From NCBI GenBank assembly GCA_013287135.1, contig JABDEK010000006.1:17202-81201 (forward strand): a DNA stretch of 64,000 nucleotides. Direction: 5' to 3'. Shown in pieces: positions 1 through 64,000 of the stretch. This stretch comes from Acidobacteriota bacterium. Its GTDB lineage: Bacteria > Acidobacteriota > Terriglobia > Acidiferrales > UBA7541. How positions within the stretch are numbered: position 1 is the first letter of the stretch; every line of letters begins with the position of its first letter. A program made the position numbers and the translations under genes. The notes beneath the pieces were generated by a model. The model was given only the letters and a program-made list of their open reading frames with translations. It searched no databases and was not told where the DNA came from.

Positions 1-1094
1 TAGGCAATCTCATCCAGATATTGCTTTGGCGTAATAAGGCCGGCGCGTTCCAAGGCGAGAGATCCGTAATAACTCGTAAGCCCCTCTGAGATCCATAACG
101 AAGGCGTATGTACCATTTGCGAATAATCAAACGGACCGAGCGGAAGCGGCCGCAATCGCTTCACATTCCAAGCGTGAAAAAATTCATGCGCGGTAACGAA
201 GAGTTTCAAATTGTATTGCGAGCCGTAGCCCGGGGCGGGATCCTGCGAATCCCAATCTTTAGAAAAGTCGATTTGTGTCGAATTCAGATGTTCTAAGCCC
301 CCGCCAGTATTCGGCCAAACATGAAAGAGAAACCAATAGTCCTTGAATGGCGCGACTTGCTCCGTGCCGGTAACCGAACTAAACATCGGCACGATCGTCG
401 TCACGAATTTCCGCATATCCTCTGCGAATTTAGAAAATTCCTTTTGCCCCTCTACATCATGGACAATCACGTGGTAGGTGGACCCGAGAACCTGGAAATC
501 CTTTTCCGCAAAATCTGAAATTTCCAGCGGCGCGTCCGCGAACCAATCGTAATTGGCAGCGCGAAACGTATGATCGGAAGTGCGCTCCATCCCGGTGGCT
601 ACTTTCCATCCTGGAGGCACGGCGATAGCGAGATCCACCGAGCGTTCTTTCCCACCCACCAGATACATCCAAACGGAGGGGCCACCGATGAACGCATGTC
701 TCTCGTTGTATTGAGCCTGATTGTTACGCAGCGTATCGCCGAAAACCTGGTAGGAAATCGTGACCGCCTTCGCACCCGCAAGATCGACGCGCCAGGTTTG
801 ACTGTCCGTCTTGCGCCAAACCAATTCTTTGCCGTTCGCGCCAAGTGCGTGAAAGCCCTGGATATTCGCGGAATAGTTTTGCAAGTAATACGAGCCCGGC
901 GCCCAATCGGGGATCGCGAAATCTACGGTCGGGCCTTCCAACTCGGCCGCGCGTACGGTTACGTCCATCAGATGCGTGTTCGGCCGTTCAAAACGCAGTT
1001 CGTAATGCAACGCATCGGCAGCCCAAACGGCGCTGCAATTCAGAATGGCAAATATCGAGAGAATCCATGATCTTTTCAGAATCCCTTGAGACAT
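1..1094 (-). CDS. M61-family peptidase (glycyl aminopeptidase-like), truncated by left window edge
   Basis: Not in the ORF track because it runs off the edge. Reverse-strand translation from ATG at 1094 (MSQGILKRSWILSIFAILNCSAVWA...) is open to position 1 and contains the zincin motif and M61-type context 'TAHEFFHAWNVKRLRP'. Confidence 0.88.
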   Translation of the reverse strand, partial: MSQGILKRSWILSIFAILNCSAVWAADALHYELRFERPNTHLMDVTVRAAELEGPTVDFAIPDWAPGSYYLQNYSANIQGFHALGANGKELVWRKTDSQTWRVDLAGAKAVTISYQVFGDTLRNNQAQYNERHAFIGGPSVWMYLVGGKERSVDLAIAVPPGWKVATGMERTSDHTFRAANYDWFADAPLEISDFAEKDFQVLGSTYHVIVHDVEGQKEFSKFAEDMRKFVTTIVPMFSSVTGTEQVAPFKDYWFLFHVWPNTGGGLEHLNSTQIDFSKDWDSQDPAPGYGSQYNLKLFVTAHEFFHAWNVKRLRPLPLGPFDYSQMVHTPSLWISEGLTSYYGSLALERAGLITPKQYLDEIA

Positions 1095-1118
1095 GCGTGT
1101 CCTTTCATGAACGTAAAA

Positions 1119-1610
1119 TCAACGGGGAGGTATTGCGCTCGGCTCAGCCGGCGGCAAAGGATTGCCTCTCCGCTTCTTTCGGATATCCCCAAAAAGCACA
1201 GCGAGGGCAACAACGATCTGCGCGCCAATTCCACCCGCGGTATCGATCAGCACATCAGAAATTGCCGCCGTTCGGCCCGGAACAAACGATTGATGGAACT
1301 CATCTAGCGCCGCATAGCATGCCACAATCGCGATCGCCGCAAGGGCCCAGCTCAAATGAGCGCCGGGTTTCCCCGCGCGAATCGCTCGCAAAATTAGCAG
1401 GCTCAAGACGAAATATTCAGTGACGTGGCCCATCTTGCGTATGAAATGGTGAATGAGGAACAGGGTTTCCTGTGATGCATGCGGAAAAAACCATCTCAAG
1501 ATTGGGACAATAATTCGGCTAGTATTATCTGAGGTAAATACACCGGTGGAAAATGTGGATATCACAATCGCCCATAAGAGCGCGGGCCACCAACGTTCAA
1601 GCCATCGCAT
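1119..1610 (-). CDS. VanZ-like family membrane protein
   Basis: 163 aa with several TM segments; 'RKMGHVTEYFVLSLLILRAIR' and 'YAALDEFHQSFVPGRTAAISDVLIDTAGGIGA' are typical of VanZ-like proteins. Confidence 0.85.
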   Translation of the reverse strand: MRWLERWWPALLWAIVISTFSTGVFTSDNTSRIIVPILRWFFPHASQETLFLIHHFIRKMGHVTEYFVLSLLILRAIRAGKPGAHLSWALAAIAIVACYAALDEFHQSFVPGRTAAISDVLIDTAGGIGAQIVVALAVLFGDIRKKRRGNPLPPAEPSAIPPR

Positions 1611-1673
1611 GCTACAGGGCCGGCCCGACCATCGGAAAGTTGTTTGACGGATCTACTTCGGCTGGCTGGGACA

Positions 1674-3134
1674 TTATTCCAGGCGGTAATTCGGGGCTTC
1701 CCGCGTGATAATTACGTCATGTACGTGGCTCTCACGCAGTCCGGCTTGCGAGATGCGGATGAACTGGCTGTCTTCCCGCAGCTCTTTCAAATTTGCCGTG
1801 CCGCAATAGCCCATCCCGCTGCGCAGGCCGCCAACCAGTTGCTCCACGAGGGCCGACAGAGGGCCTTTGTAGGGAACTTGGCCCTCGATGCCTTCCGGGA
1901 CAGATTTTCCTCGCTCCGCACTTTCCTGCGCGTAACGATCGGCAGAGCCCGCTTCCATAGCACCGATTGATCCCATCCCGCGGTACGATTTGAATGTTCG
2001 GCCCTGATACAAAATCGTCTCGCCCGGAGATTCTTCTGTGCCCGCAAACAGTCCCCCAATCATCACGGACGACGCTCCCGCTGCCAGGGCTTTGCTGATG
2101 TCGCCTGAAAATTTAATGCCGCCATCGGCGATCAGTGGAACTCCCGTATCTTTTGCCCCGCGCGCGCATTCCAGAATGGCAGTGATTTGGGGCACGCCTG
2201 CCCCGGTAACCACGCGCGTGGTGCATATCGATCCCGGCCCAATTCCAACTTTCAAGCCATCCACGCCCAACGAAATCAGTTCGCGTGTGCCATCCGCTGT
2301 GGCCACATTTCCAGCGACCACTTGCATATTCGGCAGCTTGGATTTTACGGCGCGAATAGCGTCCATCACGCGAGTTGTATGCCCGTGGGCGGTATCAATG
2401 GCGAGCACATCCGCGCTTCCTCGTGCCAGTTCTTGCGCGCGCTCCAGGAAATCCCCGGTCGCGCCAATCGCTGCACCCACACGAAGCCGTCCATGCTCAT
2501 CTTTCGTCGCATTCGGGAATTCAATCTTTTTCTGAATGTCTTTTACGGTAATCAGGCCTTTCAAATTGAAATCCGCGTCAACCACTAGAAGCTTTTCAAT
2601 GCGGTGCCGCTGCAAGATTCTCTCGGCCTCTTCCAGCGTTGTGCCAACCGGAACCGTGACCAGATTATCTTTGGTCATAATTCCACTGACCGGCTGATCC
2701 AAATTTCGTTCGAAGCGCAAGTCTCGGTTGGTCAAAATTCCCAGCAGATGCGCGCCTCGCGTAACGGGCAGACCCGAAACTTTGTACTTGTTCATGATCT
2801 CCAGAGCCTGCCGCACGGAAAGCTCTGGCGCAATCGTCACAGGATCCACAATCATCCCGCTTTCGGAGCGTTTTACCTTGTCCACTTCTTCACCCTGGCG
2901 GTCAATGGACATGTTTCTGTGAATAAAACCGATTCCGCCCTGTCGCGAGATGGCAATGGCTAGACGCGAATCCGTTACCGTATCCATCGCCGCAGAGACG
3001 ATGGGAATATTCAACGAAATAGTGCGCGTGAGGCAAGTGCGCGTGTCCGCCTGCGCGGGAAGCACTGACGACCTGCCGGGCAAGAGCAGCACGTCATCGA
3101 ACGTCAGTCCCTCCGGGATAGCTCCTTCAATCAT
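1674..3134 (-). CDS. guaB: IMP dehydrogenase
   Basis: 486 aa; CBS domains plus '[20 protein letters not shown]' active-site loop and '[15 protein letters not shown]'. Confidence 0.97.
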
Positions 3135-3279
3135 CTATGCTCCTGTGCTCGCTAAACCGGCCATAAACAACAAAACCCAGCAAGGTTCGCTGGGCTGCGG
3201 AGAGGATTGATTTGTGGCGAAAGACCTTCATTATGGAATCTGTGATTCTAGGCTTAACGGAGGGCGAAATCAAGACGCG

Positions 3280-3288
3280 CACTGTGGC
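3280..3288. repeat. Left copy of 9-bp target-site duplication CACTGTGGC
   Basis: Identical to 5120-5128, immediately outside the inverted repeats. Confidence 0.8.
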
Positions 3289-3389
3289 GGGAGCACGTCA
3301 TGAAAATTCACTCCGAAGTTTGATAAGGTTTGGCCGTGGTTTTCTTTCCTTGTCTGACAGTTTATAATGTCTGTCAGATAGGAGGTCTC

Positions 3390-3803
3390 ATGACCATTTC
3401 CTTACAGGCACTGCAAGATCGACGCGATCAGCTGGCGGCCAGTTTGGCCGGCGTCGAGGACCTGCGTCCTGGCTTTCTGACCGCGCGTTTCCGTAAGTGT
3501 GGCAAGCCCAACTGCCACTGCGCCCAGAAGGACTCCCCCGGGCATGGTCCGTCTTATTCGCTGACTCATCGGGTTGGCGGAAAGACGGTCACGCAAGTCA
3601 TTCCCCAAGGCCCCGCCGTCGAACGTGCCAAAGCGCAGATCGCCGAATACCGCCGTTTCCGGAACCTGGTACGGGAACTGATTGTCGTAAGTGAGCAGAT
3701 CTGTTCCGCCCAGGTACGGGATTCGCAGGGCGCCCCTGCGAGCCGGGCTAAAAAAAAACCTCTTCGCCGATCTATTGGCCAGCGACGTCGTTCAGGAGAT
3801 TGA
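3390..3803 (+). CDS. DUF6788-like IS accessory/N-terminal protein (ORF1 of the IS)
   Basis: ATG at 3390 preceded by AGGAGGT; 'LTARFRKCGKPNCHCAQKDSPGHGPSYSLTHRVGGKTVTQVIP' is characteristic of the small ORF associated with ISKra4-type transposases. Confidence 0.75.
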   Translation: MTISLQALQDRRDQLAASLAGVEDLRPGFLTARFRKCGKPNCHCAQKDSPGHGPSYSLTHRVGGKTVTQVIPQGPAVERAKAQIAEYRRFRNLVRELIVVSEQICSAQVRDSQGAPASRAKKKPLRRSIGQRRRSGD

Positions 3804-5094
3804 GACGCTTCTCGGTCGTCAGGCGGTGGAAGAGCTGGATCTGGAAGCGCTGGAGCTCGCTGTGCGGCAACACGTCCTGCAACTGGCAGGAGCTGCCGTC
3901 GAGCAACGTCTCAATGCCGACACCAGCGATGAGCGAGGCTCACGAACTTGTTGTAGATGTGGGCAGCCCGCGCGATTTGCCGGGCGCCGGACCAAACAGG
4001 TCGAGAGTGTCCTGGGTCCGCTACGACTGGAGCGCGCCTACTATCACTGCGCCACCTGCGGCCACGGCTACTGTCCTCGCGATCAGCACCTGGGCATAGA
4101 AAATACCTCGCTCTCTCCTGCGCTCACGCGCATGACCGGGACCGTGGGCGCTTTGGTAAGTTTCCAAGAAGGAAGTGAACTGTTGACCGAACTGGCAGGC
4201 GTGGCCGTGGACGCCAAGCAGGTGGAGAGAACCGCAGAAGCTCTGGGAAAAGGAATCGCCGAAGATGAACGCGTGCACACGGAACCTCTCGATTCTATTT
4301 CTCTACCGCAGACCTTGTATCTCGGTATGGACGGAACAGGGATTCCTTTGCGCGCCGAGGAACTGCTGGGCCGCACCGGCAAGCAACCGGACGGATCGGC
4401 CAAGACCGGCGAGGTGAAACTTTGTACCATTTGGAGTGCGGAATCGCGGGATGAGGAAGGTATCCCGGTCCGCGATGAAGGGTCGGTCACTTATTCGGCC
4501 GCTCTAGAAAGTGCTTCGGCATTGGATACTGCCGCCGAAAGCTCTCCCTTCGCCCAGCGCGTTTGGCGGGAGGCCACGCGCCGCCGCTTCTGCCAAGCGC
4601 CACGCAGGGTGGTGCTCGGGGACGGGGCCGTTTGGATTTGGAACATCGCCGACGATCAGTTTCAGGATGCTACCCAGATCGTTGACCGCTTTCACGCCAA
4701 GCAGCACTTGAGCGATCTCGGAAAAGCTCTTTACGGTCCCACCGCCCCACGGGCTGCGCAATGGGCGGAACGCCGGAAGGAAGAACTCGACACCGGAAAA
4801 TTCCGGGCGCTACTCACCGCGATCCGACGCCAGGTATCTCGTTCTGAGGAGGCCCGCCGCTGCCTCCATTATTTTCAGACCAACCGAGAACGCATGCGCT
4901 ACCTGGAGTTCCACGCTCAAGGTTTGTGCACTTCCACTGGCGTTGTGGAGGCTGGGTGCAAGGTGGCCATCGGCACGCGGCTCAAACGCGCCGGAATGCA
5001 CTGGACCGTACACGGCGCCAACGCCATCATCGCTCTTAGGTGCTCGAAACTCAGCGGTCGTTTTCAGGACTTCTGGGAACGCAGGACCGCTTGA
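3691..5094 (+). CDS. ISKra4-family transposase (ORF2 of the IS)
   Basis: 467 aa with Cys pairs (CCRCGQPARFAGRR; CATCGHGYCPRDQHLG), 'LYLGMDGTGIP' and 'STGVVEAGCKVAIGTRLKRAGMHWTVHGANAIIALR'. True N-terminus uncertain because it overlaps ORF1. Confidence 0.88.
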   Translation: MSRSVPPRYGIRRAPLRAGLKKNLFADLLASDVVQEIETLLGRQAVEELDLEALELAVRQHVLQLAGAAVEQRLNADTSDERGSRTCCRCGQPARFAGRRTKQVESVLGPLRLERAYYHCATCGHGYCPRDQHLGIENTSLSPALTRMTGTVGALVSFQEGSELLTELAGVAVDAKQVERTAEALGKGIAEDERVHTEPLDSISLPQTLYLGMDGTGIPLRAEELLGRTGKQPDGSAKTGEVKLCTIWSAESRDEEGIPVRDEGSVTYSAALESASALDTAAESSPFAQRVWREATRRRFCQAPRRVVLGDGAVWIWNIADDQFQDATQIVDRFHAKQHLSDLGKALYGPTAPRAAQWAERRKEELDTGKFRALLTAIRRQVSRSEEARRCLHYFQTNRERMRYLEFHAQGLCTSTGVVEAGCKVAIGTRLKRAGMHWTVHGANAIIALRCSKLSGRFQDFWERRTA

Positions 5095-5119
5095 CTCATC
5101 ACTTTCCAGACGTGCACCC

Positions 5120-5128
5120 CACTGTGGC
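5120..5128. repeat. Right copy of 9-bp target-site duplication CACTGTGGC
   Basis: Identical to 3280-3288, immediately outside the inverted repeats. Confidence 0.8.
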
Positions 5129-5141
5129 CATAATTAAGCCC

Positions 5142-5897
5142 TTATCTGCTGAGAAGATCCGCGAACTGGCGAAGCTCCGTGCTATTCAGGTCGGACACGG
5201 CGCAGAAATTCATACCGTTGCGTGACCAGGAGACCACGTTATAGCCTTGAATGGTCTGAACTTCGGGCGGCTTGGCATTGTTCTTTTCTTCAGGCCAGAT
5301 GAACACGTTGACGAAATGTCTCTGTCGTCGATAAACGAGAGCGGCCACATTTCGACGGCCGATGTAATCGAGCCGGCCTCCCACCAGCGGAAAACCTTGC
5401 GTCGCAAGGTCCACAACCGGCGGGGCAAAATCCAATTTGCCGTCGAACCAAGGCTTTACGGTGTGTTGATCAGTGGATTCGACATCCATTAGGTGTCCTG
5501 GCTGAAGAGACCGAATATGGCTGGCAACGATTTCTTCGGCAACCAGGTTTTGCTTCTGACTTCCGATATCCGGGATCACTTTGATGCCGAGAAGCAGTGC
5601 TATAAGGATAGCGGCGGCAATCGCAAGCCACTCAATCACCGGGCGGCGCGTCGTTGGAATAGATTGCGGCCGCGCCTCCGATGGGAGTGTCGCTCGAACG
5701 CGAGCGCGCAGGCTCTCCGGTGCGCGTTCGTAGAGATTCGCTGACCGCAATGAATTCCGCAACGTTTGCTGTTCGCGCAGCTCATTAGCGCATTGAGGGC
5801 ATGTCTTCAAATGTTCCTCGAATTCGAGGCTGTGAACGAGATCGAGTTCGCCGTCGAAATATGCGCGGAGCAAGCGTTCGCTATTTTCGCAGTCCAC
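5142..5897 (-). CDS. Anti-sigma factor with putative zinc-finger (zf-HC2-type) domain
   Basis: N-terminus 'MDCENSERLLRAYFDGELDLVHSLEFEEHLKTCPQCANELREQ' (HxxxCxxC) plus one TM; overlaps the upstream ECF sigma gene by 17 bp. Confidence 0.88.
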   Translation of the reverse strand: MDCENSERLLRAYFDGELDLVHSLEFEEHLKTCPQCANELREQQTLRNSLRSANLYERAPESLRARVRATLPSEARPQSIPTTRRPVIEWLAIAAAILIALLLGIKVIPDIGSQKQNLVAEEIVASHIRSLQPGHLMDVESTDQHTVKPWFDGKLDFAPPVVDLATQGFPLVGGRLDYIGRRNVAALVYRRQRHFVNVFIWPEEKNNAKPPEVQTIQGYNVVSWSRNGMNFCAVSDLNSTELRQFADLLSR

Positions 5898-6438
5898 GTT
5901 GCCCCTCCTCGGCGCGGCTCCGAATCAGCCGCTCTTTCAATTGAGTGCGTGCTCGGGCTAAACCTGACATGACCGTGCCGATAGGTTTACCCATCACTTC
6001 GGCGATTCCCTTGTAAGACATGCCCTCCAGCTCGCGCAACACTATTACCTCGCGGAAGTTCACCGGCAATTCCTCCAGAGCTTCGCGAAGCATTTGGCTG
6101 TCGACCGACTGCAAAAGCGCGCCTTCAACACCGGATTGCTCGGAGACGGCCGTATGAATGGTCTCGTCAAATTCTTCCACTAGGTTAGCGGCCCCATTCT
6201 TCTCAAGAAACGAATAGCTGGTATTGCGCACGATTTTTAGCACCCAGGCGCGAGCATCGCCGCCCTGATAACCGCCGAAGAACTTGAATGCTCGGAGATA
6301 GGCCTCTTGAACGATGTCCTCGGCGTCCTGCGGCCGGCGTACGAGCCACCGCGCCAGGTTGTAGGCTGCATCCAGATGGGGCAGTACAACCTGCTCAAAA
6401 CGTTCAGTTTGCCCGGCTCCCCGGTTTTCACCCTGCAT
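5881..6438 (-). CDS. ECF-type RNA polymerase sigma factor
   Basis: Sigma-70 region 2 'DAEDIVQEAYLRAFKFF' and region 4 'FREVIVLRELEGMSYKGIAEVMGKPIGTVMSGLARARTQLK'. Confidence 0.93.
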   Translation of the reverse strand: MQGENRGAGQTERFEQVVLPHLDAAYNLARWLVRRPQDAEDIVQEAYLRAFKFFGGYQGGDARAWVLKIVRNTSYSFLEKNGAANLVEEFDETIHTAVSEQSGVEGALLQSVDSQMLREALEELPVNFREVIVLRELEGMSYKGIAEVMGKPIGTVMSGLARARTQLKERLIRSRAEEGQRGLRK

Positions 6439-6598
6439 GAGAGCATTAGACTCTCAGTCTTCCAGATCGGATATCAACCACTTTTATTCCCACTATTTAC
6501 TCTAGCTGGAGATTTCGATTTATTCGTAATTACCAGGAATATTCGTCGAGATCCAGAGTCTAGATCATTGAGCGCAACGCACACCGGGGAGATATGTC

Positions 6599-6982
6599 AT
6601 GTGCCATCAGAAAATACAAAAGTTAACAACAAAGACCTTAGGGATCGTGATCTTTGCACTGGCTTTCTTTTCGGTGCAGCTCGCGAGCTCATCTTTACCA
6701 CTACACTCCGTCGCTGCAGCTGAGGCAAAGCCGAGCGCGACCGCAATAACCATCGATAACTTCAGCTACGCTCCCATGCAACTTGAAATAGCGCCAGGCG
6801 CTCAGGTTACATGGATTAATAAGGACGATGTACCGCACACCGTCGTAAGCGTAGACCACAAGTTCAAATCGCGTGCACTTGATACCGACGAGAGTTTTTC
6901 GTTTACGTTCCAGGATCTCGGTACGTACGAATACTTTTGCTCGGTGCATCCCAAAATGACCGGCAAGATTGTAGTGAAGTGA
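6599..6982 (+). CDS. Cupredoxin (plastocyanin/amicyanin-like), exported
   Basis: Signal-like N-terminus; type-1 Cu ligand pattern 'PHTVVSVDH...YFCSVHPKMTGKIVV'. Confidence 0.9.
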   Translation: MCHQKIQKLTTKTLGIVIFALAFFSVQLASSSLPLHSVAAAEAKPSATAITIDNFSYAPMQLEIAPGAQVTWINKDDVPHTVVSVDHKFKSRALDTDESFSFTFQDLGTYEYFCSVHPKMTGKIVVK

Positions 6983-6991
6983 GACCAATCC

Positions 6992-7441
6992 ATGAACCCA
7001 TACAACATTCGCGAAGCATTGCTAGCTAAACACGCGCAGCATATAGTGTTAATTCATTTTCCTATCGCTCTGTTCTTGGCAGGCGTGGCGTTTGACTATG
7101 TCGCCTATTTTACAAAACGGAGCGCCTTTGCTGCAGCGGCGTATTACAATTTCGTCGTGTCTGCAATTTCGACTGTACCGGTCGTTGCCACAGGCTTACT
7201 TGCCTGGCAGTTCCAGCTCGGCGGCCAAAAACTAAAGGGAATATTGTTGCAACATCTACTGCTCGGTATTACGTCCAGTGTAATGATCTGCCTCACTTGG
7301 TATTCGCACTTTCGATCGCGCCGTGCCTCTGAGCAAGTTCCCCCGTTTTTCCGTTTGCCAGTGGAACTCTTGGCCGTCGCTGTAATTGCTATGACCGCCC
7401 ATCTGGGCGGATACATAACCGGCGTTAACATTCCGAGCTAG
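6992..7441 (+). CDS. DUF2231-like four-TM membrane protein
   Basis: 149 aa with 'HAQHIVLIHFPIALFLAGVAFD' and 'HLGGYITGVN'. Confidence 0.7.
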   Translation: MNPYNIREALLAKHAQHIVLIHFPIALFLAGVAFDYVAYFTKRSAFAAAAYYNFVVSAISTVPVVATGLLAWQFQLGGQKLKGILLQHLLLGITSSVMICLTWYSHFRSRRASEQVPPFFRLPVELLAVAVIAMTAHLGGYITGVNIPS

Positions 7442-7516
7442 ACGCGATCCGTCGCCTACCGTTGTACAGACAGGGACACCTTGCGCGCCGTACTCTGAGT
7501 CCCTACCATATGAACA

Positions 7517-8512
7517 GTGAAAGAGTTCGTTCCCTACAAACGACTTCGTAATCCGCACCTGATGACCATCGCCGCGACCTTCTGGCGGCGCAAGTTTCCA
7601 CGCCTGCCCAAAAGCGATGCGCGCTTTTTCGAACTTGAACAGGGAACGCAAGTTCGTGGAGAGTGCCATTGGCAGGATACTCGCCAACTGCACCCTACGC
7701 TCGTCCTGCTTCACGGACTCGAAGGCTCGAGCGAATCGGCCTACATGTTTGGCACAGCCGAGAAGGCCTTCGTTTCAGGATTCAACGTAATACGGTTAAA
7801 TCAACGAAACTGCGGCGGTACGGAAAAACTCACTCCCACGCTTTACCATTCCGGCTTGAGTGGCGATATTAGAAGCGTCTTGCGGGAATTGATCAAGGAT
7901 GATGGCCTGCTCGAGATATTTGCTGCCGGTTTTTCGATGGGTGGCAACCTGGTTCTAAAGATGGCGGGAGAATTTGGAGATGCAGTGCCCCGCGAGCTGC
8001 GGGCGATTGTTGCGATTGCCCCGGCACTCGATTTGGCCGCTTGCGCAGATGCTTTGACTCAACCCCGAAATTTTTTGTACAACCGCCATTTCGTGAGGAG
8101 TCTGAAGAAACACATGCGCTACAAATCCAGTTTATATCCCGACCTTTTTCCGCTTGAGTTCTCAGCTTTCAGGCGCATTAGAACCGTTCGGGATTTCGAC
8201 GATGTGGTGACCGCACGTTTCTGTGGGTTTCAGGACGCGGCGGATTACTACAAACGCTCAAGCGCCTCAAACTTGCTTTCAGCAATCAGGTGCCCGACTC
8301 TGATCTTAACTGCGCAGGACGACCCTTTCGTTCCCTTTAGACCTTTTCAAAACTCCGCGATCCAAGAGAACCCGCATATCACACTGATCGCGCCTCCTCA
8401 TGGCGGCCATTGCGCATTCATTTCCGAACAGAGAGGCGCAGATCGATTCTGGGCTGAAGCGAGAATAGTGGAATTCTGCCTGGACAAATCCTCGATGAAG
8501 GAAGTTCGCTAA
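7517..8512 (+). CDS. YheT-family alpha/beta hydrolase
   Basis: 'PTLVLLHGLEGSSESAYM', 'FNVIRLNQRNCGGTE', nucleophile elbow 'AAGFSMGGNLVLKMAGE', catalytic 'TAQDDPFVP' and 'GGHCAFI'. Confidence 0.92.
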   Translation: MKEFVPYKRLRNPHLMTIAATFWRRKFPRLPKSDARFFELEQGTQVRGECHWQDTRQLHPTLVLLHGLEGSSESAYMFGTAEKAFVSGFNVIRLNQRNCGGTEKLTPTLYHSGLSGDIRSVLRELIKDDGLLEIFAAGFSMGGNLVLKMAGEFGDAVPRELRAIVAIAPALDLAACADALTQPRNFLYNRHFVRSLKKHMRYKSSLYPDLFPLEFSAFRRIRTVRDFDDVVTARFCGFQDAADYYKRSSASNLLSAIRCPTLILTAQDDPFVPFRPFQNSAIQENPHITLIAPPHGGHCAFISEQRGADRFWAEARIVEFCLDKSSMKEVR

Positions 8513-8544
8513 CGCAGTACGGTAGACGCGGGCGAAGAGAATCG

Positions 8545-9837
8545 TCAAGCAATCGGCATTTCAAGAGAAGGCTGAAATCCGCGGGTCAGAAGTTGGGCTG
8601 CTCCTGACTCAGCGATCACCATGTCGTCTTCGCAACGCATGCCGTACTCTCCGACCAGGTAAATGCCCGGCTCATTTGAAAACGTCATCCCAGGCTTTAA
8701 AATCGTTCGGTTGCCGCGAACCAGGTACGGACTTTCGTGTCCATCCATTCCGATTCCGTGTCCAAGACGATGTGGAAAATATTTATAGCCCGGACCGAAG
8801 CCAGCGTCGGTGATTACTTTTCGCGCTGCATCGTCCACCGAACCGCACTCACGTCCAGCAATTGCCGCCGCTAGGGCAGCGTCTTGGGCGCTCCTCACGA
8901 TTTCGAATGCGCGCTGCAGCTTAGCAGGTGGTTTACCCAGCACGCCCACTCTGGTGACATCTGATTGGTAGCCTGCCACCGCGGTGCCATCGTCAATCAT
9001 CACGCCGATACCTTCTCGCAAAATCTGTTCTTCGCGCGAACCATGGGGAAGCGCTGACGAAGGCCCAAAGAATACCGATGCTTCGCCGCTCAGACCCATC
9101 CGCTCATAACCACGCACAACCATATCCGCAACCTCGCGTTGCGTCATACCCTCGCGTAGTGACGCAAATGTGGCCTTATACACCTCAAAGGTTGCGCCAC
9201 AAGCGAGCCGCATCAGGTCAAGTTCGTGCTCGCTCTTCTGCGCGCGGCATCCCACTGTCACAGTATCGCCGCTTATGTAGTCCAATGAAGCAGCTGCGCT
9301 GCGCAGCCCATCGTAAAAAACGTATCGCGTGGTCTCTTCCACGGCGATTTTTCCCGTGCGAACACCGCGCTCACCCAACCATTTTGCCGCAATCGCATAA
9401 GGGTTATCGTCTTCCTGCCAAACGCGGATTTCGATCGGATTACGAAGCTGTTCGCGGAGCCGGCCTTCCTCAAAGGCCGGGCAAATAAACAGCGGATTTC
9501 CTTGGCGCGGAACTAGAAGAGCCAGGATGCGCTCGCTCGGCCACCACTCTATACCCGTGTAATAAAACAGTGTGGTCCCCGGCGTAACGAACAACGCTTC
9601 AAACTGGGGCTTTGCATCAGTCATCAACTGCTGCGCCTGCACCAGGCGACCCTGCAATTCCCCCGCAGTAATGGGCTTCACACGGTCGCCCAGCGGTTTC
9701 AGCTTATCGAATGCCGCCGGCAACGATTGCGACTGGTTCTGCGCTGGATGTTGAGAAAGCCCAAACATCGATTTCGCCGCTATCGTTCCGGAAGTTACTG
9801 AGGCGGTCTTGAGTACATCGCGGCGAGAAATTTTCAT
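8545..9837 (-). CDS. M24-family metallopeptidase (Xaa-Pro peptidase-like), Tat-type leader
   Basis: 'MKISRRDVLKTASVTSG' twin-Arg leader; 'IDDGTAVAGYQSDVTRVGVLG', 'PHRLGHGIGMDGHESPYL', 'TFSNEPGIYL'. Confidence 0.92.
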   Translation of the reverse strand: MKISRRDVLKTASVTSGTIAAKSMFGLSQHPAQNQSQSLPAAFDKLKPLGDRVKPITAGELQGRLVQAQQLMTDAKPQFEALFVTPGTTLFYYTGIEWWPSERILALLVPRQGNPLFICPAFEEGRLREQLRNPIEIRVWQEDDNPYAIAAKWLGERGVRTGKIAVEETTRYVFYDGLRSAAASLDYISGDTVTVGCRAQKSEHELDLMRLACGATFEVYKATFASLREGMTQREVADMVVRGYERMGLSGEASVFFGPSSALPHGSREEQILREGIGVMIDDGTAVAGYQSDVTRVGVLGKPPAKLQRAFEIVRSAQDAALAAAIAGRECGSVDDAARKVITDAGFGPGYKYFPHRLGHGIGMDGHESPYLVRGNRTILKPGMTFSNEPGIYLVGEYGMRCEDDMVIAESGAAQLLTRGFQPSLEMPIA

Positions 9838-9855
9838 AGTTTTCGGATGGGGAAC

Positions 9856-12675
9856 TTACTGGGAGTGCGAAATTAAAACGGCGTCGGTGACGACGTGCCC
9901 GTTTGCGTAGATAATTTTCTTGCCGTCGGGAGACAGAGCATAGGCGCCCCATTTGAAATCCGATCCGAGGTTCATCAATTGTTTGACGGGAAGCGCCTTT
10001 GCACCGGTTGACGAAACCGGCTGGGCCCACAGCGTGACAACTCCATCCTTAAGGGACGGATAAAGAACCGCGCGGCCATCTTTTGTCCAAGCGAGTTTTT
10101 GGCCGCCGTCTCCGTTCAACGCGACATCCTGGGGTAAATCATACGTGCTCTGGATTTCGCCACCGTTCAGCCCAATGATAGCGAGTAGCTTGGTAGTTTT
10201 GGTGGGGTCGGGAGTATAGACTACCGCAACGGAACTCCCATCTGGCGAGATCGTGGGACTCTCCGCTTCCATCTTGCTGATCTCCGCCACCGCGCCGCCA
10301 TCAATGCCACTTTTCATTAACCGATTCACAGGATCTAGGACATTAACGTAAACCACAAATTTGCCATCCGGCGAGCAAGCAGGCTGAATATCAATTTTAT
10401 CTGTCGATAATTGTGTAACGTTGGTCCCGTCGATGTCCGCGCGCCATATGGTGCTGCCTCCTCCGGAGCCTCGGGAGCTAAAAATAAAATGGCGACCGTC
10501 TCCGCACCCGGAAAGCCAGACGGGGGATTCGGCGCTAGGCGAAATATCGCGGATATTTGTGCCGTCGGGCGTGGTACTCGCCAGTCGAAGCGCTCCGGAC
10601 GAGTAGTAACCATAGATAATCTTGTCCCCAGGAACCCATACAATTCCGGAAATACCGTCGGCACGATTGATGCCACTCGTAATTTGTCGTGGTGGCGACA
10701 GCGACGCGCTGCTGCCGAAATTTGTGATCCAGAGGTTCCCGGTGAGGCCCACTTGCACTGTGGCTAGAGTCGATCCATCCGACGTAATGCTGGCATCGAT
10801 GTAGAAATTCAAATCGTTTGTGATTCTGCGCGACTCGCCTCCTGGATAACTCACTTCAAATAACTGAGAGTTCAAAGATGTCTTGTTGACGCGCGCTGGG
10901 AAAAGAACTGCAGACCCTGCGGGTAGCCAAGCCATCTGGTCTGGCACGATCCAGTCGCTCGAACCGAGCCGAGTCTTGGTCTTGGAGTCTACTTCTACGG
11001 TCTCAACCGTAAATTTGTTGAACTCACCGTCGGGATTGTCTGCTATTGCAATTCTTTTTCCGTCCGGAGACCATGCCGGACCTGCGCTGGAAAAAAAGTT
11101 CGGACGGTTAAGCGTGAATAAAATTTGCTCCCGGGATCCATCCGCATTCGCAACCAATAAGCTTGAGTTCTTTAATTTGGTGGAATACCGCACAAAAACG
11201 AATTGCTTTCCATCCGGGGAAAAGCTAATCGGGCTGTCCACATCGGCGATCACTTGATGCGGAGAGCCGCCCAAGGAAGGCACTTGAAAGAGTGTACCAA
11301 GTTCGGCAGATTCGTCGCGTTTCACAAAATAAAGATAATTTCCGTCGAGCGAAAATGTAAGGCCTTCAATCTCCCCTGGAGAACCAATTTCAACCTGCAC
11401 GGTGCTTCCTGTAGCCAATTGGCGAATCCAAATTGCGTGGGTGCCTTTTTCGTCGGCAACATAGCAAAGCCATTTGCCGTCACTCGAGATTGCAACGGAG
11501 TGAATATTGCCGGTGGAGGTCACCGGCGTGATCGTCATTTGCGAGAAAGAGGATGGGTTTTCGTGGCGTGGTGTTCGAAGGTGCAGGAACAAAGCGACCA
11601 TCGCAACGAGTCCCACGATAACGGGAATGATTTTCGCTATAGTGCGCCAGCCTAATGTTGGGGGTGTGACCGCAGCGGCTGTAGTCTGCGCACTTGCGGG
11701 AGGGAGCGTGGCTGCCGACGGCGCCGCATAAGTTCCCGATCGGGCTCCGCCGCCTGCGCCAGACCATGCGCTGCCACTGGCACTAACGGGGCGCCCTGAG
11801 TCAGAATCTCGTTTAAGACGCTTCAGATCTCCACGAAGCTCCGCAGCCGTTTGATAACGAAGCTCTCGGTCTTTTTCAAGGGACTTGCCAATGATCTCTT
11901 CCAGTTTCGGCGGTACGTTGGGATTCAAAGACGTTGGCGCAGCCGGAGTTCGATTCAAAATCGAATCGAAAATGACCGCCGAAGTATTACCGGTAAAAGC
12001 CGCCTGTCCCGTAGCCATCTCGTACAACACTGCGCCCAGACTGAAAAGATCGGTGCGCGCGTCTAACTCTTCGCCGCGCGCTTGCTCGGGAGACATATAG
12101 GCGATGGTGCCAATCGCAGAACCAGGGCTTGTAAGCAAAAGATTGTTTGAGGTGATGTCGGTCGCCGTACGACCGGCGCCTACGGATTCCGCAACGCGCC
12201 GTGACTCGGTTTGTTTTGCGAGACCGAAATCCAAAATCTTGGCTTGCGAACGAGTGGTGATAAAAATATTTGCGGGCTTGATGTCGCGATGAAGGATGCC
12301 GCGCGCGTGGGCTGCATCCAACGCGTCCGCGATTTGCGTGCCGAGATCCAACAAAACATCGGTGGCAAGCGGCCGTCCGGAAATTCGTTCCCTCAGCGTC
12401 TGCCCTTCGAGCAGCTCCATTACGAGAAACGGCCGCCCGTTATGCGAGCCCACGTCGTAAATCGTGGAGATCCCGGGATGGTTCAACGAGGATGCGGCTC
12501 TAGCTTCACGCTGGAACCGCTCTAAAGATCCAGAATCGCGCGCTAGATCTTCGGACAGGAATTTCAGCGCCACTTGGCGGCCGAGCCGCGTATCTTCTGC
12601 GCGGTAAACTTGGCCCATGCCGCCGCTTCCCAAGGGATCGATGATGCGGTAATGCGATATAGTTTCGCCCAACAT
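9856..12675 (-). CDS. Serine/threonine protein kinase with C-terminal TolB/WD40-like beta-propeller repeats
   Basis: '[40 protein letters not shown]', '[12 protein letters not shown]', 'DFGLAK', then repeated 'SPDGK' blades. ORF track extends to 12864; the start at 12675 is preferred by family alignment. Confidence 0.92.
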
Positions 12676-12928
12676 TCGCACCAACATCGTAAACAACTCA
12701 CGAGTAGCACGCAAGCGCTCACAACAATTCAACAAACAGCGCTTCGCGTAAGCGCTAGGAAACTTTTTAAGAATGTCAAAAAAACGCCGTGCCCTGCCCG
12801 TCATGGTCCGCCCATCAAATACTACGATTATCGTGACAACTTTTTTTGGTTGCCTGGGTTTCACTTCCAGCAGCCGATAGGGCTCTGGCCCTCGGCAATT
12901 ATCGAATACCTAAATTGGGAGAAAATTA

Positions 12929-13782
12929 ATGTTCATCCGCAAAGGTATGGGTGTGTTCGCGGTGTGTTTCGCTGCACTTTTGCTTTCCAGTTGCGGCGGA
13001 GGTTCTAGCAGTTCTACTTCTTCGCCAGCTCCAAGCACTCAAGCGTCCGTATTTACAATTGGCACCGACGCTCCGCTTCCAAGCGTAGTGTCTTGCCAAA
13101 TTATGGTGACCGGCATCACGATTTTCAACGGTACAACAAATGTAAGCGTATTATCTCAACCACAGGTGATAGATTTCGCGCAGTTCAACGGCCTGCATCA
13201 GCTTGTTGACCTAAGCTCGGTGCCAACTGGCACGTACACATCGGCCACGGTCACGATTGCATCCCCGGTTATTGGATACATTAACGTGAATCCGCCGAAT
13301 CCTCCCACGGCGTCCTCGATCAACGGGACTCTTTCGCAATTTTCCGTAACCGTAGATTTCGCTCAGCCTTTCGTTCTGCAAAGTAGTGACCTGGTCGGCC
13401 TGCGCGTGGAATTTGATTTGCACCAGTCAATACAAACGGATACCAACTCACAACATCGAATGGCGCGGACACCCTAACCGTTCACCGGGTCATCTTGAGG
13501 CGTCAAGGCCAAGCCGGCTCGTGGGTCCCCGGTAGCACCATCGTGCAGTCTGGAAATATGGGAAGCTTCCAGCTAAACGACGAGTGGACCGCAGGAGTTC
13601 TGTTGCCGAGTCCGCTTACCGTGCTCACGACTAACGGCACAAACTTCATAAATCTGAGCGGTTTAGGTGTGCTTACCGGCGCCGGGCCGATTCAGATTCG
13701 CGTGGTTGGTTTCATACTGATCAATCAAACGACGGGTCAGCCGGTGATGGTGGCTCGTTCAGTGGAACAACTCAGTTCATAA
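12929..13782 (+). pseudogene. DUF4382-like lipoprotein, reading frame broken near 13425-13440
   Basis: ORFs 12929-13477 (lipobox-like LLLSSCGGG) and 13495-13782 are two parts of one protein in different frames. Frame-1 translation upstream of 13495 reads 'NGYQLTTSNGADTLTVHRVILRRQGQAGSW...', continuing the domain. Could be an assembly or base-call error. Confidence 0.65.
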
Positions 13783-13804
13783 CTGATGCAAAACAGCCGT
13801 TAGC

Positions 13805-13846
13805 GCCGCTGTCCCGTTTCCCGGTACGCCGGAGCGGGGCAGCGGC
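13805..13846 (+). terminator. Hairpin, probable intrinsic terminator
   Basis: GCCGCTGtCCCG ... CGGGGCAGCGGC stem just after the DUF4382 ORF, followed by ATTCTTGTT. Confidence 0.55.
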
Positions 13847-13928
13847 ATTCTTGTTGGAGAACTATTGCGATACCGACGAACCATGCTTCGAACTGCGCAC
13901 TTCAATCAGACAGGAAGGTTTTTCGAAA

Positions 13929-14150
13929 CTAACGAGTCCACCACGCGACTGCGACGCCGGCTGCGACCGCAGCCACTATCGTCAGGGTCAGCCAACGTGG
14001 CGGCATTTCTAGCTCGGGTACTTTTAGTTTGATTGATTTCGGAATCTTGATGGTGTGGACCGAGCGTTCTTGCGGAACTGGCACTCCGGGTATTCGAGGT
14101 TGCTCAGGCTTAAAAGGATCGCGTGGCTGATTTTCGTCGGACATAACCAT
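13929..14150 (-). CDS. Small single-TM protein of unknown function
   Basis: 73 aa, Pro-rich N-terminus, C-terminal TM 'WLTLTIVAAVAAGVAVAWW'. Confidence 0.55.
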   Translation of the reverse strand: MVMSDENQPRDPFKPEQPRIPGVPVPQERSVHTIKIPKSIKLKVPELEMPPRWLTLTIVAAVAAGVAVAWWTR

Positions 14151-14275
14151 CCAATGAAAGGGAGGTCCAGATTGAATGGTCCACTGTCAAATTGCAAGAT
14201 AGCTACGCACGATTGCTGTTAACCCTTTCGCATGAATACTATTCAGGAAGAAAACCTCAATGGCGGCAGCGACGC

Positions 14276-14617
14276 TCAAGCGTGGCGTTCAATTTGCACT
14301 GAATGGTGCGCAACATATTCTTGAAGGTTTGCTAGAATCAAAAGCAGTTCCAGCATGCGCTCCCGTTGCTCGGGTTTCGGTTCGTCCGCGCCCTCTTCCA
14401 GGTTATTCACAATCGTCAGCGCATCCGAGAGCAGACATTGAAGTCCGGCCGGATCAATGGTGCGGCCTTCGCGGCATCGTCCCAGCGCTAAATCCGTGCG
14501 CACAAAAGCTTCATCTACAAAATGGTCCAGGCATAGCTGTAGGCCGGCGAGCGCTGTTGGAATCGAGTTAGCACACCCGGCCCTTTGACATTTCCCGGGT
14601 ACGTTCGCGTCCATCAC
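14276..14617 (-). CDS. Hypothetical protein
   Basis: 113 aa, 'CQRAGCANSIPTALAGLQLCLDHFVDEAF'; no overlapping better ORF. Confidence 0.6.
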   Translation of the reverse strand: MMDANVPGKCQRAGCANSIPTALAGLQLCLDHFVDEAFVRTDLALGRCREGRTIDPAGLQCLLSDALTIVNNLEEGADEPKPEQRERMLELLLILANLQEYVAHHSVQIERHA

Positions 14618-14760
14618 ACACCCCAGTTTCTCGAGTAGTTATTACCTCAAGTTAGGCGCGAGAGTAGCACATTTTTTTGGGAGCAAGCGAAGATGCGCCG
14701 AAAAGCGCAATAGCGTGTCGAAAACGTCGGCAGTATTCGAGGCATCTCACACAAAATGAT

Positions 14761-14788
14761 AAAAGGGGCGCTCAAATGCACCCCTTTT
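14761..14788 (-). terminator. Intrinsic terminator of the DUF4097 gene
   Basis: AAAAGGGG-cgctcaaatgca-CCCCTTTT stem directly downstream of the stop at 14800, T-rich tail on the minus strand. Confidence 0.65.
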
Positions 14789-14799
14789 CTCAACGCTGT

Positions 14800-15783
14800 T
14801 TAGCGAATTTCGATGCTGCCTGAACTTGTGCTGAGTTCCACCAAGGGACCGCCCGCGCCTACTTTGCCTTGTAACTCTCGAGGGCTGATCTTGCCTTGAA
14901 TACTTATTTCGTGGGCCGTCTCGATATTTCCGGAGTTCGTTCGCGCAACCAGGTTGAATGCGGCTTGCGGCGGGAAATCCACGCTAACGCTTCCTGACCC
15001 GCTGTGTAGTCTCCAGTCGCCGATCGGAACACCTTGAGCAGCGATGCTTCCGCTGCCGGTCGTGACCTTGGCCCCGCCTTTCACGCCTTTCATCTCCACA
15101 TCGCCCGAGCCGGTGCTGATCTCCACATCACCGGCGGCGGTTTGTTCCAATTTCACGTCCCCGCTGCCGCTTGAGGCGGTCATTCCGCCAGCAATCCCAA
15201 TCGCTCGTATTGTTCCGCTGCCTGCGGACGCTTGGGCATTTCCACGAACCGTTTCCAGTTCAATGTCGCCCGATCCAGTTCTCACGCGCACTTCACCACC
15301 AATGTTTTTCACATGCAAACTACCGGACCCGCTGTTCATATCGGCTGGACCGCTGATTCCATCCGCTCTTTGATCACCCGATCCGGATTCAGACCGCAGC
15401 TTCGTTTGTGACGGTGCGACCAGTTCGTAGCTAATCGAAATATTGTGTTTCCAATCGCGGTTTTCGATGTGGCCTATGCGAATCGTATTCCCGCTTTGTT
15501 CGATCGGAGGATTGTTTTCGATTTCGTGGATATGCTGCTCAACATCGCCCCAGCCGCTGCCGTGGATCTTAGCGTGAATTTCTACTTTGGATGAATCACC
15601 AGTGCGCAAGGTAATGTCACCAGAACCGGTTTGCACGTCCAAATCTACGGCGCCGGTTACATTCAAAGTGCGATCAAAATGACCTTCGCTGCTTCCGGCG
15701 AAAAGCGGAGACGCGGCCATAGCGACGGCCAACGCCACCATTCCGAGCAATCCCGAAACTGCGCGGATGCGAACTTTCATCAT
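14800..15783 (-). CDS. DUF4097-family beta-strand-repeat protein, exported
   Basis: Signal peptide and repeated (S/T)GSGD/S motifs (TGSGDITL, SGSGDQRA, TGSGDIELE, SGSGDVKLE, TGSGDVEMK...). Confidence 0.88.
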   Translation of the reverse strand: MMKVRIRAVSGLLGMVALAVAMAASPLFAGSSEGHFDRTLNVTGAVDLDVQTGSGDITLRTGDSSKVEIHAKIHGSGWGDVEQHIHEIENNPPIEQSGNTIRIGHIENRDWKHNISISYELVAPSQTKLRSESGSGDQRADGISGPADMNSGSGSLHVKNIGGEVRVRTGSGDIELETVRGNAQASAGSGTIRAIGIAGGMTASSGSGDVKLEQTAAGDVEISTGSGDVEMKGVKGGAKVTTGSGSIAAQGVPIGDWRLHSGSGSVSVDFPPQAAFNLVARTNSGNIETAHEISIQGKISPRELQGKVGAGGPLVELSTSSGSIEIR

Positions 15784-15878
15784 TTTCCTCCTAGGCGAAT
15801 TGGTGCTGTCTAGGCAAAGGTACGCAATATCTCGGAAAAAAGTTCAGACGGAGAATATCGAGCACCGAGCTTAAGCCG

Positions 15879-18875
<2,997 letters not shown>

Positions 18876-19163
18876 AATTTCGGCTATGTTCCTTCAGAGT
18901 TATGCTTTACGCGCGAAGGCCTGCCAGTATCTTCAATCCCGCAAACCTAAAACTCTATTGTATCCGCTCGCGCGTCTTCGTGCAAAGCGCCCCATTCATC
19001 CTCGTTTTCGCCTGATTTTCACCTGTTTTTTGGGGCCTGTCCGAAAAGTACCTTCGTACTTGGACTTTCGACCAGCATCTTTTTCCGCACGCATTCGCTA
19101 GCCTTTAGATACGAAGTCACGAAGTCCTAGGCGCCGCAGGCCTATTTTCGCCCGGAGTTTTGC

Positions 19164-19922
19164 ATGTCGCTCGTAGCTCGCATAGCGCTCTTGTTTTTCG
19201 CCGTCAGTATGTTAACTCCGGCAGCCGCGTTTGCTCGCCCGCCACAGTCCACATCTCCTGAGGGCCAGCTTTTCAATTCCGTGAATCGTGAACGCGCCGC
19301 CCAGGGCCTGCCGATCCTCCAGTGGGACGACGCGCTGGCCTCCGCCGCTCGCGGCCACGCCAGCCAGATGGCGCTGCATAATTTAATGTCTCACCAGCTT
19401 CCCGGTGAGCCGGAATTGATCGCCCGCGCCAACGCCGCTGGCGTTCGGTTCAGCGTTATCGCGGAAAACGTAGCCATCGGTCCCGACGCTTCCACGATCC
19501 ATACTGCTTGGATGCATTCTCCCGGCCATCGAGCAAATATCCTCAGACCCGAGCTCAACGTACTTGGCATCGCCGTCGTACTGGGAAGCGGGGGCCTCTT
19601 CGCCGTACAAGATTTCGCACAAACTTCCGCGAATTTGAATCTCGCTCAACAAGAACAACGAATGGTCTCACTTTTAGCCGCGCGTGGCCTGCAAGCCACT
19701 GCTTCTCCGGAAGCTCAACAATTCTGTAATGCGCAGCGCGCGTACATGGGGAACCACTCGGCCACCATCCTGCGTTTCGAAACTACAGACCTGAGCACAC
19801 TACCGGCTTCGCTGGAGCAGAAAATTCAAGACCGTTCATTTCGCACTGCAACTGTAGCCGCATGCACGCCCGCTAACTCGTCGGGCTTCTCTCGCTTCCG
19901 CCTTGCCGTACTTCTTTTCTGA
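19164..19922 (+). CDS. CAP (SCP/PR1-like) domain secreted protein
   Basis: 'LFNSVNRERAAQGLPILQWDDALASAARGHASQMA', 'HSPGHRANIL'. Confidence 0.88.
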   Translation: MSLVARIALLFFAVSMLTPAAAFARPPQSTSPEGQLFNSVNRERAAQGLPILQWDDALASAARGHASQMALHNLMSHQLPGEPELIARANAAGVRFSVIAENVAIGPDASTIHTAWMHSPGHRANILRPELNVLGIAVVLGSGGLFAVQDFAQTSANLNLAQQEQRMVSLLAARGLQATASPEAQQFCNAQRAYMGNHSATILRFETTDLSTLPASLEQKIQDRSFRTATVAACTPANSSGFSRFRLAVLLF

Positions 19923-20048
19923 GTGCTCGCTAGCTCTGCGAAAAGCAGTCTATCTCTCTTGCCGCCATCGATTCACAGGTCTATCATTGAAAGCTCATCA
20001 ATGCGATTTGTAGTTGGAAGTAATCTGTATTTATTTGAAAGGAAAACC

Positions 20049-20903
20049 ATGGCAAGCGGACCAACTGGACCAGCGGCAGGCAAGCGTTTGCAGGATAAAG
20101 CGCCAATCACCGGCGTGAAAAATCTCGTCGCGGTCGCCAGTGGCAAAGGTGGAGTAGGGAAGACCACCGTCGCCGTAAATCTTGCGATCGCGCTCAAAAA
20201 TATGGGCAACGCGGTGGGCTTACTTGACGCAGACGTTTACGGTCCCAACGTCCCCGTCATGCTCGGCACCAATGAACAGCCTCGCGCCGTGGACGAGCGC
20301 ACCATCATCCCGGTGGAAGCTTATGGTCTGAAAATGATTTCCATGGGCCTGCTGAATCCTGGTGACAAGCCCCTCGTCTGGCGCGGCCCCATGCTTCATA
20401 GCGTGATCCAGCAATTTCTGCGTAGCACGCAATGGGGCGCGCTCGACTACCTCATCGTGGACCTGCCGCCCGGCACTGGTGATGTTCAACTCACGCTGAT
20501 TCAGAGTGTTTCCGTTAGCGGCGCGGTAGTGGTTACCACACCTTCCATCGTCGCTCTCGCTGACGTGCGCAAAGCGATCGAGATGTTCCGGCAAGTGAAT
20601 GTCGAGATTCTTGGCGTGGTCGAGAACATGAGCTATTTCAACTGCCCGCATTGCAAAGGTCGCATCGACGTATTCGGCCACGGCGAAGGCCAGCACATGG
20701 CGAAAACTTTCGGCGTGCCGTTCCTTGGCGAGATTGAAATCGATCCGCAGATTCGCATCGGTGGCGATACCGGTAAGCCCGTTGCCTCGCTCGGCGAAGA
20801 TGCTCCGGGCAGTAAGAGCATTTATGCCATGGCTCGCAATGTCGTCGCGCGGGTCGAAGTCGTGAACCAATCCGCCGGCGCTCCGGTTGTCCAGATTTTG
20901 TAG
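20049..20903 (+). CDS. Mrp/NBP35-family Fe-S carrier P-loop ATPase
   Basis: 'VAVASGKGGVGKTTVAVNLAIAL', 'LLDADVYGPNVPVMLG', 'FNCPHCKG'. The ORF track starts at 19923; ATG at 20049 fits the family start better. Confidence 0.92.
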   Translation: MASGPTGPAAGKRLQDKAPITGVKNLVAVASGKGGVGKTTVAVNLAIALKNMGNAVGLLDADVYGPNVPVMLGTNEQPRAVDERTIIPVEAYGLKMISMGLLNPGDKPLVWRGPMLHSVIQQFLRSTQWGALDYLIVDLPPGTGDVQLTLIQSVSVSGAVVVTTPSIVALADVRKAIEMFRQVNVEILGVVENMSYFNCPHCKGRIDVFGHGEGQHMAKTFGVPFLGEIEIDPQIRIGGDTGKPVASLGEDAPGSKSIYAMARNVVARVEVVNQSAGAPVVQIL

Positions 20904-20991
20904 TGGCGAACGTTGGCGCGGTTTGGCGCTACCATCTTCGATCATTGACCGCGGTTGACAGGGGCAATACCGGGAGAAACCAGTCCGATTG

Positions 20992-21696
20992 CTAATGTGC
21001 TCTTTGGGCTGTTGCGTTGCCGTTCGCTAACATCACCACGAGCCGCGCAACTTCTTCGGGTTCCATGGCTGTGCTGTCCACTACCACCGCATCACGAGCA
21101 CGCACCAGTGGGGAAGTGGAGCGTTCCAAGTCGCGCCGGTCTCTTTCCCGAATTTCCTCCAGAGTTTTTTGCAGATCGATGGCGTCGCCTTTCTGTTCGT
21201 GTTCGCGCCACCGGCGTTCCGCGCGCACCTCCGGCGAGGCAGTAAGAAAAATTTTCAACTGCGCGTCAGGGAAAACTACGCTTCCGATGTCGCGCCCTTC
21301 CATCACCACGCCGCCCTGCTGACCCGCGCGTCGCTGCTCGGCCACAAGTACCTTCCGAACGCCGGGATTCACCGCAATTTTTGACGCGGCCTGCGAAACT
21401 TCCGGCGATCGAATCTCTCGGGTCACATCTTCCCCGTCCAAGAACACACGCTGGCCGGCTTCTTCCGCGCGCAAGTCGATGCGAGTGTCCTGCGCGAGAT
21501 CGACAAGAGCGTGTGCGTCCGCATCTTTCGGGGAAAGTTTGTGGCGCAACACTTTCAGCGCAAGCGCGCGATACATTGCACCCGTATCTACGTAAACGTA
21601 GCCAAGTATTTCCGCCACGTGACGTGCCAGCGTGCTCTTGCCCGAACCGACGGGCCCGTCAATCGCGATAATCAATTTTTTTGGCGGCGTGGCCAT
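20992..21696 (-). CDS. cmk: Cytidylate kinase
   Basis: 'IAIDGPVGSGKSTLARHVAEILGYVYVDTGAMYRALALK', 'EGRDIGSVVFPDAQLKIFLTASPEVRAERR'. Confidence 0.96.
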   Translation of the reverse strand: MATPPKKLIIAIDGPVGSGKSTLARHVAEILGYVYVDTGAMYRALALKVLRHKLSPKDADAHALVDLAQDTRIDLRAEEAGQRVFLDGEDVTREIRSPEVSQAASKIAVNPGVRKVLVAEQRRAGQQGGVVMEGRDIGSVVFPDAQLKIFLTASPEVRAERRWREHEQKGDAIDLQKTLEEIRERDRRDLERSTSPLVRARDAVVVDSTAMEPEEVARLVVMLANGNATAQRAH

Positions 21697-21708
21697 TAGG
21701 GAATAATC

Positions 21709-23679
21709 TCAGATTCTTTTGAAAGCTTTTTCGATTTCACGCACGGAATAGCGCAAAACAATTGGGCGGCCGTGCGGACAACTCATCGGGTATTCCGTTT
21801 TCGCCAGCTCGCCGAGGAGCCATTGCATTTTTGTCTGATCCAGCGGGGTATTCACTTTGATTGCCGCATGGCACGAGGTCGAGGCGGCAATCTTCGCTTG
21901 CAGCGAATCGATCGAAATTGCCTGGTTTTCGCGCGCGATTCCGTCCAGGATTTCATAAAGCAGCTTCTCTGCGTCTCCGCTCGATATGCCCGCAGGCGCG
22001 GCTTGAATCGCCACACTTCGTGCGCCCATCAGCTCGGCTTCGAACCCGTTCGCGCGCAGTTCGTCTCCTATTTGCTCGAAAATTACTAATTGACGCGGAT
22101 TTAGTTCCACGATCAGCGGCACTAGCATTCGCTGGCCGCCAAGTTCGCCTTCGCGCCGAGCGCGCAAATGCTGCTCGAATAGAACGCGCTCGTGAGCCAC
22201 GTGTTGATCGATAATCCACAGCCCCTCGGCGTTTACTGCCACGATAAAGCTGCTGCTTACCTGCCCCAGCGGCTTCAAGTCCACAATTTGGTCGGGGCTT
22301 GGCAAAGTGCCAGGAGCAACGGCCGGAGCTACGTCGGCAATTGAGGTTCCGAGCGCATCCCTCTGCACATCAGAGAATTCGCTGCCATTGCCGGTTCCAA
22401 ACTGCAGGCGTTGAGGAACCGGTCTGTCCGGCATTCCGGAATGCTCGAATCCCTCAGCCTTCTCAGCGGACGCGGTGAACCCCGGAATTTCAGCTCGAGG
22501 TGGACCCGGAAATGCCTTCGCGTCCGACATCGGCGCGTAGCCTTCCATGCTTCCCGCCGACGACGAAGAGGATATACCGCTGGCGTTCCCGTCTCCCGCT
22601 GCAGCCGCACGCGTGGCCGCAAACCCCGGAACTGGACGCGCATGCGAAAGCGCCAGTCGCAATGAATCGCGCGTGAAGTCATGAACGAACTGCGGATGGC
22701 GGAAGCGCACCTCGATTTTCGCGGGGTGAACGTTTACATCGACTCCTTCGTACGGCAATTCCAGGAAGAGAAGCACGCAAGGGAATACTCCCGGCGGCAT
22801 GATGTTGCGATAAGCCTCGCCGATCGCGTGCAGCAGAAGGCGGTCGCGCACCAAGCGCCGGTTCACAAAAATATAAATTCCGTTCCGGTTGGTACGCTGC
22901 ACTTCCGGCCGAGAGGTGAACCCGCTCACGCGGAGCGTAGCCGCTCGCTCTTCGGCTTCGAGCGGCGGTTCGCTGATAGCGCTTCGCACAGGGCCTTCTG
23001 TGAGCGGAATTTCCGTCAACTCGCTTAGCGCCTGACTTCCGAAAATCTGATACACGCGCTCGGAAAGTTTTTCCACCGGCGTGCAATTAAGAATTTCCTG
23101 CGTGGGGGTCTTCAGCAGAAATTGGCAGTCGGGATGCGCCAACGCGTAGTGCGTGACAAGCGAAGCGATGTGGCCGAGCTCGGTAGTTTCTGATTTAAGG
23201 AACTTTCGCCGCGCCGGCACACAATAAAAAATGTCCGCTGCGCTGATCGACGTCCCCGCAGGCAGGCCTGCTGGTTTCACACTGATTAGTTTTCCGCCTG
23301 CAAATTCAACACGCGTGCCTTGTTCGTCCTCGGCCGAACGCGTTTCAAGTACAAGCCTCGAAATTGAAGCAATTGAAGGCAGCGCTTCTCCACGAAAACC
23401 CAGCGTTGAAATAGAGAGCAAATCGTCCGCGATGAGCAACTTAGAGGTGGCATGGCGCTCGAAGGCCAACAAAGCGTCGTCATGGTGCATTCCCGTGCCG
23501 TCGTCGATCACGCGAATCATGCGCTTGCCGCCAGATTCGGCTTCAATGCGGATCGAGCGCGCGCCGGCGTCCAACGCGTTTTCGAGCAACTCTTTCACCA
23601 CCGAGGCGGGCCGTTCCACGACTTCGCCTGCGGCGATTTTGTTGGCTACGTTTTCCGCGAGTATGCGTATGCGGCTCAT
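21709..23679 (-). CDS. mutL: DNA mismatch repair protein MutL
   Basis: 'IAAGEVVERPASVVKELLENALDAGA', 'GFRGEALPSIASISRL', 'CPHGRPIVLRYS'. Confidence 0.97.
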   Translation of the reverse strand: MSRIRILAENVANKIAAGEVVERPASVVKELLENALDAGARSIRIEAESGGKRMIRVIDDGTGMHHDDALLAFERHATSKLLIADDLLSISTLGFRGEALPSIASISRLVLETRSAEDEQGTRVEFAGGKLISVKPAGLPAGTSISAADIFYCVPARRKFLKSETTELGHIASLVTHYALAHPDCQFLLKTPTQEILNCTPVEKLSERVYQIFGSQALSELTEIPLTEGPVRSAISEPPLEAEERAATLRVSGFTSRPEVQRTNRNGIYIFVNRRLVRDRLLLHAIGEAYRNIMPPGVFPCVLLFLELPYEGVDVNVHPAKIEVRFRHPQFVHDFTRDSLRLALSHARPVPGFAATRAAAAGDGNASGISSSSSAGSMEGYAPMSDAKAFPGPPRAEIPGFTASAEKAEGFEHSGMPDRPVPQRLQFGTGNGSEFSDVQRDALGTSIADVAPAVAPGTLPSPDQIVDLKPLGQVSSSFIVAVNAEGLWIIDQHVAHERVLFEQHLRARREGELGGQRMLVPLIVELNPRQLVIFEQIGDELRANGFEAELMGARSVAIQAAPAGISSGDAEKLLYEILDGIARENQAISIDSLQAKIAASTSCHAAIKVNTPLDQTKMQWLLGELAKTEYPMSCPHGRPIVLRYSVREIEKAFKRI

Positions 23680-24110
23680 AAAAGGTGTTTCGTTGGCTTC
23701 ATGTTTGGAAACTTAGGATCGAGGGCATTGCGAGCATCTTCAGCGCGAATCTTGTCGTCCTCGTCCTTTTCTTCCTGCGCCACGCTGCGAAGAAAGATGC
23801 GCGTGCCGAACAAGCTTGCTGTGAACACGATGACCACAAGCGTAACACCGAGCCACTGCGGGAACTCAGACATTTGCACCATAATCAAAAAAATAAAGCC
23901 AATCGAGACGCCCAGAACGAGCAGCACCATGAATTGCGGGCGAAGCGCAAGCTTGCGCATAGCCCGAATCAAAAGAATCATACCCGCCGCCACCGCAACC
24001 GGTATCAGCAGCAGCAACCGATAGGAAATTGCGCGCTCTGAACCAATTCGACTGTCATTTTTCTCCCTGCTTGATTGCGATACCCAATTCGTCGAGCTGA
24101 GACGCGTCAA
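23676..24110 (-). CDS. Small membrane protein of unknown function
   Basis: 144 aa with three predicted TM stretches; overlaps both mutL start and aspS end; true start probably internal. Confidence 0.55.
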
Positions 24111-25833
24111 CTTCAGAGGGCGAGTCGGCCATCAAATCTACCGCAGCGGTGGTCTTAGGGAAGGCGATCACCTCGCGAATGGATTTTTCGCCGGCTAGCA
24201 GCATCACCACGCGGTCGATGCCAAGCGCAATGCCGCCGTGGGGAGGCGTGCCATAAGTGAGCGCGTCGAGGAAGAAGCCGAAACGCTGACGTCCTTGCTC
24301 GTCAGTCAGTCCCAGAGCCTTGAACATGCGCGCCTGCACATCCTGGCGATGAATTCGAATGCTTCCTGAGCCAAGCTCGTTGCCGTTCAAGACCAGGTCG
24401 TAACCCTTTGAACGGCATTCCCATGGCGCAGTTTCGAGCTTGTCCAAATCTTCTTCGACGATTCCAGTAAACGGATGTTGAGCGCTGACCCAGCGTTTTT
24501 CCGTCGCGCTCCATTCGAAAAGCGCGAAGCCAGTGATCCATGCGAATTCCCATTTGCTGCGATCGATCAGGTGGAGCTTGTCTGCGAGATACGAACGGAT
24601 CTGGCCGGCTACGTTTAGCGACGTGTCGCTGTGTTCGATTTGTTCTTTGGCCGCTGCGGCGAGGATCAAATCGCCAGCTTTCGCGCCAACCGCTTCGGCA
24701 AGCTTTTTCAAAGTTTCCGGGCCGAGAGTCTTTTCCAGTGGCGAGGTGATTCCTTCCGCCGCTACTTTCACTGTATAAACACCGCGCGCTCCGGCTGATT
24801 TCGCGAACTCGCCAAGCTCATCGAACTGTTTGCGCGACCACGAAGCTGCGCCGGGTGCGACAACGGCCTGCACATTTCCCGCGATCTGCAATTTTTCTCG
24901 GCCGCCCTCGAAGAATTGCGTGACGTTGTGCAATTCCATGCCGAAGCGCAGATCGGGCTTGTCCGAGCCGTAGCGGCGAAGCGCCTCTTTGTAGTCAAGA
25001 TGGCGGAACGGGCCTTTGGCTTGGACGCCGACAGCGGCACAGGTTCGTTCCATAACGCGCTCGATTACTTCGAAAATGTCTTGTTGGCGCGGGAAGGACA
25101 TCTCCAGGTCGAGTTGGGTGAATTCAAGCTGGCGGTCGGCGCGAAAGTCTTCGTCGCGGAAACAGCGTACGATCTGGAAATAGCGGTCCATACCGGAAAT
25201 CATCAGAATCTGCTTGAAGATTTGCGGTGATTGCGGCAGCGCGTAAAACTTTCCGTGATGTATGCGGCTGGGAACCAGACAATCGCGCGCGCCCTCGGGA
25301 GTCGAGCGCGTGAGCATGGGCGTTTCAATTTCAAAGAAGCCAAGCTCGTCGAGCGTCTTGCGAATTTCCAGGATGACACGGTGGCGCAGCTCCAGGTTGC
25401 GATGCGGTTTGGGGCGCCGTAAATCGAGGTAACGATAGCGTAGCCGGGTTTCCTCGCTCGCAGTCACTTCTTCTTCGATTTGGAAGGGAGGCGTCTTCGA
25501 GTTATTGAGTATGTGAAGACGCGTGGCCATCACTTCCACTTCGCCGGAAGGAATATCCGGGTTGCCCTTTTGACGGCGCAGGACGCGGCCTTCTACCGCG
25601 ACGACAAATTCTGAGCGCAACTGCTCAGCTTTGGCGTGCGCTACCGGGTGCAGCTCTTTGTTGAAAACAATTTGTGCGATCCCGGCGCGGTCGCGCAGGT
25701 CGATGAAGATCAGCTGGCCGAGGTCACGCCGCCGGTGGACCCAGCCCATCAGCACGACATCTTTGTCCGCGTCGGATGCGCGCAGGTCGCCGCAATAATT
25801 TGTGCGTTTCAGGTTTCCGAGCGCTTCAAGCAA
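24055..25833 (-). CDS. aspS: Aspartyl-tRNA synthetase
   Basis: 592 aa; '[26 protein letters not shown]', '[25 protein letters not shown]', '[15 protein letters not shown]'. Confidence 0.97.
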
Positions 25834-25904
25834 TTTTGGTTTCCTCGACCTGAGTTGCTGCTTTCAGTCTATTGTAATTTGTGTCGCGCCGGCGCGTTCG
25901 GGAA

Positions 25905-27218
25905 CTAGGCACGAGTGTCTCGTCTTTCCGATTCAAGATATTCGAGCAAATCAAATTTCGAAAGTTTTTTCTGATCGGAGTCGGCCAGGCGCTTCAGGGT
26001 GAAAGTGCCTGAGTTAACCTCATCTTCGCCGATGATTAGGGCGTAGCGCGCTCCAAGTTTGTCCGCGAGGGCCAGCGATCTCTTGAATTTCATTTCTTCC
26101 GGAGGCAACTCGACGGCAAGGCCAGCTTCGCGAAGTTTTTGAGCGATATTCACTGCTGTAAGATACGCGGCCTGTCCCATCCATGCGACGAAAACCGCCA
26201 ACGCAGGGAGCGAGGGCAATTTCCCGCTTTCTTGGAGGGAAAGGATCGCGCGGTCGGTGCCGATGGCGAATCCGATGCCTTTGGTTGGCGGGCCGCCGAG
26301 GAGTTCGACGAGGCCGTCATAGCGGCCGCCGCCACAGACTGCGTTCTGTGAGCCTAGGCCTTCGGCGATGACTTCGAATGTGGTGCGCGTGTAATAGTCG
26401 AGGCCGCGAACGAGACGCCAGTTCTCTTCGTAAGCAATTCCGCGCAGACGGAGCTCTTCTTTTAGCTTGGCGAAGTGCTCGCGGCATTCATCGCAAAGAT
26501 GATCTGAGATGCGTGGCAGTTTTCCAATGATGGCTTGCTCTTCCGGTAGTTTCGAATCGAGAACGCGTAGCGGGTTCGTTTCGATCCGGCGCTGACTGTC
26601 GGGGCCAATCCGGTCTGCGACTTTTCGCAACTCTTCGCGGAGTTTTTCTACGTATTGGGGGCGGCAATTTTTGTCGCCGATCGAATTGATGTAGAGAGTC
26701 GTCCGCGTAAGGTCCGCGCGTTTAAAAAAGGTCATCAGCATTTCGATGACTTCTGCATCGATGGCGGCCGCGTCGGATTGGCCCAGAACTTCCGCGCCGA
26801 TCTGGTAGAACTGGCGGTAGCGTCCTTTTTGTGGCCGCTCGCGGCGGAACATCGGGCCTACGTAGTAGAGTTTTAAGTTTCCAGGGAACGTCTGCATTCT
26901 GTGCTCGATGTAGGAGCGAACTACGCTTGCGGTCGCCTCCGGCCTTAGCGAGTAGGTTTGGCTGGGCTCTTCCTTTGATTCGGCATCGTGACCGATGTTG
27001 AACGTGAACATTTCCTTGGAAACAATGTCAGTGTCAGCGCCTACGGAACGGGCGAATAGTTCGGTTTCTTCGAAGATGGGGAGGCGGATTTCGCGGAAAT
27101 TGTAGGATTCGAAGGTGTTGCGGGCGGTCTGTTCGAACCAATTCCAGAGGGCAGAATCCGGGGGCAATATATCGCGGGTGCCCTTGATAGCCCGGAATTG
27201 GCGTTTATTTTCGGTCAT
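25905..27218 (-). CDS. hisS: Histidyl-tRNA synthetase
   Basis: 'KGTRDILPPDS', 'RPEATASVVRSYIEH', 'RRERPQKGRYRQFYQIGAEVLG', 'GGGRYDGLVE'. Confidence 0.97.
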   Translation of the reverse strand: MTENKRQFRAIKGTRDILPPDSALWNWFEQTARNTFESYNFREIRLPIFEETELFARSVGADTDIVSKEMFTFNIGHDAESKEEPSQTYSLRPEATASVVRSYIEHRMQTFPGNLKLYYVGPMFRRERPQKGRYRQFYQIGAEVLGQSDAAAIDAEVIEMLMTFFKRADLTRTTLYINSIGDKNCRPQYVEKLREELRKVADRIGPDSQRRIETNPLRVLDSKLPEEQAIIGKLPRISDHLCDECREHFAKLKEELRLRGIAYEENWRLVRGLDYYTRTTFEVIAEGLGSQNAVCGGGRYDGLVELLGGPPTKGIGFAIGTDRAILSLQESGKLPSLPALAVFVAWMGQAAYLTAVNIAQKLREAGLAVELPPEEMKFKRSLALADKLGARYALIIGEDEVNSGTFTLKRLADSDQKKLSKFDLLEYLESERRDTRA

Positions 27219-27477
27219 GGGATGAAGTGTGTTTATTGTCTGCAGAATGGTTCAAAGTTCGCGATTAGAACGCACGCTCTCCTCTGTTTGCTATAGCTTA
27301 CGATGGTTTCTAATAAATCGAGTTTGCGATTAGAAAATTGTCGGATGCTTCGTTTTTTCCCGGCAGGGAATTTGCCTGCGCCGCTCTGCCTAAAATCAGG
27401 TGCGCTGCCCATCAGACCATTTTACAACACGTAGGCAAGCAAACTTCAGCGTGTGGGGAATCCTCCACAGCGAACGG

Positions 27478-28023
27478 TTAAATTCCGGACTCAGCCTTAT
27501 AACTTTCTTTGTATTCGACGTAGCGCTGGGCGTAGCGGTCGATGGAGTCGAGGTCTTCGGGAGTGAGCGCGCGGCGCAATTTGCCGGGCTGGCCCATGAA
27601 AAGGCTGCCGGGCGGGACGATGGTGCGTTCAGGGACCAGGGTGCCGGCGGCGATAATGCTGCCGGTGCCAATTTTTGCGCCGTTGAGGATGATGCTGCCC
27701 ATGCCGATTAAGCAGCGCGATTCGATGGTGCAACCGTGCAGGACGACGGCGTGGCCCACCGTGACGCTGTCGCCGAGAATTAACGGGTTTGTGTCGCGCA
27801 TGACGTGGAGGATCGAGCCATCCTGGATATTCGTCCGCGCGCCGATGCGCATGAAGTTCACGTCACCGCGGAGCACGGCGCAGGGCCACACGCTGGAATG
27901 TTCGCCGATGACGACGTCACCGATGACCACACCTTGCGGGTCGATGTAGGCAGTTGCAGCGATTTGCGGCGTCTGACCTTGATAAGAGCGGATCATTTCG
28001 ACTGGTCCTTGGAAGTTAAACAC
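27478..28023 (-). CDS. Gamma-carbonic anhydrase family protein (left-handed beta-helix)
   Basis: Hexapeptide repeats 'AYIDPQGVVIGDVVIGEHSSVWPCAVLRGDVNFMRIGARTNIQDGSILHV', 'VTVGHAVVLHGCTIESRCLIGMG'. Confidence 0.95.
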   Translation of the reverse strand: MFNFQGPVEMIRSYQGQTPQIAATAYIDPQGVVIGDVVIGEHSSVWPCAVLRGDVNFMRIGARTNIQDGSILHVMRDTNPLILGDSVTVGHAVVLHGCTIESRCLIGMGSIILNGAKIGTGSIIAAGTLVPERTIVPPGSLFMGQPGKLRRALTPEDLDSIDRYAQRYVEYKESYKAESGI

Positions 28024-28230
28024 ATCGCTTAAAGACTACCGAAATGGAACGCGTGTCTTCCCGCATCGACAGCGTACTCTGCCATCACTCCAGAAAGAAC
28101 CGCGACTGTCTGGTTCGTCGCGCAGACAAATGAGCCGTGAAAATAGCACACGCACTTGAGACAGACAAGTGTCGCCTGTCCCGGCAGATCTACGGAACGT
28201 TCCCAACTCTAGCGCTGGGCAGGCCTGACG

Positions 28231-28704
28231 ATGTGCGGTCGAACGGGCGCTGGATCCCCAGCACTACTTCCGCCCCAATACGCTTCGACGCTGACGCAAT
28301 GGTTCGGGCTGAGCGCGGCAGCTCTTCCCTACGTGTTGCCGTACATCGGCAGCCCCCGATGCGCGGACCAGATCTGCATGCTCATGCCGACCAAGGTGGG
28401 CGTGAATCTGGGCATTGCCTACGCCATGCAGTTGCCCGATCCCAAGAAAATTCTCGAAGGCGCCGGCAAGCTACATCGCCACGTCAAACTCGAGAGAAAA
28501 TCGGATTTGGAAACTGCGGCTTTGAAGGCTCTTCTCAAAGCCGCTCCCGCGCGCCGGGAAAAGGCCGGCAAACATCAAGAAAGTAAGAATCATATTAAAG
28601 AATCGAAAGTAGACGTTTTTCAGAAGAAGCGCGCGGTCGGCAAACGCGAAGTTAGGCCGGGCTGGACATCGAGGAGAGAAACTCCGCGTTTGTCTTGGTC
28701 TTAG
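28231..28704 (+). CDS. DUF1801-like protein, N-terminus atypical
   Basis: Segment '[32 protein letters not shown]' resembles the C-terminal part of DUF1801 proteins; the expected N-terminal helix is not evident. Confidence 0.45.
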
Positions 28705-29911
28705 AGAGGCGGCCCAACAAGAGTTCCATGGCTTCCACAGTCGAAAGGGGACTTAGGACTTTGCGCAGCACCCAGATGCGATTCAGCTCGTCCGGCGGCA
28801 AGAGCAATTCGTCTTTGCGAGTTCCGGAGCGATTGATATCGATGGTCGGGAAGACGCGCTTGTCGACCAGGCGGCGGTCGAGGTTGATTTCCATGTTACC
28901 CGTTCCCTTAAATTCTTCGAAAATGACGTCGTCCATGCGGCTGCCGGTATCGATAAGGGCCGTGGCGATGATGGTGAGCGAACCACCCTCTTCGATATTT
29001 CGCGCGGCAGCGAAAAAGCGGCGCGGACGTTGCAGAGCGTTGGCATCAATACCGCCGGAAAGAACTTTTCCGGATGGCGGCGTTACGGCGTTGTAAGCGC
29101 GGCCCAGACGCGTGAGCGAGTCGAGCAAAATCACGACATCGCGTTTGTGCTCCACCAGGCGCTTGGCTTTTTCGAGGACCATTTCGGCCACTTGAATGTG
29201 GCGCTGGGGCGGCTCGTCGAAGGTGGAGCTGATGACTTCGCCCTTCACGGTGCGCTGCATGTCGGTAACTTCTTCCGGGCGCTCGTCGATGAGAAGGACA
29301 ATCAGGGCGACTTCCGGATGGTTGGTGGTTACGGAATTGGCTACGGATTGCAACATCATGGTTTTACCGGTGCGCGGGGGAGCGACGATCAATCCGCGCT
29401 GGCCTTTGCCGATGGGGCAAAGCATGTCGAGCACGCGGCCGGTGAGATTTTCCTTGGTGGTCTCCAGACGAATGCGTTCCTGGGGATAGAGGGGCGTGAG
29501 GTTGTCGAAGAAAATCTTGTTGCGCGCCACTTCGGGATCTTCGAAGTTGACCGCTTCGACCTTAATCAGGGCGAAGTAGCGCTCGCCGTCCTTGGGAGGG
29601 CGTACCTGGCCGGAGACTGTGTCGCCGGTGCGCAGATCAAATTTGCGTATTTGCGAGGGCGAGACGTAAATGTCGTCCGGGCCGGGGAGATAGTTGTATT
29701 CCGGGGCGCGCAGGAAGCCGAAGCCGTCCGGAAGGCACTCCAGGACGCCTTCGGAGAAGATCAGGCCGTTTTTCTCGGTCTGCGCGCGGAGGATCTGGAA
29801 GATCAACTCCTGCTTGCGCATGCCCGAGGCGCCGGGAATGTTGAGTTCCTTGGCGATCTTGGCCAAATCGGTGATGTTCTTATCTTTTAGTTCTGCAAGG
29901 CTAATGCTCAT
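28652..29911 (-). CDS. rho: Transcription termination factor Rho
   Basis: '[28 protein letters not shown]', '[15 protein letters not shown]', '[10 protein letters not shown]'. Confidence 0.98.
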
Positions 29912-30115
29912 CGAGTTTATTCCTTCTTAAGCCTGATTTTCAGGCGTGATTTATTTCTGAATGGACTGCGGGCGGGCGCAACTTCGAACCTGCCACTTCT
30001 GTCCAAATTAAAACCGGGTCACTACTTGGACTGAACTTTTATTTGAATCAGACAATCTGAATCCCCCGGTTGCGGGCCGAACCTGCTTAGCAGGATGTGA
30101 GAGAGCCGGAGGGTT

Positions 30116-32542
30116 TCAATTGGTTAATTCGCTGTCCTGCGCTACATCTGAAACAAACTTGGGGTCTACGCCGGCAACCGGCGGATGCCCTGGAATCGGC
30201 AGCGGATGTTCGAGCGCGAGCTGCAACACTTCGTCCATATTCTCTACAAAGTGAATGGACATCTGAGCTTGAATTTCTGGCGGGATCTCCGCCAGATCCT
30301 TTTCGTTATCCTTCGGAAGAATTACGCTGCGGAAGCCAAGTCGATGCGCGGCCAGAAGCTTTTCCTTCACTCCGCCAATGGGTAACACTTTACCACGCAA
30401 CGTGATTTCCCCAGTCATGCAAATGTCGCAACGAACCGGAATGCGGGTCAGAGCGCTGACGATCGAGGTGCAGAGCGTGATGCCAGCCGAGGGGCCGTCC
30501 TTGGGGATGGCTCCTTCGGGAACGTGCACGTGGATATCGAGGTGACGGTAGAAATCCTTCGGCAGGCCGAATAGATGGGTGCGCGAGCGCACGTAACTCA
30601 TACCCGCTTGCGCGGATTCCTGCATCACGTCGCCGAGCTTGCCGGTTAGAGTGAGACGGCCTTTGCCCTGCATCAGCATGGCTTCGGTAGAGAGCACCTG
30701 GCCGCCGACTTCTGTCCAGGCCAAGCCGGTGGTGAGACCGATTTCGTTTTTCTTTTCGGCCAGAAAATCGCGATATTTCAGAACGCCCAGGAAATCGTTG
30801 ATGTTCGTATCGGTGACGGCGATCTCCACGCCTTTTCCGTCTGCTACGACTTTGCGAGCGACTTTGCGGCAAACGTTGGCAACTTCTCGGCTGAGGTTTC
30901 GCACGCCGGCTTCGTGAGTGTAGTGGCGAATGATGTGCGTAACGGCTTCGTCCGTAAATTTCAGGTTCGCTTTGGTCAGGCCAGTAGCTTCAATTTCTTT
31001 CGGCACCAGGAAGCGCTGAGCGATTTGATGTTTTTCCTGCTCAGTATAGCCCGGGATGCGCAGGACTTCCATGCGATCCTGCAGGGGCTGTGGAATGGTG
31101 TGCAACACATTGGCAGTGCATATGAACATTACCTTGGAGAGGTCGTATTCGACGTCGAGGTAATGATCGGTGAAAGCGTTATTGAGCTCGGGGTCGAGAA
31201 CTTCCATCAGGGCTGCGGACGGATCGCCGCGGAAATCCATGGACATTTTGTCCACTTCGTCGAGCACGAACACGGGATTCACAGTGCCGGCTTTGCGCAT
31301 CATCTGAATGATCTGGCCGGGCAGGGCGCCGATGTAAGTACGGCGGTGGCCGCGGATTTCGGCTTCGTCCCGAACGCCGCCGAGCGAAACACGCACGAAT
31401 TTTCTGCCGGTGGCGCGGCCGATGGACATGGCCAGCGAAGTTTTGCCGACTCCTGGGGGCCCCACAAAACAGAGAATCGAGCCTTTCGGATTCTTCACGA
31501 GCTGGCGAACTGCGAGATATTCGAGAATCCGCTCTTTGATCTTTTCCAGGCCGTAATGATCTTCGGAAAGAATCGTTTCTGCGCGTTTGATGTCGCGAAT
31601 TTCCTTGGAGCGCTTCTTCCACGGTACAGCCAGGAGCCAATCGAGATAGTTGCGCGAGACGGTGGATTCCGCGGACATGGGCGGCATCATTTCGAGGCGC
31701 TTCAGCTCCTGCATGGCCTTTTCCTGCGGGCCTTCGGGCATGCCGGAGGTTTCGATCTTCTTCTTGAGCTGCTCGATCTCGTTTGCTTCGCCGCGGCCGA
31801 GTTCTTTCTGGATGGCTTTCAACTTTTCGTTGAGGTAGTACTCTTTCTGGGCGCGCTCCATCTGACGCTTTACGCGCGTATTGATCGAGCGGTCGACGTT
31901 GAGCTTCTCGGTTTCCACTTCCAGAATGTCTGCGATGCGATTCAGGCGCTCGAGTGGATCGAAAAGTTCGAGAAGTTCCTGTTTTTCTTCGACGGGGATC
32001 TGCAAATTTGCTGCGATCGCATCGGAAAGCTTGCTGGCGTCTTCGACACGGACAGCGGCGATCATCGTGTCGTAATTCAAGCTTTGCGAAAGCTTCACAT
32101 ACTGCTCAAAGAGCGTAGTGACGCGGCTGGAAGCTTCCTGAAGCTGCGGCGTGGACTCCACCGGCGAAGTAACTACGCGAATGGAAGCGCGGAAGAAGCC
32201 TTCGTCGCTGGTGACCTGGATGATTTTCGCGCGGACGGTGCCTTCGACCAGAACTTTGATGTTGCCGTCGGGCAGCTTTACGCTCTGAACGATATTGGCA
32301 AGAGTTCCCACCTGATAAATTTCTTCAGGCTTGGGATCGTCAACGGAGGCATCATGCTGCGTGACGAGGAAAATCTTCTTGTCGCCGGCCAGCGCGTCTT
32401 CCAGGGCTCGCACGGACGCTTCGCGGCCAACGATGAAAGGATGCATCATTTCCGGGAAAATAACCATTTCCCGCACCGGCATCATAGGCACGCGTTTTAC
32501 TTCAGTTTTTTCGCGGTTGAACATCGGTTCCTTTAGCGCCAA
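30116..32542 (-). CDS. lon: ATP-dependent protease Lon
   Basis: 808 aa; '[51 protein letters not shown]', catalytic '[14 protein letters not shown]'. Confidence 0.98.
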
Positions 32543-32546
32543 GGGT

Positions 32547-33797
32547 CTAGCCAGCCTTTTCCAACAAACTCCAGTTGATTTCGCGTCCTTTCACCATATC
32601 GCCGGTAACAACGAAATCGCGAAGTTTTCGCTGGGCGGGCAAGTGGTACATCATTTCGAGCATCAGATCTTCCAGAATCATGCGCAGGCCGCGTGCGCCT
32701 ACTTTGCGTTGTAGCGCGAGTTCGGCAACGGTATCCAGGGCATCGTCGGTGAAACGCAAGCGGACGTTTTCGAATTCAAAGAGGCGCTGATACTGGCGAA
32801 CGAGAGCGTTCTTTGGTTCGGTAAGAATCCGCACGAGAGCCGATTTATCGAGGTCGCTCAAAACGCCTACGACAGGCAAGCGGCCCACGAATTCAGGAAT
32901 CAGGCCGTAGCGGATCAGATCAGTTGGCTGCGCTTGTTCAAGCACTTCGATATTGCGCCGCGTAGCGGTGGTCGGCTGCACATCCGCGTGGAACCCCAAT
33001 GACTTCTGGCCTACGCGGCGCTCGATAATTTTTTCCATGCCTACGAAAGCTCCGCCGCAGATGAACAGGATATTGGTGGTGTCCACGGGCGTAAATTCCT
33101 GGTGCGGATGCTTGCGTCCACCTTGCGGTGGAACGTTGGCAACGGTGCCTTCCAGAATCTTCAGCAGCGCTTGCTGCACGCCTTCACCCGAAACATCCCG
33201 GGTAATCGAAGGATTCTCGTCTTTCTTGGAAATCTTATCGATCTCGTCGATATATATGATGCCTTGCTGGGCGCGGGCGACGTCACCATCGGCGGCCTGC
33301 AGCAGCTTCAGGATGATATTTTCCACGTCTTCGCCGACGTAGCCGGCTTCGGTGAGCGTGGTCGCGTCAACGATCGCGAAGGGCACATCGAGCATGCGCG
33401 AAAGCGTCTGGGCCAAAAGCGTCTTGCCGGTGCCGGTGGGACCAATCAGCAAAATGTTTGATTTCGCAAGTTCCACATCGCCGGGCTGCTTATTCAGGAA
33501 TATGCGCTTGTAGTGGTTGTAAACCGCTACGGCAAGCTTCTTTTTCGTTTTGTCCTGGCCGATTACATAACCATCGAGAAAAGCCTTAATCTCGGGTGGG
33601 CGCGGGAGCCGGCGATTGACCGGGCTGGCTTGCTCGCGCTTCTCGTCTTCCAGAATCTGCTGGCAGACGCCCACGCACTCATTGCAGATGTACGACCGCG
33701 GATATTCAGAGGGAGAGCTGATAAGCTTCTCCACCTGCTCCTGCGTTTTATGGCAGAAGGAACATCGCAACGGCTCTTCTGGGGTGAACCGCTTCAC
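32547..33797 (-). CDS. clpX: ATP-dependent Clp protease ATP-binding subunit ClpX
   Basis: '[15 protein letters not shown]...YICNECV' zinc domain, '[45 protein letters not shown]'. Confidence 0.98.
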
Positions 33798-33918
33798 TAA
33801 ATGTGTCCTCGTCTTTTGGAAGCTGCGACAGCGACGACAAATCTATTCCTTATTGTAGGACGAAGGGCGGGCCGGCTGCAGAGAATCATCGCTTTAGATA
33901 CTAACCCTTTGGAACCCA

Positions 33919-34539
33919 CTAACGGTGCTTCGAAATAATTTCGTCGACAATTCCATAGACCTTGGCCTGCTCTGCCGTCATGATGAAATCGCGTTCCACG
34001 TCCCGCTCGATTTTTTCAATCGACTGGCCGGTATGGCCGGCGAGAAGTTTGTTGAGCGCTTCGCGAGTGCGAAGAATTTCCTTGGCGTGAATATCAATGT
34101 CGGTGGCCTGTCCCGATAAACCAGACATCCAAGGCTGGTGAATCAACACGCGAGCGTTTGGAAGCGCATAACGCTTCTTGGGCGTGCCGGAGGCAAGCAA
34201 CACGGCCGCGATAGAGGCGGATTGGCCGATGCAATAAGTGACCACGTCGGGACGCACGAACTGCATAGTGTCATAAATGGCCATTCCTGCTGAGATCGAG
34301 CCGCCCGGAGAGTTAATGTAGACCGAAATGTCCTTCTCCGGATCTTCGGACGCTAGGAATAGCAACTGGGCGGTCACCAGATTAGCCACATGATCGTCAA
34401 TCGGCGTGCCGATGAAGATGATGTGATCTTTGAGCAACCGGGAGTAAATATCGTATGCTCGCTCGCCCCGATTGGTCTGTTCAACGACCATCGGAACCAG
34501 TGTTGTGGCACGCGGACTGCCGTCGTCTGTATGTCTCAT
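33919..34539 (-). CDS. clpP: ATP-dependent Clp protease proteolytic subunit
   Basis: '[17 protein letters not shown]', '[21 protein letters not shown]', '[17 protein letters not shown]', 'IHQPW'. Confidence 0.98.
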
Positions 34540-34572
34540 AGGGAGTGTGTTTGCGCGCTGAGGAACCCGAAC

Positions 34573-35862
34573 CTACTTTTCACTTTTGGCCGTCGTCTCG
34601 ATCCGGGTGTTGCGGTAGAGCCAATCTATCGTTTTGTCGCTGCGCAACTTAGATTTCATCCTATCGAGCGCTCCTTGCTTTGTCAAGCGAGCGCGCAACG
34701 CGGTTGCTGATTCGCCACTGCGTTCCGCGAGGGCTTCAATCTGTTTTTCGACTTCTTCATCGGTTACGTCGATCTTTTCTGCTTCCGCGATACGATCGAT
34801 GAGCAACTCGGCCTTTACGTCATCCACTGCGCGATCCTGCTGACGCTTGCGGAGCGCGACCCAATCGACGTTTACTGCTCGAGGGTCCACGCCTTGAGCC
34901 GCCAGAGTGCGAACGGTGCGCTCGAGCCGCACGTCCATTTGATGCTCGACAAGCGCTTCCGGAACCGGAAAATCGTGCTGTTTCACCAGAGCTTCCAAAA
35001 TTTTCTCGCGAGCTTGCGATTGCTGCTGATCTTCTTTAGCGGACTCGAGGTCTTTCGTGATTAGCTGGCGCATTTCGGCGATTGTTGAGAATCCGCCCTT
35101 TTCGCCGGCGGCATCCTTGGCAAATTCGTCGTTCAGCTCGGGCAGCTTCTTTTCCTTAATGCCCTGAACTTCTACGCTGTAGTCGTAAGCTTTGCCTGCA
35201 AGCTTTTGGTCTGGATAATCATCGGGATATTGCGAGCGGAATTTTTTTGTGTCGCCTGGACTTGCGCCGCGCAAATTCTCAGTGAAACTTTCCAGAGTTT
35301 CTTCCGCGCCGATGTGACACAGGATGTTGTCGGCTTGTACAGGTTCACCTCCGCCGACCGGCATTCCAGAAAGTTTAATGAGGACGTAATCACCGTCCTT
35401 GGCGGGGCGACCTTCGACGGGCACGAATGTAGCGGCGCGCTCGCGCATTTCTTCAATCGTTTTGTCTACTTGTGCGTCGCCCGCTTCGACCGCATCAATA
35501 TTGACGGTGAGATTTTTGTAATCTCCCAGGTCGAATTCCGGAAGTACTTCGAAGACGGCTCGGAACCGCAGCGGCTCGCCTTCTTTGAAATCAACTTTGT
35601 CCACTTCGGGACGCGTCACGGGAGTGAGGTTTTTTTCGCCGAGCGCCTTCTCGAGATATTCGGGAACCAGGGATTGCACTACTTCGCCTTGGATATCCTC
35701 TGCGAACCGGCGGCGGATCAGGGTGACGGGCGCTTTACCGGGACGGAATCCGGGAACTCGAGCCACGCGGGCGAGATCACGCGCTACTTTTTCGGTTGCT
35801 TTCGTTACGTTCTCGGCCGGAATCTCCAGCTCAAGTTCACGTTTGCATGTGGCTTCAGTCAT
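34573..35862 (-). CDS. tig: Trigger factor
   Basis: 429 aa; 'KVARDLARVARVPGFRPGKAPVTLIRRRF', PPIase region, located next to clpP-clpX. Confidence 0.95.
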   Translation of the reverse strand: MTEATCKRELELEIPAENVTKATEKVARDLARVARVPGFRPGKAPVTLIRRRFAEDIQGEVVQSLVPEYLEKALGEKNLTPVTRPEVDKVDFKEGEPLRFRAVFEVLPEFDLGDYKNLTVNIDAVEAGDAQVDKTIEEMRERAATFVPVEGRPAKDGDYVLIKLSGMPVGGGEPVQADNILCHIGAEETLESFTENLRGASPGDTKKFRSQYPDDYPDQKLAGKAYDYSVEVQGIKEKKLPELNDEFAKDAAGEKGGFSTIAEMRQLITKDLESAKEDQQQSQAREKILEALVKQHDFPVPEALVEHQMDVRLERTVRTLAAQGVDPRAVNVDWVALRKRQQDRAVDDVKAELLIDRIAEAEKIDVTDEEVEKQIEALAERSGESATALRARLTKQGALDRMKSKLRSDKTIDWLYRNTRIETTAKSEK

Positions 35863-36058
35863 TGAAATTTTTCTGGGAAGAATTCAAAGAAAACTCTAGC
35901 CCAATTTGCCTTTCACCCGTTGCAAATTCCAGGAGCAGAGGGAAGTGCGGCGGGCCTTCACCGCGAGTGAAATCCCAGTATAGGGAAGAGAGTCTCGCGC
36001 GTCAACCGGAGGAAGCTCGTGGAACGCTATGATCTTTTTCAACGTCTCAAAATATTTC

Positions 36059-36142
36059 TGCGGAAGAAGGGACTCGAACCCCTACGACCTTTCGGCCACC
36101 AGCTCCTAAGGCTGGCGCGTCTGCCAATTCCGCCACTTCCGC
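36059..36142 (-). tRNA. tRNA-Leu (anticodon TAG)
   Basis: Minus strand GCGGAAGTGGCGGAATTGGCAGACGCGCCAGCCTTAGGAGCTGGTGGCCGAAAGGTCGTAGGGGTTCGAGTCCCCTTCTTCCGCA; class II variable arm; anticodon loop CTTAGGA; CCA not encoded. Confidence 0.95.
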
Positions 36143-36358
36143 ATTGGTTGGCTCGTATGATTATACAGGCGATTGTAACCGGAGAAAGACAAAGGGTAGC
36201 TCAGGGGTAGAAGTGGGCATTGTTCTTTCAACATTTGCGACTAAACCACTTGTACGCGCGCCAGTTTGCTCTAGTCTGTGCCGGAATGCACTTGCGGGGT
36301 CTATTCCGTTTTGCTAGGCTTCCGGCCCAACAAGCACCAACTGTCCTTGGAGGAACTG

Positions 36359-36826
36359 ATGCCACACTGTACGAAGTGCGGGGCTAATGTCGCGGACAAT
36401 ACTGCGTTCTGTCCGAGTTGCGGCGCGACGCAAGGAGGCGCACCGACTTCCGCTCCGGCCGCCTCGTCGCAATCCGGGTTGGCTGAAAATGTGGCGGGGC
36501 TGCTGTGCTACGTCCTGGGCTGGATTACTGGTTTGATTTTTTTCCTTACGGACAAGCGACCGTTCGTTCGCTTCCACGCGGCTCAATCGATTGTTGTCTT
36601 CGGCGCCTTGATGATTATACGCATCGCCATCGGCATGATGTTTGTTACGGGTGGTCTCATGGGGGTCGGAGCGGGATTCTCGCTCGGGGTGATGCTTTAC
36701 TGGCTGATTTCTGTGGTGGGTCTGATTTTGTGGATTCTGTTGATGGTCAAGGCGTATCAAGGTGAACGTTATCGCCTGCCGATTGCTGCGGAGTTCGCCG
36801 ATAAACTGGTGGGGAAATCGATATAG
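36359..36826 (+). CDS. Zinc-ribbon plus DUF4870-like membrane protein
   Basis: 'CTKCGANVADNTAFCPSCGA' followed by TM helices 'LLCYVLGWITGLIFFLTDKRPFVRFHAAQSIVVFG'. The ORF track starts at 36278; ATG at 36359 is preferred. Confidence 0.85.
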   Translation: MPHCTKCGANVADNTAFCPSCGATQGGAPTSAPAASSQSGLAENVAGLLCYVLGWITGLIFFLTDKRPFVRFHAAQSIVVFGALMIIRIAIGMMFVTGGLMGVGAGFSLGVMLYWLISVVGLILWILLMVKAYQGERYRLPIAAEFADKLVGKSI

Positions 36827-37018
36827 CAATCTGCACGGTTGCTTCGGACAGTTCCTCCTGGTGCCGAACACGCTTGGAACTTACTCTCATCCCGCTCCGC
36901 GTGTGCTGCGACCTTCTCTCGTGCGCCTTAGCTCTTGACATCCGGCGGTCCAGCGTCCATCTTTATTGGCTTTCCTTTGCATGGTGGAAAATGCGTACGT
37001 GTATCGCGGGAGACATGA

Positions 37019-37978
37019 GTGAAGCTTCGCCTTTGCTTTCATGACAGGTGTTTCGATGGAGCAGCATCGGCTGCGGTCTTTACGCGTTTCTATCGCGAGC
37101 GTATTCATCCCGAAGCGCAAATTTTTTATACGGGGATGACCCACAAAGCCTCGCATCCCTTCGAGGATGGAATTTTTGACGGCGACGAAAATGCTATTGT
37201 GGACTTCAAGTATTCCAGCTCTCCGCTGCTCACATGGTGGTTCGACCATCATCAGAGCGCGTTTCTCACGCCACAGGATGCCGAACATTTTCGTCGCGAC
37301 CGGTCCGGCAAAAAGTTCTACGACCCGGAGTACAAGTCCTGCACCAAATTTTTGGCCACCATTGCTTCCGAGAAATTCGGATTTAACGCTGAGCCGCTTT
37401 CTGAGCTGATCCATTGGGGAAATATTATTGATGGCGCGCAATTCGCGACTCCCGAAATTGCGGTGGGGCTGGCGGAGCCGGCTATGCAGCTCGCGCTGGT
37501 AATTGAAGCGGCGCCTGAAGCAGACCTGGTGCCGAAATTAATTCCTTATATGGCCACGCTTTCTCTAGCCGAGATGGTGGAATTGCCGATGGTGCAGAAG
37601 CATCTGGGCAACTTGCTTGAGCGGCATCGACGATCACTGGATATTTTGCGTGATCGGACGGATTCGCGCGACGGCGTGATTTACTTCGACGTCAGCGACC
37701 TAGACCTGGAAGGCTACAACAAGTTCATTCCTTATTTCTTGTATCCGGATGCTGTGTACTCGGTAGGCGTGAGTGCGTCGCCGATGCGAACGAAGGTTTC
37801 TGTGGGGACAAGTCCGTGGAAAGAAATCGCGGCGGATGTGAATCTGGCGTCGCTGTGTGAAAAGTATGGCGGCGGGGGACATGCGCGCGTGGCGGCGATA
37901 TCGTTGGGCCCAGGTGATCTTGTTCGTGCGAGGCAAGTAGCGCGGGAGATTGCGGCCACTCTCCGCCATTCAAAGTGA
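37019..37978 (+). CDS. DHH-superfamily phosphoesterase-like protein
   Basis: 'FHDRCFDGAASAAVF', 'WWFDHHQSAF', C-terminal 'GGGGHARVAAISLG' (DHHA1-like). GTG start. Confidence 0.85.
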   Translation: MKLRLCFHDRCFDGAASAAVFTRFYRERIHPEAQIFYTGMTHKASHPFEDGIFDGDENAIVDFKYSSSPLLTWWFDHHQSAFLTPQDAEHFRRDRSGKKFYDPEYKSCTKFLATIASEKFGFNAEPLSELIHWGNIIDGAQFATPEIAVGLAEPAMQLALVIEAAPEADLVPKLIPYMATLSLAEMVELPMVQKHLGNLLERHRRSLDILRDRTDSRDGVIYFDVSDLDLEGYNKFIPYFLYPDAVYSVGVSASPMRTKVSVGTSPWKEIAADVNLASLCEKYGGGGHARVAAISLGPGDLVRARQVAREIAATLRHSK

Positions 37979-38032
37979 ATCGGCGTTCGTTGGGTACCGG
38001 ATTTTATCGTGTTACACTATTTATCCTTTGCT

Positions 38033-38104
<72 letters not shown>

Positions 38105-38497
38105 CTCTTTTCTTTCAATAGGTTATGACGATTTTATGGGCGGCGCTTCTACGCTACTGTAGCGGGAAGTGTAGCGGGTAGGCGTCGAAATCGTGGCTCT
38201 TTGCCTGTTTAGCTGCACGCCGGATGGTGCCAGCCCTACACTCCGCGCGGACCCTACCGGCGACTACAAGCCCCAACTCCTGCCCCAGTGTTTTTCACAG
38301 AACGCATTTCAATTTCTGGCAGGGAACTAGGCTTAGGCCTGGGATGGGACCCGTTCACAACGCGATTGGGTCCCCCGCGTGGGGATTAGATTTTTGAAAT
38401 TTGGGATATGTCGTTCTGAAATAAGGCTCGGCCGAGTATAGCGAACCTTGCTAAGACTGCTTGCGGAACCATGCAGCTCCTTCCTGAACCAAGCAGC

Positions 38498-41347
38498 TCA
38501 CTTCAATTTAACGTACTCGGCTTTCGTAGCAATTAGGATGGGAATGTCAGGGTCGGCGTCCTTCCAGAGCGTGAGGAAATCCTGATACGCCGACTTGGCC
38601 TTGGCGGTGTCCCCCTGGATGGCAAAGGCGTGCGCGAGACCAAGATGCGCCAGTGCGCCGATGGGCTCGTTCTGCACAATGCCGCGATGGTCGAGGATTT
38701 TCTGGAACTCGGCAGCGGCTTCGCGGCCCTGATGGGCGGCTAGATAGGCTTCTCCGCGGACATAGACAGGATACAGGGAAGTCCAGCCGTAACTACTGTA
38801 AGTCGTCCGTCCTAGCTCATACGGAAGGGCGGCTCTGAGAGTCTCTAGGGCTTCAGAAGCATTTCCCTTGCTGACCGCAAGCTTTGCGCGGAGGGTTGGC
38901 AGGTAATTGAATTGTACGATTGTGGCTTCCGGGAACCTCTGGCCCAAATCGTCGGTAAGATTTTGCGCTAGCTTGTCGTCTCCGGCATAGGCCCACGCAA
39001 GCGCGGAAGCATACTGCAGGTCGTGGCCTGCCGGATGCTTCATTGGCAAAACGGCACGCCGTCTTGCGTCGTCTGCGTTGCCGAACAAGGCTTCCCGGAG
39101 AGCTGAAAGGGCGGAGTAGGTTGCAGCCGCTTCCTGGTATCCAGCCCGTTCGGCAGAATCCACTGCCTGACGGGAAAACTCTCGCGCCTTCCTAAGCCGC
39201 CCGGAATAGGCGGCGGTGTCGGCCTCGTTCGCCAACAAGGTGGCTTCTAGCCCCGGCTTGCCCGCCGACGCTGCCACCTGCTGCGCCATCCCTGCTGAAT
39301 CGTTCTGCAAAAAGGCAATCTGATACAACGTAAGTTGGAAGTAAGAGCTTTTCAGTTTGCGTTCGAGAGCTTCCTCATATGTGGCCTTCGCCTCATCGAT
39401 GCGATTCAGGGAGATGTAGTCACTTATCGGGACGTAGTACGAGGGGGAAAAGTTCGGACTCAAGCGGACGGCCTCTCTGCCGTGTTCCACCGCTTTTTCA
39501 TATTGTGCTGTATCCGGGTAGATTGCCCCCGCTAGGTAAATATGCGGGAGCGCTGCGCGGGGATAAGCTTGTATCCAAAGCTGGAGGGCTTCTTCGGCCT
39601 TTTCCATGTTCCCGGTGACCACCTTATGGAAGCGAGCCGTGATGAAGTGCTTCTCAGGTTCGCTCGTTCGGTCGCGCAGTTCGTAAGCCTTGCGGGTACA
39701 CTCAACATCCATACTGAGTTCACCCATATTGTTAAACGCGAGGCCCAGCCATGTGTAGGCTAGTGCGAAATTTGGGTCGAGTTCGATGGCTTGCTTATAA
39801 AACGGAACAGCCGCAGCATCCCCGGCCGTCATATGAACTTGAAAACCCGAACTGAAGGCTTTTAGGGCTTCGAGCGACGGCGTAGTGGCCTGCTCCAGAG
39901 GGGTATCAAACCTCTGCACCGTGCTCAGCGACTCTCCCAGCTTGCTTCGAATTTCCGAAGCTGTTTCTCCCAGAGCATCGAGCACATGGTTCTTGTCACT
40001 GGCCTGTCCTTCCGTGCTCGCCAAAGATTCCCCGTTTGAGCAGTTCACCGCCTTGAGGGTCAGAAGATATGGCGTGCCAATCTGCGTTATCGAACCGTCC
40101 AGAACAGCAGCGCTGCCCGTCCGCTGGCAGAGTTCCCGCGCAATCTCCGGCGTTAGCTTCGCGTCCGGCCTCTGGCCCATCATCTGCAGGGTTTGCTGGA
40201 TTTGCTGGTCAGAGATAATGCTCAGGAAGGGTGACTGTTCCAGTTGAACGGAAAGTCCTTGCCGCAGCGTGCCGTCGAACACCGCGTCGCCCGTCTTATT
40301 CGTGAAATCAGCGAGGACAATGGTGTCCTTGTCCGTCAGCGCGTGCGCCTTGCGGGAGAAAAACAGCCAACCGCCCACGGCTAATCCGATGATCAGAATT
40401 GTTCCACCAGCGACGACCGCCCATCGAATGGATTTGCGGGCGGGCTTCGACTCGGCTTGCCCTATCGTGGCGGCTGAACGGGTCGTATCCGAATCTCGCT
40501 TCAGCCGCTGCAAATCCGTGCGAATTTCAGCGGCGCTCTGGCATCGCAGCTTCCGGTCTTTCTCCAGCGCCTTATTGACGATTTCTTCTAACTTTTGCGG
40601 AGCGTCGGGGTTTAGTCGAACTGGTGGCACGGGCGCTCGTTCCAGAATAGCGTTCGCGATGACACCTGAAGTCTCGCCCCGGAAAGGCAGAACCCCGGTC
40701 ACCATCTCGTAGAGCACCACACCAAAGGAAAACAAGTCCGTGCGTGCATCTAGCTCTTCGCCCCGCACCTGCTCGGGCGACATGTACGAGATGGTGCCAA
40801 TCGCCGTACCGAGCCGAGTGAGTTGTTCTAGTTCGCTGGCCGTGGGCATCGCCGAAACATTTAAGGCACCGCGTCCAGGTGACAGCTTCGCCAGACCAAA
40901 ATCCAAAACTTTGGCGTGTCCGCGCTCGGTGACAAAAATGTTGGCAGGCTTGATGTCGCGGTGGACGATTCCTTTCGCGTGGGCGGCGTCGAGGGCGTCG
41001 GCAATCTCAATCGCCAGACCAATCAAAACATCCGTCTCAATTGGCTTTCCGCCGATACGGTGCTTCAACGTGATCCCGTCCAGGAACTCCATAACGATGA
41101 ATGCTTGGCCGTTCTGCTCATCGATCTCATGAATTGTGCAGATGTTCGGATGATTCAGCGCGGAAGCAGATTTGGCCTCCCGCTGGAAGCGGCTCAGTGC
41201 CTGAGGGTCTCTGGCTAAATCATCGGGTAGGAATTTGAGGGCGACGAAGCGGCTGAGTTTGGTGTCCTCGGCTTTGTAGACGACACCCATGCCGCCGCCA
41301 CCAAGTTTCTCGATGATGCGGTAATGCGAGATGGTTTGGCCAATCAT
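38498..41347 (-). CDS. Serine/threonine protein kinase with C-terminal TPR-type repeats
   Basis: '[40 protein letters not shown]', '[27 protein letters not shown]'; C-terminal half with TPR-like helices ([31 protein letters not shown]). ORF track start 41365. Confidence 0.92.
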
Positions 41348-41473
41348 GGGCGAGAACTGGCGCAATCTTAGGTTCCGCGGTCAACCAAGTCAACGCGTAG
41401 CAGTGACGCGTAGCAGTGACTCTGAAGCTAAGCGCGAGAGCTCTCTTTGGAAATCTTTCTCTCGCACCAGGAT

Positions 41474-42624
41474 TCACGAGTTAGTTTGTACTTCTACAAA
41501 TCGCAAAATAGGAGCGACAAACCATTCCCACGGAGCCGCCGCTGCTCGCCACAGAGCAAATACTACAAAGCTCGCCCCGGCTATCCAGAACGTATTATTT
41601 TTAATTCGGTCAAAAGTATCAGAGACTGGCGCTGTACAAAGCATGAAACCCCACAGCCAGTAGGCCCAATGCTGCGATACGCCGGGAAAGCCAGAGTGAT
41701 AGCTCGTGAACTCCTCCGCGAATGCAGACCAGCCGAGTAAGAAATATGTTTGGCACAATAACCAGAGGAAATTGACTAGAATCATTGAATTGCTCGGCTT
41801 GGACACCGCCTCTCTGCGCGCGAAAAGAAATCCGTTCACGGGCGAAATCAGTTTTCTCCAAAGAAGATGAAAAATTAATGCGAACAAGAGCAAGCCAAAA
41901 TAGAAACCCATTGTGTTAAAACCTCGCCTTGTTAGAAAGGCAACGAAAAAGTAAAACGGTAATAGCAGAACCACAGCGCTGATGAGATACGCCGCGTCAC
42001 GCGGCATTCTTAGTCTCCAATAATCGCGCAGAAGCTCCCTAACTTCCCCGAACAGGCTTGTGGAAGGCTCTGCCAGAACCTTCTCGAATTCCCGCATCGC
42101 GCGTTCGATTTCTTCCTTGGTGTATTTCTTGCGTGTTGGTTGATGCTCGGTGGGACTTGTCGGTTCGTTGGGCAATTCCGGTGTCATTGCTACACCGCCC
42201 AGCGACCGAGCGTTAGCCGAAGCTAACACCAAAGCAAATAGCATAAGTGGAATACCCACCAGGATGTTGTATCTAGCTGGACTGAGCAACCCGGCAAAAA
42301 CCGCAATCCCGCCTATCAGATAGAAGGCTGCACAAATCCAGCGATTTTGCGGCCTGAGATGCCGTGATAAAACGAAAAGGATAAAAGCAATCACGGCCCA
42401 AGTGAACACCGGAAGAGTGAGCGGACTGAAGGAGTAAACACCTGCAAGGGCACCAACGAACATGTTTAGCGCGAAACTAGCGGCATAAGCTGCCCCAAGC
42501 GCCAAAATAAAAGCGACTGGATTACGCCAATTCGGATGTTCGCGTTCTACCCACTTCACCAAACCGAAAAGAATCAGCCCCCCCCCACAAAAATGATTGC
42601 GCCGACTTCAAGTAGGAGAGGCAT
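41474..42624 (-). CDS. Multi-TM membrane protein of unknown function; frame interrupted at a G9 tract near the N-terminus
   Basis: ORF track 41474-42562 has only a TTG start. ATG at 42624 gives MPLLLEVGAIIFVGGG then TGA; a one-base change in the G9 run joins it to LILFGLVKWVEREHPNWRNP... as one protein. Confidence 0.6.
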
Positions 42625-42677
42625 CGTCTCGAAGCCACTATTTCCATTCTCAGAGATTACACATACTAAGCTTGCCA

Positions 42678-42690
42678 ACACTTATAGTGT
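42678..42690. promoter_or_regulatory. Palindrome ACACTTATAGTGT in a divergent intergenic region
   Basis: Perfect 5-bp arms around TAT, between the membrane gene (minus) and the HTH gene (plus). Confidence 0.4.
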
Positions 42691-42726
42691 GTAGACTCAT
42701 CGTGGTCAAGCGCCAATCATGGCGCA

Positions 42727-42948
42727 GTGCCGCCCTCTGACCCACGCAGACTATTTGGGAATCGTCTCCGCGAGCTGCGATTGCAGCGGAAGTTCTCACA
42801 GGAAAAGCTAGCGGAGCTGGCCGATTTACACCGCAACTACGTGGGCGGAGTGGAGCGTGGCGAACGGAACGTAAGTCTCCTCAATATCGTAAAATTGGCA
42901 CGCGGCCTAAAGGTCAGGCCCAGCGAACTCATCGAACCAATACGTTGA
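42727..42948 (+). CDS. XRE-type HTH transcriptional regulator
   Basis: 'FGNRLRELRLQRKFSQEKLAELADLHRNYVGGVERGERNVSLLNIVKLARGLKVRPSELI'. Confidence 0.88.
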   Translation: MPPSDPRRLFGNRLRELRLQRKFSQEKLAELADLHRNYVGGVERGERNVSLLNIVKLARGLKVRPSELIEPIR

Positions 42949-43132
42949 GCGTTGTTGACAATGCAGTATTGTTTCGTGCCGACGAATACTCGCGTACATG
43001 TTCGTTGTATCCGGCGGCGCTCTAGACTGTGGGCGATGTTGAATTAGCTCTGAAATCCGAGCGAGAGAAACAACGAGCGGCCATGTGGGAATTCACACAC
43101 ACAAAAGAAAAAACATGCCTGAAGAACTCGAA

Positions 43133-43546
43133 CTATTGGAAGTAACCCTTAACCCGTGCCTTGGCAAGTAAACCGTCGAAGTGGTCAGAATCCATCCAAG
43201 GTGCCCGCTCGCCAAACTTTATTTTTGATTCCTCTAAATGCCAATAAGGCATCCATACTTTCAGGCTTTTATCATCTGTATTTTCCAAGACAATCAAAAA
43301 TGGATAGAACCTAACCATTTTCCCTTCGTTTTCCCATGTCTCTGTTTCATGAAAGGCATCTAAAACCTTGAAACATTTGCCCCCGGCTCCGAAAGCAAAT
43401 GGGGGAATCAACAATAGTTCATTGCTTTCTCCGCACTGGCATGTCGGAATGGACGTTGGGAAACCCAACAGTTCGTTAAATAAGAGTTCAGATGAGCGGG
43501 TTCGCTTGTCGCATCTTGAACAGTTGTAATACCGTTCGGTCGTCAT
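43133..43546 (-). CDS. Hypothetical protein with N-terminal zinc-ribbon-like Cys pairs
   Basis: 'YYNCSRCDKRTRSSELLFNELLGFPTSIPTCQCGESNELLLIPPFAF'; 137 aa. Confidence 0.6.
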   Translation of the reverse strand: MTTERYYNCSRCDKRTRSSELLFNELLGFPTSIPTCQCGESNELLLIPPFAFGAGGKCFKVLDAFHETETWENEGKMVRFYPFLIVLENTDDKSLKVWMPYWHLEESKIKFGERAPWMDSDHFDGLLAKARVKGYFQ

Positions 43547-43666
43547 TTATTCCTCGCCTGTGACGACAATTCGATTCGTTTTGAAATTTACGGCAGGCTT
43601 TAAGCTGCTAGCTGCATCCGTTTGACTTAACATTTCGTAAGTGACCACTTTAACTAGGCGGACTGG

Positions 43667-43918
43667 CTAATGTGGTTTATGTTGACCATATCGGTTGGCG
43701 GTCGTTGGATTTTTATAGTGACCATTTTTGTGGTGTGAGTTTGTCGCTCCCGCGTAATGACCACCGTGCGAAGTTGTGTGGTGCCCGCCACCGTAATATG
43801 GATGTGAACTACTGCCACGATGCGAGCCGCTATGCTGGGCGAATGCGGGACTGCACAAAGACATGAAGCAAAGAGCTAAGAGTAGGATGTACTTTTTCAA
43901 ATTTTCACCCTCTACCAT
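43667..43918 (-). CDS. Small secreted His/Gly/Ser/Tyr-rich protein
   Basis: Signal peptide 'KKYILLLALCFMSLCSPAFAQ' then 'HSGSHRGSSSHPYYGGGHHTTSHGGHYAGATNSHHKNGHYKNP'. Confidence 0.65.
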   Translation of the reverse strand: MVEGENLKKYILLLALCFMSLCSPAFAQHSGSHRGSSSHPYYGGGHHTTSHGGHYAGATNSHHKNGHYKNPTTANRYGQHKPH

Positions 43919-43958
43919 GAGCTACTGTAAAACTGGCTGCCTGTGAAATTTCGATTGG

Positions 43959-44804
43959 TCAAGTGTTACGTTTCCTTGAATGAAAGCTGTAACGGGCGTT
44001 CCCTTCGGAATTAATCGTGTCCTTTCCGTGTACTAGCAAGAACAACGCAGAACCTCCAAACGTGAATAGCGCGGTTACGGCCATAGCGCCGACCATTTTG
44101 CCAGTATTGCTTCCCCCTTGGGACTGCTTAACAGCCCGAAGCAAAACCTTTTCGCCGTCCGCCAATCGAACTTTATCTATATTCATATTTACGTGACCTG
44201 CACGGCCCATTCGACGTTTATGCTCAGCATCAGTAACAGTCGCCCACGCGGTCGAGCCCCGAGGTATGACGATGTAGCCATTCACAATGACTTCATCAGC
44301 AACTTCAAATTCGACTGTTTGCCCCGTCACCGCATCCGCCGACGAAACATTTTCGTCGAGCACAATATGAACGGGTGTTCCATCCTCAAGTAAGAATCCC
44401 TTGGGTATCTCCCCATTGGCAACCGGCGGGGTCACCTCCGAGGATGGCGTCGCCACTGTTCCGGCAGATTTCGGTGGTGTGGGCGCAGGCAAAGTCGGAG
44501 ACGATGCGATAGCAGATGTCGAAGCTGCGGGTTTACAAGCCTTGCCAAGAACTGCGGTTTCGTTGGGGCCTAACGTGCTTCCCGTGGTCTTCATATCTCT
44601 ACATTCTAAGTTTTGCGGGGTTTGTTGTTCCTGCTGGGGCGAAGCAATAAGGAGTGTCGCCATGAGGATGACGAATATCGGTGAATTCAAAAGACCCTCC
44701 AGTCTGGGTTGGGGGGACTCAGATTGTGCTGAGAGTAAACTATCGGATAACGTATATGTCAAGTCTATATGATTCACTTCTGCCCCGTACCGAAAGAAGG
44801 TCAA
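43959..44804 (-). CDS. Conserved hypothetical, exported
   Basis: Signal-like segment 'LNSPIFVILMATLLIASPQQ' and a beta-rich domain 'LLEDGTPVHIVLDENVSSADAVTGQTVEFEVADEVIVNGYIVIPRGSTAWATV'. N-terminus uncertain. Confidence 0.6.
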   Translation of the reverse strand: MTFFRYGAEVNHIDLTYTLSDSLLSAQSESPQPRLEGLLNSPIFVILMATLLIASPQQEQQTPQNLECRDMKTTGSTLGPNETAVLGKACKPAASTSAIASSPTLPAPTPPKSAGTVATPSSEVTPPVANGEIPKGFLLEDGTPVHIVLDENVSSADAVTGQTVEFEVADEVIVNGYIVIPRGSTAWATVTDAEHKRRMGRAGHVNMNIDKVRLADGEKVLLRAVKQSQGGSNTGKMVGAMAVTALFTFGGSALFLLVHGKDTINSEGNARYSFHSRKRNT

Positions 44805-44893
44805 AACCGCTAGGCAATTTGGTTCGTGGTAAATCTTTCAACAGGATTTTCAAAATTCAGAATTCTCTCGGAAAGAGAATAGAGGCTGTGCCG

Positions 44894-45013
44894 CTAGGGA
44901 TCTGGCCACGCTCTTTGTACTATGGCAAAAAGAAATGCGGCGGTCAGGCCAAAGAGAATCCGACCGTTCAACGCTTCCAGGGCACCCAGCATCTGCCAGT
45001 GTGGCGCTAGTCA
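44894..45013 (-). pseudogene. Short remnant resembling the C-terminus of a bacterial ion-channel protein
   Basis: Minus-strand frame reads 'APHWQMLGALEALNGRILFGLTAAFLFAIVQRAWPDP*' with no upstream start; absent from ORF track. Confidence 0.35.
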
Positions 45014-45195
45014 TTCAAAGCCACTTTAACAGCATCACCCACGTCGGCCAGTTTTCGCATTCCTCGGGCTAAGTCCCGATTAGAATCCAGCGATTTGCGA
45101 CCGCGAATGCCAGAAAGTTTCCGGAGGTTAGACCCGCCAGGACCGACGCGTGGACTTCGGATAATTTCAGACAGCGATAGGCAATTTATATCAGG

Positions 45196-45672
45196 CTACT
45201 TGCCGGGTTGCACTGCCTTGCTGTCAAACACGCGATCAATCCTGACAAACCACACACACTCGCTCTTCGCACTGCATGTGTATTGATGCTTCTCATTGCT
45301 TGGAACTTGGGCGTAACCGCCTGGTCCGAGAATTGCCGGCGGCATGCTGAACATCTCGACTTTCAATTCGCCTTTAATCACGATCAACTCTTCGACCGCC
45401 GTATGAAAATGCCACGCGTAGATGCAGCCCTTCTCCATCTTGACCAACACGGCCGAAGGGCCAGTGGAAGGATCCCCCGCTTCGACAGCTGTACTAAGAC
45501 ATGGCAGGTCTGAATGTGAAGCAAAATTTGCGTTCTGCAAAGGGTGAATGATGGCCTCGCGCGGCGAATCGGAGGAGGCGGACGAAGCGATGATAACCAA
45601 CAGTACGCTAACAAAAATCGCACGCAAAATGACTCGCCAGATACGGTCGCGACCTTTCCTTGTCGACTTCAT
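45196..45672 (-). CDS. Cupin-domain exported protein
   Basis: 'MEKGCIYAWHFHTAVEELIVIKGELKVEMF...ILGPGGYAQVPSNEKHQYTC'; ATG at 45672 gives a signal peptide (ORF track start 45774). Confidence 0.8.
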   Translation of the reverse strand: MKSTRKGRDRIWRVILRAIFVSVLLVIIASSASSDSPREAIIHPLQNANFASHSDLPCLSTAVEAGDPSTGPSAVLVKMEKGCIYAWHFHTAVEELIVIKGELKVEMFSMPPAILGPGGYAQVPSNEKHQYTCSAKSECVWFVRIDRVFDSKAVQPGK

Positions 45673-45978
45673 GATGAGCTCCGCTGCGGCCCCTGCTCCC
45701 GCTCTGGACCGTCGACGAGAGAATAACAGAATTTCTCCGCGTCGGATTAGGATGCGTTTTGGCCGTGCGAGCACCCTCGGCTATTTGTCGAACAAAATCT
45801 TCGTGGGAGAGCTTCAACGAGCCATCGATCTTCTGCCCTCTACCGTACAAAGCGAATGTTAATCGCATCCCCTGGCGATTGATTCCTGTGCGACAATCCA
45901 GTTGAACTGGGTAGCTCGCGGATACATTCATATTCAGTGAAATACTGTCCGACCTCTGATTGATTGCGTTACTGCTTC

Positions 45979-46173
45979 TTAACGTCCACCGCGGGAGGGT
46001 TCGGATCGTTCTGGCCTAAACGATTGCCACTCGCGAATTTGGTCGGACACCTCACTCTTCTCTCTCTCGTCTGTGGCATCTTCCCACCGACGCCGAAGCT
46101 CTTCGAGTCGAGCATCGACAAATCCGGCTCGTCCCGATTTGTTCTGTATTTTGTCGCGCTTACCGTATCCCAT
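45979..46173 (-). CDS. Small charged hypothetical protein
   Basis: 64 aa, 'ARLEELRRRWEDATDEREKSEVSDQIREWQSF'; amphipathic helical pattern. Confidence 0.4.
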   Translation of the reverse strand: MGYGKRDKIQNKSGRAGFVDARLEELRRRWEDATDEREKSEVSDQIREWQSFRPERSEPSRGGR

Positions 46174-46485
46174 ATTCAGTGTTCCTCTTTTGATTTTAAG
46201 ATATCGTTAATTCCGACTGCCGCAAATTCTTTGGTTTCATTGAAACAGGTTCCAAGCAGAAAATTCATTTTACATTACAACGCCCATTGAAAGAATCGCA
46301 CGTTGCAAACCTCACATCGAAATGGAACTATCATCAGGAATTTTAACAAGCGTTCACCGACTCCGTGGCGACGCGACCTGGACACTTCTCTGCTTCCACA
46401 CTTAGGGCATGGTCGTTCGATTTTCTCGTCCATTTTCGTTTCTCCTAAATTCAACCCAGCCTATGCTGTGCCCCGTGCGGACTCA

Positions 46486-46737
46486 CTACATGTCTACGAA
46501 TCTCCGGTCTCCGAAAAGTCCAGGTTCGCTCTGCCGCTCGATTGGCGAAAGTTTCCGGTGAACCAACATTAGCTGACTCAGGAAATAGGTAGAGCGATGC
46601 CCATTCTGGCAACTGGCCGGATAGGTTGTTTTGGGAGCGAAGATCTCCTCTTGCCGGCGCGTGTCCAGGCCAATTATCGCAGCTACTGCAAGTTCTTCGC
46701 ACAGGTCACATCTAAAGCTAAGATAGTACGTTGCCAT
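46486..46737 (-). CDS. Small Cys-containing hypothetical protein
   Basis: 'MATYYLSFRCDLCEELAVAAIIG...YPASCQNGHRSTYFLSQLMLVHRKL'; start at internal Met of ORF 46486..46755. Confidence 0.4.
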   Translation of the reverse strand: MATYYLSFRCDLCEELAVAAIIGLDTRRQEEIFAPKTTYPASCQNGHRSTYFLSQLMLVHRKLSPIERQSEPGLFGDRRFVDM

Positions 46738-46811
46738 GCTACTTTGCCTCTGCAACGCGCGCGTGTCTTACGAGAAGCTGTCGAGCCAGGAAATAGAGTT
46801 CCAGTGTCTGG

Positions 46812-47048
46812 CTAACTCTTCCGGTCACGCCTGGGTTCACCGACCGCCTCGCCTTCCAGTTTCAACACACCCAAAGCCGTTAGCGCGTGTAGCATATCCG
46901 AGCGCTCGGCTCCGGAAATATGTTGGTGATCGGAAAAGACGTGCGCGTTGATTGCAAGTTCCGCTGCTATAGCACGAGCCTCAATTTTCTCTGGATCGAC
47001 CTCAAAAACAGCAGTTTGGTACAAAGTCCGCCATTGACTGTCAGCCAT
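46812..47048 (-). CDS. Small helical hypothetical protein (paralogue of 47897-48223)
   Basis: 'WRTLYQTAVFEVDPEKIEARAIAAELAINAHVF' aligns with 'WYRIYTAALLECDSAKLPQRIREAETAIFTRIW'. Confidence 0.6.
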   Translation of the reverse strand: MADSQWRTLYQTAVFEVDPEKIEARAIAAELAINAHVFSDHQHISGAERSDMLHALTALGVLKLEGEAVGEPRRDRKS

Positions 47049-47082
47049 CCCTGGGAAGCTCCTTGATTCGGGGTTTCAAAAG

Positions 47083-47445
47083 TTACACTTTGTCCTGCCA
47101 ATGAAATACACCCTCTGGTTGAGGAGCTTTAGATTGGAGAGCAGGTTTGTTGCCGGATGCCACTCTGGCGGTCCCGGAGAGTGTTGCGAGGTGTTCCGCT
47201 TCGCTGATAATTAGATAACCTTCCTTGTCGATCTGGATGCGCGATGAAATCCGTTCGTGGACCGTCGCATCAAGCAGCGACTGTTTCACCTGTTCTAGCT
47301 CGACGCCTGCGATCTCCAGCACCTCGTTTTCTTTCGGCTTCTCTTTGACCGTGTAAGGCATCCTAATGTCGCTCTTCACGATTTCTTTCTCTCCCGAGCC
47401 CTCCACCAGAATGGGAGTGTGCGGACCGGTCACATCTACTGTCAT
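47083..47445 (-). CDS. Hypothetical protein
   Basis: 120 aa, consistent spacing with neighbouring minus-strand small genes. Confidence 0.5.
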   Translation of the reverse strand: MTVDVTGPHTPILVEGSGEKEIVKSDIRMPYTVKEKPKENEVLEIAGVELEQVKQSLLDATVHERISSRIQIDKEGYLIISEAEHLATLSGTARVASGNKPALQSKAPQPEGVFHWQDKV

Positions 47446-47519
47446 TTCCTTTACCTCCGTTGAAGCTCTCTGTAAATTCTGTTTCTTTCCTCTCCGACTC
47501 GATTCTAAGGGAAGCGCAT

Positions 47520-48086
47520 TCAGCTCCGTCTAATCGCGACGTCCTTGGCAAACAAAAGGAACACGTCTTCCTGGATGTGACGGGAATGGGCGCAGACAGT
47601 CGCATAAGGAAATCCTAGAAATCGTTTCTTCTCAACATGCATAATTTCCAGACTATTGAAATTCTCTAATCTTAGATTCATAAGCAGTCGCTTCACCGTT
47701 CTGCGCACATTGTCTCTTACGCCAAAACCGATGACCGTTCTTTTGATCTCACCTGCTAAGCAGAAAAAGTTCCATCCAGCTTCGTGGATTTTCCGATCCA
47801 ATCCGCTCCCATCAAGGTTCTTCACTAATCTCCAACCCTTCGCACACGGTTCACTTTCGAGCTGCAGCCCGTCTGGCAACAGCGTTCCGTCCTTAATCAA
47901 GACGGTTCCGGTTTTGATTGTCTCTGGCAATTGATCTCCTCGGCGCCATTTAGTGAGGGCGCTCTCGATGCCGAAAGAAAATGATCTGAGCGATCTGCTT
48001 GCGCGGCTCCGGGGTAACCTAGCAAGGGTTTTTTCAAAGTGCGCAGCCCGAATGGCGCATCTGAGATCGATTCTCGCTCGTGACAA
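47520..48086 (-). CDS. Conserved hypothetical protein; N-terminus probably over-extended
   Basis: Domain-like core 'TGTVLIKDGTLLPDGLQLESEPCAKGWRLVKNLDGSGLDRKIHEAGWNFFCLAGEIKRTVIGFG'. Confidence 0.55.
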   Translation of the reverse strand: MSRARIDLRCAIRAAHFEKTLARLPRSRASRSLRSFSFGIESALTKWRRGDQLPETIKTGTVLIKDGTLLPDGLQLESEPCAKGWRLVKNLDGSGLDRKIHEAGWNFFCLAGEIKRTVIGFGVRDNVRRTVKRLLMNLRLENFNSLEIMHVEKKRFLGFPYATVCAHSRHIQEDVFLLFAKDVAIRRS

Positions 48087-48223
48087 GAATCGGAATCATC
48101 AGCAAGCTCCCAGATTCGAGTGAAGATAGCAGTTTCCGCCTCACGAATTCGCTGAGGGAGTTTCGCCGAATCGCATTCGAGAAGAGCGGCTGTGTATATC
48201 CTGTACCATCCTGTTTGGTTCAT
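47897..48223 (-). CDS. Small helical hypothetical protein (paralogue of 46812-47048), C-terminus doubtful
   Basis: 'WYRIYTAALLECDSAKLPQRIREAETAIFTRIWELAD'; the C-terminal half overlaps another ORF and may be frame-degraded. Confidence 0.5.
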   Translation of the reverse strand: MNQTGWYRIYTAALLECDSAKLPQRIREAETAIFTRIWELADDSDSCHERESISDAPFGLRTLKKPLLGYPGAAQADRSDHFLSASRAPSLNGAEEINCQRQSKPEPS

Positions 48224-48644
48224 ATGCGAAAATGCTGTGGGTCCTACGCACAGCGGCGAGTGCTGTCCGATTTCGCAGGGAGCCGTGGGTAGAAGAAATG
48301 CTCACGGCAGGATGCTAGTGAGACACTACGACCGTACGCGTTCCTACGTGAAATAGCTACGACAAACGACAACTATCGTCTGAGAAAGGGCGATTCCCGC
48401 AACATGGGCAAGCTCCGAAACACTTTCCTAGTTCCGATTAACGCTTATCCGACATCATGTTGGGGTACTAGGACGGGACTTGATTGCGCTTATCCGACTT
48501 ATCACGGAAGCGGAATCACTTCCGAGTTGCCGTGACTCGGGCCGAAATGAAGACAACAAATCCGGTCGTGAGCGCAAAAGCCGATGTTGACGAACTATCG
48601 CCATTGCACCCATTCTCATATGAATCTTACAAGGGAGGGCGCAC

Positions 48645-49361
48645 ATGCGCTCGACAAAAAACCCAGGGCGTATCGCCGGATTCTTGTACTTACTCCTTGT
48701 CATCGCCGCCCCCTTCCGCCTCATCTATATTCCCAGCACTCTGTTCGTGCGTGGGGACGCGACCGCGACGGTTCACAAGATTGCCGTGCACCAGACCCTC
48801 TTCCGTCTCGGCATCGTCACCGACCTGTTCTCCGGGACCATCTTGATCCTCCTCGTGCTGGCTCTTTACCGGTTGTTCAAGGGAGTGGACCAGAAGCACG
48901 CCGTGCTGATGGTGATCCTCGGGGGTGTGATGCCAGCCAGCATCGACTTCTTTAACGTGCTGAACGATGCGGCTGTCCTGATACTCGTGCGCGGCGCCGA
49001 TTACTTGTCCGTATTCGAAAAATCTCAGCGCGACGCCCTAGCCATGCTGTTCCTTAGTCTGCATCATCAGGAGATCGTTGCCGCCGAGATCCTTTGGGGT
49101 CTATGGCTTTTCCCCTTAGCAATCCTTGTGTACAGGTCGCGCTTCTTGCCTCGCTTCCTGGGCGTCTGGCTGATCATCAACGGATTTGCCTATTTGGCCA
49201 TGAGCTTTACGGGATTACTGTTACCGCAATATGAGGATGTGGTTTCTAAGATCACCTTCCCCGCCCAACTCGGAGAGATCGCAATCATGCTGTGGCTGCT
49301 GATCAAGGGTGCCAAGCCGCAATCACCGGACACCGCACCCTTATCATCGTCGGCTCGTTAA
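48645..49361 (+). CDS. DUF4386 domain membrane protein
   Basis: 'RIAGFLYLLLVIAAPFRLIYIPS', 'LALYRLFKGVDQKHAVLMVILGGVMPASIDFFNVLNDAAVL', 'GLWLFPLAILVYRSRFLPRFLGVWLIINGFAYLA'. Confidence 0.88.
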   Translation: MRSTKNPGRIAGFLYLLLVIAAPFRLIYIPSTLFVRGDATATVHKIAVHQTLFRLGIVTDLFSGTILILLVLALYRLFKGVDQKHAVLMVILGGVMPASIDFFNVLNDAAVLILVRGADYLSVFEKSQRDALAMLFLSLHHQEIVAAEILWGLWLFPLAILVYRSRFLPRFLGVWLIINGFAYLAMSFTGLLLPQYEDVVSKITFPAQLGEIAIMLWLLIKGAKPQSPDTAPLSSSAR

Positions 49362-49836
49362 GCGGTATTACTGGTAGGCCTCAGTCCCGATTAACGTTCT
49401 GACGCAGTTAAGTGCTACTTCAATTTCCGATCATAGTGTGTGATTTTTATGCACCAAAGTAGTGCAAATTGTTCCTGAACCAATCAGCGCGTCGAGAACA
49501 CGATCAGGATAACCGCACCAATAATAGTGAGCACCAGCACGATTCGTAGCGCACGAGAGATGTGTTCCCATGTCTTGCGCCGATTGGGCGTCGAGTGCGG
49601 TTCAGGTGGGACGATTTCGCGAGTCGTAATCCACCTCCGAGCGTGGCGGAAATGAGGTCAAGTGCTCTCATTTCGGAACCGGTATTAACTCATCGTTCCA
49701 TTAACGGGCAAAACTAGACCGGCCAATCCATCTAGACGCTAGAATACTAGATGTAATTCTTCCCAAAATCGCCGGACCCATTTTGCGTTTGCACACTTCT
49801 TTATCGCGAAATCCGGCCCCGCACCAGGGTGACCAA

Positions 49837-52761
49837 ATGATGCAATGGAAGATGGAAAGGCACTTGATTGGATGGGGCTTCGTTGTCGCCGCGATAATTC
49901 TTGTGTTCGCTGGCTGGGAATCCTACCGAAATACGACACGATTCGCCGAAGCCGCCCAATGGCAAAAGCACTCCTACGAGGTATTGCGAACACTCGATGA
50001 GACGGAAGCGCGGCTTGTCGACGCAGAAACGGGACAGAGAGGCTATCTTCTCACTGGAGATGACGCCTACCTCGATACCTACCGTGCCTCAATCAAAAAC
50101 CTCGACCAGGTAACCGGCCATCTGAAGGATCTCACCTCCGACAATCCGAATCAGCAGAAGCGAATCCAAGCTTTGGAGCCGCTCATAGAGCAGAAGTTGG
50201 CAGAACTCCAAAGGACAATCGACCTGCGCAGACAGGGAGCAGTTGCGTCCGCAAACCAAATAGTTTTGCAGGGCTCCGGTAAGCAATGGATGGACCAGAT
50301 CCGTTCCCAAGTTGCAGAAATGGCGGACGAGGAGAATGATTTGCTGGGCCTTCGGACGCAGGGAACGCAGGAGAGCATAGCGAGGTCAACGACTGCGATC
50401 ACCGTGGGCACCCTGGTAAGCATTTTGCTCCTGCTGTTGTGCTTCGGACTACTCAGTCGCGAGCTGTCCGAACGCAACCGAGTACAAGCCGCTCTGACAA
50501 AAAGTGAAAAGTGGTTGTCAACCACTCTCGGAAGTATCGGTGACGCGGTAATCGCGACCGATATGAATGGTGCCGTTACCTTTATGAATTACGTCGCTCA
50601 GTCACTTACGGGTTGGGACCTGGAAGAAGCCCGGTGCAAGTCCATAGACCTGGTACTCAATATCGTAAACGAGGAGACACGCCAACCCGTCGAGAACCCG
50701 GTCAAGAAAGTTTTCCGCGAAGGCAAAGTAGTTGGTCTAGCCGACCACACGCGGTTGATTTCTAAGAAAGGGAAAGAATTTGACATCGAAGATAGCGCGG
50801 CTCCCATTACAACGGCTGCGGGAGAAAACCTTGGGGTGGTATTGGTTTTCCGGGACATCACCGAGCTCAAGAAGGCTCGCGAAGAACTAGAGGGGGTTTT
50901 CACGCTTTCGATCGACATGATATGCATAGCCGGTTACGACGGATACTTTAAACGCCTTAATCCCGCGTGGGAGAAAACACTCGGCTTCAGTACGGAAGAG
51001 TTGATGGCGAGACCATACTCGGAGTTGGTGCACCCAGAAGACCGAGAAGCCACTATTCAGAGAGCCGAAAACTTCAAGACGAACGGGAACATTGTTGCTT
51101 TTACAAACAGGTATCTTTGCAAAGACGGCTCATACAAATGGTTGATGTGGAACGCAACGCCTTTCGCCGAGCAGCGACGAATTTATGCAGTGGCGCGCGA
51201 TATTACCGAATTTAAGCAGATGCAGGAAGGCCTGGTACTTGCCAAGGAAGAAGCTGAACGCTCGAACAAGTTTAAGGATCAGTTCCTCTCGACCATGAGC
51301 CACGAGTTGCGAACTCCGCTGAATGCCGTGATGGGTTTTTCCGACATGTTAAGCGAGGAGCGTTACGGTCCTTTGAACGACCGGCAACGGCGCTATGTAA
51401 CCCACATTAATACTGGAGGCCGGCATCTTCTTCGGTTAATAAATGACATTTTGGATCTGTCCAAGATCGAGGCCGGGCGTCTTCAGTTAGCGATAGAAAG
51501 TGTGCCGATAAAGCCATCATTTGCCGAAGTTTTCGACTGTTTGCGTCCGCTGGCCGACAAAAAGTCTCAGACTTTGGTGGTGCAATCCTTACCGAACCTA
51601 TATGTTCGAGCCGATGCCACGCGGCTCAGACAAGTGTTGATGAACCTAGTTGGAAATGCCATCAAGTTCACTCCTGAAGGGGGAAAGATTGAACTCGCAG
51701 CGCAACAACTCGGAGAGGTCGTCCGCGTCGAAGTCCGCGACTCGGGTCCAGGTATTCCCGAGGGTGAGCAACAGCGCATCTTTGAAGCTTTCCATCGGTT
51801 GCAGCAATCTGACAAGACGTCGGAAGGCACCGGTTTGGGCCTAGCCATCACCCGTCGGTTAGTCGAATTGCATGGCGGTCGCCTCGGGCTTGAAAGCATA
51901 CTGGGCTCGGGAAGTTGCTTCTACTTCACGCTACCGATCACCGCGACGGTACAGAGAGAAGAAGTTCACAAGCTGCCCGAGTCAGGACTCAACCCAAGTG
52001 GATCGCCGCGTATCCTCGTCATCGAAGATGAATCGGCGGCAGCGCAACTCCTGCATTCGCAGCTGGTCTCTTCAGGTTACGAAGTACTGTTGTGCGATAA
52101 CCGAGGGCGCGCTGTGGAAATGGCAGTCGAACTGCGACCCGACGCCATCACGCTCGATATCATGATGAAACCCGTCAATGGTTGGGAACTCTTGTCCGAG
52201 TTGAAAAGTGACGTTCGCACGGCCAAGATTCCGGTAATTATTGTTACAGCTGTTGATCAGCCAGGAACGGGAGCGCTGCTCGGCGCGGATGAATACATCG
52301 TGAAACCCGTCGAGAAGGTAACGCTGTTGGCCGCGGTGGAGCGCTGCCTGAATCTTCGTGGAAAGATTGGGAGAGGGAGGCCGATCCTGGTAGTCGAAGA
52401 TGATGCGGCAACGCGCGAGTTCATCGCCGAACTGCTATCCAAGCACAGATATGTCGTGACCACAGCGGCTGACGGCTTCGAAGCCCGTGCCCAAGTGGCG
52501 GCTTCTTTGCCGGAACTCGTAATTCTCGATCTGATTATGCCGAATTTGAGCGGGTTCCAGTTGCTTGCGGAATGGCGGGGAGATTCTCGTACAGCCGATC
52601 TACCCGTCTTCGTGCTGACGAGCAAGGATCTGACCCCGGCGGAAAAGGAATACCTCCGGACGAACACAGGAGCATTTTTTTGTAAACAAGAACGGTGGCA
52701 GGATGCGCTGATCAGGCAGCTACAGCGAGCGGTCCCGCCGGTCCTCGCAGGCAAATCATGA
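49837..52761 (+). CDS. Hybrid sensor histidine kinase: CHASE3-like, two PAS, HisKA/HATPase, two receiver domains
   Basis: 'LVDAETGQRGYLLTGDDAYLDTY' (CHASE3), 'FLSTMSHELRTPLNAVMGFSDML' (H-box), 'GTGLGLAITRRLVELHGG', and two REC domains (ILVIEDESAAAQLL; ILVVEDDAATREFI). ORF track start 49783. Confidence 0.93.
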   Translation: MMQWKMERHLIGWGFVVAAIILVFAGWESYRNTTRFAEAAQWQKHSYEVLRTLDETEARLVDAETGQRGYLLTGDDAYLDTYRASIKNLDQVTGHLKDLTSDNPNQQKRIQALEPLIEQKLAELQRTIDLRRQGAVASANQIVLQGSGKQWMDQIRSQVAEMADEENDLLGLRTQGTQESIARSTTAITVGTLVSILLLLLCFGLLSRELSERNRVQAALTKSEKWLSTTLGSIGDAVIATDMNGAVTFMNYVAQSLTGWDLEEARCKSIDLVLNIVNEETRQPVENPVKKVFREGKVVGLADHTRLISKKGKEFDIEDSAAPITTAAGENLGVVLVFRDITELKKAREELEGVFTLSIDMICIAGYDGYFKRLNPAWEKTLGFSTEELMARPYSELVHPEDREATIQRAENFKTNGNIVAFTNRYLCKDGSYKWLMWNATPFAEQRRIYAVARDITEFKQMQEGLVLAKEEAERSNKFKDQFLSTMSHELRTPLNAVMGFSDMLSEERYGPLNDRQRRYVTHINTGGRHLLRLINDILDLSKIEAGRLQLAIESVPIKPSFAEVFDCLRPLADKKSQTLVVQSLPNLYVRADATRLRQVLMNLVGNAIKFTPEGGKIELAAQQLGEVVRVEVRDSGPGIPEGEQQRIFEAFHRLQQSDKTSEGTGLGLAITRRLVELHGGRLGLESILGSGSCFYFTLPITATVQREEVHKLPESGLNPSGSPRILVIEDESAAAQLLHSQLVSSGYEVLLCDNRGRAVEMAVELRPDAITLDIMMKPVNGWELLSELKSDVRTAKIPVIIVTAVDQPGTGALLGADEYIVKPVEKVTLLAAVERCLNLRGKIGRGRPILVVEDDAATREFIAELLSKHRYVVTTAADGFEARAQVAASLPELVILDLIMPNLSGFQLLAEWRGDSRTADLPVFVLTSKDLTPAEKEYLRTNTGAFFCKQERWQDALIRQLQRAVPPVLAGKS

Positions 52762-53150
52762 AGCATCGTATTCTGGTAGTTGAGGACAACCAGCCCAATC
52801 GCGAACTTCTTTGCGACTGGCTGGAGTCAGAAGGTTTTGATGTGGTAGCGGCTGAGAACTTGGAGCAAGCCCTTTCCGCTTTCAAGAATCAGCCGCCTGA
52901 TGCCGTACTCCTCGACGTGCAACTCGGCTCAGAGGATGGTCTATCCTTGGCCGCGTGGATACGCAAAGAGCCGACGCTGCGGACTACTCCGGTGATCGCG
53001 GTGACAGCACACGCGATGTTGACGGATCAGGAGCGAGTCATGCAGGCTGGCTGCCATGGATGCATTTCTAAGCCCATCGACTTTAAGCTGCTGAATGAAC
53101 AACTCCAGCGGTGGTTAGTTTACTCCGTGAACATGCGGTCTAGCTCTTGA
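52758..53150 (+). CDS. Stand-alone response regulator receiver protein
   Basis: 'MKHRILVVEDNQPNRELLCDWLESEGF...AVLLDVQLGSEDGLSLA...VIAVTAHAM...GCHGCISKPID'; ATGA overlap with the kinase stop. Confidence 0.92.
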   Translation: MKHRILVVEDNQPNRELLCDWLESEGFDVVAAENLEQALSAFKNQPPDAVLLDVQLGSEDGLSLAAWIRKEPTLRTTPVIAVTAHAMLTDQERVMQAGCHGCISKPIDFKLLNEQLQRWLVYSVNMRSSS

Positions 53151-53177
53151 ATGAGTGATCTTTTATGAGAAATCAGC

Positions 53178-53870
53178 ATGCAAAGTAAAATCTTAATAGT
53201 GGACGACGATCCAACAGTATGCGAGATGATTCAGGACGTCTTGAATGCTGCAGATATCGAGACCCTCACAGACACGAGCAGCCAGCAGGCGGTCACCCGT
53301 CTTGAGTTGGAGAAATTCCAAGCTGTATTCCTCGACATGAACATGCCGTCGCCCGACGGCCTGGAACTCACTCGGTGGATTCGCGCGTCAGGTTTAAACC
53401 GAACCACACCGATCGTTATGATTACAGGCGAGGATGACCGGACCATTCTGGCGCGTGCCTTCGAGGCCGGGGCGAGTTTCTTCTTGTTCAAACCCATTGA
53501 CCGGCATCGCATGCTACGCCTGATCCGCGTTGCCGAGGGTCCTATGCAGCGCGAGGCGCGTCGCTACCAACGCGTTAAAGTAAGTTGCAAAGTCTCTATC
53601 GAGTTAAATCAAGAGCAAGTGAGTGGCATAGCTCTGGATTTGAGTCTCGGCGGAATGTTCGTCCAAGCGTCACGAACGCTCCCCATGGGTTCGATCGTTC
53701 TTGTTCGCTTGGAACTCGGGCCAGGAGCGCCTCCTCTGAACTTAGCAGCCCGTGTCGTCCGGTCGTCCGCGAATAACAGTATGGGCCTTCAATTGGAAAA
53801 TAACGGCCCAGAGCAGAACAAGAAATTGCAGGAATACCTCCTGCCGCTGGTATTGGCGAGGACCAGTTAG
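53178..53870 (+). CDS. Response regulator with C-terminal PilZ domain
   Basis: REC 'KILIVDDDPTVCEMI...AVFLDMNMPSPDGLEL' then PilZ 'RRYQRVKVSCKVSIELN...GIALDLSLGGMFVQ'. Confidence 0.9.
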   Translation: MQSKILIVDDDPTVCEMIQDVLNAADIETLTDTSSQQAVTRLELEKFQAVFLDMNMPSPDGLELTRWIRASGLNRTTPIVMITGEDDRTILARAFEAGASFFLFKPIDRHRMLRLIRVAEGPMQREARRYQRVKVSCKVSIELNQEQVSGIALDLSLGGMFVQASRTLPMGSIVLVRLELGPGAPPLNLAARVVRSSANNSMGLQLENNGPEQNKKLQEYLLPLVLARTS

Positions 53871-53926
53871 AGCAGGTAGGAAAATCGAGGGTGACCGGAT
53901 TGCCAGATCGTCCAGCTTGTCTGTGA

Positions 53927-54100
53927 CTATGCGTTGTTAGCTTTTGCCTTAAAATGCTGATCCACATTTTCTTTCTCAGACTTTCGATCACTAACAACAT
54001 AGTGATGAGCCGCCCGTTGATGTTCGAGCAATTCGCGCTCAGAACCGTATGACGCACCGCACTGATTGCATTTAAACGCATCCGCTATCGATTGAGTCAT
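53927..54100 (-). CDS. Small protein with a classical C2H2 zinc-finger motif
   Basis: 'FKCNQCGASYGSERELLEHQRAAHH' = C-X2-C-X12-H-X4-H; start at the internal Met of ORF 53927..54133. Confidence 0.6.
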   Translation of the reverse strand: MTQSIADAFKCNQCGASYGSERELLEHQRAAHHYVVSDRKSEKENVDQHFKAKANNA

Positions 54101-54175
54101 TTTCGCATCCTCCCCATGAACCTTGCTGGGCAAGACACCCTTAGTGTAGTCTCGGCGAATGGAAATCGGGTAAAA

Positions 54176-54290
54176 ATTGCGTGAATTACGCGAATAGAAG
54201 CGCCTATCTCACGGTGACATCCAATACAAGACGGGTCTTCTTCGCCGCTATGTCAGCCGGGTTGAAAATGGTTTCCCAGTTCCCAACGTC
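54176..54290 (+). pseudogene. XRE-family HTH remnant with in-frame amber
   Basis: Translation 'LRELRE*KRLSHGDIQYKTGLLRRYVSRVENGFPVPNVE' matches the typical 'LREEK.LSQGDIEKRTGLLR.Y.SRVENG..VP.VE' HTH core. Confidence 0.6.
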
Positions 54291-54669
54291 GAAAAACAGA
54301 ACATTCCCTGAAGAGTTACAAAAGCCAATGAAAATGGGCCAAGTGCTTTAAGCACCTCAAGAGTACTTAAGGACATAAAGGTTGACAAAGTTTCTGCGTG
54401 AACGATAATCCTCTGCGTGGAGTAAAAATCTTGACGGAGGCACTCAGAAAATTCCGGTAGGTTTGCTCGCAGCGTGGAGATCGCACAACCTCTGCGTTCG
54501 AGAGCGTGCCGTTTATCGCGACTCTGCTGTCTAGGATCTTCGTCAGAGAAACCATACGATCGAGTGGAATGAAAAATTACCTACTGGGCTAGAACATTTA
54601 CGTCCTCCGCCGGAGTAGCCTGGCACGGTTTACAGCGCGCAACTTCTCCCGAAGAACTCTTACAGAGTG

Positions 54670-54843
54670 TTAGGTTTTAGGGTGCTTCAAGTGCCTTTTG
54701 ATCCGGGTTTTTACCCACCCGCCAAGTGCGGCATAATCGCGCTGGCTTAACACTCGCGCTTCTTCACTAGTTTCGCCAATTTTTAGCAGTAATTCCTGCC
54801 TCTGCTTACTGTCTAGCCCGTTATAGTGCTGTTGTGCCGGCAT
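54670..54843 (-). CDS. 57-aa small ORF, unknown function
   Basis: ATG at 54843 preceded by GGAG; MPAQQHYNGLDSKQRQELLLKIGETSEEARVLSQRDYAALGGWVKTRIKRHLKHPKT*; below the ORF-track size cutoff. Confidence 0.45.
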   Translation of the reverse strand: MPAQQHYNGLDSKQRQELLLKIGETSEEARVLSQRDYAALGGWVKTRIKRHLKHPKT

Positions 54844-55218
54844 GTTTCTCCATTATTACTTCATAACTCGCTTACCGGACTTGTAGTTTTACATGCCCGT
54901 TTCATTCAGCTTACCAAGACTCATCCCGTATGCGCAGGAAGCCGCAACGCGAAGGCGGGCGAGTAGTCGTCTACGTCCGTGCGCGTTGCTGCCCTCACCT
55001 GCATGAGAGTTTGGTGTGAGATAGTTTCGTTTTCAGCATGGCTCATAATGTCACCAATGACCGGCTAGAGTCTGGTCCTTCTGGAATGCATGTTCCAAGT
55101 TTCACGCGCAATTATGATTGCTAACCGGCTGTCGCCTGATTGAAGCATTAATTCGGAGCGTGGGAATGGAACGGAAAGCATGAGCCCCTCGCCAAGTCGA
55201 GAGGCCCATGTTCAATGA

Positions 55219-55422
55219 CTATAGCGCTGTAACGTTTGCCGCCTGTAAACCCTTGGGGCCTTTTGTAACCTCGAATTCAACCGCCTGTCCCTCGTTAAGA
55301 GACTTGTATCCGTCTCCTTGGATGGCCGAGAAATGACAGAAAACATCCTCGCCGGACTGGCGTTGGATGAATCCAAATCCTTTGCTGGCATTGAACCACT
55401 TTACTGTTCCTTGTTCTCTCAT
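55219..55422 (-). CDS. CspA-family cold-shock protein
   Basis: 67 aa '[60 protein letters not shown]'. Confidence 0.97.
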
Positions 55423-55692
55423 CGATTTACTTCCTTCGTCTTTTTAAGCTATTTGTACGTCTCGACCGCCTCCAGGAGATTAAAGCTGCAAGTTTGAACC
55501 TGCCCTTTGATCGATTCTTAAAGGTTCACAAGAGCGACAAACGCGTGGCCATTGTAACATGCCCACTCCGACGTGATTTATCATTACTACGATAGACCAC
55601 TTCAGCCGGAGTACCGCCTCTCCGCTCAAGCCTTTTTGTAAACCCTCCCATCGTGACGGTGTGCTCAACCTGCGCATTCTTTAAGGAGACTC

Positions 55693-56568
55693 TTACTGTG
55701 TTCTCTCCTTGGGAAAGTGGGGACGCAGAGCGGCGGCGAGGATGCTGTCGAGCATCCGGTCGGGCAGGATCGCGAGCAGGGGCAGCAGTGCGGCCTTGCG
55801 ACCAACGGTGTAGCGAGTACGAGGCCGCTTGCTGGTGATCGCGTCCGCGATGACTCGACCTGCCTCCTCGGCAGGCACTCCCTTGGGGATAGCCGCCTCG
55901 GCCTGCGAGATGATTGAATGCATGAGCGTGGCGTAGCGACCACGCTGCTCAGTGGTCATTCCGCTGATGATGCGCTCGCCAGTGACAGCGACCCGCCCGA
56001 GCATTTCGGTCGTGACGGCAGCCGGTTCGACCACAATGACCTTCACTCCAAGCGGCTCGACCTCTCGGCGCAATGCATCGCTGACCGCTTCGAGCGCGAA
56101 CTTCGTGCCTGCGTAAGGACCATAGGTGGCCATCGCGATCTTGCCGCCCACGGAGCTGATGTTGACCACGCGACCCTTGTTGCGGATCAAGGGCGGCAGG
56201 AGTGTCTGGATAACGGCGATGTGGCCGAAGAGGTTGACCTCGAACAGGCGTCGCCACTCGTCGATCGCGAAGACCTCGACCGGTGCGTTGACCCCAATGC
56301 CGGCGTTGTTCACCAGCGCCCGCACTGCCCGGCCCTGCGGATCCTCGTGCACCCGAGTAGCTAGCGCCCGGATGTGGTCCTGGTTGGTTATGTCGATGAT
56401 GAGCGGCTCTATGCCCGGCACCCGGATTGCGTCGGCGTCCTGGTCGCGCCGGACGCCCGCAAGGACGTGGAACCCCCGCCGGGCCAGTTCGCGCGCGGTC
56501 GCCGCACCGATGCCGCTAGACGCACCAGTGATTATGACGATCTCTTGGATTTCAGGTGAAGTTGTCAT
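55693..56568 (-). CDS. SDR-family oxidoreductase
   Basis: 'VIITGASSGIGAATARELARRGF', 'LVNNAGIGVNAP', 'YAGTKFALEAVSDALRREVEPLGVKVIVVEPA'. Confidence 0.93.
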   Translation of the reverse strand: MTTSPEIQEIVIITGASSGIGAATARELARRGFHVLAGVRRDQDADAIRVPGIEPLIIDITNQDHIRALATRVHEDPQGRAVRALVNNAGIGVNAPVEVFAIDEWRRLFEVNLFGHIAVIQTLLPPLIRNKGRVVNISSVGGKIAMATYGPYAGTKFALEAVSDALRREVEPLGVKVIVVEPAAVTTEMLGRVAVTGERIISGMTTEQRGRYATLMHSIISQAEAAIPKGVPAEEAGRVIADAITSKRPRTRYTVGRKAALLPLLAILPDRMLDSILAAALRPHFPKERTQ

Positions 56569-57131
56569 GACTGCAGTCCTTTCTTTGTAGAGCTAGGAGC
56601 GAAGCGCGCTGCGAGAAGCTTCGTTCGTCCCTCTAGCACCTCCATCGAAGGCTTGTCCGCGAACAAGCCGTCCAACGCGAGGAGGAAGACCTCTGTGCTC
56701 GCTTCGTCGCCCAGGATGGCAGCGACGCATTCGTACACGACCTTGCGGTAGAGCGCCTCACTCTGGGGGTCGATCAGCTCACAGGTCTCCAAGAACTCGC
56801 TCCCCATGGGCGTGCCGACCATTTCGGCCCAGGGCTCCAGCGCCATCAACCGGCACACGCTGAGCAAGCGCTCGTAGGGGCTGGCAGGCCCCTTTGCCGC
56901 CAGCTTCGCAGCAGGGTGCCGGGAAACCAGCCAGTCCACAAAGACGGCCTGATAGATCTCCTGCTTGTCCTTGAAGATCCGGTAGAGCAGTGTCCGCGAG
57001 AGGTTGGCGCGTTTGGCGATGTCCTCGAACGCCGTCTTCGCAAAGCCGAAGTTCAGGAAGCACCAGCGCGCGGCGGTCAGTATCTTCGCCCGGCGGACGG
57101 CAGCCTCATTGTCCGTTATCATTTTCGGCAT
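56565..57131 (-). CDS. TetR/AcrR-family regulator
   Basis: 'ILTAARWCFLNFGFAKTAFEDIAKRANLSRTLLYRIFKDKQEIYQAVF'; 4-bp overlap with the SDR gene. Confidence 0.92.
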   Translation of the reverse strand: MPKMITDNEAAVRRAKILTAARWCFLNFGFAKTAFEDIAKRANLSRTLLYRIFKDKQEIYQAVFVDWLVSRHPAAKLAAKGPASPYERLLSVCRLMALEPWAEMVGTPMGSEFLETCELIDPQSEALYRKVVYECVAAILGDEASTEVFLLALDGLFADKPSMEVLEGRTKLLAARFAPSSTKKGLQS

Positions 57132-57175
57132 GTGGACAGTGTGACAGAAGAGACATCTATTGTCAATATGTATTG

Positions 57176-57500
57176 AAAGTAAACCCCGCCCTTCGGCATG
57201 GCGGCAATCGTGACTATTACACGCAAGCCGTCGACGCTATCCAAATGCCGCCCTTCGAAGCCTTTCGCGATGCCGAGAGCGACTACGCCACCCTCGCCGA
57301 TAGAGACTCACGCACTGGACAGAGCGCCCGCAACGCCCTGTGCCGCGACTTGGGGCGTAAGATCTGGGTGATGCCGGTTAGGCCGCCGAAGAGCTTGTCG
57401 CCGAATTGGGTAGCGCGTTCATCTGCGGCGACCTCAATCTGGCACGGGAAACACCGGAAGAAAGTGCGCCTACATCGCCTCATGTCGTAGAGACTTTCGC
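57176..57500 (+). pseudogene. Degenerate C-terminal fragment of an ArdC-like antirestriction protein
   Basis: Pieces in shifting frames: 'NPALRHGGNRDYYTQAVDAIQMPPFEAFRDAESDYATLA', 'THWTERPQR', 'CRDLGRKIW', 'GDAG*AAEELVAELGSAFICGDLNLARETPEE', 'AYIAS'. Confidence 0.75.
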
Positions 57501-57687
57501 AGCGAGCACATAAGTCCCCATAAAACGCGCTGGTGTCTACATATCGCGTCACCTCCCGAGTGGCCCGCGATTCTCGAAGTGTCAGCCCCTCTTCCGCCGT
57601 CGGATAAATGCTAACAAACACAGTCTGATGTTTTTGAAAATCGTTTAGAATCTGTGCGTCGCTTCCGTTTGGAAACGACAGGAAAGA

Positions 57688-58464
57688 ATGATGCAACTAG
57701 GATTCATCGGAACTGGCGAAATCACATTATCCATCGTCACTGGCTTGAGTTCGTCCGGCGTCGCCCCCCACTCCATCTGGTTGTCTCCTCGCAATTCTGC
57801 TGTCGCTCATGGGCTTGCGAATCGTTTCCATGGAATATCCGTCGCGTCCTGTAACCAGGAAGTTCTCGACCATTCCGCCACAATCGTGATCGCTGTGAGG
57901 CCTTCAGCTGCGCGAGATGTTCTTTCGGAATTGGCTTTCCGTCCCGATCATCGGGTTATCAGCCTTGTCGCGACGCTCTCGCTGCGGAGCTTGTCTGCAC
58001 TCGTGGCGCCTGCTGTGCGAATCGCAAGGGCCGTACCGTTGCCGTCAGCGGCAAAACAATTGAGCCCCACGGCGATCTATCCCCCCGATCCGATGGCCTT
58101 TGAACTCTTCGCTGGCGTTGGAACTGTTTTTCCAGTTGAAAGGGAAAACGAGTTCGATGCAATTTGCGCCACGACTGCGACCATTGCGTCCTATTTCGCA
58201 TTTAATGAAACGATTGCGTCTTGGCTGGAGGAGCAAGGTGTTCCAGCATCGCAAGCCAGAGACTACATTGCACGACTCTTTTTAGGGGTAACGACTGGCG
58301 CTGTCGACGCGCCCAAGCGCAGTTTCCAATCGCTGGCCGCTACACACGCGACAGCTGGCGGCATAAATGAGCAATTTCTCAAACACTTGGTTGAACGGGG
58401 CCTCCTGACGAGAATCTCGGAGGCTCTGGACGCGGTTCTGCACCGAATCGGGGCGGAATCATAG
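57688..58464 (+). CDS. Pyrroline-5-carboxylate reductase-like / NADP-binding oxidoreductase
   Basis: 'MQLGFIGTGEITLSIVTGLSSSGVAPHSIWLSPRNSAVAHGLANRF', 'RIARAVPLPSAAKQLSPTAIYPPD', 'LFLGVTTGAVD'. Confidence 0.82.
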   Translation: MMQLGFIGTGEITLSIVTGLSSSGVAPHSIWLSPRNSAVAHGLANRFHGISVASCNQEVLDHSATIVIAVRPSAARDVLSELAFRPDHRVISLVATLSLRSLSALVAPAVRIARAVPLPSAAKQLSPTAIYPPDPMAFELFAGVGTVFPVERENEFDAICATTATIASYFAFNETIASWLEEQGVPASQARDYIARLFLGVTTGAVDAPKRSFQSLAATHATAGGINEQFLKHLVERGLLTRISEALDAVLHRIGAES

Positions 58465-58691
58465 ACTGTGATTTCGGAGAACTCTTTAGCTGCATGGGCG
58501 CCAGCAGGTGTTCAGATCGGCCGCCTGTTAGGGTATGGGTGGTGGACTAACCGGAATGCCTCCGGGTTGGCAGATTACTCCCGATAAAAAACGCGCTTCT
58601 GGTCAGCGCATCGTTCAGCCGGAAATCGGGAAGCAGCTCTTAAGATGATGCCACGCTCCTTACTACGTTTGGCAATACTCAGCGTCTTCAG

Positions 58692-59141
58692 CTAGGGTTC
58701 CAATAACGTCTTGATATGCGACACGATCTCGCGAGCGGTGTTCTGGTTCATCTTTTGCAACACCGTCTCGCTCGCAAAGCGCGCCAGTTGTTGCTGAGGC
58801 ACTTCGTATTCCACTTCCAACGAGAGCTTCGTGTTCGCACCGTCGGGCTCGCAGCGGTAAGTCCAAGTGCTCTTGTTGCCCGTGAGAGTTTTGAATTGAT
58901 ACTTCTTCGGCGCCTCCGAGGCTGTGCACTCAGAATGACCGCTAATGACAAGCCCGAGCCAATTGAATTCGTAGTCCCAGGATCGCTTGTCAGGAGAAAT
59001 ATTATTGATGCGGCTTAAGCCGGGAACAAACATCACGGCTCGTTGAGGCTCGACAAACATTTGAAATACCTTCTCAGCCGGGGCCGCGACCAACGCGCTC
59101 TCGGTAACTTTGGGCATTTTCTTTTGTCCTCCATTCCTCAA
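58692..59141 (-). CDS. SRPBCC-family protein (polyketide-cyclase/CoxG-like fold)
   Basis: 'VTESALVAAPAEKVFQMFVEPQRAVMFVPGLSRIN...DYEFNWLGLVISGHSECT'. Confidence 0.8.
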   Translation of the reverse strand: MRNGGQKKMPKVTESALVAAPAEKVFQMFVEPQRAVMFVPGLSRINNISPDKRSWDYEFNWLGLVISGHSECTASEAPKKYQFKTLTGNKSTWTYRCEPDGANTKLSLEVEYEVPQQQLARFASETVLQKMNQNTAREIVSHIKTLLEP

Positions 59142-59470
59142 TCAGAGTATCGGGCCGATTTCAGCAGTGCAGCTGCGAGCAGGTGGCGTTTCTTCTCCGA
59201 AAACGCACTCATATCCAAGAGGATGATAGTCCAGAACGCCGTTCGCTGCCAAGCGATCTGCCCAGCGCCATCGGCGAAGCTGATTCGCTGCCGATCAACC
59301 TTCGAAGTTTCCATCAGCAGATCGAGCGCGTTGCAAAACACCACTGCCCAATCGCGTTCCCGCCGATGAATGGCAAACCAGACTTGCCGCAACCTGCGAT
59401 CCGTATCGCGGGAGTATACCCGTGCAATAAAGGTGCGGCGCAGGTCAATGATTCGAATCCGTATGCTCAT
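59138..59470 (-). CDS. Hypothetical protein in operon
   Basis: 110 aa; 4-bp overlaps with both neighbours support it as a real cistron; no recognised domain. Confidence 0.55.
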   Translation of the reverse strand: MSIRIRIIDLRRTFIARVYSRDTDRRLRQVWFAIHRRERDWAVVFCNALDLLMETSKVDRQRISFADGAGQIAWQRTAFWTIILLDMSAFSEKKRHLLAAALLKSARYSD

Positions 59471-60288
59471 TTTCTCGCGACAAGAATGCTTTGAATGCCC
59501 AATTCATCGTTGCGGGCGCGCACTTCCCGAAAGCCCGCCGCGCGCGCCAGCTCCGCCAGGCTCTCGGCTTTCCGGTAGTTCACACGAAGTTCAGCGATCT
59601 TCAGCAAATACTCGGAAATCAAGCGGCGCTCCATGCCGCTGCTCAAGAACACGCCGCCTGGACGGAGCGTTGCAAAAACTCGGCCATAAAGGATGCTAAG
59701 CTTTTCATCATCCAGAAATTCCGCCAATCCGGTGGAACTGATAAAATCGGCCGCAGCAGGATAACTGCTACCGCAGAGCGCGTCTCCCTCACGAATATGG
59801 AAATTCTTCAATCCATTTTCCTCCGCGAAGCGTTTTGCCTTGCGCAGGACCTCGGGGTCGAGATCGAGTCCGTGAAACGTTACCTTGCACAAGTCGGCTC
59901 CCCGTTGGCGTGCAATAGCTGCTCCTTCCACCAGGTCGCGAGGAATTCCACAGGGGACGCTTAAGATGGATAGTTCCACACCGCTGCGCTGGCAAAGAAA
60001 ATGCGCCAGTTCGTCGCGGGAGGCGAGAAAGCGGTTCCGGAAGGAACGAACCGCAGGCATCGCGAGCAAGCGCGCATCCACCCAGCGACCCAGAGCATTT
60101 CTTCCCGAAGCGACGTTGCGATAAATGTGATCCGCGAACGAATAGCTTCCCGAGTTCTCGAACCCCTCGCGCGCGAGATCACTTCCCTGTAACAAATAAT
60201 AGAGCGGGAGGCCTGCAATGTGCCCGCGTTTGAGTAGGGAGAGGGGAATCGACTGCGACCTGCGCGTACGGTTGTAGAATTGGGCCAC
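59467..60288 (-). CDS. Class I SAM-dependent methyltransferase-like protein
   Basis: 'LSILSVPCGIPRDLVEGAA', 'FHGLDLDPEVLRKAKRFAEENGL', 'VFATLRPGGVFLSSGM'. Confidence 0.82.
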   Translation of the reverse strand: MAQFYNRTRRSQSIPLSLLKRGHIAGLPLYYLLQGSDLAREGFENSGSYSFADHIYRNVASGRNALGRWVDARLLAMPAVRSFRNRFLASRDELAHFLCQRSGVELSILSVPCGIPRDLVEGAAIARQRGADLCKVTFHGLDLDPEVLRKAKRFAEENGLKNFHIREGDALCGSSYPAAADFISSTGLAEFLDDEKLSILYGRVFATLRPGGVFLSSGMERRLISEYLLKIAELRVNYRKAESLAELARAAGFREVRARNDELGIQSILVARK

Positions 60289-60295
60289 TTCATCC

Positions 60296-61408
60296 TCAAA
60301 TTCGCAAGAAGACAGCGATCATTTCCTTCATGATTTCGGGCGTTCCAGCGGCGATGGTGAGAGCGCGAGCATCTCGATAAAAGCGGCTGCACCAATGCTG
60401 ATCCATATAGCCAACTCCACCGTGCAGCTGCACACAACTCTCCACCACGGATTGGGCGGTTTGGTAGCTGAAAAGTTTTATCATGCAGATTTCTTTGGTG
60501 ACATTCTCTCCCTGCAACCAGCCACGAAACGCGTGGTAGTTGAGCTGTCTGGCTGCTTGCAAGCGGGTGTGCATGTCGGCAACCTGGTGGCGGATGGCCT
60601 GGAAGCGGTTGAGCGTGGTGCCGAATGCGGATCGGCCTTGCAAGTATCGAAGAGTTTTGTCGAGAGAGTATTGGGCCCAGGAAACGCAAGCCAGACCGCC
60701 GAATAGACGTTCCCGGTTCAGTCCGCTCTGAACGTACGCAAAAGCCTGCCCTCGTTCACCCAGCATGCTGTTCGCCGGAATTTCACAATTCGTCAGTATG
60801 ATCTCTCCGGCGGCGGAGGTGTCTAACCCGAGCATCGAGAGCCGCTTGATTGAGACACTGTTGCTGCTGACGGGAATCAGAAACAAGCTCATCCCCTGCA
60901 GGCCCTGAACAGGGTCCGTGCGCGCGGCCAGAATCAGGAAGTCGGCGATTGCCGCATTTGTGATGTAGGTCTTGGTGCCGTTGAGCCGCCACCCGGCTCG
61001 CGTTTCTTGTGCTTTTGTTTGCAGCGCGGCAAAGTCCGACCCCGCGGAAGGCTCAGAGACTGCGACCGCCCCTAATTTCTCGCCACGCAGAAGTGGGGAA
61101 AGGAATTTTTTCTTCTGCGCGGCGCTCCCCAGTTCCTCCAGCATCGGAGCGACGAGGTTTGCTTGAACAAACACGCTCAGCGCAAAACCCAGGGATTCGC
61201 ATTTCGGAAGCTCTTCGGCGATAATTCCATTCCGTTCGCGATCCAGCGAGATCAGCTTCTGTCGTGCACACTCGCGAAAAATGGAGATCGGAAACTGTCT
61301 TTGCTTTTCCCATTTTTCGCTTAGAGGCCGAAGTCCGTGTTCGACGAAGGACCGGACATGCGCCCGAAAGGCGTGGTGTTGAGGTAGAAAGTCATGCAAC
61401 ATGCTCAA
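60296..61408 (-). CDS. Acyl-CoA dehydrogenase-like flavoprotein
   Basis: 'LGAVAVSEPSAGSDFAALQTKAQETRAGWRLNGTKTYITNAAIADFLILAARTD', 'QLHGGVGYMDQHWCSRFYRDARALTIAAGTPEIMKEMI'. Confidence 0.93.
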   Translation of the reverse strand: MSMLHDFLPQHHAFRAHVRSFVEHGLRPLSEKWEKQRQFPISIFRECARQKLISLDRERNGIIAEELPKCESLGFALSVFVQANLVAPMLEELGSAAQKKKFLSPLLRGEKLGAVAVSEPSAGSDFAALQTKAQETRAGWRLNGTKTYITNAAIADFLILAARTDPVQGLQGMSLFLIPVSSNSVSIKRLSMLGLDTSAAGEIILTNCEIPANSMLGERGQAFAYVQSGLNRERLFGGLACVSWAQYSLDKTLRYLQGRSAFGTTLNRFQAIRHQVADMHTRLQAARQLNYHAFRGWLQGENVTKEICMIKLFSYQTAQSVVESCVQLHGGVGYMDQHWCSRFYRDARALTIAAGTPEIMKEMIAVFLRI

Positions 61409-61647
61409 GGCGCAGCCGCCAGCGCTTGATTCACAGCTTCAATCACTTCCTGCACGGTTCGCAACTTCCACATAGCGGCCTCATTGAGTTCGATCTTGAA
61501 GGCCTCCTCGAGCGACAGCACGCATTCGATTTGTTCCAGCGAGTCCATGCCCAGCTCAGACAGTTTTGTTTCCGGGCGTATTTGAGAGACATCTTCCATT
61601 ACCGCCCTACGGATGATGTTGGTGACGCCTTCTTCAACGGTCTTCAC
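61405..61647 (-). CDS. Acyl carrier protein-like protein
   Basis: GTG start at 61647 overlapping the upstream TGA (GTGA); 'ETKLSELGMDSLEQIECVLSLEEAFKIEL' with phosphopantetheine DSL motif. Confidence 0.9.
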   Translation of the reverse strand: MKTVEEGVTNIIRRAVMEDVSQIRPETKLSELGMDSLEQIECVLSLEEAFKIELNEAAMWKLRTVQEVIEAVNQALAAAP

Positions 61648-62198
61648 GACTGCGTCTCGACAGGGAACAGGCTGTCTAATTGGGAATAAATCTGGCCGGC
61701 GACCTTCCGATCGATTTCCGACCACCTTTGGCGCGAATCGGCAACCTGCGCAACCGAGTATTTCCGAAGAGTTTGTTCGAGCCAGGTATTTTCGCCGGCT
61801 CCGTGCTCTTCTTCTTCACGCAGTATTTCTTCCAGTACGACTCGAACCTTGGGATGGAGACCGGCGGAATTCAATTGTTCACGATAGGCTGACAGGACAC
61901 GGTTTTCGAGGACTTCCGACAACACCAGAAGATCTACAAGCACCTTCGGAACTCCTCCTTCACGAGAGTAGTGCTCTTGTATCGTGCCGGTCGTCGGATC
62001 TACTTCGCCGCCCAAATCGGCAATCACGTCGGTGAGCAAGGCGGCATGATGCGCCTCGGTGGCGCAGTGGCGAGTTATATTCGTCAGCAGCTCTGTACCG
62101 GATAGCGAGCGCGCAAGCCGCCCCATCAGCAGAGCACCGTGCAATTCGCTATTGCGAAAGAAATTCAGAAGCCACATCTCCCGGTCAGTAGGCCGCAT
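61644..62198 (-). CDS. Ferritin-like-fold protein (putative diiron)
   Basis: Two ExxH-type motifs: 'CATEAHHAALL' and 'EILREEEEHGAGENTWL'. Confidence 0.65.
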   Translation of the reverse strand: MRPTDREMWLLNFFRNSELHGALLMGRLARSLSGTELLTNITRHCATEAHHAALLTDVIADLGGEVDPTTGTIQEHYSREGGVPKVLVDLLVLSEVLENRVLSAYREQLNSAGLHPKVRVVLEEILREEEEHGAGENTWLEQTLRKYSVAQVADSRQRWSEIDRKVAGQIYSQLDSLFPVETQS

Positions 62199-62922
62199 GA
62201 ATATCCTTTTGACTGAATTCGGAAATCGAAATCCCGGTTAGCCGGTGCATCTTCTTGTCGAGCGTCAAGATGGCCTGGAAGTCATTCTTGGACGAAACCG
62301 GTACGCGAGAAACCACGTCTGCCCCCACGTGCTTGAAATTCGCGCCAGCCTCCAGCACACGGCGGCAGGCATCTTCATTGCCGCGGAGTCTCGGCGCGAG
62401 CAGATCATACGCAAATTGCGTGTGGCGAAATTCATCTTTGGCGATGAATGCCGCGAGCTGGCGCAGCACCGGTTCCTTGGCCTGCTGGGAAAGGCGCAAG
62501 AAAAAGTAAGCAGCGAAATGCTCGCTAATCATGTAACGCGCAAGTTCGCGAACCGCATCGTCAACGTGGTTTCGAACGTTGCGCCCGCGAATCTCGATAA
62601 GTTCAGAGTCCGTGATGGGGCGATAGCCAACAACTTCGAGGTAGCGGTTCAGAGCGTAGAAGTGTTTGTAAGACTCATAGAGTTGGACCGAAAATACCGA
62701 CGTTACGTCAATCTGGTCCCAGCACGCCTGAACTAAATTGGTCGTATAGACGGGGAAGTAGGATTCGATTAAGGCTGAGTCTCTGATCTGCTCCAACAAT
62801 GCAGGCTGTGTGAGGGCCAATTCGCGGTCAATGCTATTCCATGAAACATCACTTTCCAGGATCCAACGCTGCAATTCGGCGGTAGTGAGGTATTCATCGT
62901 AGATCATCGGATTCTTCCACAC
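62185..62922 (-). CDS. Putative diiron oxygenase/desaturase-like protein
   Basis: Helical protein with 'ARYMISEHFAAYFFLRLS' and 'AAFIAKDEFRHTQFAYDLLAPRL' (DExRH as in acyl-ACP desaturase-type diiron sites). Confidence 0.7.
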   Translation of the reverse strand: MWKNPMIYDEYLTTAELQRWILESDVSWNSIDRELALTQPALLEQIRDSALIESYFPVYTTNLVQACWDQIDVTSVFSVQLYESYKHFYALNRYLEVVGYRPITDSELIEIRGRNVRNHVDDAVRELARYMISEHFAAYFFLRLSQQAKEPVLRQLAAFIAKDEFRHTQFAYDLLAPRLRGNEDACRRVLEAGANFKHVGADVVSRVPVSSKNDFQAILTLDKKMHRLTGISISEFSQKDIHAAY

Positions 62923-63712
62923 GCCGCAGCGCTTCGTTCACTCCATGTTGCGCTATCAACGCCATGCACCAGCGTTCGATGCCGAAAGCCGCACAACCGG
63001 AATATGCCGGCTCACCGCCCGTGAGTGTAACTTCGAATCTTGACGTGAAAAAGCGTTCGTGCAAATTGAACGACGCTACCGGAACATCCGTTCCCAAGAG
63101 GCCCGGCGCCGTGAGCTCATATTTTAGCTCTTTGATCTGTTGAAGGAGTTTCTTGCCTCGTGTCTCGCCCAGAAAGAACGGATCCTTGGCGGGCGTCAAG
63201 TTCACTGTTAGACCGAGTTGCGCGGCCCAGCGCGCAATTCTTTGCTTCCAAGCGTCACACTGAGCGCGCACAAAGCCGCAGTCGCCAAGAAATACGACCT
63301 CCCTCATCGTGAATTCCCAAAGATGGCTGTCGTTCGCGGATTCCGCGCGGAAACATCTTCCCTGGCAGGTTAGGAGGGTGTCTCCCGCAAGGGCCGAGTT
63401 CATCAGAAGTTGGTAGCAATGGTAGCAGACTGCAGGCGACAGAAAATATCTTCCTCTTTTGTTCGGAGAATTCACAGCCGAGGCGAATTGCGGGAAAGAC
63501 TGGAAATACTCGCTGAGATCCAGGATCTCTTCGGCAATGACGGTCGGAAACTGCCGTTCTTCCGAACCCGCAGCCAGTGCCATCTCACGGAACCTGGATT
63601 CTAGGGCATGAATCAATGTGGTTTCAGCGGCGCCTGGGGAGAGCAAACCATCATCGGAGATGGGAAAATCGGAGTGGGGTAGAGTCCACGCGCGCGAGTT
63701 AAGCATGTTCAT
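62894..63712 (-). CDS. Amino acid:[carrier protein] ligase-like (SerRS-like class II core without tRNA-binding arm)
   Basis: 272 aa; class II motif 2-like 'WEFTMREVVFLGDCGFV', motif 3-like 'AYSGCAAFGIERWCMALIAQHG', Cys/Glu/Cys positions ('LLTCQGRCFRAE', 'REVV', 'SGCAAFGIERW') as in atypical zinc-dependent SerRS-like ligases. Confidence 0.78.
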   Translation of the reverse strand: MNMLNSRAWTLPHSDFPISDDGLLSPGAAETTLIHALESRFREMALAAGSEERQFPTVIAEEILDLSEYFQSFPQFASAVNSPNKRGRYFLSPAVCYHCYQLLMNSALAGDTLLTCQGRCFRAESANDSHLWEFTMREVVFLGDCGFVRAQCDAWKQRIARWAAQLGLTVNLTPAKDPFFLGETRGKKLLQQIKELKYELTAPGLLGTDVPVASFNLHERFFTSRFEVTLTGGEPAYSGCAAFGIERWCMALIAQHGVNEALRRVEESDDLR

Positions 63713-63936
63713 CGCTCTGGGAAATTCTTGGCGATGGTTTCGATGGTGCGAAACCGGTCCATTACGATTAGTTCGTCTGGTATCTTCTTGCCCGATCTTA
63801 CCTCAAGAAAAGCAATCAAACGCAGAATCTTCAAGGAATCGATGCGGCCCTCATCAAATAGCGCGGTATCCGGCGCGACTTTTTCCTGCGAGTCCGCGAG
63901 CAAATCTTCATTCACGAACTTCAGCAAGATTTCCAC
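63709..63936 (-). CDS. Carrier protein (putative amino-acyl acceptor)
   Basis: 75 aa, GTG start, 'TALFDEGRIDSLKILRLIAFLEVRSGKKI' with DSL motif; overlaps the ligase start by 4 bp. Confidence 0.85.
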   Translation of the reverse strand: MEILLKFVNEDLLADSQEKVAPDTALFDEGRIDSLKILRLIAFLEVRSGKKIPDELIVMDRFRTIETIAKNFPER

Positions 63937-63944
63937 TGCCGGAT

Positions 63945-64000
63945 TCAGAGTCGGGCTCCCGTGGCGTTAGTCAGCAATTCGATCGGATCGAGACTCATCC
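63945..64000 (-). CDS. 3' end of an upstream operon gene, truncated by right window edge
   Basis: Minus strand reads ...MSLDPIELLTNATGARL then TGA at 63947-63945; too short to identify. Confidence 0.3.
   Translation of the reverse strand, partial: MSLDPIELLTNATGARL

Follow-up and report, generated by a model that had tools for sequence, protein, structure and literature searches.

An acidobacterial operon with a SerRS-like amino acid:[carrier protein] ligase and two predicted diiron proteins, and its relatives in other phyla

Amino acid:[carrier protein] ligases derive from tRNA synthetases, and their pathway role has, to our knowledge, been open since their discovery. The Bradyrhizobium enzymes of the Bll0957 type (PDB 3mey, 4h2s-4h2y) consist of a SerRS-type class II core without a tRNA-binding domain, while the rhizobial and Azospirillum operons run carrier protein, acyl-CoA dehydrogenase, ligase, DUF1839 and GH2. 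A SerRS-family protein also meets a diiron enzyme in the valanimycin pathway, where VlmL charges tRNA and VlmB is an azoxy synthase. A further point of comparison is the ham cluster, in which HamD is an A-T-R protein, HamC an AurF N-oxygenase, HamA a haem-oxygenase-like protein and HamE a polyketide cyclase (PMC5878181).

The operon described here lies at the right end of the window, the whole 64,000-nucleotide stretch of Acidobacteriota DNA that was analysed. Its ligase (LIG) is about 30% identical to the Bll0957-type enzymes and shares with them the core architecture, the zinc-site Cys/Glu/Cys and an adjacent small carrier protein (CP1); the rhizobial and Azospirillum operons, however, lack the KASIII-like enzyme, the thioester reductase (TR) and the two predicted diiron proteins (DI and FER) considered below. 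With the ham, mgo and pvf pathways (fragin, valdiazen, leudiazen) the common ground is one of roles, namely activation, carrier, reductase, non-haem oxygenases and, in the window and three related loci, an SRPBCC protein. Unlike those pathways, it would do without an A-T-R NRPS, its loader being SerRS-like and its parts separate proteins; it would also employ other diiron subfamilies and add a KASIII and a methyltransferase, and it has no haem-oxygenase-like protein. The predicted parts list resembles these systems without belonging to them. Like the valanimycin pathway it combines a SerRS-family protein with a diiron enzyme, but LIG has no tRNA-binding domain and has a carrier protein of its own. 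Prolyl-PCP dehydrogenases and the prodigiosin MBC pathway (RedW/PigA) share dehydrogenase, carrier protein, methyltransferase and ketosynthase roles with the locus, whereas its own flavoprotein (ACAD) stays below the model cut-offs, its loader is not an adenylation domain, and the diiron proteins have no counterpart there. With acyl-ACP desaturases, R2lox and the COQ7/MiaE oxygenases, DI and FER have in common a predicted four-helix diiron fold and the arrangement of its ligands, yet no match passes a curated cut-off and the first DI motif is E-x-x-x-H, not E-x-x-H. No description of such a cassette was found in the literature searched.

Table 1. Minus-strand features at the right end of the window, in order of transcription
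Feature	Position	Strand	Remarks
Upstream gene remnant	63945..64000	-	~18 codons left; one open frame ends ...MSLDPIELLTNATGARL (stop)
CP1, 75-aa carrier protein	63709..63936	-	PP-binding 1.7e-6; Ser34 = phosphopantetheine site (GRIDSLKI)
LIG, SerRS-like amino acid:[carrier protein] ligase, 272 aa	62894..63712	-	NCBIfam and PDB matches
DI, desaturase/R2lox-like predicted diiron protein	62185..62907	-	ORF extends to GTG 62922
FER, ferritin-like (rubrerythrin/COQ7/MiaE/AurF-like) predicted diiron protein	61644..62198	-	Ligand set; COQ7/AurF matches
CP2, second acyl carrier protein (GMDSLEQ)	61405..61647	-	PP-binding 7.6e-12
ACAD, acyl-CoA dehydrogenase-like flavoprotein	60296..61408	-	PF00441 6e-40; window-specific
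MT, class I methyltransferase	59467..60288	-	PF12147 1e-10
110-aa ORF, no family	59138..59470	-	No homologue in related loci
SRPBCC/polyketide-cyclase-like protein	58692..59117	-	PF10604 7e-12; ORF extends to TTG 59141

A check of the window DNA recovers all nine co-directional, mostly overlapping open reading frames at the positions given in an earlier note on this DNA, which had counted at least nine minus-strand genes and proposed a single co-transcribed pathway; that proposal is supported. Its family calls are also correct by profile and PDB matches, with the diiron pair recognised only weakly from single sequences. The start/stop overlaps it listed can be read as ATGA at CP1/LIG (63709-63712), GTGA at FER/CP2 (61644-61647) and ATGA at MT/110-aa ORF (59467-59470), but the DI/LIG overlap is probably 14 bp, not 29: the likeliest start of DI is ATG 62907, which has an SD-like GGAAG and is where its homologues begin, and not GTG 62922. 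A further overlap given at 59138-59141 is probably not real, because for the SRPBCC gene the likeliest start is ATG 59117, preceded by GGAGG, and not TTG 59141. ACAD may start at ATG 61402. Since the contig ends at 81201, the last base of the window, the operon is cut at the right and its right neighbour is unreadable; the 18-codon remnant bears no visible likeness to the C-terminal ends of the TR proteins encoded just ahead of CP1 in related loci.

Profile and PDB matches place LIG inside the SerRS-like family, as the earlier note had it, with a type-2 SerRS-like class II catalytic core. It matches the NCBIfam amino acid--[ACP] ligase model at 5e-39 with 134 bits against an equivalog cut-off of 357, PDB Bll0957 at 1e-24, and the alignment profile at 3.5e-67; the score under the cut-off marks LIG as a distant relative of the rhizobial enzyme, not an equivalog. 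The N-terminal tRNA-binding domain is absent from its 272 residues, and matches start at residue 308-311 of SerRS proteins of 518-527 aa. In an alignment of 26 sequences, C96, E138 and C240, which we take from family knowledge to be the zinc ligands, and R122, R137 and R247 are invariant, so the Cys/Glu/Cys set and the motif arginines are all kept. The phosphopantetheine serine of CP1 is likewise invariant, and the CP1 orthologue adjoins the ligase in the relatives as it does in the window, bearing out the idea that this carrier protein is cognate to its neighbour. Loading of an amino acid onto a carrier protein is well supported as the probable function of LIG. Because the ligase tree leaves the window LIG on a long branch with no resolved position, the DI tree was used to place the locus.

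Ordered gene maps reveal about 29 related loci in Gemmatimonadota, Verrucomicrobiota and Myxococcota, where LIG and CP1 are accompanied by a KASIII-like enzyme plus a TR and have DI and/or FER behind them. Orthologues of CP1, LIG, DI, FER, MT, CP2 and the SRPBCC protein co-occur in these other phyla, and the same gene set recurs among them. Across 80 ligase loci, KASIII and TR are found in exactly the same nine, eight of which also carry DI and/or FER, and the other 71 have none of the four; Fisher tests, uncorrected for relatedness, give 4e-12 for KASIII/TR and 3e-10 for DI/FER co-occurrence. By gene content and order, the conserved core is KASIII-like, TR, CP1, LIG, (CP2), DI, FER, (MT), and the window operon is a right-truncated part of this putative biosynthetic cassette, which spans at least four bacterial phyla. 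In the relatives, Cys141 of the KASIII-like enzyme is invariant and its Cys-His-Asn triad is incomplete, with Asn replaced by His (GHT for GNT) in all and the first His lost in L055. Their putative TR matches TIGR01746 at 5e-36 with 125 bits against a cut-off of 213, passes the gathering score of PF07993, and keeps S135, Y162 and K166 (S, YxxxK) without exception. Several of the operons have a PPTase gene at their head. Neither diiron protein is strictly obligatory, since Archangium loci have a membrane-desaturase-like gene in place of FER and DI was not detected in L063/L099.

The window's own assembly, which is 79% complete, yielded no KASIII (only a FabH-like 26% match on another contig) and no TR (only 24-31% SDR matches on other contigs); both are presumed to be located past the end of the contig. 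No complete cassette copy was found among the other 94 genomes of the same genus or order, and within the phylum the cassette is present in one genome of 396, that of the window. Contamination of the bin was rejected, as the same contig encodes a Lon with 88-97% identity to that of genus members. Being alone in its order and phylum, the operon may be a recent acquisition. The same isolation would fit accidental neighbours or a decaying operon without joint function, but open frames throughout, overlapping starts, invariant catalytic residues and a gene set shared across phyla make this extremely unlikely.

The reading favoured here, for which we judge the chances to be about even, is a split thiotemplate pathway with its parts on separate proteins and the window genes as its downstream portion. 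LIG would adenylate a small amino acid and attach it to CP1 through the phosphopantetheine arm, a step proposed because of the ligase family, the kept catalytic residues and the constant CP1-LIG adjacency. DI (acyl-ACP-desaturase/R2lox-like) and FER (COQ7/MiaE/AurF-like) would then oxidise the CP1-bound aminoacyl group at carbon or nitrogen, as suggested by the strict linkage of their genes and by ligand sets complete for a diiron centre. By analogy with the relatives, the KASIII-like enzyme (Cys kept, Asn-to-His) may extend or transfer the chain and an NADPH-dependent TR may release it as an aldehyde or alcohol. Since the core includes both enzymes, presumed to lie past the contig end, reductive release and a ketosynthase-type step are central to the scheme, and the earlier one had omitted them. 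MT and CP2, in some lineages with the SRPBCC protein, may tailor the product, and ACAD may add a further dehydrogenation in the window. The probable product is a small amino-acid derivative, either diffusible or lipid-like. Against this reading count the lack of KASIII and TR in the window's own assembly, the remnant unlike a TR C-terminus, and the loci without FER or DI.

As the earlier note proposed, two predicted diiron proteins are present; each has a complete set of candidate ligands. E53, E83, H87, E134, E164 and H167 of DI (numbered from the GTG) are invariant in 27 homologues, and E18, E48xxH51, E98 and E129xxH132 of FER in 20. Confident AF2 models (pLDDT 84 for DI, a helical bundle, and 87 for FER) spread the six Glu/His candidates of each protein across four core helices. 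By profile, DI matches the acyl-ACP desaturase DesA2 (4e-10) and R2lox II (1e-6); PF03405 matches 14 of its 27 family members, at best at 9e-5, without reaching the curated family score and without matching the window member. COQ7 matches 13 of the 20 FER proteins. Because each diiron match lies below the Pfam gathering scores, homology does not fix the reaction type of DI or FER.

These proteins could instead belong to an N-oxygenation or diazeniumdiolate-type signal pathway that would correspond to ham/mgo/pvf but run on split proteins: diiron enzymes would N-oxidise the amino group of the carrier-bound amino acid with help from the SRPBCC protein, and a reductase would set free an alcohol. 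The parts correspond in their roles (activation, carrier and reductase, two oxygenases, SRPBCC), the azoxy synthase VlmB is among the many fold matches of DI, AurF appears in 7 of the 20 FER proteins (E<0.01, below cut-off), and in Tistrella and Streptomyces ligases of a separate clade have genuine AurF proteins as neighbours. The AurF N-oxygenase site has seven ligands, including a third His. The FER alignment, however, shows six invariant positions and not this seventh ligand; AurF (PF11583) reaches at best 27.9 bits (L046) against a gathering score of 29.6 and does not match the window member, the FER and DI profiles show only weak likeness to AurF proteins, and COQ7/rubrerythrin is matched more often. 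FER as a plain AurF N-oxygenase was rejected on score and ligands. With no haem-oxygenase-like protein, an extra KASIII gene and SRPBCC in four loci only, this pathway is unlikely.

The DesA2 match also fits an amino-lipid pathway, in which KASIII, CP2, a desaturase-like DI and TR would build a fatty chain, or condense it with the CP1-bound amino acid, to give an aminolipid that is secreted or resides in the membrane. Downstream in Archangium follow one gene like a membrane desaturase and one for an AMP-ligase, and behind most Gemmatimonadota operons a DUF3419 (BtaA-type) gene, all of which point the same way. The core nevertheless lacks an acyltransferase acting on a lipid backbone, conservation does not extend to the AMP-ligase, and DI/FER stand directly behind the amino-acid loader; we consider this route improbable. 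In the split thiotemplate reading, the diiron pair would work on the loaded amino acid itself.

The remaining window genes differ in how widely they recur. MT, CP2 and the SRPBCC protein return in one cassette subtype: MT has orthologues in 10 related operons, CP2, to which the earlier note would possibly have the amino acid moved, tracks the methyltransferase subtype (L055, L134, L136, L138-L143, from ordered locus maps), and SRPBCC orthologues stand beside the Gemmatimonadota operons L134, L136 and L137, making four loci with the window. The 110-aa ORF has no relative in homologous loci, and ACAD, one of the oxidants in the scheme of the earlier note, is found in none of the homologous operons mapped. 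An extender-unit supply would give ACAD a central part: the flavoprotein would dehydrogenate the CP1-bound amino acid, in the way aminomalonyl-ACP or pyrrolyl-PCP is made, and a PKS or NRPS would draw on the result. ACAD does adjoin a ligase and a carrier protein in the window as well as in ligase loci of rhizobia, Azospirillum, Streptomyces and Alkalihalophilus, and prolyl-PCP dehydrogenase models match it at 8e-54. That match reaches 183 bits against an equivalog cut-off of 650, on which ground assignment as a prolyl-PCP dehydrogenase was rejected, and ordinary short-chain and isovaleryl-CoA dehydrogenases rank first among its PDB matches (best 5ol2, 1e-55). Moreover, the DI/FER/KASIII/TR operons lack ACAD and no NRPS or PKS genes were seen in them, which makes this supply role very unlikely.

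The split thiotemplate reading bears on what these ligases do, as one ligase group keeps a fixed partner set in some 30 conserved cassettes from several phyla. Two diiron enzymes working as a pair on an amino acid held by a carrier protein would amount to new chemistry. A more far-reaching and rather doubtful possibility is a new cross-phylum class of amino-acid-derived metabolites from a fully split line, combining SerRS-like loading, a relay of two different diiron enzymes (with N-O, N-N or C=C reactions not so far known for substrates of this kind), non-classical KASIII coupling and TR release. If it is true, SerRS-like ligases gain a dedicated pathway outside rhizobia. Archangium violaceum Cb vi76 carries one version of the cassette, and its role is therefore open to direct test.

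The operon probably encodes a carrier-protein thiotemplate pathway whose components belong to known families but whose combination does not; the literature searched yielded no paper describing this cassette. Gene content, gene order, conservation across phyla and the retention of catalytic residues are directly established. Its nine minus-strand ORFs all lie where the earlier note had placed them, in the order carrier protein (CP1)-ligase (LIG)-desaturase/R2lox-like diiron protein (DI)-ferritin-like diiron protein (FER)-second carrier protein (CP2)-acyl-CoA dehydrogenase-like flavoprotein (ACAD)-methyltransferase (MT)-110-aa ORF-SRPBCC. Family searches back the assignments proposed for CP1, LIG, CP2, ACAD, MT and SRPBCC, and place DI and FER under the Pfam cut-offs. 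Four-base ATGA/GTGA overlaps join CP1/LIG, FER/CP2 and MT/110-aa ORF. The overlap reported for the 110-aa ORF and SRPBCC probably does not exist, given the probable SRPBCC start. Since the window (bases 17202-81201) reaches the end of its 81201-base contig, the gene upstream of the operon is cut and cannot be extended.

LIG is akin to SerRS-like amino acid:[carrier protein] ligases, matching PDB Bll0957 at 1e-24 by single sequence and at 3.5e-67 with a close-family profile. Its score against the NCBIfam equivalog model, 134 bits, falls short of the 357 required, and it has no tRNA-binding domain. The Zn positions C96, E138 and C240, together with R122, R137 and R247, are invariant across 26 family members, and CP1 carries the phosphopantetheine Ser. 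The earlier note had named placement outside this family, or loss of the Zn ligands or Arg residues, as grounds against its proposal; computation found none of these, because family match, Zn/Arg residues and CP1 Ser are all kept. LIG would very probably load an amino acid onto CP1.

The best 80 ligase loci among 84,980 species genomes were searched with the window proteins and with profiles. A KASIII-like gene and an NAD_binding_4-type thioester reductase (TR) occur in the same nine. DI, FER or both accompany them in eight, and the one exception, L105, breaks off where its contig stops. None of the four was found in the remaining 71 loci by profile search. Fisher tests on this co-occurrence gave 4e-12 and 3e-10, values that are no more than indicative, because the loci share kinship. 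The DI profile recovered strong further copies in Gemmatimonadota (16/395 genomes), Verrucomicrobiota (5/378) and Myxococcota (4/195), phyla being assigned from named loci serving as centres.

Five arrangements emerged: (a) KASIII-TR-CP1-LIG-CP2-DI-FER-MT in Verrucomicrobiota; (b) KASIII-TR-CP1-LIG-MT-DI-FER-CP2 in MT-type Gemmatimonadota, with SRPBCC adjoining KASIII in three; (c) KASIII-TR-CP1-LIG-DI-FER-DUF3419(BtaA-like)-420-aa protein in other Gemmatimonadota; (d) PPTase-KASIII-TR-CP1-LIG-DI-membrane-desaturase-like in Archangium and kin; and (e) KASIII-CP-LIG-TR-FER in L063/L099. The window operon is of the MT type. Its DI is sister to the Verrucomicrobiota copies in the tree, both jointly separated at 99% bootstrap. 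A second carrier protein is present in most MT-type operons and was seen in no type c or d operon; ACAD and the 110-aa ORF occur only in the window among the operons compared. Comparison with related operons predicts KASIII and TR immediately beyond the contig's right edge; neither was found in the rest of the window's own assembly, which is 79% complete.

In the KASIII-like proteins the Cys is kept, the triad Asn is replaced by His, and the first His is missing in one. Classical decarboxylative condensation therefore cannot be taken for granted, and acyl transfer is a possible alternative. TR keeps its Ser and YxxxK, and the product would probably leave by reductive release.

FER retains E18, E48xxH51, E98 and E129xxH132 without variation in 20 sequences, as DI does E53, E83, H87, E134 and E164xxH167 in 27. 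AlphaFold2 models are confident (pLDDT 87 for FER, 84 for DI) and set these candidate diiron ligands on four core helices. The nearest families of FER are rubrerythrin, COQ7, AurF and MiaE, all weak matches; DI matches the acyl-ACP desaturase DesA2 (4e-10) and R2lox (1e-6). The Foldseek matches of FER are ferritin-like proteins, among them aldehyde-deformylating oxygenases; those of DI include R2lox, stearoyl-ACP desaturase and the azoxy synthase VlmB, with no E below 0.001 for either protein. These matches do not fix the reaction type. Oxidation of the CP1-bound aminoacyl group by DI/FER would be a slightly favoured reading; N-oxygenation in particular is unlikely. The parts parallel, role by role, those of the diazeniumdiolate signal clusters ham/mgo/pvf (PMC5878181). 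Unlike those clusters, the cassette has no NRPS, other diiron subfamilies and an extra KASIII, and on these points its membership among them fails.

The contig belongs to its genus (Lon 88-97% identical to genus members), and the operon was likely acquired horizontally: the ligase occurs in 1/95 genomes of the order and DI in 1/396 of the phylum, and no DNA synteny was found between the window's right-hand part and the stretch compared from one genus member. The convergent pyrroline-5-carboxylate reductase gene (PRK06476, above cut-off) has no close orthologue in 19 other genus genomes (best 24-27% identity) and therefore may belong to the same acquired segment.

Coordinates of operon features and of loci observed alongside
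Feature	Location	Strand
CP1	window 63709-63936	-
LIG	window 62894-63712	-
DI, probable start	window ATG 62907	-
ACAD, perhaps the start	window ATG 61402	-
SRPBCC, probable start, GGAGG in front	window ATG 59117	-
Pyrroline-5-carboxylate reductase	window 57688-58464	+
Gemmatimonadota extras (and relatives): DUF3419 (BtaA-like aminocarboxypropyl transferase), 420-aa protein without Pfam match, MMPL-like transporter	L046:5238-8571	
Tistrella: SerRS-like ligase, carrier protein, AurF-family oxygenase (PF11583 3e-29)	L015:8760-12000	
Streptomyces NBC_00335: same set (PF11583 4e-36)	L020:8834-10834	
Burkholderia arboris: a KASIII-like and a DI-like gene, both only distantly similar, 11 kb apart	L147:7901-8773 and 19803-20327	
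Methylibium conjugative plasmid: operon of iron-containing redox enzyme, enoyl-CoA hydratase, DI-like ferritin	L111:7291-9843	
Priestia koreensis: SerRS-like ligase, BtrH-N-domain protein, carrier proteins	L014:9941-13280	
Alkalihalophilus: same set, plus 3-hydroxyacyl-CoA and acyl-CoA dehydrogenases	L017:8797-13392	
Rhizobial and Azospirillum operons: CP-acyl-CoA dehydrogenase-ligase-DUF1839-GH2	L018:6485-12338, L016:8554-14370	
Tsukamurella plasmid: exopolysaccharide cluster with SerRS-like ligase, ACP, PPTase	L003:8698-19421	

The Tistrella and Streptomyces loci, with true AurF-family oxygenases, are a second, independent association of such ligases with diiron enzymes. The Burkholderia pair, also present in B. 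cenocepacia NZ_CP091014, possibly marks another pathway using the same enzyme pair. SerRS-like ligases lacking the KASIII/TR/DI/FER set occur in many Anaerolineales/Chloroflexota and Akkermansia genomes (L028-L054), and in Rhizobium gallicum the ligase operon adjoins nif genes. The Alkalihalophilus gene set suggests a route to aminomalonyl-ACP in which the ligase does the loading, and the Tsukamurella cluster hints at an aminoacylated polysaccharide.
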